Positions 1 to 47,299 of a stretch of 47,299 nucleotides of DNA are shown here, piece by piece. A program made the position numbers and the translations under genes. The notes under the pieces are model-generated. The model saw only the letters and a program-made list of their open reading frames with translations. It was not told the DNA's origin and searched no databases. Source of the DNA: Streptomyces sp. 8L (GTDB taxonomy: Bacteria > Actinomycetota > Actinomycetes > Streptomycetales > Streptomycetaceae); NCBI RefSeq assembly GCF_020176795.1, contig NZ_JAIUKE010000033.1:1-47299 (forward strand), given 5' to 3'. The first letter of the stretch is position 1. Each line of letters begins with the position of its first letter.

Positions 1-47
1 CTGCGCGCCGGGCCCGCCCCGAGCCCCCGCTGGTCGGCCGGGCCCGG

Positions 48-114
<67 letters not shown>

Positions 115-289
115 GCCGCACCCGGCGCCGACCGCGGACCACAAGAAACGCAGAGGAAACACCGGACGTCATTCCGGTGGCTTTTGCAATTCCATCACAT
201 ATCAGCCACACGGACGATGCCTATATCCTGGCTCCCTGCGCGGCCCCGGACATCGGGGTGCGTTTTATCGACGAGTTGGGGCTTGGTGC

Positions 290-2308
290 ATGTCCGTCAA
301 GGTCAGCGTGGTCATTCCGGTGTACAACCCAGGTCCGTACATCGAGGACTGCATCGCCTCTCTGCTGCGGCAGAGCCTCCCCGACGACGCCTATGAGGCG
401 ATTTTCGTCGACGACGGGTCGAGCGACGGGACACCGGCCCGGCTCGACGAGCTGGCCGCCGAGCACCCGCACATGCACGTCGTGCACCAGGAGCCCTCGG
501 GCTGGTCCGGCCGCCCGCGCAACGTCGGAACGGACCGGGCGCGCGGCGAGTTCGTGATGTACGTCGACAACGACGACTGGCTCGGTGACGAGGCGCTGGA
601 GCGGATGTACGACTACGGCGTGGCCAACGCCGCCGATGTCGTCGTCGGCAAGATGGCGGGCAAGGGCAGGCCCGTTCCGCTGGAGCTCTTCCGGGTGAAC
701 CGCCCGAAGGCGAATGTCGACAACGCCCCGCTCATCGACAGCCTCACGCCGCACAAGATGTTCCGCAAGGAATTCCTCGACAAGCACCACATCCGGTTCA
801 AGGAAGGCAGAAGACGCCTTGAGGACCACGTGCTGGTCGCGGAGGCGTATCTCCTCGCCTCCAACGTCTCGGTGCTCAGCGACTATGTGTGCTACTACCA
901 CGTAAAGCGCGACGACGCCTCGAACGCCGGTTTCCAGCGCTTCGATCCCGTCGGCTATTTCCAGAACCTGCGCGAGGCCCTCGATGTGGTCGAACACAAC
1001 ACCGAGCCGGGCCGGCTGCGCGACAAGCTGTACCGCCGCTGGCTGCGCAACGAGATGGTGGAGCGGCTGCGGGCCCAGCGCTTCCTCAAGCTGCCCGAGG
1101 ACTACCGCAAGGAACTGTTCGATGAGATCCACTCCGTGGTCACCGAGCGGATGGGCCCGGGGGTCGCGGCCGGTCTCCAGCCCACCCAGCAGGTCGTCGC
1201 CGCGCTGATCACCACCGGCCGGTTCGCCGACGTGGAGCCGTACGCCCGCTGGGAGGCCGGGATCAAGCCCACCGGGCGTCTGGACAGCCTGGAGTGGGAC
1301 GAGGAGGGCCGCCTCGCCCTCGGCCTGACCGCCGAGTTCCAGGTGGACGGCGCGCCCCTGCGCTTCCGCACCGAGGACGGTCAGCCGCAGCTCGACCTGC
1401 CGTTCGACCCCGAGACCGCCGACGCGCTGCGGGCGGCCGGGGCGAGCACCCGCGCCACCGTCGACAAGGCGCGCGTCGGCCTCGTCGTCAAGGAGCGCGC
1501 CAGCGCCGCCGAGTTCTACCAGCCGATCGACTTCACGGTGGACCGGGTGCCCCTCGCGAGTGAGGGCGCGGACGCCGAGGCCGCCCGGGAGCCCGCGGAC
1601 GGCGGCGACTTCCGCATGGTGCTGCGCGGTCTCGGCACCATCGACCCGGGGACCGCGGCCGGCGGGGGCGCCCTCGGGCCCGGCATCTGGGACGTGTACG
1701 TGCGGATCATCGCCTGCGGCTGGTCGAAGGCCGTCCGCCTCGGCTCCGTGCGCGACGAGACCGTCGACAAGGCCCGCAGGAGCGCCCTGAGCGGCGAGCC
1801 GCGCCGCCTCGTCATGCCGTACTGGACCGAGGGCCACGGCAACCTGTCGCTCGACGTCGACTGCGCGACCAACTGGATCAACAAGGACCTCGCGCCGCTC
1901 ACCCCGCGGGACCTGGCGTTCTCGGACGGCACGCTCCGCCTCCCCGTGCCGCTCCACGCGGCCGGCGAGGAGCGGGTGCTGCTCCGCTTCAAGCCCGTCC
2001 GCAAGGGCGACGCGCCGAAGGAGGTCCCCGCGACCGTCGCGCCCGGCGACGGCGGCGCCGTCCTGACCGCCGCGCTGCCCGGCCCCGAACTCGCCCGCGC
2101 GGCCTGGACGATGGACCTCGGCGTGCCCTCCGCGCGGCGCGGCGCGCCCCGCTGGACCCCGTTGCCGCTGGGCGTCAAGGTCCGCGCCGACGGCAGGCCC
2201 GCCTTCGCGGCCGCCCCCGCCGTGACCCGGGCCGCACGGGCCGGGCGGACCAGGTCACTGCCGAGGCGGATCATGGGAAGGGTGCGCCGCACGTTCCGGC
2301 GGGCGTGA
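290..2308 (+). CDS. Family 2 glycosyltransferase with large C-terminal extension (wall glycopolymer synthesis)
   Basis: 672 aa. The N-terminal ~230 residues are a GT-A glycosyltransferase family 2 domain: VSVVIPVYNPGPYI at the start, VDDGSSDGT for nucleotide binding, and YVDNDDW as the DxD-like metal site. The following ~430 residues resemble the linker and carbohydrate-binding beta domains of TarS/TagF-like enzymes, with repeated blocks ending LRFK. The basic C-terminus (RRIMGRVRRTFRRA) suits contact with the inner membrane face. No signal peptide or transmembrane segment is seen, so it should act in the cytoplasm on nucleotide sugars. An RmlC-type epimerase follows 45 bp downstream, consistent with a teichoic-acid-like or polydiglycosylphosphate polymer. 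From memory, S. coelicolor SCO2590 occupies this place. Donor and acceptor cannot be read from the sequence. Confidence 0.85.
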   Translation: MSVKVSVVIPVYNPGPYIEDCIASLLRQSLPDDAYEAIFVDDGSSDGTPARLDELAAEHPHMHVVHQEPSGWSGRPRNVGTDRARGEFVMYVDNDDWLGDEALERMYDYGVANAADVVVGKMAGKGRPVPLELFRVNRPKANVDNAPLIDSLTPHKMFRKEFLDKHHIRFKEGRRRLEDHVLVAEAYLLASNVSVLSDYVCYYHVKRDDASNAGFQRFDPVGYFQNLREALDVVEHNTEPGRLRDKLYRRWLRNEMVERLRAQRFLKLPEDYRKELFDEIHSVVTERMGPGVAAGLQPTQQVVAALITTGRFADVEPYARWEAGIKPTGRLDSLEWDEEGRLALGLTAEFQVDGAPLRFRTEDGQPQLDLPFDPETADALRAAGASTRATVDKARVGLVVKERASAAEFYQPIDFTVDRVPLASEGADAEAAREPADGGDFRMVLRGLGTIDPGTAAGGGALGPGIWDVYVRIIACGWSKAVRLGSVRDETVDKARRSALSGEPRRLVMPYWTEGHGNLSLDVDCATNWINKDLAPLTPRDLAFSDGTLRLPVPLHAAGEERVLLRFKPVRKGDAPKEVPATVAPGDGGAVLTAALPGPELARAAWTMDLGVPSARRGAPRWTPLPLGVKVRADGRPAFAAAPAVTRAARAGRTRSLPRRIMGRVRRTFRRA

Positions 2309-2353
2309 CCCGCGCCCCGCACACCAGCACAGCGAGCGAGAAAGCAGATCCCC

Positions 2354-2956
2354 ATGCGTCCCCTGTCCATCGAAGGTGCCTGGATTCACGAGCCGAAGGT
2401 CTTCCCCGACGACCGCGGCTCCTTCCACGAGTGGTTCCGCGCCGACGACCTGCGCGAGGCCGACGGCCACGGCCTCTCGCTCGCCCAGGCCAACTGCTCG
2501 GTCTCCAAGCGCGGCACGCTGCGCGGCATCCACTACGCGGACGTGCCGCCGAGCCAGGCCAAGTACGTGAAGTGCGTACGCGGCGCGGTCGTCGACGTCG
2601 TCGTCGACATCAGGACCGGCTCGCCCACGTACCGCAGCTGGGAGGCCGTACGGCTGGACGACGAGACGCACCACGCGGTGTACCTCTCCGAGGGCCTCGG
2701 GCACGCCTTCTTCGCGCTGACCGACGAGGCCACCGTCGTCTACCTCTGCTCGGCGGGCTACGCGCCGGGACGCGAGCACGGCATCGACCCGTTCGACCGC
2801 GAGCTCGGCATCGAGTGGCCCGAGGGCATCGAGCCGCTGCTGTCGCCGAAGGACGCCGAGGCGCCCTCGCTCGCGGAGGCCGAGCGCCAGGGCCTGCTGC
2901 CGTCGTACGAGGAGGCCACGGCGTTCCGCGCCCAGCTGCGCACCGCGACCGGCTGA
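2354..2956 (+). CDS. rfbC: dTDP-4-dehydrorhamnose 3,5-epimerase family (RmlC)
   Basis: 200 aa, usual length for RmlC cupin epimerases, which convert dTDP-4-keto-6-deoxyglucose to dTDP-4-keto-rhamnose. Visible landmarks are GSFHEWFR near the N-terminus, the catalytic-His segment RGIHYADVPP, KYVKCVRGAVVDVVVDIR, GLGHAFFAL, and a Tyr-containing segment VYLCSAGYAP followed by HGIDPFD. It follows the glycosyltransferase on the same strand by 45 bp, so the two are probably cotranscribed and supply and transfer a deoxysugar for a wall polymer. The C-terminal ~25 residues (SLAEAERQGLLPSYEEA) are typical of actinobacterial members. A 3-epimerase for another dTDP-sugar is possible because rmlA, rmlB and rmlD are not in the window. 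Confidence 0.85.
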   Translation: MRPLSIEGAWIHEPKVFPDDRGSFHEWFRADDLREADGHGLSLAQANCSVSKRGTLRGIHYADVPPSQAKYVKCVRGAVVDVVVDIRTGSPTYRSWEAVRLDDETHHAVYLSEGLGHAFFALTDEATVVYLCSAGYAPGREHGIDPFDRELGIEWPEGIEPLLSPKDAEAPSLAEAERQGLLPSYEEATAFRAQLRTATG

Positions 2957-3073
2957 CGCGCTCCGGGCGGCCCCGGTCCCTGTCCAGCAGGTGAAAAGGC
3001 GTCCGCGGCCGGGGACCGCGCGCGTACGCTGACCGGCGCGAAGCGGCGGACGGCGAGAGCAGGGGCACAGCAC

Positions 3074-4285
3074 GTGACAGGAGCAGGGGCAGGAGCAGAG
3101 GCCGGGGCAGCGCGGGCGGTCCCGTCGGAAGGCGCGGCGGCGGACCGGACGCGTGAGCCCGGCCGCTCCCGGCGGGACGCGGTGGCCGGGGCCCGCCGGA
3201 TCGTCGTCAAGGTCGGCTCGTCCTCCCTCACCACCGCCGCGGGCGGCCTCGACGCCGACCGGGTCGACGCCCTGGTCGACGTCCTCGCGGGCGCCCGGGA
3301 CAGCGAGCGGGAGATCGTCCTGGTCTCCAGCGGCGCCATCGCCGCGGGACTGGCCCCGCTCGGCCTGGAGCGCCGCCCGCGCGACCTGGCCCGCCAGCAG
3401 GCGGCGGCCAGCGTCGGCCAGGGCCTGCTCATCGCCCGCTACACGGCGTCCTTCGCGCGCTACGGCGTCCGCGTCGGACAGGTCCTGATGACGTCGTACG
3501 ACACGAGCAGGCGCACCCACTACCGCAACGCGTACCGCACCCTGGAGCAGCTGCTGCGGATGGGCGCGCTGCCCGTCGTCAACGAGAACGACACCGTCGC
3601 CACGGACGAGATCCGCTTCGGCGACAACGACCGGCTCGCCGCGCTCGCCGCCCACCTCGTACGCGCCGACCTGCTGGTGCTGCTCTCCGACGTGGACGGG
3701 CTCTACGACGGCGACCCCTCGACCCCCGGCACCTCGCGCGTCGGCGAGGTGCACGGCCCCGAGGACCTCGCGGGGATCACCATCGGCGCCGCGGGCAGGG
3801 CCGGCGTCGGCACCGGCGGCATGGTCACCAAGGTCGAGGCGGCCCGGATCGCGACAGGCGCGGGGGTCCCCGTGGTGCTGACCTCCGCGAGCCGCGCCGC
3901 CGACGCGCTCGCGGGCCGCGACACCGGCACGTACTTCCACCCCACGGGCCGCAGGTCGCGCGGGCGGCTGCTGTGGCTCGCGCACGCCTCGGCGCCGCGC
4001 GGCGCCCTCACGCTGGACGACGGCGCCGTGCGGGCCGTGGTGGAGCGGCACACCTCGCTGCTCGCGGCCGGGATCGCCGCGGTGGAGGGCGAGTTCGCGG
4101 CGGGCGATCCGGTGGAGCTGCGCGACACCCGCGGCCGCGCGGTGGCCAGGGGCCTGGTGAACTTCGACGCGAAGGAGCTGCCGCAGCTGCTCGGCCGCTC
4201 CACCCGCGACCTGGCCCGGGAGCTGGGTCCGGCCTATGAGAGGGAGGTCGTACACAAGGACGATCTGGTGGTTCTCCAGCGCTGA
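3074..4285 (+). CDS. proB: Glutamate 5-kinase (ProB) with PUA domain
   Basis: 403 aa from this GTG. Catalyses ATP-dependent phosphorylation of glutamate, the first step of proline synthesis. The amino-acid-kinase domain begins at RRIVVKVGSSSLT and includes LVSSGAIAAG, PVVNENDTVA, GDNDRLAALAA, LLSDVDGLY and GTGGMVTKVEAA. A C-terminal PUA domain (about the last 100 residues, LDDGAVRAV to LVNFDAKEL) is present. An AGGGG Shine-Dalgarno lies 8 nt before GTG 3074, but the first ~35 residues are low-complexity Ala/Gly/Arg. An in-frame GTG at 3182 (VAGARRIVVKV) would give 367 aa, closer to the family length, so the true start is uncertain. proA lies downstream beyond one small gene. Confidence 0.93.
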   Translation: MTGAGAGAEAGAARAVPSEGAAADRTREPGRSRRDAVAGARRIVVKVGSSSLTTAAGGLDADRVDALVDVLAGARDSEREIVLVSSGAIAAGLAPLGLERRPRDLARQQAAASVGQGLLIARYTASFARYGVRVGQVLMTSYDTSRRTHYRNAYRTLEQLLRMGALPVVNENDTVATDEIRFGDNDRLAALAAHLVRADLLVLLSDVDGLYDGDPSTPGTSRVGEVHGPEDLAGITIGAAGRAGVGTGGMVTKVEAARIATGAGVPVVLTSASRAADALAGRDTGTYFHPTGRRSRGRLLWLAHASAPRGALTLDDGAVRAVVERHTSLLAAGIAAVEGEFAAGDPVELRDTRGRAVARGLVNFDAKELPQLLGRSTRDLARELGPAYEREVVHKDDLVVLQR

Positions 4286-4298
4286 CGCCGCCCCCGAT

Positions 4299-4315
4299 GG
4301 GCTGAGAAACAGCCC
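4299..4315 (+). terminator. Weak hairpin after proB
   Basis: GGGCTG-AGAAA-CAGCCC, a 6-bp stem with a 5-nt loop, 13 bp after the proB stop, without a T-tract. Possible weak terminator or RNA 3' end. Confidence 0.35.
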
Positions 4316-4436
4316 AATCGCCTCCCGGTGGCTCAGAGGTTCCTCAAAACGCCCCCAAGAGAGGCCCAGGACTGGTCAACTTTGACGTGGGGACAAAGGA
4401 CCGGGCAGCAGCACCATGACCAACAGGAGGCATCCG

Positions 4437-4970
4437 GTGAGACGAGTGCGTCCAGGCACGGCGACCCGCGGAACCGGCACACACGCCCGGCGGGCCATGA
4501 GCGCGGACTCGGTCCTCACGAGCGTCGACGCGGGCGAGGACTTCGACGACCTCGCGGGCGACGGCGCGCACGGCGCGGGGGAGCGGCCGTCCGGCGAGGC
4601 GGGCCCCGCGGACGGTGACGGCCGCCCGGTGTCCCGGCTCTGGCACATCACCCTCAGCGTCTCCGGCGCACGGGCTCCGATAGCCGACGTCCGCCGCGCG
4701 CTCGAACAGCTCGCACACGACCACCCGTTCCTGCTGACCAGCAGATACGCGGTCGACCACGCGGAGATCAGGTACTGGGAGGAGGCCCGCGACCTGCACG
4801 ACGCGGCGGCCGTGGCGCTGCGCCTGTGGGGCGAGCACCGGTCGAGCGCGCGGCTCCCGCCGTGGGAGATCGTCGGCCTTGAGGTCATCGACCGGGACAC
4901 GTACCACCAGCGCGTGGCGGAGGGGTACGGGCCGCCGCCGGCGTCCCGCGTCGGCATCCACCCGTTCTGA
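4437..4970 (+). CDS. Conserved actinobacterial protein of unknown function between proB and proA
   Basis: 177 aa from GTG 4437, chosen because a perfect AGGAGG sits 6 nt upstream (4425-4430). Alternatives are ATG 4416 and ATG 4497. The first ~65 residues are acidic and probably disordered. The C-terminal ~110 residues form a compact domain beginning SRLWHITLSVSG, with a helix (IADVRRALEQLAHDHPFLL), RYWEEARDLHDAAAVALRLW, and LPPWEIVGLEVIDRDTYHQR near the end. The pattern (beta strand, helix, Asp/Glu-rich middle) recalls small ferredoxin-like domains, but I recognise no named family or active site. Its place between proB and proA suggests cotranscription with proB; a role in proline metabolism is only a guess from position. 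Confidence 0.75.
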   Translation: MRRVRPGTATRGTGTHARRAMSADSVLTSVDAGEDFDDLAGDGAHGAGERPSGEAGPADGDGRPVSRLWHITLSVSGARAPIADVRRALEQLAHDHPFLLTSRYAVDHAEIRYWEEARDLHDAAAVALRLWGEHRSSARLPPWEIVGLEVIDRDTYHQRVAEGYGPPPASRVGIHPF

Positions 4971-5041
4971 GCGGCGCCCCCGCCGGGCCGCGGCGGCCGG
5001 CGGCCGGAGCGCGGCGGGCCCGCCCCGGGTCGCCCGGCGGT

Positions 5042-5119
5042 GTCCCGGTACGCGGGGCACGTGCGGCGTCCCAGTACGCGGGGCAGGTGCGATGTCTCGG
5101 AGTGCGGAATACGTAAGGA
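5042..5119 (+). repeat. 26-bp tandem repeat in front of proA
   Basis: Two closely matching 26-bp units (5042-5067 and 5068-5093), both containing GTACGCGGGGCA, followed by a degenerate third unit (5094-5119, starting GTCTCGGAGTGCGGAATACG). The array ends just before the predicted proA promoter. It may be an upstream binding array or a slippage product. Confidence 0.6.
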
Positions 5120-5138
5120 AGGCCCGCCCGGGGCCCAT

Positions 5139-5144
5139 TACCCT
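5139..5144 (+). promoter_or_regulatory. -10 element of proA, leaderless transcript
   Basis: TACCCT with 6 nt to the ATG at 5151 places transcription start at or next to the start codon. No Shine-Dalgarno lies between. No convincing -35 was found. Confidence 0.5.
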
Positions 5145-5150
5145 GCGGGC

Positions 5151-6434
5151 ATGACCTCGCTTTCGCCCTACGACAACCTCTCTCCGGTCGCCAGGGCCGC
5201 CTACCGGTCGAAGTCGGCCGCGGCGGACCTCGCGCCCCTGCCGCGCGCGGCCAAGGACGACGCGCTGCTCGCGGTCGCCGACGCGCTGGAGGTGCGCACC
5301 CACGAGATCGTCACGGCCAACGCGGAGGACATCGAGCGGGCCAGAGAGGCCGGCACAGAGGAGTCGATGATCGACCGGCTGACCCTCACGCCCGAGCGGG
5401 TCCGCGCCATGGCCCACGGGGTGCGGGACGTCGCCGCGCTGCCCGACCCGGTCGGCGAGATCGTGCGCGGCTCGACCCTCCCGAACGGCATCGACCTGCG
5501 GCAGGTCAGGGTGCCGCTCGGGGTCGTCGGCATCATCTACGAGGCGCGCCCCAACGTCACGGTCGACGCGGCGGCGCTCTGCCTGAAGTCGGGCAACGCG
5601 GTGCTGCTGCGCGGCTCGTCGTCCGCGAGCGCCTCCAACACCGCGCTCGTACGGGTGCTGCGGGACGCCGTCGGCGGCGCCGGGCTGCCCGCCGACGCCG
5701 TCCAGCGGGTGCCGGGCGAGGACCGGGACTCGGTGCGCGAACTGATGCGGGCGCGCGGCCTGGTCGACGTCCTCATCCCGCGCGGCGGCGCGTCCCTGAT
5801 CCGTACGGTCGTCGAGCAGTCCACGGTGCCGGTCATCGAGACGGGCACAGGGAACTGCCACGTGTACGTCGACGCCGAGACCGACCTGGACATGGCGGTC
5901 TCCATCCTCGTCAACTCCAAGGCGTCCCGGCCGAGTGTGTGCAACGCGGCGGAGACGCTGCTCGTGCACCAGGACATCGCGGCGGACTTCCTGCCGCGCG
6001 CCCTCGACGCGCTCGCCGACGCCGGCGTCACGGTCCACGCCGACGAACGCGTCCTGCCGTACGGCGCGGCAAGCAGGGCGAACGTCGTTCCGGCCACGGC
6101 GGACGACTGGGAGACGGAGTACCTCTCGTACGACATCGCGGCGGCCGTCGTCGATTCGCTGGAGGGGGCGGTCGCGCACATCAGGCTCTGGTCGTCCGGC
6201 CACACCGAGGCCATCGTCACCACGTCGCAGGCCGCGGCCCGCCGGTTCACCCAGTTGGTGGATTCCACGACGGTCGCGGTGAACGCGTCCACCCGCTTCA
6301 CCGACGGCGGTGAGTTCGGGTTCGGCGCCGAGATCGGCATCTCCACGCAGAAACTGCACGCGCGGGGCCCGATGGGGCTGCCCGAGCTGACGTCCACGAA
6401 GTACATCGTCACCGGTGACGGTCACACACGGTGA
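5151..6434 (+). CDS. proA: Glutamate-5-semialdehyde dehydrogenase (gamma-glutamyl phosphate reductase)
   Basis: 427 aa. Performs the NADPH-dependent reduction of gamma-glutamyl phosphate, the second step of proline synthesis, probably using product channelled from ProB. Aldehyde-dehydrogenase-fold landmarks are [50 protein letters not shown], and the active-site Cys segment [15 protein letters not shown]. The C-terminus has [17 protein letters not shown] and the family ending [12 protein letters not shown]. The reading frame stays open upstream to 5040, but the ATG at 5151 fits family length and lies 6 nt after a good -10 box, so a leaderless mRNA is likely. Confidence 0.96.
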
Positions 6435-6437
6435 CCG
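6407..6437 (+). terminator. Nested palindromes over the proA stop codon
   Basis: A perfect 14-bp palindrome CGTCACCGGTGACG (6407-6420) overlaps a second hairpin CGGTCAC-ACACG-GTGACCG (6419-6437). The two arms can swap pairing. Position at the gene end suggests a terminator or mRNA-stabilising structure. Confidence 0.45.
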
Positions 6438-6534
6438 CCGGGGCCGGTGCGGGCCGTGTGCGAGTGGCGCGGCTCATAGCGGTCGATGAGGTGAAGAGTG
6501 CGGACTCTCCCTGCCCAAACCGCCCCCGCCGGTT

Positions 6535-6540
6535 TACGCT
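6535..6540 (+). promoter_or_regulatory. -10 element for the membrane protein gene at 6544
   Basis: TACGCT, 3 nt before GTG 6544 and 6 nt before GTG 6547. The second spacing is the usual one for a leaderless start. CTGCCC at 6511-6516 is a weak -35 with an 18-nt spacer. Confidence 0.45.
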
Positions 6541-6543
6541 GTA

Positions 6544-7173
6544 GTGGTGCCGGACGACGTGGGGGGCAGGCCGTTCAAGGACGGCCGGGAGCCCGACGAC
6601 GACCGCGGAGCGGACGAGGAGTTCGCGACCGTGGTGTTCGACGAGGAATTCGTACGGGCGGCCGCCTTCCATGAACCCACGGCCGTCGAACGGCTGCTCG
6701 CGGCGGCCCAGGCGCGCGCCGAGGCGGACGCGGCGCGGTCGCGGCGCGGCAGGCAGGTCCCCGAGGAGGAACACGAGCTCTGGGACGAGCTGTACAGCCG
6801 CAGGCACCCGGACGAGTTCGACGAGGACGGCCACTACGGCCAGGACGATCCCGGCGTACCCCATCCGTACGGCCGGCACGGGGGTGTGCTGCGGCCCTAC
6901 CGCGGCCGGGCGCGCTGGCACCGGCCGATCGCGTGGCTGCTCGCGCTGCTGATGGGGATCGGCATGGTGGCGCTCGCCCTGTCCGCGGTCCGCGGCGCGA
7001 GCGGCGCCGGCAGGCAGGACCAGGTTCCGCAGCCCGCCTCCACGGGCATAGACGCCCCGCGCACCGACCCCTCGGGCGACACGGACGCGAGCCGCGGGCC
7101 GGGTGGCGGCAGGCGCGCCCCGCGCGGCAAGGCCAGCCCGCCGCCGGTGTCCGCCGTCCCGAGGACGCGCTGA
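6544..7173 (+). CDS. Single-pass membrane protein, actinobacterial family with VVFDE motif
   Basis: 209 aa (GTG 6544; GTG 6547 is equally likely from promoter spacing). Residues 1-~120 are cytoplasmic, acidic and charged, starting with the segment FATVVFDEEFVRAAAFHEP. One hydrophobic helix (WLLALLMGIGMVALALSAV, about 130-150) follows a basic RGRARWHRP stretch, and the last ~55 residues are a short disordered outside tail rich in Pro, Gly and Arg. The next gene carries the same VVFDE-x-FVRAA motif before its own single helix, so the two are divergent paralogues or partners. I recall the S. coelicolor homologue (SCO2584) being linked to the spore-wall/glycopolymer machinery. No enzymatic motif is visible. 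Confidence 0.75.
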   Translation: MVPDDVGGRPFKDGREPDDDRGADEEFATVVFDEEFVRAAAFHEPTAVERLLAAAQARAEADAARSRRGRQVPEEEHELWDELYSRRHPDEFDEDGHYGQDDPGVPHPYGRHGGVLRPYRGRARWHRPIAWLLALLMGIGMVALALSAVRGASGAGRQDQVPQPASTGIDAPRTDPSGDTDASRGPGGGRRAPRGKASPPPVSAVPRTR

Positions 7174-7311
7174 GAGACGCCGCCAGGGCTTCGTCGCGCC
7201 GGACCCCGCGCGTTCCCCGCCGCCCGGCGGCGACCCACCAGGTGATCATTTATGGCCGGTTCTGTCGCAAGCTGACCGGTAGCGCGGCGTTTACCTTCTC
7301 CTGCTACGGCC

Positions 7312-7317
7312 TACCCT
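7312..7317 (+). promoter_or_regulatory. -10 element for the membrane protein gene at 7324
   Basis: TACCCT with 6 nt (GAAGAT) to ATG 7324, giving a leaderless start. TTTACC at 7290-7295 is a possible -35 with a 16-nt spacer. Confidence 0.5.
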
Positions 7318-7323
7318 GAAGAT

Positions 7324-8448
7324 ATGGCTGGGCGCGAAGACCCGCCCGAAGGGACTCCCGACGGGCCCCCCGGTGGCGACGACGAATACAGATCGGTCGT
7401 CTTCGACGAATCGTTCGTCCGCGCTGCCCGGCTCCAGGAGTTCTCCGCCCGGGAGCGCATGACGGACCGTGAGCACGCCGTCCGCGTGCGGGGCGCTCGC
7501 ACACGCACCGCCCACCACGCCTCCGGCAGGGGCCCGCGCCGGCTCCTCGCCCTCTTCGTCCTGATCGCGCTGGCCTTCGGCACCGCCGTCTACCTGGGCT
7601 TCCGCCAGCCCTACCGGGTGCCGGCGCCGGGGGGCGCCCACGGCCGGCTGCGGATGACGGTCGTACCGCTCGCGCCCGCGGGGCAGGTCCCCGGCGGCAC
7701 CCCCGCGGACCTGCTGGCGCACAGCCCGGCCGCCCACTTCGCCCGGGGCGGCGAGGGGATAAGGATTCCGTCGAAGGTCGTACGGACGGCCGACTTCACG
7801 GACAGCCAGATCCGCACCGCCCTCTTCATCGCCAGGGACTACCTGGAGGCCTCCTCGCTCGACGCCGACGTCCTCGCAGGACGCGACCGGCAGCCCGTGC
7901 GGACCCTCCTCGACCCTGAGCAGATCCCGCAGTTCGACCGCTCGTTCGCGGCGCCCGCCGCCGACGGGCTGTACGACCCGGCGGGCTGGCTGGTCGCCTT
8001 CGCGCCGGCCAAGGTGCGCCTGGTCGCCGCCGACACCCGCGTACACGGCACACTCCAGTACCAGCAGACCGCCGACCGGGCCCTGGAGGTCACCTCGGAC
8101 CACACGTTCGTCTACACGCTGCGGCCCGCGGGCTCCGCCACGGCAGAGGCGTCGCTGTTCACCGTCCGGCGCGAACTGAGCTTCCGCTTCGACCTCGACG
8201 ACCTGGAGAAGCACACGGCCCACCTGGTGGAGAGCGAGGTGGGCGCGGGCCCCGAGGCGTGCTCCGCGGGCGCGGCCACCACATTCACGCCACTGCTTGC
8301 GGGTGCCAGGGCTCCGTCGGGCAGCCCGGCGGGCGTGAACCCGTACGCCACCGGACGGCTGTCGGGCGAGCTGTGCGGGGTGCTCACCGGTTCGGCCGAA
8401 CCGGCGCCGACGACGCACCCGGCCCCGGGCGCGACGCACACGTCCTGA
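7324..8448 (+). CDS. Membrane-anchored extracytoplasmic protein with VVFDE motif, function unknown
   Basis: 374 aa. The cytoplasmic part (1-~73) contains EYRSVVFDESFVRAARLQEF, matching the upstream gene. A single helix follows (LLALFVLIALAFGTAVYLGF, about 74-94), then a ~280-residue outside domain. That domain has a long conserved-looking core: RIPSKVVRTADFTDSQIRTA, ARDYLEASSLDADVLAGRD, QIPQFDRSF, TFVYTLRPAG and RRELSFRFDLDDLEKH. Two Cys (in EACSAG and ELCGVL) near the end could form a disulfide. No catalytic signature was recognised. The shared motif suggests that both neighbours are read by the same cytoplasmic partner. The 150-bp upstream gap carries its own leaderless promoter, so it need not be cotranscribed with the first. 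Confidence 0.75.
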   Translation: MAGREDPPEGTPDGPPGGDDEYRSVVFDESFVRAARLQEFSARERMTDREHAVRVRGARTRTAHHASGRGPRRLLALFVLIALAFGTAVYLGFRQPYRVPAPGGAHGRLRMTVVPLAPAGQVPGGTPADLLAHSPAAHFARGGEGIRIPSKVVRTADFTDSQIRTALFIARDYLEASSLDADVLAGRDRQPVRTLLDPEQIPQFDRSFAAPAADGLYDPAGWLVAFAPAKVRLVAADTRVHGTLQYQQTADRALEVTSDHTFVYTLRPAGSATAEASLFTVRRELSFRFDLDDLEKHTAHLVESEVGAGPEACSAGAATTFTPLLAGARAPSGSPAGVNPYATGRLSGELCGVLTGSAEPAPTTHPAPGATHTS

Positions 8449-8593
8449 GGGGCCGACCGGTCGGTCATCGGCACGTCCCCCTGCCGCACCACGGCTCAGG
8501 CCCTGGCGCTACCGTGTGGCGGGGGGCCGGAACCGGCGGCCGGGAACGAGTTCCCGGGAGGCGGTTTGTGACAGACCGAGGAGCGCACCCGTC

Positions 8594-8752
8594 ATGCAGG
8601 CAACCAGCACACTCATGGCCGCAGCCGCCGCGTCGGACCAGCCGGGGGCCGGGCCCGTCCTGCGTATCGTGCTCGTCGTGGCGATCGTGGGAGGGGTCTT
8701 CCTCGCCTGGTTCCTGCTGCGCGGCTACGGCGACAGCGGCAACAACGACTGA
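8594..8752 (+). CDS. Small single-pass membrane protein (52 aa)
   Basis: 52 aa starting MQATSTLMAAAAASDQPGAG, then one hydrophobic helix (VLRIVLVVAIVGGVFLAWFLL) and a short polar tail ending GDSGNND. GAGGAG lies upstream at about 8578-8583. No domain was recognised. It sits among membrane proteins and just before a second tiny membrane protein, so the pair may be accessory subunits of the envelope proteins encoded upstream. Codon usage (G/C third positions) supports real coding. Confidence 0.6.
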   Translation: MQATSTLMAAAAASDQPGAGPVLRIVLVVAIVGGVFLAWFLLRGYGDSGNND

Positions 8753-8836
8753 GTCGGCATGAGCCCGCCGAACGGGCCCGCATACGATGTGCCCGAAGTC
8801 ACCGATCCGATTCCCGATCGATAGGTCCTGTTGAAG

Positions 8837-8986
8837 ATGATTCCCTCCGGTACCGCCGCAAGCCTCGCCACCCTCGCGGAGGGTAGCAACCACGAGAGCC
8901 TCAGCCCCTACCTGACCGGTGGCGGCGCGCTGTTCGGCCTGCTCCTGCTGCTGTGGATCACCACCCGCTTCAACCGGGACCGCTGA
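8837..8986 (+). CDS. Small single-pass membrane protein (49 aa)
   Basis: 49 aa, too short for usual gene-calling cut-offs. The N-terminus is [16 protein letters not shown], then [14 protein letters not shown] and one helix ([12 protein letters not shown]) ending RFNRDR. An in-frame TTG at 8831 is an alternative start. The weak AGGT about 10 nt before the ATG supports 8837. The stop lies 37 bp before nadD. The SPYLTGGG-helix-RFNRDR pattern is, as I recall, conserved at this position in streptomycetes, which argues for a real small protein. Function unknown. Confidence 0.6.
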
Positions 8987-9023
8987 GCGGGGTCGAACCC
9001 ACGTGCCAGTAGGCTCTACGCGC

Positions 9024-9638
9024 ATGGGAGAGCAGCGAGGACCCGCCGGGTCCGGCAGGCGCCGACTCGGCGTGATGGGCGGGACGTTCGATCCGGTCCA
9101 CCACGGCCACCTGGTCGCGGCGAGCGAGGTGGCGGCGCTTTTCCACCTCGACGAGGTGGTCTTCGTGCCGACGGGTGAGCCGTGGCAGAAGAGTCAGAAG
9201 GCGGTCTCCCCGGCGGAGGACCGGTACCTGATGACCGTCATCGCCACGGCCTCCAACCCGCAGTTCTCGGTCAGCCGCAGCGACATCGACCGCGGCGGGC
9301 CGACGTACACGATCGACACGCTGCGCGATCTGAGGGCGGCCCACACCGACGCCGACCTCTTCTTCATCACGGGCGCCGACGCGCTGTCGCAGATCCTCAC
9401 GTGGCGCAACGCCGAGGAGCTGTTCTCCCTCGCGCATTTCATCGGAGTCACCCGCCCGGGGCATGATCTGACGGACGACGGCCTGCCCAAGGGCGGTGTC
9501 TCCCTGGTGGAGGTGCCCGCGCTGGCGATCTCGTCCACGGACTGCCGGGAGCGCGTCGTCAAGGGCAACCCCGTCTGGTACCTCGTACCCGACGGCGTCG
9601 TCCGGTACATCGACAAGCGCCAGCTGTACCGCGCGTGA
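9024..9638 (+). CDS. nadD: Nicotinate-nucleotide adenylyltransferase
   Basis: 204 aa. Joins nicotinate mononucleotide to AMP from ATP to make deamido-NAD in NAD synthesis. The nucleotidyltransferase signature is complete: [12 protein letters not shown] at the N-terminus (HxGH), [33 protein letters not shown], and the C-terminal SSTDCRERV corresponding to the ISSTxxR ATP-binding motif. The ATG at 9024 is chosen over an upstream open frame because MGEQRGP leads directly into the Rossmann fold and TAGGCT (9010-9015) is a plausible -10 eight bases upstream. It heads a likely operon with the LCP-like gene and rsfS, a common actinobacterial order. Confidence 0.94.
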
Positions 9639-9698
9639 GCGGCAGGGCGCCCGAGCGCCCGAGCGCCCGAGGCACGTCACCCACGAAGAGGGGCACCG

Positions 9699-11678
9699 GT
9701 GAACGACCAGCAGCAGCCGTACGGTCCAGGCCCTTACGACCCGTACTACGGCGGCCCGCGGATCGTCGGCTACGACGAGTACGGCCGGCCGGTGTACGAG
9801 CAGCAGGGCGGGGCGCAGCAGGCCCCGCCGCAGGGTTCAGGAGACCAGCAGCAGGGGTACGGCGGCTACGACACCGGGCGACAGCCCCCCGTCCCCGGCG
9901 GTCCGCAGGACCCGCAGGGCCAGGCACCGGGACCGGCCCAGGGCTACGGGTACGACCCGTACGGGCAGGTACCGCACCAGCAGCAGCCGGGTCCCCCCGC
10001 GCAGGGCGGCCCCTCGGGGTACGACCCCTACGGGCAGCGGGGCCGGGTCCCGGGCCAGTCACAGGGGCCGGACCAAGGCGTCTCGTACGGGCAGGGCTAC
10101 GACACCGGGCAGCAGCCCCCCGCGTACGACACCGGCCGGCAACAGGCGGTGTACGGGACCGGGCAGCAGCCGACGGTGTACGGCACCGGGCAGCAGCCCG
10201 CGGCGTACGACACCGGACAGCAGCCGGCGGCGTACGACACCGGGCAGCAGGGGGCGGTCTCCGACACCGGCCGGCAGCCGGCCGTCGACAGCACGCAGCA
10301 GTGGAACATCCCCCAGCAGGCGCCCCAGCAGCAGGCGCCCCGGCGCCGGACGCCCCAACAGGCCGCGGGGCAGCCCGCCGTGCCCGGACAGCGTTCCGCG
10401 CCCGAAGAGGGCTACCGCACCGAGCAGTTCTCGTTCATCGAGGAGCCCGACGAGGACTCCGAGGACGTCATCGACTGGCTCAAGTTCACCGAGAGCCGCA
10501 CGGAGCGGCGCGAGGAGGCCAGGCGGCGCGGCAAGAACCGGTTCGTCGCCCTGCTGGTCGTGCTCGCCGTCGTGGTCGTCGGCGGAGCGGGCTACCTCTG
10601 GTACGCGGGCAAGCTGCCCGGCCTCGACGCGCCCGCGAAGAAGCAGGCGGCGGCGCCCGGCGGCCCCCAGAAGCGCGACGTCATCGTCGTGCACCTGCAC
10701 GACACGTCCGACAAGTCCACCTCCACGGCCCTGCTCGTCAACAACGAGACGACGGGGGAGGGCAGCACGGTGCTGCTGCCCAACACGCTGAACGTGACCA
10801 ACGACGACGGCACGGTCACGACACTCGCCAAGTCCGTCGACGAGGACGGCTCGGACGGCACCCGGGAGGCCATCGGAAACCTCCTCGGTACGAAGGTCGC
10901 AGGCACCTGGCGCCTGGACACCCCGTACCTGGAGAACCTCGTCGACCTCGTCGGCAACATCGAGGTGGACACCGACACCGACGTCCCCGACACGAAGAAG
11001 GGCGCGGCGCCCCTCGTGCACCGGGGCGACGACCAGACCCTCAGCGGCAAGACGGCCGTCGCCTACGCCACGTACCACGCGCCGGGCGAGAGCGCGGACA
11101 AGCAGCTGGCGCGGTTCGGCCAGGTCATCCAGGCGACCCTGCGGAAGATGTCGAGCGACCCGAAGGCCGCCACGATCACCGTGCAGACGCTCGCGCAGAT
11201 CCTCGACCCGTCGCTCACGGACAAGGACCTCGGCGCGGCGCTCGCGAAGCTCGCGGACCACGCGAAGTCGGACCGCTACAAGACGGTCGTCCTGCCGGTC
11301 GGCGAGGACGGCACGCTCGGCTCGACGGGCGAGGACGACGTCAAGCAGTTCCTCGGGGGCTCGGTCAAGGCGCCCGACACGGACGGTGTGCCACGCATCG
11401 GCGTGAAGAACGCCACGGGCGGCACGTCCGCGACCGAGGCCGCGCGGGTCGCGCTGGTGAACGGCGGCTACACCGTGGTCGACACCGGGACCGCGGCCAG
11501 GGCGGAGACGTCCTCGGTCACGTACGCGGACACCAAGAACAAGGAGGAGGCCACGGAGGGGCCCAAGACCCTCGGTCTGACGACGGGGGCGGTCAAGAAG
11601 GGCTCTGCGGGCAGCTCCGACGTAGCGGTCGTCCTCGGCGGGGACTTCAAGCCCTCGAAGCTGGGCGGCGACGACTAG
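9699..11678 (+). CDS. LytR-CpsA-Psr-like membrane protein with degenerate LCP domain and LytR_C domain
   Basis: 659 aa from GTG 9699 (GAGGGG 5 nt upstream). Residues 1-~270 are a cytoplasmic Gln/Tyr/Pro-rich disordered tail with seven 9-residue repeats. One transmembrane helix (about 281-302, VALLVVLAVVVVGGAGYLWY) is followed by an LCP-like domain (~330-540) and a LytR_C domain (~565-655, VPRIGVKNATGG to DVAVVLGGDF). LCP enzymes attach glycopolymers to peptidoglycan, but residues normally Arg or Asp in the pyrophosphate-binding site are altered here: VIVVHLHDTSD where GSDxR is expected, LLPNTLNV for the IPRDT block, and VAYATYHAPGESADKQL for YVRxR. It may bind rather than transfer polymer. 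The S. coelicolor locus homologue is, from memory, an LCP protein tied to spore-wall polymer. Confidence 0.82.
   Translation: MNDQQQPYGPGPYDPYYGGPRIVGYDEYGRPVYEQQGGAQQAPPQGSGDQQQGYGGYDTGRQPPVPGGPQDPQGQAPGPAQGYGYDPYGQVPHQQQPGPPAQGGPSGYDPYGQRGRVPGQSQGPDQGVSYGQGYDTGQQPPAYDTGRQQAVYGTGQQPTVYGTGQQPAAYDTGQQPAAYDTGQQGAVSDTGRQPAVDSTQQWNIPQQAPQQQAPRRRTPQQAAGQPAVPGQRSAPEEGYRTEQFSFIEEPDEDSEDVIDWLKFTESRTERREEARRRGKNRFVALLVVLAVVVVGGAGYLWYAGKLPGLDAPAKKQAAAPGGPQKRDVIVVHLHDTSDKSTSTALLVNNETTGEGSTVLLPNTLNVTNDDGTVTTLAKSVDEDGSDGTREAIGNLLGTKVAGTWRLDTPYLENLVDLVGNIEVDTDTDVPDTKKGAAPLVHRGDDQTLSGKTAVAYATYHAPGESADKQLARFGQVIQATLRKMSSDPKAATITVQTLAQILDPSLTDKDLGAALAKLADHAKSDRYKTVVLPVGEDGTLGSTGEDDVKQFLGGSVKAPDTDGVPRIGVKNATGGTSATEAARVALVNGGYTVVDTGTAARAETSSVTYADTKNKEEATEGPKTLGLTTGAVKKGSAGSSDVAVVLGGDFKPSKLGGDD
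10104..10292 (+). repeat. Seven 27-bp tandem repeats coding TGQQPxxYD
   Basis: Seven in-frame 27-bp units encode TGQQPPAYD, TGRQQAVYG, TGQQPTVYG, TGQQPAAYD (twice), TGQQGAVSD and TGRQPAVDS. They lie in the disordered cytoplasmic tail of the LCP-like protein. Copy number is likely to vary between strains. Confidence 0.85.
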
Positions 11679-11887
11679 AGGCGGGGGGCGCGGGGGGGGG
11701 GCGGGGGGGTTTGCCGCAGGGCCGCCGGGCGCCCGGGAGGGCCCGGTCGTCGCGGGAGGCCGTGAGACGGGACCGCGAACCCCGGTCGCCGCGGGCCCGC
11801 GGGAATCGGCACCCACGGGCCCCGCGGACCCGGCTGCCGGAGCGCGGGCGCGGTGCGCCGGCCGTCCGTGAGATCCTGGACGTCTCC

Positions 11888-12343
11888 ATGACCGCCGACG
11901 AAAGCCTGCTTGTGACCGCTACGGACCGCGCCATCCAGCTTGTCCAGACCGCCGCCCCGGCGGCCGCCGCCCGCCTGGCGCACGACATCATCGCCTACGA
12001 CGTCAGTGACGTCCTGTCGATCACCGACGCCTTCCTGCTCGCCTCCGCGCCCAACGACCGGCAGGTCAAGTCGATCGTTGACGAGATCGAGGGGCGGCTC
12101 CAGAAGGAGCTCGGCGCCAAGCCCGTCCGCCGCGAGGGCGACCGCGACGCCCGCTGGATTCTCCTGGACTACGTGGACGTCGTCGTCCATGTCCAGCACA
12201 GTGAGGAGCGGGTCTTCTACGCCCTGGAACGGCTGTGGAAGGACTGCCCCGAGCTGCCGCTGCCGGAGGACGCCGTGAAGACCAAGGGCAAGGGCGAGGA
12301 GCACGCCGCCCTGTCCGCCAGGGCGGACGAGGACGCGAGCTGA
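11888..12343 (+). CDS. rsfS: Ribosome silencing factor RsfS (Iojap family)
   Basis: 151 aa from ATG 11888; an in-frame GTG at 11912 would give 143 aa and matches many homologue starts (VTATDRAIQLV). RsfS binds ribosomal protein L14 and blocks subunit joining when nutrients are short. The Iojap domain is clear: HDIIAYDVSDVLSITDAFLL, ASAPNDRQVKSIVDEIE, EGDRDARWILLDYVDVVVHV, and HSEERVFYALERLWKDCP near the end. The 209-bp gap from the LCP-like gene contains G-homopolymer runs (11681-11711), so this stretch of sequence should be treated with caution. The nadD-LCP-rsfS-phosphatase order is typical of actinobacteria. Confidence 0.93.
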   Translation: MTADESLLVTATDRAIQLVQTAAPAAAARLAHDIIAYDVSDVLSITDAFLLASAPNDRQVKSIVDEIEGRLQKELGAKPVRREGDRDARWILLDYVDVVVHVQHSEERVFYALERLWKDCPELPLPEDAVKTKGKGEEHAALSARADEDAS

Positions 12344-12396
12344 GCGCCCGTACGAACCCGGCGGACGGAGTCGGCGCCGCGCCGGAGCCGCCGCCG

Positions 12397-13035
12397 GTGC
12401 TGCGCGACCGCCGGATCGTCCTGTGGCGCCACGGCCAGACCTCGTGGAACGTGGAAGGGCGCTTCCAGGGCACCACGGACATCGAGCTCACCCGGATCGG
12501 GGTCCAGCAGGCCCGGCGATCCGCCCGCCGGCTCGCCCGGCTGAAGCCGCACGCGATCATCTCGTCCGACCTGCGCAGGGCCGCCGCGACGGCCGCCGAG
12601 CTGTCCTCGCTGACCGGCCTCGACGTGCTGTACGACGCCGGGCTGCGGGAGACGTACGCGGGCGACTGGCAGGGGCTGACGCACACCGAGATCAACGAGC
12701 TCCACGGGGACGACTACCTGGCCTGGAAGCGCGGCGAACCGATCCGGCGCGGCGGCGGTGAGCTGGAGACCGAGGTCGCAGACCGGGCGGCCCCCGTCGT
12801 GCTCCGGCACGCGGACGCCCTGCCGGACGGCGGCACGCTGGTCGTCGTCAGCCACGGCGGCGCGATCCGCACCACCATCGGCCGACTGCTCGGACTGGAG
12901 GCGCACCACTGGGAAGGCCTCGGCGGTCTGACCAACTGCTTCTGGTCCGTGCTCGGTGAAGGCATCCGCGGCTGGCGCCTGCTGGAGCACAACGCGGGCA
13001 GCCTGCCCGAGCCGGTTCTGGGCGACGACGACTGA
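12397..13035 (+). CDS. Histidine phosphatase (phosphoglycerate mutase-like)
   Basis: 212 aa from GTG 12397, chosen because GGAG at 12384-12387 is 9 nt upstream. The frame is open back into rsfS with no other standard start between; a CTG overlapping the rsfS stop is possible. The RHG phosphatase motif is at the N-terminus (IVLWRHGQTSWN), the second signature is ETYAGDWQGLTHTEI, and the second catalytic His is in VVVSHGGAIRTT. These enzymes use a phospho-His intermediate. In actinobacteria the branch includes glucosyl-3-phosphoglycerate phosphatases and broad phosphatases, so true mutase activity is unlikely. Likely translated with rsfS. Confidence 0.85.
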   Translation: MLRDRRIVLWRHGQTSWNVEGRFQGTTDIELTRIGVQQARRSARRLARLKPHAIISSDLRRAAATAAELSSLTGLDVLYDAGLRETYAGDWQGLTHTEINELHGDDYLAWKRGEPIRRGGGELETEVADRAAPVVLRHADALPDGGTLVVVSHGGAIRTTIGRLLGLEAHHWEGLGGLTNCFWSVLGEGIRGWRLLEHNAGSLPEPVLGDDD

Positions 13036-13036
13036 T

Positions 13037-13066
13037 TTCACTTTCCGGCGGCACGCAGGCTAAAGT
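13037..13066 (+). promoter_or_regulatory. Promoter of first tRNA-Ala
   Basis: TTCACT (13037-13042), an 18-nt spacer, then TAAAGT (13061-13066). Predicted start near 13073, about 36 nt before the tRNA. Confidence 0.45.
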
Positions 13067-13108
13067 TCTTCTTGTTCGCAGCGCGGAGCGCAAGCGCGGG
13101 GAACACGC

Positions 13109-13181
13109 GGGGCTATAGCTCAGTTGGTAGAGCGCCTGCATGGCATGCAGGAGGTCAGGAGTTCAATTCTCCTTAGCTCCA
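13109..13181 (+). tRNA. tRNA-Ala (anticodon GGC), copy 1
   Basis: 73 nt. The acceptor stem GGGGCTA pairs with TAGCTCC, with discriminator A and no encoded CCA. The D arm is GCTC/GAGC, the anticodon stem CCTGC/GCAGG holds loop ATGGCAT (anticodon GGC), and the T arm AGGAG/CTCCT has loop TTCAATT. It is identical to the copy at 16679. Confidence 0.97.
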
Positions 13182-13206
13182 CACTCTTTCCGGCGAGATC
13201 CGGAGA

Positions 13207-13239
13207 AACCGCCTCGGTCCACCACGGACCGGGGCGGTT
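13207..13239. terminator. Hairpin between tRNA-Ala and the XRE gene
   Basis: AACCGCCTCGGTCC (13207-13220), loop ACCAC, GGACCGGGGCGGTT (13226-13239): 14 bp with one T/G wobble. No T-tract, as is usual in streptomycetes. It could stop the tRNA transcript and the converging XRE gene. Confidence 0.7.
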
Positions 13240-13318
13240 CGCGTTGTGCCTCTCCGCGGACGCCCGGACGCCCGGCCCCCGGCGCGGAGCGTGTGGACCC
13301 GGCACGGAACCCGCGTGA

Positions 13319-14329
13319 TCAGGCCGCCCGGATCGCGGCGGCCGCCAGCAGCCGGTCCACGCGGCGCGCGCTCTCCGCGTCCACCGCCGTGTACGTGACG
13401 ATCCGGCACTCGGGCATGTCGTTCACGTTCAGCGAGAGAGTCCGCAGAAATATCTCGCCGGCCCGCGCGTGCCGGAACCCCTTCAGACGCGAACCGGGCG
13501 GCACCACGTCGCCCTGCCGCCAGAGTTCGGCGAACAACGGGCTCCGCGCGGACATCTCGTGCACGAAGCGCTCCCAGTCGGGCTCGCCCACATGGCGCCC
13601 GTACGCGCCCCGCAGCGTCGCCACCATCAGCGACAGTTCCCTTTCCGGGTACACCAGGTCCAGGCCGCCACCCTGGCCGAGGAACATCGAGCGCAGCGCG
13701 TTGGCCCGCCGGCGGCCGGGGAGTCCGCCGGTGTCCGCGTCTCCCGCACGCGGCCAGGACCCGGACCCCTCGTGTGCCCCGGGCCCGGTACCGGAGGCGC
13801 GCGTGGTCCCGGAAGCGGCGCCGGCGTCCTGGAAGACCGCGCGATAGGCGGCGTTGGTCGCCAGGACGTCGTAGCGCCCGTCGTAGACGGTCGCGATGCG
13901 CGGGTGGAGCGCGTCGATGATGGACTGGACCTCCTCGCCGATCGCCTCGGGCCACGAGGCCTCGCCGCCCTGCTCGTCGTACGCCACCTCGGCCAGGCGG
14001 TAGAGGTGTTCGCGCTCCGCGCCGTCCAGCCGCAGGGTGCGCGAGACCGCGTCGAGCACCTGCGGCGACGCGTTGATGGGGCGGCCCTGCTCCAGCCACG
14101 TGTACCAGGTGACGCCGACGTAGGCGAGCTGCGCCGCCTCCTCGCGGCGCAGCCCGGGCGTGCGCCGCCGGAACCCTGGCGGCATGCCCACCTCCTGCGG
14201 TGTGACCCGGGCCCGCCTGCCCCGCAGGAACGCGGCGAGCTCCGGCCTGCGCCGCCTGCCCGGAGCGTGCCGCGGCACGCTCACCGTCTCCGTGCCGCCC
14301 GCAGCGCCCCCGCTTCCCCCACTGCCCAT
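13319..14329 (-). CDS. XRE-family regulator with MmyB-like C-terminal domain
   Basis: 336 aa from the minus-strand ATG at 14329, where GGAGG lies 9 nt upstream. The ATG at 14338 directly abuts that Shine-Dalgarno and is less likely. The N-terminal helix-turn-helix spans ELAAFLRGRRARVTPQEVGM, RRTPGLRREEAAQLAYVGVT and WYTWLEQGR. The C-terminal ligand-binding domain has the family landmarks YDVLATNAAYRAVF, NALRSMFL, YGRHVGEPDW, FAELWRQGDV, and SLNVNDMPECRIVTYTAVD. An Ala/Gly/Ser-rich insertion (about residues 185-215) interrupts the middle. MmyB-type regulators usually control the divergent neighbour, here an MFS exporter 102 bp away. The ligand (possibly a fatty acid or other hydrophobic molecule) is not known. 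Confidence 0.9.
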   Translation of the reverse strand: MGSGGSGGAAGGTETVSVPRHAPGRRRRPELAAFLRGRRARVTPQEVGMPPGFRRRTPGLRREEAAQLAYVGVTWYTWLEQGRPINASPQVLDAVSRTLRLDGAEREHLYRLAEVAYDEQGGEASWPEAIGEEVQSIIDALHPRIATVYDGRYDVLATNAAYRAVFQDAGAASGTTRASGTGPGAHEGSGSWPRAGDADTGGLPGRRRANALRSMFLGQGGGLDLVYPERELSLMVATLRGAYGRHVGEPDWERFVHEMSARSPLFAELWRQGDVVPPGSRLKGFRHARAGEIFLRTLSLNVNDMPECRIVTYTAVDAESARRVDRLLAAAAIRAA

Positions 14330-14431
14330 GGATTCCATCCTCCGCTCAAGGTGCCCGCCCTGCCAGGTGCTGCCAGTACCAGCATCGGGCGCTCTCCCCG
14401 CCCCCGGCGGCGCGGTCACAGGCTCGACGCC

Positions 14432-15928
14432 ATGACCACCGCCACCACACCCCTCCCCGCGCCCGACGGCCCCGGCCGCTCCGGCGGGGCACGTGAATCC
14501 AGTAAAGGGCACGGCACTGACAACGGACGGCCCGTCAGGCAGGGCCCGCTCCTCGCCGTCGTGCTCGGCGCCCAGTTCATGGCGCTGCTCGACTCGTTCA
14601 TCGTCAATGTCGCGGCGCCGACGATCCGGGCCGAGTTCCACGCCTCGGGCGCCTCGTTGCAACTGGTCGTCGCCGGTTACTCGATCGCGTACGCGGCGCT
14701 GCTGATCACCGGGGCGCGCCTCGGCGACCGCTTCGGACACGGCCGCGCGTACCTGGCCGGGCTCGCCGTCTTCACCGCCGCCTCCCTCGCGTGCGGCCTG
14801 GCCGGGAGCACCGGGGCGCTGATCGCCTTCCGCGTCGTCCAGGGCACGGGCTCGGCGATCATGATTCCGCAGGTCCTCAGTCTCATCCAGCGCAACTTCG
14901 TCGGGGAGCGGCGCGGCCGGGCGCTCGGCGCGTACGCCGCGGTCCTCGCCTCGGGCGCGGCAGCCGGGCAGGTCGTCGGCGGGCTGCTCGTGAGCGCCGA
15001 CCTGTTCGGCGCGGGCTGGCGTCCGGTCTTCCTCGTCAACGTGCCGATCGGTGCCGTGCTGCTTGCCGTGGGCGCCCGCGTACTGCCCAGGGAGCGGCAC
15101 GAGGCGTCCGAGCGCGGCCGGGGGTCCGACCTGCCGGGCCTGGTGGCGCTTGCCGCCGCCCTGGTGCTGCTGACCGTCCCGCTCGTCCTCGGGGAGCAGC
15201 GGGGCTGGCCGGCCTGGTGCTGGGCCATGCTGGGCGGCTTCGCGGTCCTCCTGTGCGGCTTCCTCGCGTACGAGACGAGGCTCGCGGCCCGCGGCGGTCA
15301 TCCGCTGATCGCGCCCGGCGTGCTCCGCGCTCCCGGCCTCGGCGCCGCCGCCGTGCGCATCCTGCTGATCATGGCGGTGAACGCGGGCTTCCTGTTCACC
15401 TTCACGCTCTACGTACAGGGCTCGCTCGGCTACAGCGCGCTGCGTGCGGGCCTCACCTTTCTGCCCACCTGCGTCGTGTTCGGCGCGGTCGGCCTGACCT
15501 GGCGGCACTGGCCGGCCGCCGTGCGGCGGGCCGTCGTGCCCTGCGGGTTCGTCCTCACGGCGCTCGCCTGCGCCGGGCTCGGCGTGGCCCTGAGCCGGGA
15601 CGGTGCGGGCGGGGCGCTCATGTGGGCCGCCCTGAGCGTGCTGGGCGCGGGCCTGGCCCTCGGTTTCACGCCCGTCCTGACCGGGGCGCTCGCGGCCGTA
15701 CGGATCGAGGACGCGGCCGACGCGAGCGGCCTGCTGGTGACCACCACCCAGACCGGGCAGCTCGTCGGCGTCGCGGGCCTCGGCGCCCTCTACCTGGGGC
15801 TGCTGCCGCACCAGGGGGCGCACGGCGGGGCGCACAGCGCGTCCGACGCCCTCCTCGTGACTCTGCTCGTCATGGCGGGCGCCGCCCTCCTCGGCGCGCT
15901 CGCGGGGACGGCGCGGCGCCGCGCGTGA
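14432..15928 (+). CDS. MFS drug exporter, DHA2 (14-TM) family
   Basis: 498 aa. A hydrophilic start (to ~residue 35) leads into helix 1 with the DHA2 motif QFMALLDSFIVNVAAPTIR. Motif A between helices 2 and 3 is GARLGDRFGHGRAYL, and the helix-5 region has VLASGAAAGQVVGGLLV followed by GWRPVFLVNVPIGAVL, the hallmark of EmrB/QacA transporters. About 14 helices are readable. It is a proton-driven exporter of a small amphiphilic molecule, probably under control of the divergent MmyB-type regulator. The substrate is unknown, and no biosynthetic genes adjoin it. Confidence 0.88.
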   Translation: MTTATTPLPAPDGPGRSGGARESSKGHGTDNGRPVRQGPLLAVVLGAQFMALLDSFIVNVAAPTIRAEFHASGASLQLVVAGYSIAYAALLITGARLGDRFGHGRAYLAGLAVFTAASLACGLAGSTGALIAFRVVQGTGSAIMIPQVLSLIQRNFVGERRGRALGAYAAVLASGAAAGQVVGGLLVSADLFGAGWRPVFLVNVPIGAVLLAVGARVLPRERHEASERGRGSDLPGLVALAAALVLLTVPLVLGEQRGWPAWCWAMLGGFAVLLCGFLAYETRLAARGGHPLIAPGVLRAPGLGAAAVRILLIMAVNAGFLFTFTLYVQGSLGYSALRAGLTFLPTCVVFGAVGLTWRHWPAAVRRAVVPCGFVLTALACAGLGVALSRDGAGGALMWAALSVLGAGLALGFTPVLTGALAAVRIEDAADASGLLVTTTQTGQLVGVAGLGALYLGLLPHQGAHGGAHSASDALLVTLLVMAGAALLGALAGTARRRA

Positions 15929-16103
15929 GGTGCCGATACCCCCGTACATCCTGGATTCTGCGGCTATCTGCGCCTATCTCCCGCGCGTAACGACCCGGTG
16001 GTCAGCGGCCGAAGGGGACTTCCGTACGGCTGACCCCTCCGGCCCCGACATGGCAGAATCGGGACGGCCGGAGGGGACGGACGGCCGGAACGGAAGGAGC
16101 ACG

Positions 16104-16265
16104 ATGTCCGCCAGCAGCATCGATGACGATGCGCTGCCTGACGCGGCGGCCGGCTCCAGCTGTCTCAGCTGCCCCTCGTGCGGTTCATCCCATGTGGCAC
16201 AAGTGCTCGGCGACAACGGTGGAGTTTCCTACGTGTGCACGGCCTGCGGCCACAGCTGGAGCTAG
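16104..16265 (+). CDS. Small zinc-ribbon protein (53 aa)
   Basis: 53 aa from ATG 16104, with AAGGAG 5 nt upstream deciding the start. The C-terminal half is a zinc ribbon with two knuckles, CPSCGSSHV and VCTACGHSW, plus two further Cys in SSCLSCPSC. The N-terminus is acidic and disordered. Such short ribbons often bind RNA polymerase or ribosomes, but no specific family is recognised. Its stop is followed directly by a second Cys-rich gene whose start lies within a few bases, so the two are translationally coupled. Confidence 0.75.
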   Translation: MSASSIDDDALPDAAAGSSCLSCPSCGSSHVAQVLGDNGGVSYVCTACGHSWS

Positions 16266-16267
16266 TG

Positions 16268-16501
16268 ATGGGCGCACACAGGCGTACCTGCGACTGGTGC
16301 GGCAGCGGTACGCCCATCGTCAGAGACATGGACCCGCTCAACCCGGACTTCCAGTACTGGTGCGAGGAGTGCGCGCGGGCGCTGATCATAAAAGGCGACC
16401 CGATCGAGACGTACCGCGAGCTGGAGGGCGAGCCGATCTACGGGCGGCTGCTCGACGAGCACTGCACCCTGAAGCGGTTCTACTCGTTCGCGAGAGCCTG
16501 A
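16268..16501 (+). CDS. Small double-CxxC zinc-binding protein (77 aa)
   Basis: 77 aa from ATG 16268 (TGGAG 6 nt upstream; GTG 16265 overlaps the previous stop). It contains CDWCGSGTPIV and WCEECARALI, a four-Cys zinc site with about 25 residues between the pairs. The C-terminal half is helical (DPIETYRELEGEPIYGRL, then HCTLKRFYSFARA). No family name can be given. It is coupled to the preceding zinc-ribbon gene. The tRNA-Ala that follows has its own promoter. Confidence 0.75.
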   Translation: MGAHRRTCDWCGSGTPIVRDMDPLNPDFQYWCEECARALIIKGDPIETYRELEGEPIYGRLLDEHCTLKRFYSFARA

Positions 16502-16634
16502 CCCGGGGCCGGGCCCGTGGAGAACCGCGGGGGGCCTGGTCCCTTTCCCTCCGGCTCCGGCATGCCCGGACGCGTGACCGGGCCCGGTACGTGACGGCCG
16601 GCCCCCGGTCGTGACCGCCGCCCGGGAAGCGGAT

Positions 16635-16665
16635 TTGGTGATCCCCCCTGGTCACCGTGTACTGT
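16635..16665 (+). promoter_or_regulatory. Promoter of second tRNA-Ala
   Basis: TTGGTG (16635-16640), a 19-nt spacer, and TACTGT (16660-16665) preceded by TG. Start is expected near 16672, a few bases before the mature tRNA end. Confidence 0.45.
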
Positions 16666-16678
16666 TGGCGCATCGCAC

Positions 16679-16751
16679 GGGGCTATAGCTCAGTTGGTAG
16701 AGCGCCTGCATGGCATGCAGGAGGTCAGGAGTTCAATTCTCCTTAGCTCCA
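16679..16751 (+). tRNA. tRNA-Ala (anticodon GGC), copy 2
   Basis: 73 nt, base-for-base identical to the gene at 13109-13181. The cloverleaf is complete, the loop ATGGCAT gives anticodon GGC, the T loop is TTCAATT, and no CCA is encoded. Outside the gene the two loci share only a couple of bases on each side. Confidence 0.97.
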
Positions 16752-16808
16752 CAAGATCGAGGGCGGAGTGTATGCGCGGAAAGCGCGAGCCACTTCGCCC
16801 TTTGTCAT

Positions 16809-16840
16809 TTCCGCTCGGCTTCGCTTCCGCTCGGCTTCGC
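16809..16840. repeat. 16-bp direct repeat, two copies
   Basis: TTCCGCTCGGCTTCGC twice in tandem, followed by a partial third copy (CTCG). It lies in the 260-bp spacer between tRNA-Ala and the leuS leader, which holds no gene. Confidence 0.7.
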
Positions 16841-16936
16841 CTCGTCCGGCGGGGCCCATGGGGGCTCCCGAGGCGGACGTCGGGGTTGGAGTGCCCGGGC
16901 GACGTCCACGGTGATCCGCGTCACGCGGATACGGAG

Positions 16937-16963
16937 AGGGCCCGTCCACCGCGGACGGGCCCT
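16937..16963 (+). terminator. Terminator upstream of the leuS promoter
   Basis: AGGGCCCGTCC-ACCGC-GGACGGGCCCT, an 11-bp perfect stem followed by TCCTC. It separates the tRNA transcription unit from leuS. Confidence 0.7.
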
Positions 16964-16976
16964 TCCTCATGCCCAG

Positions 16977-17005
16977 TGCGACGCCTACACGCCCTGCGGT
17001 AACCT
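16977..17005 (+). promoter_or_regulatory. leuS promoter giving a leaderless leader-peptide mRNA
   Basis: TGCGAC (16977-16982), a 17-nt spacer and TAACCT (17000-17005), then 6 nt to ATG 17012. Transcription is predicted to begin at or next to the leader peptide's start codon. Confidence 0.6.
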
Positions 17006-17011
17006 GTCCAC

Positions 17012-17050
17012 ATGCGTGCCGTACGCCTTCTGCTTAGCGAGCCGCGCTGA
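17012..17050 (+). CDS. leuS leader peptide [12 protein letters not shown]
   Basis: A 12-codon open frame encodes [12 protein letters not shown]. The three Leu codons are consecutive (CTT CTG CTT, 17027-17035), and CTT is rare in such GC-rich genomes, so uncharged tRNA-Leu should stall ribosomes here. The stop codon TGA (17048-17050) lies inside the 5' arm of a long hairpin, and an intrinsic terminator follows, before the leuS start at 17160. This is the layout of classical ribosome-mediated attenuation, here controlling the leucyl-tRNA synthetase gene. Coding function is inferred from layout; no homologue search was possible. Confidence 0.75.
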
Positions 17051-17092
17051 TCAGTGCCGACGGATGAGAGATCCGGTCGGAGTCAGCGCGGC
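17041..17092 (+). promoter_or_regulatory. leuS attenuator: nested leader hairpin
   Basis: GCCGCGCTGA (17041-17050) pairs perfectly with TCAGCGCGGC (17083-17092). Nested inside, CCGAC-GGAT (17057-17065) pairs with ATCC-G-GTCGG (17071-17080). A stalled or terminating ribosome on the leader peptide would cover the outer 5' arm, changing what can pair downstream. Confidence 0.75.
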
Positions 17093-17094
17093 GT

Positions 17095-17118
17095 CCCCTC
17101 CTGTGCGAGGGGTTTTTT
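17095..17118 (+). terminator. Intrinsic terminator of the leuS attenuator
   Basis: CCCCTC-CTGTGC-GAGGGG followed by TTTTTT, a complete Rho-independent terminator 41 bp before the leuS ATG. T-tract terminators are uncommon in streptomycetes, which supports a regulatory role. Confidence 0.85.
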
Positions 17119-17159
17119 CATTCCCGCGTGCAGAGACGACCGATGGAGCTTCTGAGGAC

Positions 17160-20045
17160 ATGAGCGAGACGAACCCGGCTGCCGCCGGCGCGGAGAACAC
17201 CGCGGCCCACCGCTACACGGCCGCCATGGCCGCCGAGATCGAGGCACGCTGGCAGGACTTCTGGGACGCGGACGGCACGTACGAGGCGCCCAACCCCAGC
17301 GGCGACCTCGCCGGAGACCCCGCGATGGTGGCGCGGCCCAAGAAGTTCGTCATGGACATGTTCCCGTACCCCTCCGGTGTGGGACTGCACGTCGGCCATC
17401 CGCTCGGCTTCATCGCCACCGACGTCTACGCGCGCCACCAGCGCATGACGGGCCACAACGTCCTGCACACGCTGGGCTTCGACGCCTTCGGCCTGCCCGC
17501 GGAGCAGCACGCGGTGGCCACCGGCACCCACCCCAGGGTCTCCACCGAGGCCGCCATGGAGAACATGACGCGGCAGCTGCGCCGGCTGGGCCTGGGCCAC
17601 GACAAGCGCCGCGCGGTCGCGACGATCGACCCGGAGTTCTACCGCTGGACGCAGTGGATCTTCGTACAGATCTTCAACTCCTGGTACGACCCCGCCGTGC
17701 AGAAGGCACGTCCCATCGACACGCTGGTCGCGCAGTTCGAGAGCGGGCAGCGCCCGACCCCCGACGGCCGCGCCTGGACGAGCCTGAGCGAGGCCGAGCG
17801 CGCCGATGTCCTGGGCGGGTACCGGCTGGCGTACGCCTCGGACGCGCCGGTCAACTGGTGTCCCGGGCTCGGCACCGTCCTGGCCAACGAGGAGGTCACC
17901 GCGGACGGGCGCTCCGAGCGCGGGAACTACCCGGTCTTCAAGAAGAAGCTGCGCCAGTGGAACATGCGCATCACCGCGTACGCCGACCGCCTGGTCGACG
18001 ACCTGGACCAGCTGGACTGGCCGGAGGCCATCAAGCTCCAGCAGCGCAACTGGATCGGCCGCAGCGAGGGCGCGCGCGTCGACTTCCCCGTCGGTGACGG
18101 CGGCGACGCCATCACCGTCTTCACGACCCGTCCTGACACCCTGTTCGGCGCCACCTACATGGTGCTGGCGCCCGAGCACGAGCTGGTCGAGAAGATCGTC
18201 CCGGCCGCCTGGCCCGCCGACACGCACGAGGTGTGGAAGGGCGGCCACGCGACACCGGCCGACGCCGTCGACGCGTACCGCAAGCAGGCCGCCTCGAAGT
18301 CCGACGTCGAGCGGCAGGCCGAGGCCAAGGACAAGACGGGCGTCTTCACCGGCGCGTACGCGGTCAACCCCGTCAGCGGCCAGCAGGTGCCCGTGTTCAT
18401 CGCCGACTACGTGCTGATGGGCTACGGCACAGGCGCGATCATGGCCGTCCCCGCACACGACACCCGCGACTTCGCCTTCGCGCGCGCCTTCGAACTGCCC
18501 ATGCGCTGCGTCGTCGAGCCGACCGACGGCCGTGGTCTCGACCCGGCCACCTGGGACGACGCGTTCGCCTCGTACGACGCGGTGCTCGTCAACTCGACGG
18601 GCGCCGACATCACCCTGGACGGCCTGGGCGTGGTCGACGCCAAGGCCCGCGTCACCGCGTGGCTGAGCGACCGGGGCATCGGCGAGGGCACGATCAACTA
18701 CCGGCTGCGCGATTGGCTGTTCAGCCGCCAGCGGTACTGGGGCGAGCCCTTCCCGATCGTCTACGACGAGGAGGGCACCGCCCACGCGCTGCCCGAGTCG
18801 ATGCTGCCGCTGGAACTGCCCGAGGTGGACGACTACTCGCCGCGCACCTTCGAGGCCGGCGACGCGGACACCGAGCCGGAGACGCCGCTCTCGCGCAACG
18901 AGGACTGGGTCGACGTCGACCTGGACCTGGGCGACGGACGAGGTGTCAGGCGCTACCGCCGCGAGACCAACACCATGCCCAACTGGGCCGGTTCCTGCTG
19001 GTACATGCTGCGCTACCTGGACCCGACCAACACCGAGCAGGCGGTCGCCCCTGACATCGAGCAGTACTGGATGGGGCCGCGCGCGGGCATGCCGCACGGC
19101 GGCGTCGACCTGTACGTGGGCGGCGCGGAACACGCCGTACTGCACCTGCTGTACTCGCGACTGTGGATCAAGGTGCTGTACGACCTGGGCCACATCTCGG
19201 CGTCCGAGCCGTTCCACAAGCTGTACAACCAGGGCATGATCCAGGCCTTCGTCTACCGCGACAAGCGCGGTATCGCGGTGCCCGCCGCCGAGGCGGAGGA
19301 GCGCGACGGCGCGTACTTCTACGAGGGCGAGCAGGTCAGCAGGCTGCTGGGCAAGATGGGCAAGTCCCTGAAGAACGCGGTGACGCCCGACGAGATCAGC
19401 GCCGAGTTCGGCACGGACACGCTGCGCCTCTATGAGATGGCGATGGGTCCGCTGGACGTGTCGCGGCCGTGGGACACGCGCGCCGTCGTCGGCCAGTACC
19501 GGCTGCTCCAGCGGCTGTGGCGCAATGTCGTGGACGAGACGACCGGCGAGGTCACGGTCTCCGACGCCGCGGCGGACGAGGCGACGCTGCGCGCGCTGCA
19601 CAAGGCGATCGACGGCGTCACCCAGGACCTGGACGGGCTGCGCTTCAACACCGCGGTCGCCAAGATCACCGAGTTGAACAACCATCTGACGAAGACCGGC
19701 GGCCCGGTCGCACGGCCGGTCGCCGAGCGGCTGGTCCTGCTGGTCGCGCCGTTCGCCCCGCACATCGCCGAAGAGCTGTGGCACCGGCTCGGCCACACCG
19801 ACAGCGTCGTCCACCAGGACTTCCCGGTGGCGGACCCGGCGTATCTCGTGGACGAGACGGTGACCTGCGTGGTGCAGGTCAAGGGCAAGGTGAAGGCCCG
19901 CCTCGAGGTCTCCCCCTCGGTCCAGGACGCGGACCTGGAGGCGCTGGCGCTGGCCGACCCGGCCGTGGTCGCGGCCCTGGGCGGCGCGGGCATCAGGAAG
20001 GTGATCGTCCGTGCGCCGAAGCTGGTGAACATCGTTCCGGCGTAG
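17160..20045 (+). CDS. leuS: Leucyl-tRNA synthetase
   Basis: 961 aa from ATG 17160. Class Ia synthetase charging tRNA-Leu. The HIGH motif is HVGH (residues 77-80, in [14 protein letters not shown]) and the KMSKS motif is KMGKS (residues 732-736). The inserted CP1 editing domain (~240-450) keeps [20 protein letters not shown] and [16 protein letters not shown], including the Asp that anchors mischarged aminoacyl-tRNA. Anticodon-binding and C-terminal domains end in [15 protein letters not shown]. The length is at the long end for bacteria, mainly through an extended N-terminus. Expression is likely controlled by leucine attenuation in the 148-nt leader. A strong terminator follows. Confidence 0.97.
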
Positions 20046-20087
20046 CGGACCGCCCTGACATGTCGGAGTCGTCAGGGTCTCCCTTAC

Positions 20088-20126
20088 GGGGCGGTTGGGG
20101 GTTCGGGAGGAACCCCCGACCGCCCC
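20088..20126 (+). terminator. Strong terminator after leuS
   Basis: A 17-nt arm GGGGCGGTTGGGGGTTC (20088-20104), loop GGGAG, and complement GAACCCCCGACCGCCCC (20110-20126) with one wobble. It sits 42 bp after the leuS stop. Confidence 0.85.
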
Positions 20127-20182
20127 GCTGCGTTTACCGTGGGAGGGACCGCTGAGAACCGTGACCTTTCGGAGGGCCACCC

Positions 20183-20944
20183 ATGGAAGCCGTGCTCCTG
20201 ATCGTGGTGCTCCTCTTCGTCGTCGCCGTGCTGTTCGGCGCGTACGCGACGGTCAAGGCGGTCGGAGCGGCGAAGCGCGGCGTGGACCGCACGATCGCCC
20301 AGGCGCGGCGTTCGGTCGAGGACACGACCCTGCGCGCCAAGAGCTTCGGGCAGCCGGGATTGACGGGCGAGCTGGCACAGCTGCGGCTGCGGTTGCGGAC
20401 ATCCATGCGCGCCACCCAGGACGCGCTGTACACGGGCGTCGAGGCGGACGCGTCGCTCCAGGAGTCCGTACGGCTCTTCGAGCGGCTCAGCGCGCACGGG
20501 CACGAACTGGACGGCCAGCTCAAACAGGCGGAGCGCGACCCGGACCGGGCGCGGGTCGGGTCGCGTGTGCAGGAGCTGCGGGACAGGACCGAGCAGATCA
20601 CGCACGCGGCGGACTCGCTGCGGTGGGCCGTCAGGGACCGGGCGCGGAAGTTCGCGGACGACGACCTGTCGTCCCTGAGCGCGGACATCGACGTGGAGTC
20701 CGGGGCGCTTCGGCACTGGGCCCCGGTGGACGAGGCGGCCGGAGCGGACGGCCCCGCGCGGGCCGGCCGGCAGGCGGCGGAGCGCGGCCGGGAGCCGTGG
20801 ACCGCTCCGACCGGAGAAGCTGGAGCAGCCGGAGCGCCGGGACCCGAGGCGCTCGGCCCCGCCGACGGGCGCCCCCTCGACGGCACCCACCGCTGGACGA
20901 AGAACCCGTGGCGCAAGTCGGCCCGGCCGGAGGCGTCGAACTGA
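20183..20944 (+). CDS. Membrane-anchored helical protein, function unknown
   Basis: 253 aa. One N-terminal helix (AVLLIVVLLFVVAVLFGAY, residues ~3-21) anchors a long, strongly helical and charged region (~30-170), probably coiled-coil: RGVDRTIAQARRSVEDTTLR, LAQLRLRLRTSMRATQDALY, SRVQELRDRTEQITHAADSL. The last ~80 residues are disordered (Ala/Gly/Pro-rich), ending in a basic WTKNPWRKSARPEASN. No catalytic motif is seen. It resembles structural membrane coiled-coil proteins of actinobacteria. GGAGGG lies about 8 nt before the ATG. It forms its own short unit after the leuS terminator. Confidence 0.75.
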   Translation: MEAVLLIVVLLFVVAVLFGAYATVKAVGAAKRGVDRTIAQARRSVEDTTLRAKSFGQPGLTGELAQLRLRLRTSMRATQDALYTGVEADASLQESVRLFERLSAHGHELDGQLKQAERDPDRARVGSRVQELRDRTEQITHAADSLRWAVRDRARKFADDDLSSLSADIDVESGALRHWAPVDEAAGADGPARAGRQAAERGREPWTAPTGEAGAAGAPGPEALGPADGRPLDGTHRWTKNPWRKSARPEASN

Positions 20945-21103
20945 CGGATCACGCGGTGTCCTCCGCCGGTGCGACGCCCTCGCGGTGCCGGTGGTGTGTC
21001 CGCGCGTGGTGACGAGAGGGGCTCTGCCGGCTCGCGGCGCCGGGCCGGGGCCGGTCCTTCCGGTTTCCCGAGGCCCGGGCCGTCTGGCGGCCACGGCTGC
21101 GGG

Positions 21104-21109
21104 TAACCT
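21104..21109 (+). promoter_or_regulatory. -10 element of degV, leaderless
   Basis: TAACCT with 7 nt to ATG 21117, the same hexamer and spacing as before the leuS leader peptide. Confidence 0.5.
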
Positions 21110-21116
21110 CCGGGGC

Positions 21117-21965
21117 ATGTCCCGCCATGTCGCCATCGTCACCGATTCCACGGCCTACCTGCCCCCCGTGACGATGCGGCGGCACGGCATCACGGCGGTG
21201 CCGCTGACCGTCGTGGTCGGCGACGAGGCGCTGGAGGACGGCAGCGAAATCTCGGCCGGCGCCGTGGCCGAGGCGCTGCGCAAGCACCGTTCGCTGACCA
21301 CGTCCCGGCCCAGTCCCGAGACGTTCGCCGCCGCGTACCGGAAGGCCGCGGAGGCCGGGGCGACGGGCGTGGTGTCCCTGCACCTCTCCGCGGAGTTCTC
21401 CGGGACGTACGACGCGGCGGTGCTGGCCGCCAAGGACGCTCCGGTACCGGTACAGGTCCTGGACACCGGCGTGGGGGGGATGGCCCTCGGCTTCTGCGCG
21501 CTGGCGGCGGCGCGGGCCGCGGAGACCGGCGGCGGGCTCGACGACGCGGTCGCCGCCGCCGAGAAGCGGGCCAGGGCGACCTCCGCCTACTTCTACGTGG
21601 ACACGCTCGACTACCTCCGCAGGGGCGGGCGGATCGGTGCCGCGCAGGCGCTGCTCGGCTCGGCCCTCGCCGTGAAGCCGCTGCTCCACCTCGACGAGGG
21701 GCGGATCGAGCTGCTGGAGAAGGTGCGGACCGCGTCCAAGGCCATCGGAAGGCTGCGCGACATCGTGGTCGAGCGCGCGGGGGCGGGCGAGGTGGACATC
21801 GCGGTGCACCATCTGGCCGCGCCGGACCGCGCCGCCGCCCTGGCTGAACAGCTCGCGGCGCGGGTCCCGGGACTCGCCGAACTCCATGTGAGCGAGGTCG
21901 GAGCGGTGATCGGCGCCCACACCGGGCCCGGACTGCTGGGCGCCGTGGTCTCGCCGCGGGGGTGA
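21117..21965 (+). CDS. DegV family fatty-acid-binding protein
   Basis: 282 aa. DegV proteins bind a fatty acid in a buried pocket, and some (FakB) present it to a fatty-acid kinase. Landmarks are the start VAIVTDSTAYLPP, the TSRPSPETF segment, LSAEFSGTYDAAVLAA, and TLDYLRRGGRIGAAQALLG, which lines the ligand entrance. The C-terminal HTGPGLLGAVV closes the fold. The ATG at 21117 is preferred over upstream in-frame starts because it begins the family sequence directly and lies 7 nt after a good -10. No fakA-type kinase is in the window, so its partner is unknown. Confidence 0.93.
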   Translation: MSRHVAIVTDSTAYLPPVTMRRHGITAVPLTVVVGDEALEDGSEISAGAVAEALRKHRSLTTSRPSPETFAAAYRKAAEAGATGVVSLHLSAEFSGTYDAAVLAAKDAPVPVQVLDTGVGGMALGFCALAAARAAETGGGLDDAVAAAEKRARATSAYFYVDTLDYLRRGGRIGAAQALLGSALAVKPLLHLDEGRIELLEKVRTASKAIGRLRDIVVERAGAGEVDIAVHHLAAPDRAAALAEQLAARVPGLAELHVSEVGAVIGAHTGPGLLGAVVSPRG

Positions 21966-22006
21966 CGCCGAGGGGGCGGGGTGTTGCTGCGGAGGTGCCG
22001 GCGGGG

Positions 22007-22160
22007 AGGCGCCCGGGGGCGTGGCGTTGCCGCGTGAGTGGCGCCGCGAAGGGCAGCGTGGCGCGGAGCGGGCGTCCATGGCCAGGCGCCCGGAGGCGTG
22101 GCGTTGCCGCGGGGATGGCGGCGCGGAGGGCAGCGCGGTGCGGCGCGGGCGTCGGTGGCG
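22007..22160. repeat. 77-bp imperfect tandem duplication between degV and comEA
   Basis: Two units (22007-22083 and 22084-22160), both beginning AGGCGCCCGG and continuing with GGCGTGGCGTTGCCGCG. They diverge by scattered substitutions. The 21966-22269 gap holds no gene. Confidence 0.7.
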
Positions 22161-22191
22161 GCCTGGCTGTTCACTCGCGTGAGTGGCCGCG

Positions 22192-22218
22192 TTATCCACA
22201 ATCGTGGAGTTGTCCACC
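22192..22218 (+). promoter_or_regulatory. Two DnaA-box-like sites upstream of comEA
   Basis: TTATCCACA (22192-22200) is an exact match to the bacterial DnaA-box consensus TTATNCACA. TTGTCCACC (22210-22218) differs at one position from the streptomycete form TTGTCCACA. They are on the same strand with starts 18 bp apart, 39 bp before the comEA -10. Confidence 0.5.
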
Positions 22219-22256
22219 GATTCCGATCAAGATCATCGCGATGTGACGCGGATGCC

Positions 22257-22262
22257 TACCGT
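22257..22262 (+). promoter_or_regulatory. -10 element of comEA, leaderless
   Basis: TACCGT with 7 nt to ATG 22270. No clear -35. Confidence 0.4.
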
Positions 22263-22269
22263 GTGACGC

Positions 22270-23619
22270 ATGACCACGCTCCGTGTTCGCCAGGTGACTT
22301 CCCGCTCGTTCCCGTGTCCGTCCCTGTCTTCGTCCCCGTTCCCGTCTCCGTCCTCGCCTCCGATCGAGTCTTCGCTGGTATCGCGTTCTGTTGTCCGATC
22401 CGTTACGCGCTCCCCTTCCAGCGGTCCCGGCCGCGCGCCGGGCTCTGACGGGCGCGCCTCCGCGCGGCACGGTGCCCGCGCGTTCGCCCGCGCGCGGACA
22501 CGATCAGCGGCTGCGGCTGCGCCTGCCGAGATGCCTACGGATGCGGATGCGGATACGGAGATGGAGACGGGCAGGGACGCGCTGCGGGACGCGCCCAGGG
22601 ACGCGGGCCGTGCGCCCGGCCATGCCGAGCCGTCTCCCGCGCCGGACGCGGCGCGGGACCGCGCCACCGCGTTACTGGGGCGGGGGCCGTCGGTTCCCGC
22701 ACCGGCGTCGGAGCCATCGCCGGAGCCATGGCCGGAGGTCGATGCGGCACCTGCGGCGCCCGAGGTGTCCGTCGTGCCACGGACCGAGGCAATGCGCGAG
22801 CCGCCGCCGGCCGGGCCTGCCGGGATGCCCGCCGGGCCGCCCACGGGGAGGATGCGTCGCCGCGAGCGGTATGTGTCCGCGCTGCGGGACCGCCTTCCGC
22901 TGTGGGTGCGGCTGCGGGTGGGGATCGAGCCGAAGGCGCTGGCGGCTCTGGGCGCCGTGCTCGTGGTGGCCGCGGTCCTGGCCGTCCAGCACTTCTGGGT
23001 CGCACGGCCGCGCGCGGTCACCGCCCCGGAGGCCGCGGGAGCCGTCCGGCAGGCCCGCGCGGCGGAGTTGCCCGACGCTCGTCCGGGGCCCTCGGCGGGC
23101 TTGCGATCGTCCCCGCTCGCTCCCTCTTCCGTGTCGGCTGCGCCGTCCGGGGCGTCCGGCCCGGCCTCCGGAGCCGGTGTGGTCGTCGTCGACGTGAGCG
23201 GGACGGTGCGCCACCCCGGCGTACTGCGGCTTCCCGCCGGATCGCGCGTGGAGGACGCGATGCGCGCGGCCGGCGGGCCGAAGGACGGTACCGACCTCGC
23301 GGGTGTGAACAGAGCGCGTGTGCTGGTGGACGGCGAGCAGGTGGTCGTCGGCGGGCCCGCGGGTGCGGCCCCGGCCGGAGGCGCGCCGGCCGGCCCCCCC
23401 CCCCCCGCCGCCCCCCCCGCGCCCGGCGCGCCGATCAGTCTGAACACGGCGACGCTGGAGCAGCTCGACACACTGCCGGGCGTCGGCCCCGTGCTGGCGC
23501 AGCACATCCTCGACTACCGCGGTCAGAACGGCGGGTTCCGGAGCGTGGACGAACTGCGCGAGGTCAACGGCATCGGGGATCGCCGGTTCGCCGACCTTGA
23601 GGCGCTGGTGACGCTGTGA
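22270..23619 (+). CDS. comEA: ComEA-type DNA-binding protein (SLBB + helix-hairpin-helix)
   Basis: 449 aa, much longer than the ~200-aa ComEA of competent bacteria because residues 1-~195 are low-complexity Ser/Pro/Ala-rich sequence. A transmembrane helix ([20 protein letters not shown], ~235-255) is followed by an SLBB-like domain ([20 protein letters not shown], then [20 protein letters not shown]) and a C-terminal helix-hairpin-helix pair ([40 protein letters not shown]) that binds DNA. Codon 135 is TTA (22672-22674), the only in-frame TTA I found in the window, so expression should depend on the bldA tRNA. A C-rich tract (about 23393-23418) codes for the Pro/Ala linker and is a frameshift risk. 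It overlaps comEC by 4 bp. Confidence 0.88.
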
Positions 23620-26246
23620 CAGGACGGAGGGCACCGGACGAGGCACCAGGGGCGACGCCGAGCGTGACGGACGGCACCGCGGAAGGCCCCGGGGGGCGCG
23701 CCTGGGATCGCACCGCGGAAGGCACGGGCGGTCGCGCCGCGAGGCGTATCGGGGACCGCATCACCGAACGCCCTGCGGGTCGCGCCCGGGACCGCGCCTT
23801 GGTGGGCAGCCGTCTCGGGGACCCCGATCCGCGGCAGGAGGGGCCGGCCGACCTGCGGCTCGTGCCGCCGGCACTGGCCGTGTGGGGAGCGGCGGCCCTG
23901 GCGGTCGGCCTGCCCGGTGTCTGGGCCGCCGTCGCCACCGCGGGGGCTCTGGTATCGGCGGCGGCGCTCTGGGCGTGGCGGTCGCGGGTGTGGTGCCTGG
24001 TCGCGATGACCGTCCTGTGCTGCGCCGCGGCGGGCGCCGCGTCCGGCGGGCTGCATGCCGCGGACGTCCGGCGCGGCCCCGTGCCGGAGATCGCCCAGCG
24101 GTACGGGCGGGCTGAGGTCGAGGTGATTCTCAGCACCGATCCCCGGCCGGTGCGCCGGAAGGTGACCGGGGACCATCTGGCCCCCGAGCAGCTCATGTTC
24201 GATGCCGACGTGATTCGGGTGTCGTCGCGGGCCGGGCCGGTCACGGAGGTCAGGACACCGGTGCTCGTGTTCGTCGACCCCGATGAACACCTCGGCGCCT
24301 GGAGGCGGTTGCTGCCGTCGACGCGGCTGCGGTTCGCGGGCAGGCTGGCCCCGCCGTTCGAGGACGACCCCGGGCACGCCGCCCTGCTGTGGCCGGTGTC
24401 CAAGGGCCCCCCGCCGGTCGTGACGGGCCGCCCGTCCTGGGCGCAGCGCACGGCGGGCGCGCTGCGGGCGGGGCTCCGGCGGGCGACGGACCCGCTCCCC
24501 GCCGACGCGCGGGCGCTGCTGCCGGGACTGGTCGTGGGCGACACGTCCCGGGTCCCGCCCGAGCTGGACGCGGCGTTCAGGGCAACGGACCTGGCTCATC
24601 TGACGGCGGTCTCCGGCGGGAACCTGAACGTCATCCTCGCGCTGCTGATCGGGCCGCCCGCGCTCGCGCTCAGAGCCGAACGGCGGGGCCTCGCCGCCCG
24701 GCTGGGGGTCCCGCTGCGGGCCACCGCGGCGCTCGGCGGCGGGCTCACGGTGGCGTTCGTCGTGGTGTGCAGGCCCGAACCGAGCGTGCTGCGAGCCGCG
24801 GCGTGCGGTCTGGTGACGCTGCTCGCCCTCGCGACCGGGCGGCGCAGGTCGCTGATCCCCGCGCTGGCCGCCGCCGTGCTCGGCCTGGTGCTCTACGACC
24901 CCTGGCTGGCGCGGAGTTACGGGTTCACGCTGTCCGTCCTCGCCACCGGCGCGCTGCTGACGGTCGGGCCCCGGTGGTGTGCCGCGCTCGTGCGGCGCGG
25001 AGTGCCGGTGCGCCTCGCGGAGGTGCTGGCGGCGGCGGGCGCGGCACAGGCCGTGTGCGCCCCGGTCGTGGCGGTGTTCGCGGCTCGGGTCGGGCTGGTC
25101 GCCGTGCCGTGCAACCTCGCGGCGGAGCTGGCGGTCGCGCCCGCCACCGTGCTCGGCTTCGCTGCGCTGGCCGCCGCTCCGGTGGCGATGCCGGCCGCGG
25201 AGGTGCTGGCCCGGTGCGCGGGGTGGCCCGCCGGATGGATCGCCGGGGTGGCCAGAGCGGGGGCCGCGCTGCCGGGCGCCGAGCTGACCTGGCCGGGTGG
25301 CTGGCCGGGCGGGGCGCTGCTGGCCCTGGTGACGGTGTTCGTGCTGCTCGCCGCGCGCGGGCTGGGGCGCAGGCCCTGGACGGCCGCCGGATGCGCGGTG
25401 CTGCTGCTCCTGGCGCTGCTGCGACCGCCGTCCATGGCCCGGTTCATGACGGGCTGGCCGCCGCCCGGCTGGTCCTACGCGATGTGCGACGTGGGACAGG
25501 GGGACGCGACGGTGCTGGCGGCCGGCCCGGGCAGCGCGGTCGTGGTGGACGCCGGGCCGGACCCCGCCCTGGTGGACGGCTGCCTGCGGCAGCTCGGCGT
25601 GACACGCGTTCCGCTGCTGTTGCTCACGCACTTCCACGCGGACCATGTCACAGGGCTGCCGGGCGTGTTGCGGGGGCGTTCGGTCGGTGAGATCGAGACG
25701 ACGACCTTCGCGGAGCCGGCGGGCGAGGCCGCGTTCGTGCGGCGGACGGCGGCCGCCGCAGGGGTTCCCGTGGTGCGCGTCACCCCGGGGGAGCGGCGCA
25801 CCACGGGGCCGTTGACCTGGCGGGTGCTCTGGCCCAGGGCCGGGCCCGGCCCCGTGACGGGCGAGCCCAACGACTCCAGCGTCACGCTGTACGTGACGGT
25901 CGATCACGGCCCCACGCTGCTGCTGCCGGGCGATCTGGAGCCCGCCGCACAGCGGTCGTTGCTGCGGGGCGGGCCCCCGGTGCCTGCCGTCGACATCCTG
26001 AAGGTCGCCCACCACGGCTCCGCGTACCAGGACGCGCGTCTACTGCGTGTCCTGCGGCCACGGCTGGCGCTGATCTCGTGCGGGAAGGGCAACCCGTACG
26101 GGCATCCCTCGCCCACCACGGTGGGGCTGCTACGGGCCTGGGGCGCGGTGGTGTTGCGGACGGACAAGGACGGCGACATCGCCGTCACGGGGAGCGGAAG
26201 CGGCCTGCGCGCGGTATCCCGTCTGGCGGACCGGTCGTCGCCGTGA
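23616..26246 (+). CDS. comEC: ComEC/Rec2-family DNA-uptake channel with metallo-beta-lactamase domain
   Basis: 876 aa from GTG 23616 overlapping the comEA stop (GTGA). Residues 1-~85 are a Gly/Arg-rich tail with loose repeats ([26 protein letters not shown]). Then come two helices, an OB-like soluble domain (~120-250), and the multi-helix Competence domain with [19 protein letters not shown] and [15 protein letters not shown]. The C-terminal metallo-beta-lactamase domain (~620-870) has [35 protein letters not shown] and [11 protein letters not shown], with its metal ligands intact, so it may be a nuclease. Natural transformation is not established in streptomycetes, so a role in DNA uptake or recycling is inference. 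Confidence 0.92.
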
Positions 26247-26368
26247 GAGACACGTCTGCAATCATCTGCTCGTCAGGGAAGCGGACGAACCCATTCTTTA
26301 CCGGTCCGTACGTTTGCCTGGAACAGTTCAAGAGTGGTCGAATGCCAATCCGTTCAGGGGTCTGAGGG

Positions 26369-26380
26369 CAGGGCGCCCTG
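26369..26380. promoter_or_regulatory. 12-bp palindrome upstream of the YceI gene
   Basis: CAGGGCGCCCTG, a perfect palindrome 28 bp before ATG 26409. It could be an operator or a small RNA hairpin. Confidence 0.3.
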
Positions 26381-26408
26381 AGGAGTCCAGAGCACAGGGG
26401 TAGCTAAA

Positions 26409-27308
26409 ATGGTCAGCTTGTTCGGTCGGCGGAAGACCGCGAGCCAGAAGAACAACCCGCTTTCCGGACTCTCCGTGCCCGCCGACGCGGGGCTGCTGAC
26501 GTGCCGTGTTCTCGACCCTGTGAGCGAGCCTGTCGGCCAGGCGGAGTTCACGGTCACCGACTCGCAGGGCCGCAAGGTCGTCACCGGGGAGACCGACCCC
26601 TTCGGCGGCCTGGCGGCGATGGTGCCCGTCGGCGAGTACCGGGTCGCCGTGTCCGCCGACAGTTTCAGCCCCTACCGAGCCAGCGCGACGGTCGCCGAGG
26701 GCGGCAAGCTGGCCTCCCTCGGCGACATCACGCTCCAGGCCGCGCCCTCCCTTCCGCTGCCTGCGGCGGGCGAGTGGGAGATCGAAGCCGCCCACACCCG
26801 CATCGGGTTCGTGGCCCGCCACATCGGACTCGCCCATGTCTACGGCCGGTTCGACAACTTCGCCGGCGCGATACGGATCGGTGAGTCCATCGAGGACTCG
26901 GCGATGCACGTCGTCATCGACGCGGCGTCGATCGACACCAATGTGCAGATGCGCGACAACCACCTGCGCTCGGGCGACTTCCTCGACGTCGAGAACTACC
27001 CGACCCTGGAGTTCTACAGCGACCGCTTCCAGCACCGCGGCGGCAACAGCTGGCTGATCACCGGCGCCCTGACCCTGCACGGTGTCACCCGCACGGTCAC
27101 GCTCGACGCCGCCTACGGCGGTGTGCGCGTCGGCATGGAGAACGAGACACGCGCCGCCGTGAAGGCCACCGCCGAGCTCCACCGCGAGGACTTCACCATC
27201 AACTGGCAGACGATGCTGGCCCGGGGCATCGCCGTCGTCGGCTCCAGCATCAAGATCGAGCTGGAGATACAGATCGTGCCCAAGGGCACGGAACTCCAGT
27301 TCAAGTAG
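26409..27308 (+). CDS. YceI-family lipid-binding protein with N-terminal beta-sandwich domain
   Basis: 299 aa. Residues ~22-110 form a carboxypeptidase-regulatory-like/Ig-type domain (LLTCRVLDPVSEPVGQAEFT, TDPFGGLAAMVPVGEYRVAV). Residues ~118-299 form the YceI lipocalin-like barrel that binds polyprenoid or other long-chain lipids: WEIEAAHTRIGFVARHIGLA, MHVVIDAASIDTNVQMRDNH, LRSGDFLDVENYPTLEF, ALTLHGVTRTVTLDAAYGG, DFTINWQTML. There is no signal peptide, so it is probably cytoplasmic, unlike the periplasmic E. coli YceI. TAGCTA just before the ATG may be part of a promoter. The 162-bp gap from comEC and the palindrome suggest a separate transcript. Confidence 0.9.
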   Translation: MVSLFGRRKTASQKNNPLSGLSVPADAGLLTCRVLDPVSEPVGQAEFTVTDSQGRKVVTGETDPFGGLAAMVPVGEYRVAVSADSFSPYRASATVAEGGKLASLGDITLQAAPSLPLPAAGEWEIEAAHTRIGFVARHIGLAHVYGRFDNFAGAIRIGESIEDSAMHVVIDAASIDTNVQMRDNHLRSGDFLDVENYPTLEFYSDRFQHRGGNSWLITGALTLHGVTRTVTLDAAYGGVRVGMENETRAAVKATAELHREDFTINWQTMLARGIAVVGSSIKIELEIQIVPKGTELQFK

Positions 27309-27420
27309 GAGACTGCGGAGAACAGGCCGGATGCCCGGGCCGACGGGCGTACCGCGTGACGTGTGTGCGTGATGTGGCGCATGCCGGCGGACCGGCCGAC
27401 CGGGACGACGGGCGCGGTGC

Positions 27421-27672
27421 ATGGACGACGACGTGACACATCTGCTGGTGCTGCCCGACCGGGACGCCGCGCAGGAGGCGGCCGACCGGCTCGCCGACCG
27501 CTTCGGCACCACGCGGGAGCCCCAGCTCGTACGGGACGCCCTCGCCGGCGAGGACGACGCCGAGGACGCCCAGTGGCTGGTGGCCGTCTCGGACCCCGAG
27601 GGCCGGATCGACCCCGCGGAACTCGACGCGTACGTCGCCGCCTGGGACGGCTGGGTCGAGCGGCCCTGGTGA
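27421..27672 (+). CDS. Small acidic protein, function unknown (83 aa)
   Basis: 83 aa, starting MDDDVTHLLVLPDRDAAQEA and ending WDGWVERPW. The arrangement (beta strand HLLVLP, helix AAQEAADRLADRF, beta strand QWLVAVS, helix LDAYVAAWDGW) looks like a small ferredoxin-like fold. It is very acidic, and similar short proteins occur in other actinobacteria, but I cannot name a family. It lies 112 bp after the YceI gene and 176 bp before holA. No promoter was recognised. Confidence 0.6.
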   Translation: MDDDVTHLLVLPDRDAAQEAADRLADRFGTTREPQLVRDALAGEDDAEDAQWLVAVSDPEGRIDPAELDAYVAAWDGWVERPW

Positions 27673-27848
27673 CCGGGGCCGCGCCGTGACCCAAGGTCAC
27701 CGGGTCCGGACGCGGTGAGCGTCGCGCGATGAGCGCGGTGAGCACGGTGCGGGTGCGCCGGGGGACGCGATGGCGCCGATGGGGCCGTTGGACAGGGCAC
27801 CGCGGTCCGGGGCGCCCGCTGTCGGTGGGGCGTGCCATGCTGGCAGCG

Positions 27849-28835
27849 ATGGCCACCAAGAAAGCAACCAGCGACGATCCGCTCGCCCCCCTCACGCTCG
27901 CCGTGGGGCAGGAGGACCTGCTCCTCGACCGTGCCGTGCAGCAGGTCGTGCGGGCGGCCCGCGCCGCCGACGCCGACACGGACGTGCGGGATCTGACGTC
28001 GGACCAGCTCCAGCCCGGCGCGCTCGCCGAGCTGACGAGCCCTTCGCTGTTCGCGGAGCGCAAGGTCATCGTCGTACGCAATGCGCAGGACCTGTCCGCG
28101 GACACCGTCAAGGACCTCAAGGCGTACTTCGGTGCGCCTGTCGAGGAGATCACCCTGGTGCTGCTCCACCCGGGCGGGGCGAAGGGCAAGGGGCTGCTGG
28201 ACGCGGCCCGCAAGGCCGGGGCCCGCGAGGTGGCCTGCCCGAAGACGACCAAGCCGGCCGAGCGGCTGACGTTCGTGCGGTCCGAGTTCCGGGCGCTCTG
28301 CCGCTCCGCCACCCCCGAGGCCTGCCAGGCGCTGGTCGACTCCATCGGCAGCGATCTGCGGGAGCTCGCGAGCGCGGTGTCGCAGCTGGTCGCCGATGTC
28401 GAGGGCACGATCGACGAGGCCGTCGTCGGCCGCTACTACACCGGCCGCGCCGAGGCGTCCAGCTTCACCGTGGCGGACCGCGCCGTCGAGGGCCGGGCGG
28501 CCGAGGCGCTGGAGGCGCTGCGCTGGTCGTTGTCGACGGGGGTCGCGCCGGTGCTGATCACCAGCGCCCTTGCGCAGGGCGTGCGGGCCATCGGCAAGCT
28601 CTCCTCGGCCCGGGGCGGGCGGCCCGCCGACCTGGCGCGCGAGCTGGGCATGCCGCCCTGGAAGATCGACCGGGTGCGCCAGCAGATGCGCGGGTGGACG
28701 CCGGACGGCGTCGCCGTCGCGCTGCGGGCCGTCGCCGAGGCCGACGCCGGGGTGAAGGGCGGCGGAGACGACCCGGAGTACGCCCTGGAGAAGGCGGTCG
28801 TCGCGATCGCACGCGCGGCCCGCCCCCGCCGCTGA
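27849..28835 (+). CDS. holA: DNA polymerase III delta subunit
   Basis: 328 aa from ATG 27849 (MATKKATSDDPLAPLTLAVG); ATG 27837 is in frame 12 nt earlier. Delta opens the beta sliding clamp in the clamp-loader complex. Family features are GQEDLLLDRAVQQVV at the start, the clamp-contact region ELTSPSLFAERKVIVVRNAQ, LVLLHPGGAKGKGLL, and the AAA+ lid helices ending in the collar domain (AEALEALRWSLSTGVAP, MPPWKIDRVRQQMRGW, ALEKAVVAIARAARPRR). CATGCT ending 7 nt before the ATG may be a leaderless -10. In actinobacteria holA often adjoins comEC or rpsT, as here, where rpsT follows on the opposite strand. Confidence 0.92.
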   Translation: MATKKATSDDPLAPLTLAVGQEDLLLDRAVQQVVRAARAADADTDVRDLTSDQLQPGALAELTSPSLFAERKVIVVRNAQDLSADTVKDLKAYFGAPVEEITLVLLHPGGAKGKGLLDAARKAGAREVACPKTTKPAERLTFVRSEFRALCRSATPEACQALVDSIGSDLRELASAVSQLVADVEGTIDEAVVGRYYTGRAEASSFTVADRAVEGRAAEALEALRWSLSTGVAPVLITSALAQGVRAIGKLSSARGGRPADLARELGMPPWKIDRVRQQMRGWTPDGVAVALRAVAEADAGVKGGGDDPEYALEKAVVAIARAARPRR

Positions 28836-28899
28836 GCGCGCCCGGCCGCGAGAGCCCCCGGGCGGCGGGTTGTCCGACGGGGGAGCGGGCCCCGGCATG

Positions 28900-28934
28900 G
28901 CGAAGGCCCCGGCCTGGGGTGGCCGGGGCCTCGC
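28900..28934. terminator. Bidirectional terminator between holA and rpsT
   Basis: GGCCCCGGCC (28905-28914), loop TGGGGT, GGCCGGGGCC (28921-28930), extended by GCGA/TCGC with a bulge. It stops holA and can stop the converging rpsT transcript. Confidence 0.75.
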
Positions 28935-28938
28935 GTGC

Positions 28939-29047
28939 AGCTCATACAGCTCGTACAGCTCACAGCCGGAACAGCCGGTAGCCAGTGCCGGTAGCCGGGT
29001 GGCTGGCAGCTGGTAAGACCGTTGCAGCTGGTAAGGCTGTTACCGCT
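28939..29047. repeat. Short tandem repeats between holA and rpsT
   Basis: ACAGCTC-type 9-11-bp units repeat three times (about 28938-28961), then CCGGTAGCC twice (28976-28996), then an 18-bp unit GCAGCTGGTAAGACCGTT / GCAGCTGGTAAGGCTGTT (about 29007-29042). No gene was seen in 28836-29277; the remainder is GC-rich with GGTCG-type short repeats. Confidence 0.65.
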
Positions 29048-29277
29048 GGTTCATCGGTGGAGCCGCACCCGCGTGGCGAACGCAGTTCGGTGTGCGGCTC
29101 CCGTTGCCGGCCGGGAGCGGGAGAGAGGGGCCCGCTGGGTCCCGTCCGGTTTCACGCGGTCGGTCGTCGACCAGTGGTCGTCGATCCGGGTCGATCAGTC
29201 GGTCGGCCGACCGGAAGCCGGGACCGGCCGGGGCGGCCGGGCGGTCAGGCGGTCGGACCAAGCACGAACGGGACCGT

Positions 29278-29544
29278 TCAGCCCTGGATGCCGTTCACGG
29301 TGGACGCCAGCGCCGACTTCTTGTTGGCGGCGGCGTTCTTGTGGATGACACCCTTCGACGCGGCCTTGTCGAGCTCGCGGGAGGCGGCGCGGGCGGCCGC
29401 GGTGGCCTTCTCGACGTCGCCCGCGGCAGCGGCCTCGCGGGTCTTGCGGATCGCGGTCTTCAGGGAGGACTTGACGGCCTTGTTGCGCAGGCGCGCCTTC
29501 TCGTTCGTCTTGTTCCGCTTGATCTGGGACTTGATGTTCGCCAC
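29278..29544 (-). CDS. rpsT: 30S ribosomal protein S20
   Basis: 88 aa from GTG at 29544 (read on the minus strand as GTGGCGAACATCAAG), the standard S20 start [18 protein letters not shown]. The protein is Lys/Ala-rich and helical ([55 protein letters not shown]), binds 16S rRNA early in 30S assembly, and has family length. AAAGG about 9 nt upstream is the Shine-Dalgarno. The ~114-nt leader contains a TCCTC/GAGGA hairpin. GTG in a highly expressed ribosomal protein may keep translation limited, as the unusual rpsT start does in other bacteria. Confidence 0.96.
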
Positions 29545-29664
29545 GAAAGAGCCTTTGCAGGTTCGATGATGTAACTGAGGATGTTCCGAGGACCGTCCCG
29601 ACGCTTGTCCGGGGCCTTCCTCGGAGGAGTGCCGCGTGCGCGAAGGCACGAGACACAGCTGTCC

Positions 29665-29694
29665 AAGGTAGCAGCACCGGTATGACCGGCCCAA
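29665..29694 (-). promoter_or_regulatory. rpsT promoter
   Basis: On the minus strand, TTGGGC (-35, 29694-29689), an 18-nt spacer, and TACCTT (-10, 29670-29665). Start is expected near 29658. Confidence 0.55.
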
Positions 29695-29860
29695 ATCGGT
29701 CGCGGCCCGTCCTTCATGGGACGATGGAGGCTGCGTATCGATCCGATCCGATGTCGACCCGAGACGAGACGACGCGCCCCGACGATGGCAGCCGTGCGGA
29801 GACCCTCCGTACCGGGAGCGGCCTCGGCGGGGCGGCGCTCCTCAAGAATCAGGACCCTGC

Positions 29861-31732
29861 GTGCCCGCGACCCCTGTCAACGTGCCCGAGCCCAGCCGTA
29901 CGGACCCGGCGCTGATCCGTAACTTCTGCATCATCGCGCACATCGATCACGGCAAGTCCACGCTCGCCGACCGGATGCTCCAGCTGACCGGTGTCGTCGA
30001 GCAGCGGCAGATGCGCGCCCAGTACCTCGACCGCATGGACATCGAGCGCGAGCGCGGCATCACGATCAAGTCCCAGGCGGTCCGGCTGCCGTGGGCGCCC
30101 CGCAGCGGCGGGGACCAGGGCAGGACCCACATCCTCAACATGATCGACACCCCCGGGCACGTCGACTTCACCTACGAGGTGTCCCGCTCGCTCGCCGCCT
30201 GCGAGGGCACGATCCTGCTGGTCGACGCGGCGCAGGGCATCGAGGCCCAGACCCTGGCCAACCTCTACCTCGCGATGGAGAACGACCTCACCATCGTCCC
30301 GGTGCTCAACAAGATCGACCTGCCGGCCGCGCAGCCGGAGAAGTTCTCCGAGGAGCTCGCGAACCTGATCGGCTGCCAGCCGGAGGACGTGCTCAAGGTC
30401 TCCGCCAAGACCGGCCTCGGCGTGGACGTCCTGCTCGACAAGGTCGTCGCGGACGTCCCCGCGCCGGTCGGCGTCGCGGACGCCCCCGCCCGTGCGATGA
30501 TCTTCGACTCGGTCTACGACTCGTACCGTGGCGTCGTCACGTACGTCCGGGTCGTCGACGGCCGGCTGAGCAAGCGCGAGCGCATCAGGATGATGTCCAC
30601 GGGCGCCACCCACGAGCTGCTGGAGATCGGCGCCAACTCGCCGGAGATGCTGCCGGCCGACGGCCTCGGCGTCGGCGAGGTCGGCTACCTGATCACCGGC
30701 GTGAAGGACGTGCGGCAGTCCAAGGTCGGTGACACGATCACCTCCCTGTCCAAGGGGGCCACCGAGGCGCTCGGCGGCTACAAGGACCCGAAGCCCATGG
30801 TCTTCTCCGGCCTGTACCCGCTGGACGGCTCCGACTACCCGGAGCTGCGCGACGCCCTGGAGAAGCTCCAGCTCAACGACGCCGCGCTCGTCTACGAGCC
30901 GGAGACGTCGGCCGCGCTCGGCTTCGGCTTCCGCGTCGGCTTCCTCGGACTGCTGCACCTGGACGTGGTCCGGGAGCGCCTGGAGCGCGAGTTCGGCCTC
31001 GACCTGATCGCGACGGCGCCGAACGTCGTCTACCGGGTGGTGATGGAGGACCGCAAGGAGCACACCGTCACCAATCCGAGCGAGTTCCCCGAGGGCAAGA
31101 TCGACGAGGTCTTCGAGCCGGTCGTACGGGCGACGATCCTGGCGCCCAGCGAGTTCATCGGCTCGATCATGGAGCTGTGTCAGAACCGGCGCGGCACCCT
31201 CCTCGGCATGGACTACCTCTCCGAGGACCGGGTCGAGATCCGCTACACCCTCCCGCTCGCGGAGATCGTCTTCGACTTCTTCGACCAGCTGAAGTCCAAG
31301 ACGCGCGGGTACGCCTCGCTCGACTACGAGCCCACCGGCGAGCAGTCCGCCCAGCTGGTGAAGGTCGACATCCTCCTGCACGGCGACAAGGTCGACGCCT
31401 TCTCCGCGATCACCCACCGCGACCAGGCGTACGCCTACGGCGTGCGGCTCGTCGCGAAGCTGCGCGAGCTGATCCCCCGGCAGGCGTTCGAGGTGCCGGT
31501 GCAGGCCGCCATCGGCTCCCGCGTCATCGCGCGCGAGACGATCCGCGCCATTCGCAAGGATGTGCTGGCGAAGTGCTACGGCGGTGACATCTCCCGGAAG
31601 CGGAAGCTGCTGGAGAAGCAGAAGGAGGGCAAGAAGCGGATGAAGATGGTCGGCAGCGTGGAGGTGCCGCAGGAAGCCTTCATCGCCGTGCTCTCCAGCG
31701 ACGACTCCGGCTCCGGCAAGGCGAAGAAGTAG
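29861..31732 (+). CDS. lepA: Elongation factor 4 (LepA)
   Basis: 623 aa from GTG 29861, with AGGA 6 nt upstream. A ribosome-binding GTPase implicated in back-translocation and 30S biogenesis. GTPase motifs are G1 [10 protein letters not shown]2 RGITI, G3 DTPGHVDF and G4 NKIDLP. Domains II and III follow, then the LepA-specific C-terminal domain (ending [20 protein letters not shown], then [15 protein letters not shown]). Its coding start is 316 bp from the divergent rpsT gene. The spacer includes the rpsT promoter, and no convincing lepA promoter was identified in it. Confidence 0.97.
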
Positions 31733-31848
31733 GACGCCGCGAAGTCGCGAAGTCGCGAAGCCGCACAGCCGCATAGCCGGGAACGCCGGGCCGCCCGGAC
31801 GAAGACGAAGCGCCAGGCCGGGAAACGAGAGGCGGTACGCCGGGAGCC

Positions 31849-31890
31849 GGCCGGGCCCCCGTGGGCGCAGGACACCACGGGGGCCCGGCC
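31849..31890. terminator. Strong terminator after lepA
   Basis: GGCCGGGCCCCCGTGG (31849-31864), a 10-nt loop, and CCACGGGGGCCCGGCC (31875-31890): a perfect 16-bp stem. Just upstream, GAAGTCGC is repeated (31740-31760), a short slippage-type array. Confidence 0.85.
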
Positions 31891-32046
31891 GTACGTGTTC
31901 CCGTGGGCGTCCCGCTGCCGTGCGTCCTGCCGTACGGGTTCCCTCGTGCCCGCGCGCCCCGTACGTGCCTCGGTCTGCCCCCCCCGCGCACGTCCCCGTA
32001 CGTGCTCGTACGTACTCCTCCTCCCGGTGGCCCGGCGTACGTACGC
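31891..32046. repeat. Cluster of GTACGT/CGTACG hexamers in the lepA-fadD gap
   Basis: GTACGT occurs at 31891, 31961, 31998, 32008 and 32038 (the last as GTACGTACG), with GTACGG at 31932. No gene is present in 31733-32271. The cluster may be a multi-site binding region or chance in a biased sequence. Confidence 0.45.
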
Positions 32047-32122
32047 GCGGTCTCCGGTCGTATGTCGGGCGTGTGTCTTGTGGTCTCCTGCCGCTCACGC
32101 TGTGTGGGAAATGTCGCCCCTC

Positions 32123-32151
32123 TTACGCACGTGCGACCTGGGCCCTAGTCT
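32123..32151 (+). promoter_or_regulatory. Promoter of the acyl-CoA synthetase gene
   Basis: TTACGC (32123-32128), a 17-nt spacer and TAGTCT (32146-32151). The predicted start falls inside the palindrome at 32155-32166. Confidence 0.4.
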
Positions 32152-32154
32152 GAT

Positions 32155-32166
32155 TACCGATCGGTA
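32155..32166. promoter_or_regulatory. TetR-style operator TACCGATCGGTA
   Basis: A perfect 12-bp palindrome overlapping the predicted transcription start, 106 bp before the GTG. The ACCG-N-CGGT-like arms and placement are typical of TetR/FadR-type repressors of acyl-CoA genes. Confidence 0.6.
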
Positions 32167-32271
32167 GCTACTCGTCGACCGGTTACGTGAACGTCATGAA
32201 CGCCTTGAACGCCAAACGTCTCAGGACCAGATGCATCGTGCGGTACGACCCGTACGGTTCCGGAGGAAGCC

Positions 32272-34161
32272 GTGAGCGACACCCAGAACTTGATCGAGAA
32301 CCGGCCGCCCTCCGTGGCGACCCTCTTCATTGAGCGCGTCGCCGCTACGCCCGACGCCGAGGCGTTCCGCTACCCCGTACCCCCCGCGTCGGGGCAGGGC
32401 CCGGACGAGTGGCGCTCACTGAGCTGGCGCGAGACCGCTGAGCGGGTCTACGGCATCTCGGCCGGCCTCATCGCGCTCGGCGTGCGGCCCGAGGAGCGGG
32501 TCGCGCTGGCTTCCTCGACGCGTATCGAGTGGATTCTGGCGGACTTCGGGGTGATGTGCGCCGGCGCGGCCACCACCACCATCTACCCGTCCACCAACGC
32601 CGACGAGTCGGTCTTCATCCTCTCCGACTCCGGCAGCCGGGTGCTGATCGCCGAGGACGCCGCCCAGCTGGCCAAGGTCCGGGCGCACCGCGCCGAGCTG
32701 CCCGACCTCGCCCATGTCGTGGTGATCGAGGCGGCGGACGCCGAGCCCGCCGCGGACGACCCGGAGGGCTGGGTCCTGTCCCTCGACGCCCTGGAGAAGC
32801 TCGGCGCCGAGGAGCTTGCGGCCCGGCCCGACGTCGTCAGGCAGCGGATCGACGCGCTCAAGGCCGACCAGCTCGCGACCCTGATCTACACCTCGGGCAC
32901 CACCGGGCGGCCCAAGGGCGTACGGCTGAGGCACGACTCCTGGTCGTACATGGCCAAGGCCATGGCCGGGACGGGCCTGATCTCCTCCGAGGACGTGCAG
33001 TACCTGTGGCTGCCGCTCGCGCACGTCTTCGGCAAGATGCTGACCTCGGGGCAGATCGAAGTCGGGCACGTCACCGCGGTGGACGGCCGCGTCGACAAGA
33101 TCATCGAGAACCTGCCCGCCGTGCGGCCCACGTACATGGCGGCCGTGCCGCGGATCTTCGAGAAGGTCTACAACGGCGTCGCGGCGAAGGCGCGTTCCGG
33201 CGGTGCCGCCAAGTACAAGATCTTCCAGTGGGCGGCCGGGGTCGCCCGCGAGTCGGCGAAGGTCTCGCAGGAGAACTTCCAGCGGACCGGCAACGACTCG
33301 CTGCCCTTCGCCCTGGCCGCCAAGCACAAGGTCGCGGACGCCCTCGTGTTCGCGAAGATCCGGGAGGCCTTCGGCGGCCGGCTGCGGGCCGCGGTCTCCG
33401 GTTCGGCGGCCCTGGCACCCGACATCAGCTACTTCTTCTCCGGCGCGGGTGTGCCGGTCCTGGAGGGGTACGGGCTGACCGAGACCAGTGCGGCCTGCTT
33501 CGTCAACCCGGGCGTCGCGTTGCGCACCGGCACGGTCGGCAAACCCATGCCGGGCACCGAGGTACGCATCGCGGACGACGGCGAGATCCTGATCCGCAAC
33601 CCGGCGGTGATGGTCGGCTACCACGGGCTGCCGGACAAGACCGCCGAAGTCCTGGAGGCCGACGGCTGGTTCCACACGGGCGACATCGGTGAGCTGTCGA
33701 CCGACGGGTACCTGAAGATCACCGACCGCAAGAAGGACCTCATCAAGACGTCCGGCGGCAAGTACATCTCGCCCGCCGAGGTGGAGACCCAGTTCAAGGC
33801 GGTCTGTCCGTTCGTCTCGAACATCCTGGTGATCGGCGGCGGCCGCAACTTCTGCAGCGCCCTCATCACGCTGGAGGAGCCCACGATCATGGACTGGGCC
33901 GCCGAGCACGGCCTCGGCGGGAAGCCGTACGCCGATGTCATGGCGGCGCCCGAGACGCAGCGGCTGATCGACGGCTACGTCCAGCGCCTCAACGACGGGC
34001 TCCAGCGCTGGCAGGCCATCAGGAAGTTCCGTCTCCTGCCGCGCGACCTGGACATCGAACACGGGGAACTGACCCCGAGCCTCAAGCTCAAGCGGCCCGT
34101 GGTGGAGCGCGAGTACAACGACCTCATCGAGGAGATGTACGCGGGAACCCGCGAGGCGTGA
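32272..34161 (+). CDS. Long-chain fatty-acid--CoA ligase (FadD15-like)
   Basis: 629 aa from GTG 32272, with GGAGGA upstream. AMP-forming acyl-CoA synthetase: activates fatty acids to acyl-AMP and then acyl-CoA. The P-loop-like motif is LATLIYTSGTTGRPKGVRLR, the second motif is YGLTETSAACFVNPG, and DGWFHTGDIGEL, TDRKKDLIKTSGGKYISP and the C-terminal LTPSLKLKRPVV contain the adenylate and catalytic Lys regions. Length and IKTSGGKYISPAEVE match the FadD15-type branch. Probably controlled by a TetR-like repressor at the palindrome upstream. The last codons (MYAGTREA) are the first unit of a 28-bp tandem repeat that continues past the stop. Confidence 0.95.
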   Translation: MSDTQNLIENRPPSVATLFIERVAATPDAEAFRYPVPPASGQGPDEWRSLSWRETAERVYGISAGLIALGVRPEERVALASSTRIEWILADFGVMCAGAATTTIYPSTNADESVFILSDSGSRVLIAEDAAQLAKVRAHRAELPDLAHVVVIEAADAEPAADDPEGWVLSLDALEKLGAEELAARPDVVRQRIDALKADQLATLIYTSGTTGRPKGVRLRHDSWSYMAKAMAGTGLISSEDVQYLWLPLAHVFGKMLTSGQIEVGHVTAVDGRVDKIIENLPAVRPTYMAAVPRIFEKVYNGVAAKARSGGAAKYKIFQWAAGVARESAKVSQENFQRTGNDSLPFALAAKHKVADALVFAKIREAFGGRLRAAVSGSAALAPDISYFFSGAGVPVLEGYGLTETSAACFVNPGVALRTGTVGKPMPGTEVRIADDGEILIRNPAVMVGYHGLPDKTAEVLEADGWFHTGDIGELSTDGYLKITDRKKDLIKTSGGKYISPAEVETQFKAVCPFVSNILVIGGGRNFCSALITLEEPTIMDWAAEHGLGGKPYADVMAAPETQRLIDGYVQRLNDGLQRWQAIRKFRLLPRDLDIEHGELTPSLKLKRPVVEREYNDLIEEMYAGTREA

Positions 34162-34246
34162 GATGTACGCGGGAACCCGTGCGGTGTGAGGTGTTCGCGG
34201 GGACCCGCGAGGCGTGAGGTATCCGCGGGGACCCGCGAGGCATGAC
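34135..34246 (+). repeat. Four 28-bp tandem repeats starting in the end of the fadD gene
   Basis: Units 34135-34162, 34163-34190, 34191-34218 and 34219-34246. Unit 1 is the end of the coding sequence, including its stop. Each unit carries a GCGGGAACCCGC or GCGGGGACCCGC inverted repeat able to form a small hairpin. Confidence 0.85.
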
Positions 34247-34485
34247 GTGCAGGAGGGCCGCCCGGCGGCTCCCTCGGGCTTCGGACGCCCACGGGCGCGC
34301 CGGGCCCGGGGGCGGGGGCCTTCCGATGGCCGCCCGGTACGTAATCTCTGCCCTTGTCCCGCCCGTTTTCGATGACTTGCCGTGCACGGCGCCGCTCCGT
34401 CTGCGACCCTTGCCGAATCAACCGACACGGCGTGCCGTGACCGGTGCATCGAACACGCAGCAGACAACCGGACGCGGGAGCCGCA

Positions 34486-36906
34486 GTGGGGCCCATTCCG
34501 ATCCAGCGTGCGACCGACCCCGACGCCTCGCACGGGACAGGACCAGGCGCGGGCGCGCCGCCGCCCTTCGTCCGCATCAGCCTGGAGAGCGACCCGGTCG
34601 CCCCGGCGGAGGCGCGGCGGCTGGTACGCGCCGCCCTCGCCGAGTGGACCGGGCTCGGTCTGCTCGGCGCCTGCGCCTTCTGCGGCGCGCCCGCGGGCGG
34701 CGCGGGCGAGACCGGGGCCGCGGGGGAGTGCGCGGGCGCCTCCGCTCCCACGGACGCCCAGCCACCCGCTCCCAACGACACGGACACCGACACCGACACC
34801 GCCACGGGCCCCGACGCGTCCGGGCCGGTGGCGGCCGTCCACCGGGCCCGGGGGGGGGCCCCCCGGGGGCCCCCCGGCGCCTCGGCGGCCCGCCGCCCCG
34901 CGCGGGGCGGCGGCGCCCGGCGCCCCCCCCCCCCGGAACCCCCGCGGCCCCCCCCCGGGGCGGGGGGGGGGCCCCCCGTCCACCGGGCCCTGTGCCCGCC
35001 CGGCGGGCACAGCACGGACCTGATCGCCGACGACGCCGCGCTGATCGCCGACGAACTCGTCACCAACGCCGTCGTGCACGCCGGTACGACCGTGGAGGTG
35101 CGCTGCCGGCTGACGGAGCGGCCCCCCGCGGGCTGGGCCGCCGCGCTCGGCGCCGAGGAGGAACCGCCGGGGCTGCTGGTCGAGGTCTCCGACCACCACC
35201 CCTCGCGGGCGCCCGCGGACCCCGGAACGCCGTACGGGCGCTCCGGGCCCTACACGGCCGAGTACGGCCGCGGCCTCCAGATCGTGGCGTCGCTCGCGGA
35301 GCGGTGGGGCGTGACGTACCGGACGGGGCTCAAGACGGTCTGGGCCAGGATCGCGCTCGACGGCACCGGCACCTCGGGCAGGCTGCCCGTCCGGGTCGAC
35401 GAGGAGGGCCGGGACGACGAGCCGGGCCCGCGGGCGCACACCGAGACCGACTGGCGCGGGCACGGCGCCCTGTCGTTCCTCGCGGAGACGTCCGACCTGC
35501 TGGCGGGGCAGCTGGACGAGGAGATGGTCGCGGCGCTGGCCGGGCAGCTGCTGGTGCCGAGGCTCGCGGAGTGGTGCGCGGTCTGGCTGGACGGCTCCGG
35601 GACGTCGGCCCGGCTCGCGGGCGTGTGGCACGCGGACGAGACGCGGCTCGACGCGCTGCGGGCGCTGCTGGAGAAGCAGCCGCCCAGACCCGCGGACCCG
35701 CCGTACCCGGGCCCTGTGGAGGTCCCGGCCCCCGAAGCGGGGAACTCGGCACGCGCCGCCCACAGGGGAGGCCCCGGCCCCGGTTCCGGCACAGGAGTGG
35801 CGCCCGCCACCCGAGCGGCATCCGTCGACGCGGTGCCGGCAGGGCCCGGCTCCGCGGCAGCCGCGGACGCCCCGGCCGTGACACTGTCCTGCCGGCTCGT
35901 CACCAACGGCAGACCCGTCGGCACCCTGCTGCTGGGCAGACCCGGCAAGGCGCCCGTCCCCGACGAGATCATCGAGCTGGTCGAGGACTTCGCGCGCCGG
36001 GTGGCCCTCGCGATCGGCGCCGCGCGCCGCTACACCCGGCAGGCCACCATCAGCCGCGTCCTCCAGCGCGCCCTGCTGCCCAGCCAGGTCGCCAGAATCC
36101 CCGGCGTCGCCAGCGGCCTGGTGTACGAGCCGAGAGACGAGGGGCTCGCGGGCGGCGACTTCTACGACGTGTTCCACTGCCCCGAGGACCGCTGGTGCTT
36201 CATGCTCGGCGACGTGCAGGGCAGCGGCCCCGAGGCGGCCGTCGTGACGGGCCTCGCCCGGCCGTGGCTGCGCCTGCTGGGACGCGAGGGCTACCAGGTC
36301 GGCGAGGTGCTCGACCGGCTCAACCGGCTGCTGCTCGACGACGCGACGGAGGCCGCGGAGGCCGCGTCCGCGATGGCCGCCGCCAGCGCGGCGGAGACCA
36401 TGGCTGCGGGCGAGGCGGCGGCGGCCGGGCTGCCGCTGAGCGAACTCCCGCTGAGCGAACTGCCCGCCGTCGGCGCCTCGGAGGGCTACCACCCGCGCTT
36501 CCTCTCGCTGCTGTACGGGGAACTCGTGCCGCTCCCCGCGGGCGGCGCCCGCTGCACGGTGGCCAGCGCCGGGCATCCGCTGCCGCTCCTGCTGCGTCCG
36601 GACGGGACCGTACGGCCCGCCGCGGAACCGCAGCTGCTGCTGGGGATCGCCGAGAACTCCCCGTACGAGAGCCAGACCTTCGACCTGGAGCCCGGTGACA
36701 CGCTGCTCTGCGTCACCGACGGGGTGACCGAGCGCCGCTCCGGCGGGCGGATGCTGGACGACGCCGACGGGCTGGCCCGGGCCCTCGCCGGATGCACGGG
36801 GCTCACGGCCCAGGCCGTGGCCGACCGCATCCGGGAGGTGGTGCACGCCTTCGACGGCGCGCCGCCGGACGACGACCTGGCACTGCTGGTGTTCCAGGCC
36901 GAGTGA
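34486..36906 (+). CDS. Multidomain SpoIIE-type PP2C phosphatase with RsbW-like ATPase domain
   Basis: 806 aa from GTG 34486 (GGGAG 5 nt upstream; GTG 34444 is in frame). Domains: an RsbW/HATPase-type domain (~20-290; LIADDAALIADELVTNAVVH is the N-box and AEYGRGLQIVASLAERWGV the G-box), a GAF-like domain (~315-500), and a SpoIIE phosphatase (~530-805) with GGDFYDVF, MLGDVQGSGPEAAVV, CVTDGVTERR and PPDDDLALLVFQ. The metal-binding Asp residues are present. Such proteins control anti-sigma partner switching. The HATPase domain is split by a ~141-bp G/C homopolymer segment flanked by 15-bp direct repeats (34835-34990). Its removal would keep the frame and leave a normal domain, so sequence error or a recent insertion is suspected. 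Confidence 0.87.
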   Translation: MGPIPIQRATDPDASHGTGPGAGAPPPFVRISLESDPVAPAEARRLVRAALAEWTGLGLLGACAFCGAPAGGAGETGAAGECAGASAPTDAQPPAPNDTDTDTDTATGPDASGPVAAVHRARGGAPRGPPGASAARRPARGGGARRPPPPEPPRPPPGAGGGPPVHRALCPPGGHSTDLIADDAALIADELVTNAVVHAGTTVEVRCRLTERPPAGWAAALGAEEEPPGLLVEVSDHHPSRAPADPGTPYGRSGPYTAEYGRGLQIVASLAERWGVTYRTGLKTVWARIALDGTGTSGRLPVRVDEEGRDDEPGPRAHTETDWRGHGALSFLAETSDLLAGQLDEEMVAALAGQLLVPRLAEWCAVWLDGSGTSARLAGVWHADETRLDALRALLEKQPPRPADPPYPGPVEVPAPEAGNSARAAHRGGPGPGSGTGVAPATRAASVDAVPAGPGSAAAADAPAVTLSCRLVTNGRPVGTLLLGRPGKAPVPDEIIELVEDFARRVALAIGAARRYTRQATISRVLQRALLPSQVARIPGVASGLVYEPRDEGLAGGDFYDVFHCPEDRWCFMLGDVQGSGPEAAVVTGLARPWLRLLGREGYQVGEVLDRLNRLLLDDATEAAEAASAMAAASAAETMAAGEAAAAGLPLSELPLSELPAVGASEGYHPRFLSLLYGELVPLPAGGARCTVASAGHPLPLLLRPDGTVRPAAEPQLLLGIAENSPYESQTFDLEPGDTLLCVTDGVTERRSGGRMLDDADGLARALAGCTGLTAQAVADRIREVVHAFDGAPPDDDLALLVFQAE
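34835..34990. repeat. 15-bp direct repeats flanking a G/C-homopolymer insert
   Basis: CCGTCCACCGGGCCC occurs at 34835-34849 and again at 34976-34990, 141 bp (47 codons) apart. The segment between is almost pure G or C, with long C and G runs (34924-34934, 34962-34971). Confidence 0.8.
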
Positions 36907-36987
36907 CCCGGACCACAGCGCGCCCGCCGGCCCGGGCGGCCGGCCCCGCAGCCAGGCGAAGCGGCAGGGGAACGCGCGGGCGTACGG

Positions 36988-36993
36988 GACAAT
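36988..36993 (+). promoter_or_regulatory. -10 element of hemW, leaderless
   Basis: GACAAT with 7 nt (GGAGGGC) to ATG 37001. Confidence 0.4.
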
Positions 36994-37000
36994 GGAGGGC

Positions 37001-38233
37001 ATGCCCTCCGCACTGCCCGACGGCGACCCCGTGCCCGAGACCGGCGAGCTGCCCCCGTCCGCACTCGACGGCGCGGCCGGCCGGCCCCTCGGCTTCTACC
37101 TGCACGTCCCGTACTGCGCGAGCCGCTGCGGCTACTGCGACTTCAACACGTACACCGCGACCGAGCTGCGCGGCTCCGGCGGCGTGCTCGCCTCGCGCGA
37201 CAACTACGCGGGCATCCTGACCGACGAGGTCCGCCTCGCCCGCAAGGTCCTGGGCGACGACCCCCGCCCCGTCGAGACCGTCTTCGTCGGGGGCGGTACG
37301 CCCACGCTGCTGGACGCCGCCGACCTCGTACGGATGCTCGCGGCGATCCGCGACGAGTTCGGCCTCGCGGACGACGCGGAGATCACGACCGAGGCCAACC
37401 CGGAGTCCGTGGACCCGGCCTATCTGGCGGCCCTGCGCGAGGGCGGCTTCAACCGCGTCTCGTTCGGCATGCAGAGCGCCCGACAGGACGTGCTGCGCGT
37501 CCTCGACCGCAACCACACCCCCGGCCGCCCCGAGGCGTGCGTCGCCGAGGCCCACGCGGCCGGCTTCGACCACGTCAACCTCGACCTGATCTACGGCACC
37601 CCGGGGGAGAGCGACGACGACTGGCGCGCGTCGCTCGACGCGGCGATCGGCGCGGGCCCCGACCACGTGTCGGCGTACGCGCTGATCGTGGAGGAGGGCA
37701 CGCGGCTCGCGCGCCAGATCCGGCGCGGCGAGATCCCGATGACGGACGACGACGAGCACGCCGACCGCTACCTGATCGCGGACGAGACGCTGTCCGCCGC
37801 CGGCTTCTCCTGGTACGAGGTGTCCAACTGGGCCACCACAGGGGCCGGGCGCTGCCGGCACAACGAGCTGTACTGGCGCGGCGCCGACTGGTGGGGCGCG
37901 GGCCCCGGCGCCCACAGCCACGTCGGCGGCGTCCGCTGGTGGAACGTGAAGCACCCCGGCGCGTACGCGGCGGCGCTCGCCGGGGGCCGGGCGCCGGGCG
38001 CGGGCCGGGAGCTGCTGACCGCCGAGGACCGGCGCGTGGAGCGCGTCATGCTCGAACTGCGGCTGCGCGAGGGCGTCCCGCTCGGCCTCCTGCACGAGGA
38101 CGGCCTGCGCGCGGCGGCCCGCGCGGTCGGCGACGGCCTGCTGGAGGCCGCCCCGCACGAGGCGGGCCGCGCGGTCCTCACCCTGCGCGGCCGGCTGCTG
38201 GCCGACGCGGTGATCAGGGACCTGGTCGACTGA
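37001..38233 (+). CDS. hemW: HemW-type radical SAM heme chaperone
   Basis: 410 aa from ATG 37001 (MPSALPDGDPVPETGELPPS); ATG 36992 is in frame but gives the wrong start context. Long annotated as oxygen-independent coproporphyrinogen oxidase, this family is now known to handle heme. The radical-SAM cluster motif is CASRCGYC (residues 39-46, CxxxCxxC). Further landmarks are TVFVGGGTPTLL, ITTEANPESVD, FNRVSFGMQSA and LDLIYGTPGE. The HemN-like C-terminal domain begins at WYEVSNWA and continues with HNELYWRGADWWGAGPGA. True HemN needs an extra N-terminal Cys that is missing here, which supports HemW. Confidence 0.92.
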   Translation: MPSALPDGDPVPETGELPPSALDGAAGRPLGFYLHVPYCASRCGYCDFNTYTATELRGSGGVLASRDNYAGILTDEVRLARKVLGDDPRPVETVFVGGGTPTLLDAADLVRMLAAIRDEFGLADDAEITTEANPESVDPAYLAALREGGFNRVSFGMQSARQDVLRVLDRNHTPGRPEACVAEAHAAGFDHVNLDLIYGTPGESDDDWRASLDAAIGAGPDHVSAYALIVEEGTRLARQIRRGEIPMTDDDEHADRYLIADETLSAAGFSWYEVSNWATTGAGRCRHNELYWRGADWWGAGPGAHSHVGGVRWWNVKHPGAYAAALAGGRAPGAGRELLTAEDRRVERVMLELRLREGVPLGLLHEDGLRAAARAVGDGLLEAAPHEAGRAVLTLRGRLLADAVIRDLVD

Positions 38234-38289
38234 CGCGCGGTCGGTACGCGAGGGCCAGGCGCGGCACGCGCGCGACGACCCGGCCCATG

Positions 38290-38343
38290 GAGACCCGGGC
38301 TGCCGTAGAGACCCGCGCTGCCGCGGAGACCCGCCCCGCCGTC
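38290..38343 (+). repeat. Three 18-bp tandem repeats between hemW and the DUF3097 gene
   Basis: GAGACCCGGGCTGCCGTA, GAGACCCGCGCTGCCGCG and GAGACCCGCCCCGCCGTC. They fill most of the gap between the two convergent genes. I see no conventional terminator here. Confidence 0.75.
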
Positions 38344-38345
38344 GC

Positions 38346-39185
38346 TCACGGGCCCTCCGGGCCGCCGATCGTGACGAAGTCGATCAACTCCTCGACCCGG
38401 CCGAGCAGTTCCGGTTCCAGATCGCGGTAGGAGTGGACCGAGGCGAGGATGCGCTGCCAGGCGGCCCCGGTGTTCTCCGGCCAGCCGAGGGCGCGGCAGA
38501 CACCCGTCTTCCAGTCCTGGCCCCGCGGAACGCGCGGCCACGCGGCGATGCCCACCGACGACGGCTTCACCGCCTCCCAGACGTCGATGTACGGATGGCC
38601 CACCACGAGCACGTCGTCCCCGGACGCCTCCGCCGCGATCCGGGACTCCTTCGTGCCGGGCACCAGGTGGTCGACCAGCACACCGAGGCGCGCGTCGGGC
38701 CCGGGGGCGAAGTCGGTGACCACGGCGGGCAGGTCGTCCACGCCGCCCAGGTACTCCACGACCACGCCCTCCACGCGCAGGTCGTCGCCCCAGACCTGCT
38801 CGACCAGCTCCGCGTCGTGCCGCCCCTCGACGTAGATGCGGCCCGCTCGGGCCACCCGCGCGCGGGCGCCCGGCACCGCGAGTGAGCCGGACGCGGTCCT
38901 GGACGGCGCCTTCGGGCCCGCGCCCGCGCCGGTCCCCGGGCGTACGAGGGTGACCGGCCTGCCCTCCAGCAGGAACGCGCCGGGCTCCATGGGGAAGACG
39001 CGGTGCTTGCCGAAGCGGTCCTCCAGGGTCACCGTCGGGCCCTGCGCGGTCTTCTCGCAGCGGATCACCGCGCCGCAGAATCCGGTCGACACCTCCTCGA
39101 CGACCAGGTCGGCCTCGGCCGCAACCTCGGGAAGGGGCGTGGAACGCTTCCACGGGGGCGTCAGATCAGGGCTGTAACTCCGCAC
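38346..39185 (-). CDS. DUF3097 family protein, Toprim-like segment
   Basis: 279 aa, beginning [20 protein letters not shown], a form I recognise from actinobacterial DUF3097 proteins. Conserved blocks are [110 protein letters not shown] and [31 protein letters not shown] followed by VLVDHLV resembles a Toprim Glu plus Asp arrangement, so a nucleic-acid role is possible but unproven. The start ATG at 39185 is 18 bp from the end of the metallo-beta-lactamase gene, so the two are cotranscribed. Confidence 0.88.
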
Positions 39186-39203
39186 GGGCCGACCCTATGC
39201 CGA

Positions 39204-40022
39204 TCACCCGGCGATGTCCCGGCGTTGGGCGCGGACGAACGCCGCGTCCACCACCGCGCCGTGGCCCGGCACATAGAGCGCGTCCTCGCCGCCGAGCCGC
39301 AGCAGGCCGTCGAGCGCGGCGGGCCAGCGGTCCGGCAGCGCGTCGGGGCCGGCCTGCGGCGGGCCCGACTCCTCCACCAGATCGCCGCAGAAGAGCACGG
39401 GGGGACCGGCCGGCCCGCGTACCAGCACGGCGAGGTCGGACGCCGTGTGGCCGGGGCCCGCGTTCACCAGCAGCGCGAGGACGCCGCCGCCCAGGTCCAG
39501 CTCGTACGGGTCGCCGGCCGCGACCTCGCGGACGCGCGGTGCCCGCGAGGTTGCCGGAAGCCCCGGCGACGGCGCCCAGGGCACCGCGGCCAGCGCCTCC
39601 ACGGCGGCCCGCGCCTCGTCCCCGGCCACGCCGTGGCGCACCGCGTCCGCGTACAGGGCCGCGCGGCCCGCGGCCCCGCCCAGCTCCCGCGCCAGGCCCG
39701 CGGCCCCGGCCACCTCGGCGCCGATGAGCGCGCCCGCGCCGAGGACATGATCGAAGTGCGGATGCGTGAGTGCGAGATGGGTCACGTGGGCGCCCCCGGT
39801 GAGGCGGTGCGCCGCCGCGCGCAGCGCCGCGCCCTCGCGCAGCGTGCTGCCCGCGTCCACCAGCAGCACCCCCGCGGGCCCCGCCACCAGGCCCGCCGTA
39901 CAGTCCCAGCCCGGCAGCCTGCACCGGCTGACGCCCGGCGCCAGCTCCTCCCAGCCGTCCGCGAGCCGGCCGTTCGCGAGCCGGCCGTCCGCGACCCCGC
40001 CCGACGCGTGCGCGCCACCCAT
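39204..40022 (-). CDS. Metallo-beta-lactamase fold hydrolase
   Basis: 272 aa from the minus-strand ATG at 40022 (GGGGA 8 nt upstream; a longer frame begins at 40052). The metal motif is THPHFDH (H87, H89, D91, H92), with [14 protein letters not shown] and the last ligand in [10 protein letters not shown]. No signal peptide is seen. An N-terminal run [11 protein letters not shown] is a tiny repeat. This belongs to a broad hydrolase group (glyoxalase II-like or lactonase-like), and the substrate cannot be told. It forms a two-gene unit with DUF3097, divergent from hrcA across a 258-bp gap that holds the CIRCE element. Confidence 0.85.
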
Positions 40023-40152
40023 GCGCCGTTCCCCTTTCGTCTGTCGGCTCACGCGCCGGTCCGTACGCTTCGTACGCCCCGTACGGAACGTCCAGGACGG
40101 AACCTCTCACGCCCCGGCGGGAACCCGTGGCACGGTCCCGTGGAACACTGCC

Positions 40153-40183
40153 TTGCTAGGCGTGCACCCCTCGGCCGTACACT
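40153..40183 (+). promoter_or_regulatory. hrcA promoter
   Basis: TTGCTA (40153-40158), a 19-nt spacer, and TACACT (40178-40183), start near 40190. CIRCE lies directly downstream. Confidence 0.5.
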
Positions 40184-40196
40184 GGCCCGGAAGGAG

Positions 40197-40223
40197 CTGG
40201 CACTCCGCCGGATCGAGTGCCAA
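40197..40223. promoter_or_regulatory. CIRCE element (HrcA operator)
   Basis: TGGCACTC (40198-40205), a 9-nt spacer CGCCGGATC, GAGTGCCA (40215-40222). The consensus is TTAGCACTC-N9-GAGTGCTAA; the core arms and 9-nt spacing match exactly. It lies in the 5' UTR of hrcA, consistent with HrcA autorepression and heat induction of hrcA-dnaJ. Confidence 0.9.
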
Positions 40224-40280
40224 ACGGGGTCGCAGGGCGCGACGAGGGACGACGAACGACGACCGCTGGAGGTGTGCGCC

Positions 40281-41297
40281 GTGCTCAGCGAACGCAGACT
40301 CGAAGTGCTGCGCGCCATCGTCCAGGACTACGTCGGCACGGAGGAGCCCGTCGGCTCCAAGGCGCTCACGGAGCGACACCGGCTCGGGGTCTCGCCCGCG
40401 ACGATCCGCAACGACATGGCCGTCCTCGAAGAAGAGGGCTACATCGCCCAGCCGCACACGAGCGCGGGCCGCATCCCCACCGACAAGGGCTACCGGCTGT
40501 TCGTGGACAAGCTGGCGGGCGTCAAGCCGCTGTCGTCGCCCGAGCGCCGCGCCATCCAGAACTTCCTCGAGGGCGCCGTCGACCTGGACGACGTCGTGGG
40601 CCGTACGGTGCGGCTGCTGGCGCAGCTGACCCGGCAGGTCGCCGTGGTGCAGTACCCGTCCCTGACGCGTTCGACGGTGCGCCACGTGGAGCTGCTCTCG
40701 CTGGCGCCCGCGCGGCTGATGCTCGTCCTCATCACGGACACGGGACGGGTCGAGCAGCGCATGATCGACTGCCCGGCGCCGTTCGGCGAGGTGGCGCTCG
40801 CGGACCTGCGGGCCCGGCTGAACAGCCGGGTCGTGGGCCGGCGCTTCTCCGACGTGCCGCGCCTGGTGCAGGACCTGCCCGATGCGTTCGAGGCGGAGGA
40901 CCGGCCCACGGTCAGCACTGTCCTCGCGACGCTGCTGGAGAACCTGGTCGAGGAGACCGAGGAGCGCCTGCTGATCGGCGGCACGGCGAACCTCACCCGC
41001 TTCGGGCACGACTTCCCCCTGGTGATCGCGCCGGTGCTGGAGGCACTTGAGGAGCATGTGGTGCTCCTGAAGCTGCTCGGCGAGGCGGGCCAGCCGGGCA
41101 TGACGGTACGGATCGGGCACGAGAACGCCCACGAGGGCCTCACTTCCACATCTGTCGTAGCCGTCGGCTACGGTTCGGGCGACGAGGCAGTCGCCAAACT
41201 CGGCGTGGTCGGACCGACCCGCATGGACTACCCCGGAACGATGGGAGCGGTACGCGCAGTGGCACGTTACGTCGGACAGATCCTGGCGGAGTCGTAA
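40281..41297 (+). CDS. hrcA: Heat-inducible transcription repressor HrcA
   Basis: 338 aa from GTG 40281 (GGAGGT 7 nt upstream). A winged-helix DNA-binding domain at the N-terminus ([20 protein letters not shown], then [20 protein letters not shown]) recognises CIRCE. The HrcA-specific GAF-like and dimerisation domain follows: [56 protein letters not shown] and [20 protein letters not shown]. HrcA is normally stabilised by GroEL, which relieves repression in heat shock. The stop abuts the dnaJ GTG, so the two are coupled. Confidence 0.96.
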
Positions 41298-42437
41298 GTG
41301 GCCACGGACTACTACGCCGTACTCGGCGTGCGCCGCGACGCGTCCCAGGACGAGATCAAGAAGGCATTCCGGCGGCTCGCGCGCGAGCTGCACCCGGATG
41401 TCAACCCCGATCCCAAGACGCAGGAGCGCTTCAAGGAGATCAACGCCGCCTACGAGGTCCTGTCGGACCCGCAGAAGAAGCAGGTCTACGACCTCGGCGG
41501 CGACCCCCTGTCCGGCAACGGCGGAGGCGGCGGGGCGGGCGGCTTCGGCGCCGGCGGCTTCGGCAACTTCTCGGACATCATGGACGCGTTCTTCGGTACG
41601 GCGTCGCAGCGCGGGCCCCGCTCGCGCACGCGCCGCGGCCAGGACGCCATGATCCGGCTGGAGATCGAGCTCAGCGAGGCGGCCTTCGGCACGACCAAGG
41701 AGATCCAGGTCGACACGGCCGTCGTCTGCACCACGTGCAACGGCGAGGGCGCGGCGCCCGGTACGTCCGCCCAGACCTGTGACATGTGCCGCGGCCGCGG
41801 TGAGGTCTCGCAGGTGACCCGGTCGTTCCTCGGCCAGGTCATGACCTCGCGGCCGTGCCCGCAGTGCCAGGGCTTCGGCACCGTCGTGCCGAACCCGTGC
41901 CCCGAGTGCGCCGGCGACGGGCGGGTGCGCTCGCGCCGTACGCTCACGGTCAAGATCCCGGCGGGCGTCGACGACGGCACCAAGATCCAGCTCGCCGGCG
42001 AGGGAGAGGTCGGCCCCGGCGGCGGCCCGGCGGGCGACCTGTTCGTGGAGATCCGCGAACTGCCGCACTCGGTCTTCCAGCGGCGCGGCGACGACCTGCA
42101 CTGCACGGTGACGATCCCCATGACGGCCGCGGCCCTCGGCACCAAGTGCCCGCTGGAGACGCTGGACGGCGTGGAGGAGGTCGACGTACGGCCGGGGACG
42201 CAGTCCGGCCAGTCCGTTCCGCTGCACGGCCGCGGCGTGACCCATCTGCGCGGCGGCGGGCGCGGCGACCTGATCGTCCATGTCGAGGTCACGACACCGA
42301 CGAAGCTGGACGCGGAGCAGGAGCACCTCCTGCGCGAACTGTCCAAGCTGCGCGGGGAGGAGCGCCCGACGGGCCAGTTCCAGCCCGGCCAGCAGGGCCT
42401 GTTCTCCCGTCTGAAGGACGCCTTCAACGGCCGCTAG
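41298..42437 (+). CDS. dnaJ: Chaperone DnaJ
   Basis: 379 aa from GTG 41298, directly after the hrcA stop. The J domain has DYYAVLGVRRDASQDEIKKA and the HPD motif (ELHPDVNPDP) that stimulates DnaK ATPase. A Gly/Phe-rich linker (~75-100: GGGGGAGGFGAGGFGNF) is followed by four CxxCxGxG zinc-finger repeats (CTTCNGEG, CDMCRGRG, CPQCQGFG, CPECAGDG). The substrate-binding domain ends GLFSRLKDAFNGR. Linkage to hrcA marks it as the hrcA-linked DnaJ (often called DnaJ2 in streptomycetes) rather than the one next to dnaK. Confidence 0.96.
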   Translation: MATDYYAVLGVRRDASQDEIKKAFRRLARELHPDVNPDPKTQERFKEINAAYEVLSDPQKKQVYDLGGDPLSGNGGGGGAGGFGAGGFGNFSDIMDAFFGTASQRGPRSRTRRGQDAMIRLEIELSEAAFGTTKEIQVDTAVVCTTCNGEGAAPGTSAQTCDMCRGRGEVSQVTRSFLGQVMTSRPCPQCQGFGTVVPNPCPECAGDGRVRSRRTLTVKIPAGVDDGTKIQLAGEGEVGPGGGPAGDLFVEIRELPHSVFQRRGDDLHCTVTIPMTAAALGTKCPLETLDGVEEVDVRPGTQSGQSVPLHGRGVTHLRGGGRGDLIVHVEVTTPTKLDAEQEHLLRELSKLRGEERPTGQFQPGQQGLFSRLKDAFNGR

Positions 42438-42478
42438 GCCCACCGGGTTTACCGGGTCCGACTGGGCCCGGTGGGGCC
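42437..42478 (+). terminator. Terminator after dnaJ, followed by a gene-free 400-bp gap
   Basis: GGCCCACCGGG (42437-42447) pairs with CCCGGTGGGGCC (42467-42478) with one bulged G and a 19-nt loop. The rest of 42479-42882 carries imperfect repeats of GGGCCGTC, CTGAGGCTGCC and GGGACAG(T/C)TGGGCCC units and no gene; possible RNA structures only. Confidence 0.5.
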
Positions 42479-42821
42479 GTCGGGACAGTTGGGCCCAATG
42501 GGGCCGTCAGGTCTGCTGAGGCTGCCAGGTCCACCGGGGCCGCTGAGGCTGCCGGGACAGCTGGGCCCGCCGGGGCTCAGCGGGTCCCTGTGAGGGCCGA
42601 ATCAGAAGGCAGACCACCGGCGCGCGTGCCCGAACGGGCCGCCCCCCCGGTGGTTTTCCGTCCGGCACCGCCGGTTCTCCGCCCCGTTCCGCGCCCGCTT
42701 GCGGGGTCTGTTCCCGGACACGCCACCCGGCCCGCCCACCGCCCGTGGTCCCGTGCCGTGCCCTTCCGGCAAATGTGACGTTTCCGTCGTGACGCACGGC
42801 CTCGACCGGTGGCTCTTCCGT

Positions 42822-42833
42822 CGGCATATGCCG
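42822..42833. promoter_or_regulatory. 12-bp palindrome upstream of the nitronate monooxygenase gene
   Basis: CGGCATATGCCG, a perfect palindrome, 49 bp before ATG 42883. Candidate operator for a dimeric regulator. Confidence 0.4.
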
Positions 42834-42882
42834 GATGCGAGGGCGATTCGGCGGTCTGGTACGGGCATGGCACCATGCGTGC

Positions 42883-43956
42883 ATGTCCTCCACGCTGACC
42901 GATCTCTTTCGGTGTCCGATCGTGCAGGCCCCCATGGCAGGCGGTGCTTCCTGCCCCCCGCTGGCCGCCACCGTGTCCGACGCGGGCGGCCTCGGCTTCC
43001 TGGCCGCCGGCTACAAGACGGCGGACGGCATGTACGAGGAGATCAAGCACCTGCGCGGGCTCACGGGCGCGCCCTTCGGCGTGAACGTCTTCATGCCGCA
43101 GACCCGGCACGCCGACCGCGCGGCCGTCGACCTGTACCGCAGCCAGCTCGCCGGTGAGTCGAACTGGTACGACACGCCGCTCGGCGACCCGGAGACCGGC
43201 TGGGACGACGGCTACGAGGCCAAGCTCGCCATACTGCTCGACGATCCGGTGCCCGTCGTGTCGTTCACCTTCGGCTGCCCGCCCCGGATGGTGTTCGACC
43301 GCTTCCACCGCGCCGGTACGTACACGATCGTGACGGTCACGACCGCCGAGGAGGCGCGCGCCGCCCAGTGGGCCGGCGCGGACGCGGTCTGCGCCCAGGG
43401 CATCGAGGCGGGCGGCCACCAGGGCACGCACAAGGACGACCCCGCGACGGACGGCGCCGGCATCGGGCTGCTGTCGCTCGTCGTCCAGGTCAAGGACGCG
43501 GTGACGCTGCCGATCGTGGCGGCGGGCGGCCTCATGCGCGGCTCGCAGGCCGCCGCGGTCCTCGCCCTCGGCGCGGAGGCCGCCCAGTTCGGCACGGCCT
43601 TCCTCGTCACGGACGAGTCCGCCGCCCCCGAGCCGCACAAGCAGGCCATGACGAACCCGCTGTTCGCCCGCACGGAACTGACGCGCGCCTTCTCCGGCCG
43701 CCCCGCGCGCGGCCTGGTGAACCGCTTCATGCGCGAGCACGGCCCGTACGCCCCGCAGGCCTACCCCGAGGTGCACCACCTGACCTCGCCGCTGCGCAAG
43801 GCTGCGGCGAAGGCCGGGGACCCGCAGGCCATGGCGCTGTGGGCGGGCCAGGGACACCGGATGGCGCGGGCCATGCCCGCAGGGCGGCTCGTCGAGGTGC
43901 TCGCGGCGGAGACGGAAGCGGCGCGCGCCGCGATGAGCCTGGGGAGTACGGCATGA
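42883..43956 (+). CDS. Nitronate monooxygenase / 2-nitropropane dioxygenase family
   Basis: 357 aa from ATG 42883. FMN-dependent TIM-barrel enzyme that oxidises alkyl nitronates. Landmarks are FRCPIVQAPMAGGASCPPLA at the N-terminus, GGLGFLAAGYK, VSFTFGCPPRMVFDRFHRAG, GADAVCAQGIEAGGHQGTH (FMN-phosphate and catalytic His region), VAAGGLMRGSQAAAVLALGA and QFGTAFLVTDES. The frame is open to 42835 upstream, but MSSTLTDLFRCP is the family start. The stop overlaps the rsmE start by 4 bp, so they are coupled. The physiological substrate may instead be a fatty-acid or ketone intermediate. Confidence 0.93.
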   Translation: MSSTLTDLFRCPIVQAPMAGGASCPPLAATVSDAGGLGFLAAGYKTADGMYEEIKHLRGLTGAPFGVNVFMPQTRHADRAAVDLYRSQLAGESNWYDTPLGDPETGWDDGYEAKLAILLDDPVPVVSFTFGCPPRMVFDRFHRAGTYTIVTVTTAEEARAAQWAGADAVCAQGIEAGGHQGTHKDDPATDGAGIGLLSLVVQVKDAVTLPIVAAGGLMRGSQAAAVLALGAEAAQFGTAFLVTDESAAPEPHKQAMTNPLFARTELTRAFSGRPARGLVNRFMREHGPYAPQAYPEVHHLTSPLRKAAAKAGDPQAMALWAGQGHRMARAMPAGRLVEVLAAETEAARAAMSLGSTA

Positions 43957-44699
43957 CGGCGCCGGTGTTCGTGGTCGGGGACGGCGTCCCGCTGGGCCGG
44001 GGGACGGTCGTGCTCGAAGGGCCCGAGGGCCGCCACGCCGTGTCCGTACGGCGGCTGCGCGTCGGCGAGGAGGTCGTCCTGACCGACGGCGCGGGCACCG
44101 GCGCGTACGGCACGGTCGCGGCCGTCGCGGGCAAGGACCGGCTGGACGTCGACGTCACCGAGATCCGCACCGAGGAGGAGCCCGCGCCGCGCGTCACCGT
44201 CGTCCAGGCGCTGCCGAAGGGCGACCGCGGCGAACTCGCCGTCGAGACGATGACCGAGACCGGCGTGGACGCCGTCGTGCCCTGGGCCGCCGCCCGCTGC
44301 GTCACGCGGTGGAAGGGCGAGCGCGGCGCCAAGTCTCTCGCCAAATGGCGGGCCACCGCACGCGAGGCGGGCAAGCAGTCGCGCCGCCTGCGCTTCCCCG
44401 AGGTCGCGGAGCCCGCGACGACGCGCGAGGTGGCCCGGCTGCTGGCCGGCGCCGACTTCGCCGCCGTCCTGCACGAGGACGGCGGCATCGCGACGCCCCT
44501 CGCCACGGCCGAACTGCCGCCCATAGGGCACCTGGTGCTCGTCGTCGGCCCGGAGGGCGGCGTGTCACCGGAGGAACTCGACGTGTTCGCCGCCGCGGGA
44601 GCCGGGCCGTACCGGCTCGGCGGCAGTGTCCTGCGCACCTCCACGGCAGGCACGGCGGCGCTGGCCCTGCTGCTGACCCGCACCGGCCGCTGGTCCTGA
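43953..44699 (+). CDS. rsmE: 16S rRNA m3U1498 methyltransferase
   Basis: 248 aa from ATG 43953, overlapping the previous stop by ATGA, with GGGGAG upstream. RsmE uses S-adenosylmethionine to methylate U1498 of 16S rRNA. The N-terminal PUA-like domain (GPEGRHAVSVRRLRVGEEVV) precedes a SPOUT knot domain with QALPKGDRGELAVETMTETG, KQSRRLRFPEV, LVLVVGPEGGVSPEELDVF, and the C-terminal knot RLGGSVLRTSTAGTAALALL. It is the second gene of a unit running to the HIT gene region. Confidence 0.94.
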   Translation: MTAPVFVVGDGVPLGRGTVVLEGPEGRHAVSVRRLRVGEEVVLTDGAGTGAYGTVAAVAGKDRLDVDVTEIRTEEEPAPRVTVVQALPKGDRGELAVETMTETGVDAVVPWAAARCVTRWKGERGAKSLAKWRATAREAGKQSRRLRFPEVAEPATTREVARLLAGADFAAVLHEDGGIATPLATAELPPIGHLVLVVGPEGGVSPEELDVFAAAGAGPYRLGGSVLRTSTAGTAALALLLTRTGRWS

Positions 44700-44701
44700 G
44701 G

Positions 44702-44781
44702 CCGCTGCCGCGCGCGGGCGGGGCGCAGCGCAGAGCCTGCGACCGTCGGGCTCGGCGTACCGCTGCCGCGCGCGGGCGGGG
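44702..44781. repeat. 22-bp direct repeat between rsmE and the HIT gene
   Basis: An identical 22-bp GC sequence beginning CCGCTGCCGCG occurs at 44702-44723 and 44760-44781, 58 bp apart. The second copy precedes a possible -10 (TACGAT, 44806-44811). Confidence 0.7.
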
Positions 44782-44849
44782 GACACGCCCCGCGGCCGGG
44801 CCCGATACGATGCCGGGGATACGGAGCGAAGGAGATGAGGGCCCGGATC

Positions 44850-45209
44850 ATGGCGGGAGAACCACAGGCCGACTGCCTGTTCTGCAAGATCGTCGCGGGG
44901 GACGTGCCCGCCACGGTCGTGCGCGAGAGCGCCACCACGGTCGCCTTCCGGGACATCAACCCGCAGGCGCCGACGCACGTCCTCGTCATCCCCAGGGCGC
45001 ACTACCCGGACGCCGCCACCCTCGCCGCCGAGCAGCCGGAGATCGCGGCCGACGTGCTCCGCGAGGCCGGCGCCGTCGCGGCCGGCGACAAGATCGACGC
45101 GGGCGGCTACCGCGTCGTCTTCAACACGGGCAGCGGCGCGGGCCAGACCGTCTTCCACGCGCACGCCCACGTCCTCGGCGGGCGCGGCCTCAACTGGCCG
45201 CCCGGATAA
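44850..45209 (+). CDS. HIT family nucleotide-binding protein
   Basis: 119 aa from ATG 44850, where GAGGG lies 8 nt upstream; ATG 44835 is in frame but abuts its Shine-Dalgarno. HIT hydrolases split nucleotidyl bonds with a histidine-triad nucleophile. Here the triad is [11 protein letters not shown] near the C-terminus, with [20 protein letters not shown] at the N-terminus, [20 protein letters not shown], and [20 protein letters not shown]. Two Cys (CLFC) may bind zinc, as in Hint proteins. A purine phosphoramidase activity is likely. It is followed after 16 bp by the RNase Z-like gene. Confidence 0.93.
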
Positions 45210-45225
45210 GCGGGGCGCGGACACC

Positions 45226-46137
45226 GTGTCCGTGCGGGAACTCGTCGTCCTCGGCACCGCGAGCCAGGTCCCCACGCGCCGCCGCAACCAGAACGGCTAC
45301 CTGCTGCTCTGGGACGGCCAGGGGCTGCTGTTCGACCCCGGCGAGGGCACCCAGCGCCAGATGCTGCGCGCCGGGGTCGCCGCCCACGACATCGACCGGC
45401 TGTGCGTGACGCACTTCCACGGCGACCACGCGCTCGGCCTCGCCGGGGTGATCCAGCGGATCAACCTCGACCGCGTACCGCACCCGGTCACCGCGCACTA
45501 TCCGGCGAGCGGGCAGCACTTCTACGAGCGGCTCAAGTACGCGACGTCCTACCGCGAGAACGTCGCGATCGCGGAGGCGCCGGCCGCGGGCGACGGCCTC
45601 GTGACGCTCGCCGCGACACCCGCGTACACGCTCGCGGCGCACCGGCTCTCGCACCCCGTCGAGGCGTACGGCTACCGGCTCACCGAGCCCGACGGCCGCA
45701 CCATGCTCCCCGCCCTGCTGGCGGAGCACGGCATCGAGGGCCCGGACATCGGGCGGCTCCAGCGCGAGGGCGAGGTGCGGGGCGTACGGCTGGCGGACGT
45801 CAGCAGGCCCCGGCGCGGCCAGCGGTTCGCGTTCGTCATGGACACCCGGGTGTGCGACGGCGCGTACGTACTCGCCGACGGGTGCGACCTGCTGGTCGCG
45901 GAGTCGACGTTCCTCGACGAGGACGAGGCCCTGGCGGTCGATTTCGGCCACATGACGGCCGGGCAGGCCGGCGCGCTCGCCCGCGACGCCGGCGTACGCC
46001 ACCTCGTCCTGACGCACTTCTCGCAGCGCTACGACGACCCGGGCGTCTTCGGGCGGCAGGCGCGCGCGGCGGGCTTCACCGGAGACCTCACGGTCGCGGC
46101 CGACCTGACGCGCGTGCCGCTGCCCCGGCGCAGATAG
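45226..46137 (+). CDS. RNase Z-like metallo-beta-lactamase protein
   Basis: 303 aa from GTG 45226. The N-terminal strand [20 protein letters not shown] and [10 protein letters not shown] match RNase Z, which trims tRNA 3' ends. The zinc site is HFHGDH (H63, H65, D67, H68); further landmarks are [49 protein letters not shown], and [12 protein letters not shown], the RNase Z C-terminal motif. The two tRNA-Ala genes here lack encoded CCA, so they would need such an enzyme. A true RNase Z assignment is likely but a sibling hydrolase is possible. It is 16 bp after the HIT gene. Confidence 0.87.
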
Positions 46138-46183
46138 CGGGATCGGGCAGACTGGCGGGAACGCACGCAATCAGGAGCATGCC

Positions 46184-47299
46184 GTGATCCCACGTGAACG
46201 CACCGGAGAAACCCCAGCGCCGGCAGCCCCAACCGCACCGGCGGCCCCGGCCGCACGGACGGCGCGAGGAGGCGAGGAGCCGCGCATCGACCCGCTGGGC
46301 GCGCGGCGCGCGCACGGCGACCCGGACTGCGACGTGTACCTGACCGGCACCGTCTTCCTTGACATCATCTTCACCGGCCTCGCGACCGCGCCCGTACGCG
46401 GCACCGAGTCCTGGGCGCGCGGCATGGGATCGAGCCCGGGCGGCGTCGCGAACATGGCGTCCGCGCTGGCCAGGCTCGGCCTGCGGACCTCGCTGTCCGC
46501 CGCGTTCGGGGACGACCACTACGGCGAGTACTGCTGGGACGCGCTCGCGCACGGCGAGGGCATCGACCTGTCGCGCTCGCGCACGGTCCCCGGCTGGCAC
46601 TCCCCGGTCACCGTCTCCATGGCGTACGAGGGCGAGCGCACGATGGTCTCGCACGGCCACGAGGCGCCGCCGCCCGAGGGCGCGCTGCCCGAGTGCCCGC
46701 CCCGCGCGCGGGCCGCCGTCGCGTCCCTGACCCCCGGCAGGCGGCAGGAGTGGATCGCCACCGCCGCCGCGAACGGCGCCCGCCTGTTCGCCGACGTCGG
46801 CTGGGACGACACCGGGGTGTGGGACCTGGGCGCCCTCGCCGACCTGGAGCACTGCGAGGCGTTCCTGCCCAACGCGGCCGAGGCGATGCGCTACACGCGC
46901 ACCGACTGCCCGCGTGCCGCCGCCCGCGCCCTGACGGAGCACGTCCCGGTCGCCGTCGTCACGCTCGGCTCCGACGGCGCCTACGCCGTGGACGGACGCA
47001 CCGGCGAGACCGCGCAGGTGCCCGCCATCGCGGTCGAGGCGCTCGACCCGACCGGCGCGGGGGACGTCTTCATGGCGGGCTTCATCACCGGCACCCTCGC
47101 GGACTGGCCCCTGGCCGACCGGCTCGCTTTCGGCGGCCTCACGGCGGCGCTCTCGGTCCAGGAGTTCGGCGGCTCCCTGTCGGCGCCCGGCTGGGACGAG
47201 GTCGCGGCCTGGTGGAACTACGCGCAGAACGACGGCGGCCAGGACCCGGACGGCCTGCGCCGCTACGCGTTCCTGTCCTCCCTGCTGCCCGCCCCGGCC
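46184..47299 (+). CDS. PfkB-family carbohydrate kinase, C-terminus beyond the window
   Basis: Open from GTG 46184 (AGGAG 7 nt upstream) to the right edge, 372 codons with no stop, so partial. A disordered Ala/Pro-rich N-terminus (~45 residues) leads to VYLTGTVFLDIIFTGLAT and the first PfkB signature SPGGVANMASALARLGLRT. The second signature is LDPTGAGDVFMAGFITG, with the catalytic Asp of GAGD. FADVGWDDTGVWDLG and AVVTLGSDGAYAVDG also fit ribokinase-like folds. The sugar or nucleoside substrate is unknown. It lies 46 bp after the RNase Z-like gene. The stop codon is not in the window. Confidence 0.9.
   Translation, partial: MIPRERTGETPAPAAPTAPAAPAARTARGGEEPRIDPLGARRAHGDPDCDVYLTGTVFLDIIFTGLATAPVRGTESWARGMGSSPGGVANMASALARLGLRTSLSAAFGDDHYGEYCWDALAHGEGIDLSRSRTVPGWHSPVTVSMAYEGERTMVSHGHEAPPPEGALPECPPRARAAVASLTPGRRQEWIATAAANGARLFADVGWDDTGVWDLGALADLEHCEAFLPNAAEAMRYTRTDCPRAAARALTEHVPVAVVTLGSDGAYAVDGRTGETAQVPAIAVEALDPTGAGDVFMAGFITGTLADWPLADRLAFGGLTAALSVQEFGGSLSAPGWDEVAAWWNYAQNDGGQDPDGLRRYAFLSSLLPAPA

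Follow-up and report, generated by a model that had tools for sequence, protein, structure and literature searches.

Upstream of leuS, which encodes leucyl-tRNA synthetase (LeuRS), the genome of Streptomyces sp. 8L contains a very short open reading frame with a run of leucine codons, and the question arises whether this region adjusts the transcription of leuS to the charging of leucine tRNA. The stretch of DNA analysed here, in the following called the window, comprises 47,299 nt; Table 1 gives an overview of the leader and its parts. An earlier note, made from the sequence alone, had interpreted the region as a leucine attenuator with a leaderless leader peptide. The alignment of relatives that was proposed there as a check supports this interpretation: leader peptide, Leu run, stop-bearing stem and U-run terminator are conserved, and both the stem and the terminator covary. 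We consider it very probable that a ribosome-mediated transcription attenuator couples leuS transcription to leucine-tRNA charging, and support for the complete attenuator is good.

Table 1 Features of the leuS leader region, with positions in the window
Feature	Position	Strand	Basis or remark
−10 promoter element TAACCT (TANNNT type)	17000-17005	+	direct reading
Leader ORF, predicted leaderless, 12 residues, peptide identical to S. lividans LeuL2	17012-17050	+	sequence; PMC8079986
Leu run of the leader ORF (CTT 17027-17029, CTG 17030-17032, CTT 17033-17035)	17027-17035	+	sequence
CTT at the end of the Leu run, proposed site of the stall, 5 nt ahead of P1	17033-17035	+	
Leader stop codon TGA	17048-17050	+	within the P1 5′ arm
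P1 5′ arm, holds the TGA	17041-17050	+	perfect 10-bp stem with 17083-17092
Inner hairpin P2, variable	17057-17080	+	folds in the window; absent in some relatives
P1 3′ arm	17083-17092	+	pairing, covariation; 17086-17091 also putative antiterminator strand
Intrinsic terminator (17095-17112) and T6 (17113-17118)	17095-17118	+	loop CTGTGC 17101-17106
leuS, leucyl-tRNA synthetase, 961 aa	17160-20042	+	TIGR00396 above cut-off

The individual parts described in the earlier note were recovered by direct reading of the DNA, and all coordinates given there proved correct. TAACCT is followed after 6 nt by the ATG, three Leu codons (CTT, CTG, CTT) stand in succession, and the TGA lies in the 5′ arm of a perfect 10-bp stem, here named P1, which surrounds an inner hairpin (P2). 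The T6 intrinsic terminator is present as described and was also listed by a terminator scan. Three terminator-like sites, including that of the leader, are located between 16000 and 18000 compared to a mean of 0.4 in shuffled sequences, and when the 183-nt region was shuffled 20,000 times, a perfect 10-bp stem within 60 nt arose in 174 cases. The downstream gene had rightly been taken for leuS, as it reached 886 bits against TIGR00396 (cut-off 548); 109 nt separate it from the end of the 12-codon leader ORF, with the terminator in between. A scan of 16000-18000 for promoters with both sigma-70 hexamers gave no hit (0.1 expected), and the support therefore covers the −10 element only, for which TAnnnT has been described as the consensus in S. 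lividans (PMC8079986).

The leuS attenuator, including its leaderless start, is already known and is less novel than first thought, because a prediction dates from 2005 and a report from 2021. In the earlier paper, leuS attenuators were predicted for S. coelicolor and S. avermitilis (Seliverstov et al. 2005; PMC1262725), and a reannotation of S. lividans TK24 (2021; PMC8079986) placed leuL2 before leuS, described as "transcribed leaderless" and followed by a hairpin and a uridine stretch. The S. lividans element has the same 12-residue peptide, the leaderless start, the hairpin with U-run and the position ahead of leuS; compared by peptide and description rather than by DNA, the two showed no difference. 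In its accessible text PMC8079986 names no antiterminator and is silent on the CTT codon and on a spread beyond Streptomyces. PMC1262725 covers just two species, for which leader peptide, antiterminator and terminator were predicted in front of leuS, as they are here; the antiterminator of that paper is possibly, though not necessarily, the helix proposed below, and the accessible text contains no remark on leaderless initiation of the leuS leader. The main text of a Term-seq study of S. clavuligerus (PMC8269248), as far as accessible, does not mention leuS. A literature search with the leader peptide string yielded PMC8079986 as the sole match, and no report of a leuS leader outside Streptomyces was among the literature matches listed, which leave subscription journals mostly uncovered. 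What is added by the present analysis is the spread of the leader over many families of the class and the rare Leu codon kept in place.

For the order, 161 leuS upstream regions were compiled, comprising the window, the best 80 of 591 candidates (79 of these genomes are titled Streptomyces or Streptantibioticus) and 80 regions for which divergent genomes and other genera were given priority. The leader precedes leuS in 160 of the 161. The sole region without it (L111) belongs to one of two leuS copies of its genome (G226), and the other copy (L112) has the leader; the LeuRS encoded at L111 is 78% identical to that of the window. The order leader counts do not include L111 (160 used), and two further leaders, L086 and L090, are missing from those on the antiterminator (158). 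Among the 160 start codons there are 157 ATG and three GTG, and the distance to the start codon from the end of the TANNNT element is 6 nt in 148 and 7 nt in 12 leaders. The leaderless geometry pointed out in the earlier note is thus conserved, and the identical peptide has been reported as leaderless in S. lividans (PMC8079986). Every one of the 160 leader ORFs contains 2-4 Leu codons, and all ten P1 pairs are present in 153; the other seven have nine pairs (n = 3), one bulged base (n = 3) or a parsing artefact (n = 1). In five leaders ending in PH* (L043, L141, L145, L148, L149) CAC replaces CGC and the P1 3′ arm is changed to match. The terminator stem is identical in 80 distinct near sequences. 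In leaders such as L043, L080 and L102-L107 a short stretch takes the place of P2, and P2 was dropped as an essential part of the element since several relatives lack it.

The exact start of the ORF was likewise discarded as a marker of the leader. A 24-base pattern of the ORF start (up to three mismatches) is confined to 44 of 121 family genomes, although 47 of 48 leuS upstream regions from 47 family genomes have the leader, pattern-less ones included, often with different N-terminal codons. The first five leader codons (17012-17026) are almost invariant at the base level in the 81 near leaders and vary in the class. All 81 near leaders carry the rare Val codon GTA at the start of the ORF, compared to 2% of the Val codons in leuS.

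Some further elements flank the leader. Immediately 5′ of its promoter lies a strong GC-rich hairpin (16938-16967; GGGCCCGTCC...GGACGGGCCC, then TTCCT), which probably terminates transcription arriving from upstream, and resembling hairpins are also found upstream of the leader in several relatives. Two tRNA-Ala (GGC) genes (13109-13182 and 16679-16752) are located on the same strand about 3.5 kb apart, and 260 nt lie between the end of the second and the start codon of the leader. Towards leuS, a micro-ORF, ATGGAGCTTCTGAGGACATGA (MELLRT*), extends from 17143 to 17163, and its stop codon overlaps the leuS start. ATGGAG is found 16-18 nt ahead of leuS in 81 of 81 near leaders, and the micro-ORF opened by it closes just before or across the leuS start in 79 of them (as MEL* in 56), with the leuS start being partly a stand-in; in some other genera the micro-ORF abutting leuS is altered or missing.

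A covariance model (R1) built from the 81 near leaders was used for the class. With strict filters, and hence as a lower bound, it matches at least 133 of 394 class genomes and at least 51 of 137 genera; 40 of the 133 genomes belong to the genus of the window. When 60 matches from other genera were fetched, 58 turned out to be followed by leuS (tblastn), the exceptions being a false positive that does not precede leuS (L200) and a locus that stops at the contig edge (L228). The class leader table holds 58 of the 60 loci, L200 and a truncated match (L223) being excluded; as L228, without visible leuS, is among them, 57 of 58 are confirmed ahead of leuS. For L224, L225, L236 and L240 P1 was placed by eye, and these four were left out of the arm-loop tests described below (54 remaining).

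The class leaders encode peptides of 8-18 residues (n = 58), and their start codon lies 6-7 nt after TANNNT in 58 of 58, the start having been picked with that preference. In an alignment fitted to the structure, which includes the window and L200, 98.9% of 968 cells of P1 and the terminator are paired. Changes on both sides of a pair were seen in 10 of 16 pairs and in 60 cells, compared to means of 3.4 and 5.6 in shuffled alignments, and none of 500 shuffles reached either value. These changes concern five of the ten P1 pairs and five of the six terminator pairs. Sliding the partners by 1-3 columns lowered the pairing to 42-55%. P1 pairs 1-4 are nearly fixed in the class, with four one-sided changes and one mismatch in 244 cells.

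Two LeuRS lineages are found behind the leader in L182-L241 (e.g. L187 and L188). The identity of LeuRS to that of the window, determined for the N-terminal part, is 57-68% in 26 loci and 34-43% in 32. One genome (G431) has two leuS genes with a leader ahead of each.

The run-final Leu codon is CTT in all 160 order leaders, of which one (L089) has an additional Leu codon, TTG, after the CTT. Among the 58 class leaders it is CTT in 53 and CTC in five, and in the 218 leaders read it is always one of these two codons and never CTG. CTT is indeed rare, as the earlier note had stated: it is missing among the 76 Leu codons of leuS in the window and accounts for 7 of 5,516 (0.13%) in leuS of 73 relatives, where CTG makes up 95.7%. 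The distance from the run-final codon to P1 is 5 nt in all 160 order and all 58 class leaders. The stop codon, on the other hand, lies within P1 in 41 class leaders, at its front edge in nine and past it in eight, and the early-TAG leaders of one genus (L087, L088, L090) retain the CCGCGCTGA stretch past the TAG. Because the stop codon shifts against P1 and CCGCGCTGA is kept after an early TAG, P1 is kept as RNA. Judged from these alignments, what stays constant is the place that a ribosome paused at the final Leu codon would occupy, and the distance of this codon to P1, not that of the stop codon, would be the conserved rule. CTT and CTC are both decoded by tRNA-Leu(GAG). Seven long tRNA genes of the genome were read, among which are those for tRNA-Leu GAG, CAG and UAA, and the GAG isoacceptor would presumably be the signal.

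A short ORF in which codons for the regulated amino acid stand in succession, an intrinsic terminator between this ORF and the gene, and a stem that would be overlapped by a ribosome stalled as proposed, namely the covarying P1, are thus all found in front of leuS. We propose that transcription starts at or next to ATG 17012 and that a ribosome would engage the emerging RNA at its 5′ end. With ample Leu-tRNA it would complete the 12 codons and depart, upon which P1 would fold and the terminator would halt RNA polymerase. When Leu-tRNA is scarce, above all the CUU/CUC-reading tRNA-Leu GAG, the ribosome would pause at CUU 17033-17035 and mask the P1 5′ arm. The freed 3′ arm (17086-17091) could then pair with the loop of the terminator (17101-17106) before the 3′ arm of the terminator exists, leading to readthrough into leuS. 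The ORF, the promoter spacing, P1, the terminator, the CTT-P1 geometry and the place before leuS are taken from sequence and comparison; from these we infer the stalling, the antiterminator, the isoacceptor sensing and the leucine response.

This scheme was modelled with folding ensembles at 37 °C and a ribosome assumed, following PMC4833913, to cover 12 nt beyond the A-site codon. In the absence of a ribosome P1 has a probability close to 1, and the terminator is formed. For a stall at codon 8 and RNA made to 17108, P1 drops to 0.14 and the antiterminator (17086-17091 with 17101-17106) reaches 0.98, while with the ribosome stalled at codon 6 P1 keeps a value of 0.89 and the antiterminator is at 0. 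The model suggests that P1 would be blocked, and its 3′ arm freed for the terminator loop, by a ribosome at the run-final codon and not by one at the first Leu codon. Nevertheless, the dependence on the codon hangs on the footprint assumed: with 10 nt the codon-8 stall gives 0.41 for P1 and 0.45 for the antiterminator, and with 14 nt a stall at codon 7 already gives an antiterminator value of 0.95. P1 is blocked as well when the ribosome has reached the stop codon (antiterminator 0.97), so that the terminating state needs release of the ribosome. With −7.9 kcal/mol the antiterminator is weaker than the terminator (−10.1 kcal/mol). At equilibrium the terminator therefore wins once its 3′ arm is made, and only the order of synthesis could favour the antiterminator.

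The helix between the P1 3′ arm and the terminator loop (arm-loop helix) is, in our modelling, the best candidate for the antiterminator, and we regard the chances of its being used as about even. A search for helices of at least 5 bp between stop codon and terminator found it at one register in 103 of 158 order leaders and at shifted registers in 12 and 4, and no other helix recurs in more than six. It reaches at least 6 bp in 121 and, with a longer arm allowed, at least 5 bp in 140 of the 158. Loops that were shuffled by themselves pair worse with the arm than the real ones (−3.06 versus −3.82), and the near-invariance of P1 pairs 1-4 is what is expected of a strand with two partners. Against this stands the possibility, to which we assign somewhat less than an even chance, that the leader and the switch formed by P1 and the terminator are real and the arm-loop helix is unused. 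P1 would then aid the folding of the terminator, as an adjacent stem or by shielding the G-rich arm, or a lineage-specific pairing would act instead. In agreement with such a role, 0-2 nt separate P1 from the terminator in the 56 parsed class leaders, and the arm-loop helix has at least 5 bp in 24 of 54 class leaders and is shorter in 30. Covariation of arm and loop was not detected in the class, where matched pairs were no better than swapped ones (p = 0.94). Shuffling everything 3′ of the arm resulted in more stable hairpins (mean −7.25 versus −5.27), which also speaks against the antiterminator.

Other pairings were considered and given up. GGAG (17079-17082) with CTCC (17098-17101) had been put forward in the earlier note as a weak antiterminator candidate; both motifs exist, but GGAG occurs between leader ORF and terminator in only 16 of 81 near leaders, the window included. 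A 5′-terminal hairpin at 17014-17026 (GCGT/ACGC) appears in the fold of the window and is mostly kept in the near leaders, but the N-terminal codons vary freely in the class and the hairpin is not required. For a pairing of ACGCC in the ORF with GGCGT (17090-17094), inspection showed that positions 17093-17094 vary in relatives.

An ordinary terminator that ends upstream transcripts or gives rise to a short stable RNA, with the ORF being incidental, would be compatible with the strong hairpin and its T6, with the lack of an Rfam family match and with the lack of a full sigma-70 promoter in the scan. We consider it very unlikely, since the −10 element, the ORF, the Leu run and the fixed spacing are conserved alongside the terminator, P1 covaries, and S. 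lividans leuL2 was reported to be transcribed from its own start codon (PMC8079986). Equally improbable is that the leader boosts leuS translation via reinitiation or coupling: leader ORFs have been put forward as a source of reinitiation in Actinobacteria and the micro-ORF abuts leuS, but the proposed distances peak at 10-11 nt (PMC4833913), and the 12-codon ORF ends far upstream of leuS with the terminator between. Least probable of all is a T-box, or a leucine- or protein-binding RNA like the LEU element, even though T-boxes at several actinobacterial ileS genes and LEU elements at leuA genes are known (PMC1262725), as the Rfam T-box model matched neither the window at the gathering score nor 16960-17170 up to E = 10. 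The enterobacterial leucine leader of Rfam was also without match in 16960-17170 up to E = 10, where RF02883 (BcKCsr2) with 11.6 bits, below its cut-off, was the only match. Rfam thus contains no known RNA family for the leader, as judged at the gathering score for the window and at the relaxed threshold for the leader.

The ribosome-mediated attenuators of enterobacterial trp and leu operons combine a run of regulatory codons, mutually exclusive hairpins and a U-run terminator, and the leu leader of E. coli likewise uses rare Leu codons. The leuS leader has the codon run and the U-run terminator in common with them, and its hairpins would be mutually exclusive if the candidate antiterminator is used. 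It differs in its predicted leaderless start, in the very small size of its ORF, whose stop codon lies within the stem, and in acting on the gene of a tRNA synthetase. Mycobacterial poly-cysteine ORFs (Canestrari et al. 2020, as mentioned in PMC13236596) resemble the leuS leader, predicted to be leaderless, as leaderless short ORFs with a run of the regulated amino acid; for these, translation attenuation has been named, whereas the leuS leader has an intrinsic terminator.

Taken further, the leuS leader could be an ancient leaderless attenuator of the class that reads a single isoacceptor, with the distance between CTT and P1 as its design rule. LeuRS would then be set by the charging of a minor tRNA, and the leader would have stayed in place with two LeuRS lineages. 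We see this reading as evenly balanced between right and wrong. A specific and cheap prediction, namely isoacceptor sensing, comes from the CTT, which hardly varies and keeps its distance to the switch. As recounted in PMC1262725, mutations of the leader codons had no effect for S. coelicolor ilvB, and for leuA of the same species their effect was inconsistent with classical attenuation. Leaders of Streptomyces therefore need not work classically, and leuS, with its clear terminator, may settle better the question that the ilvB and leuA work raised about classical attenuation. The leuS leader is a clean natural test of attenuation on a leaderless mRNA, where initiation is unlike the textbook case, and it may be a way for Streptomyces and many of its relatives to match LeuRS to leucine-tRNA charging.
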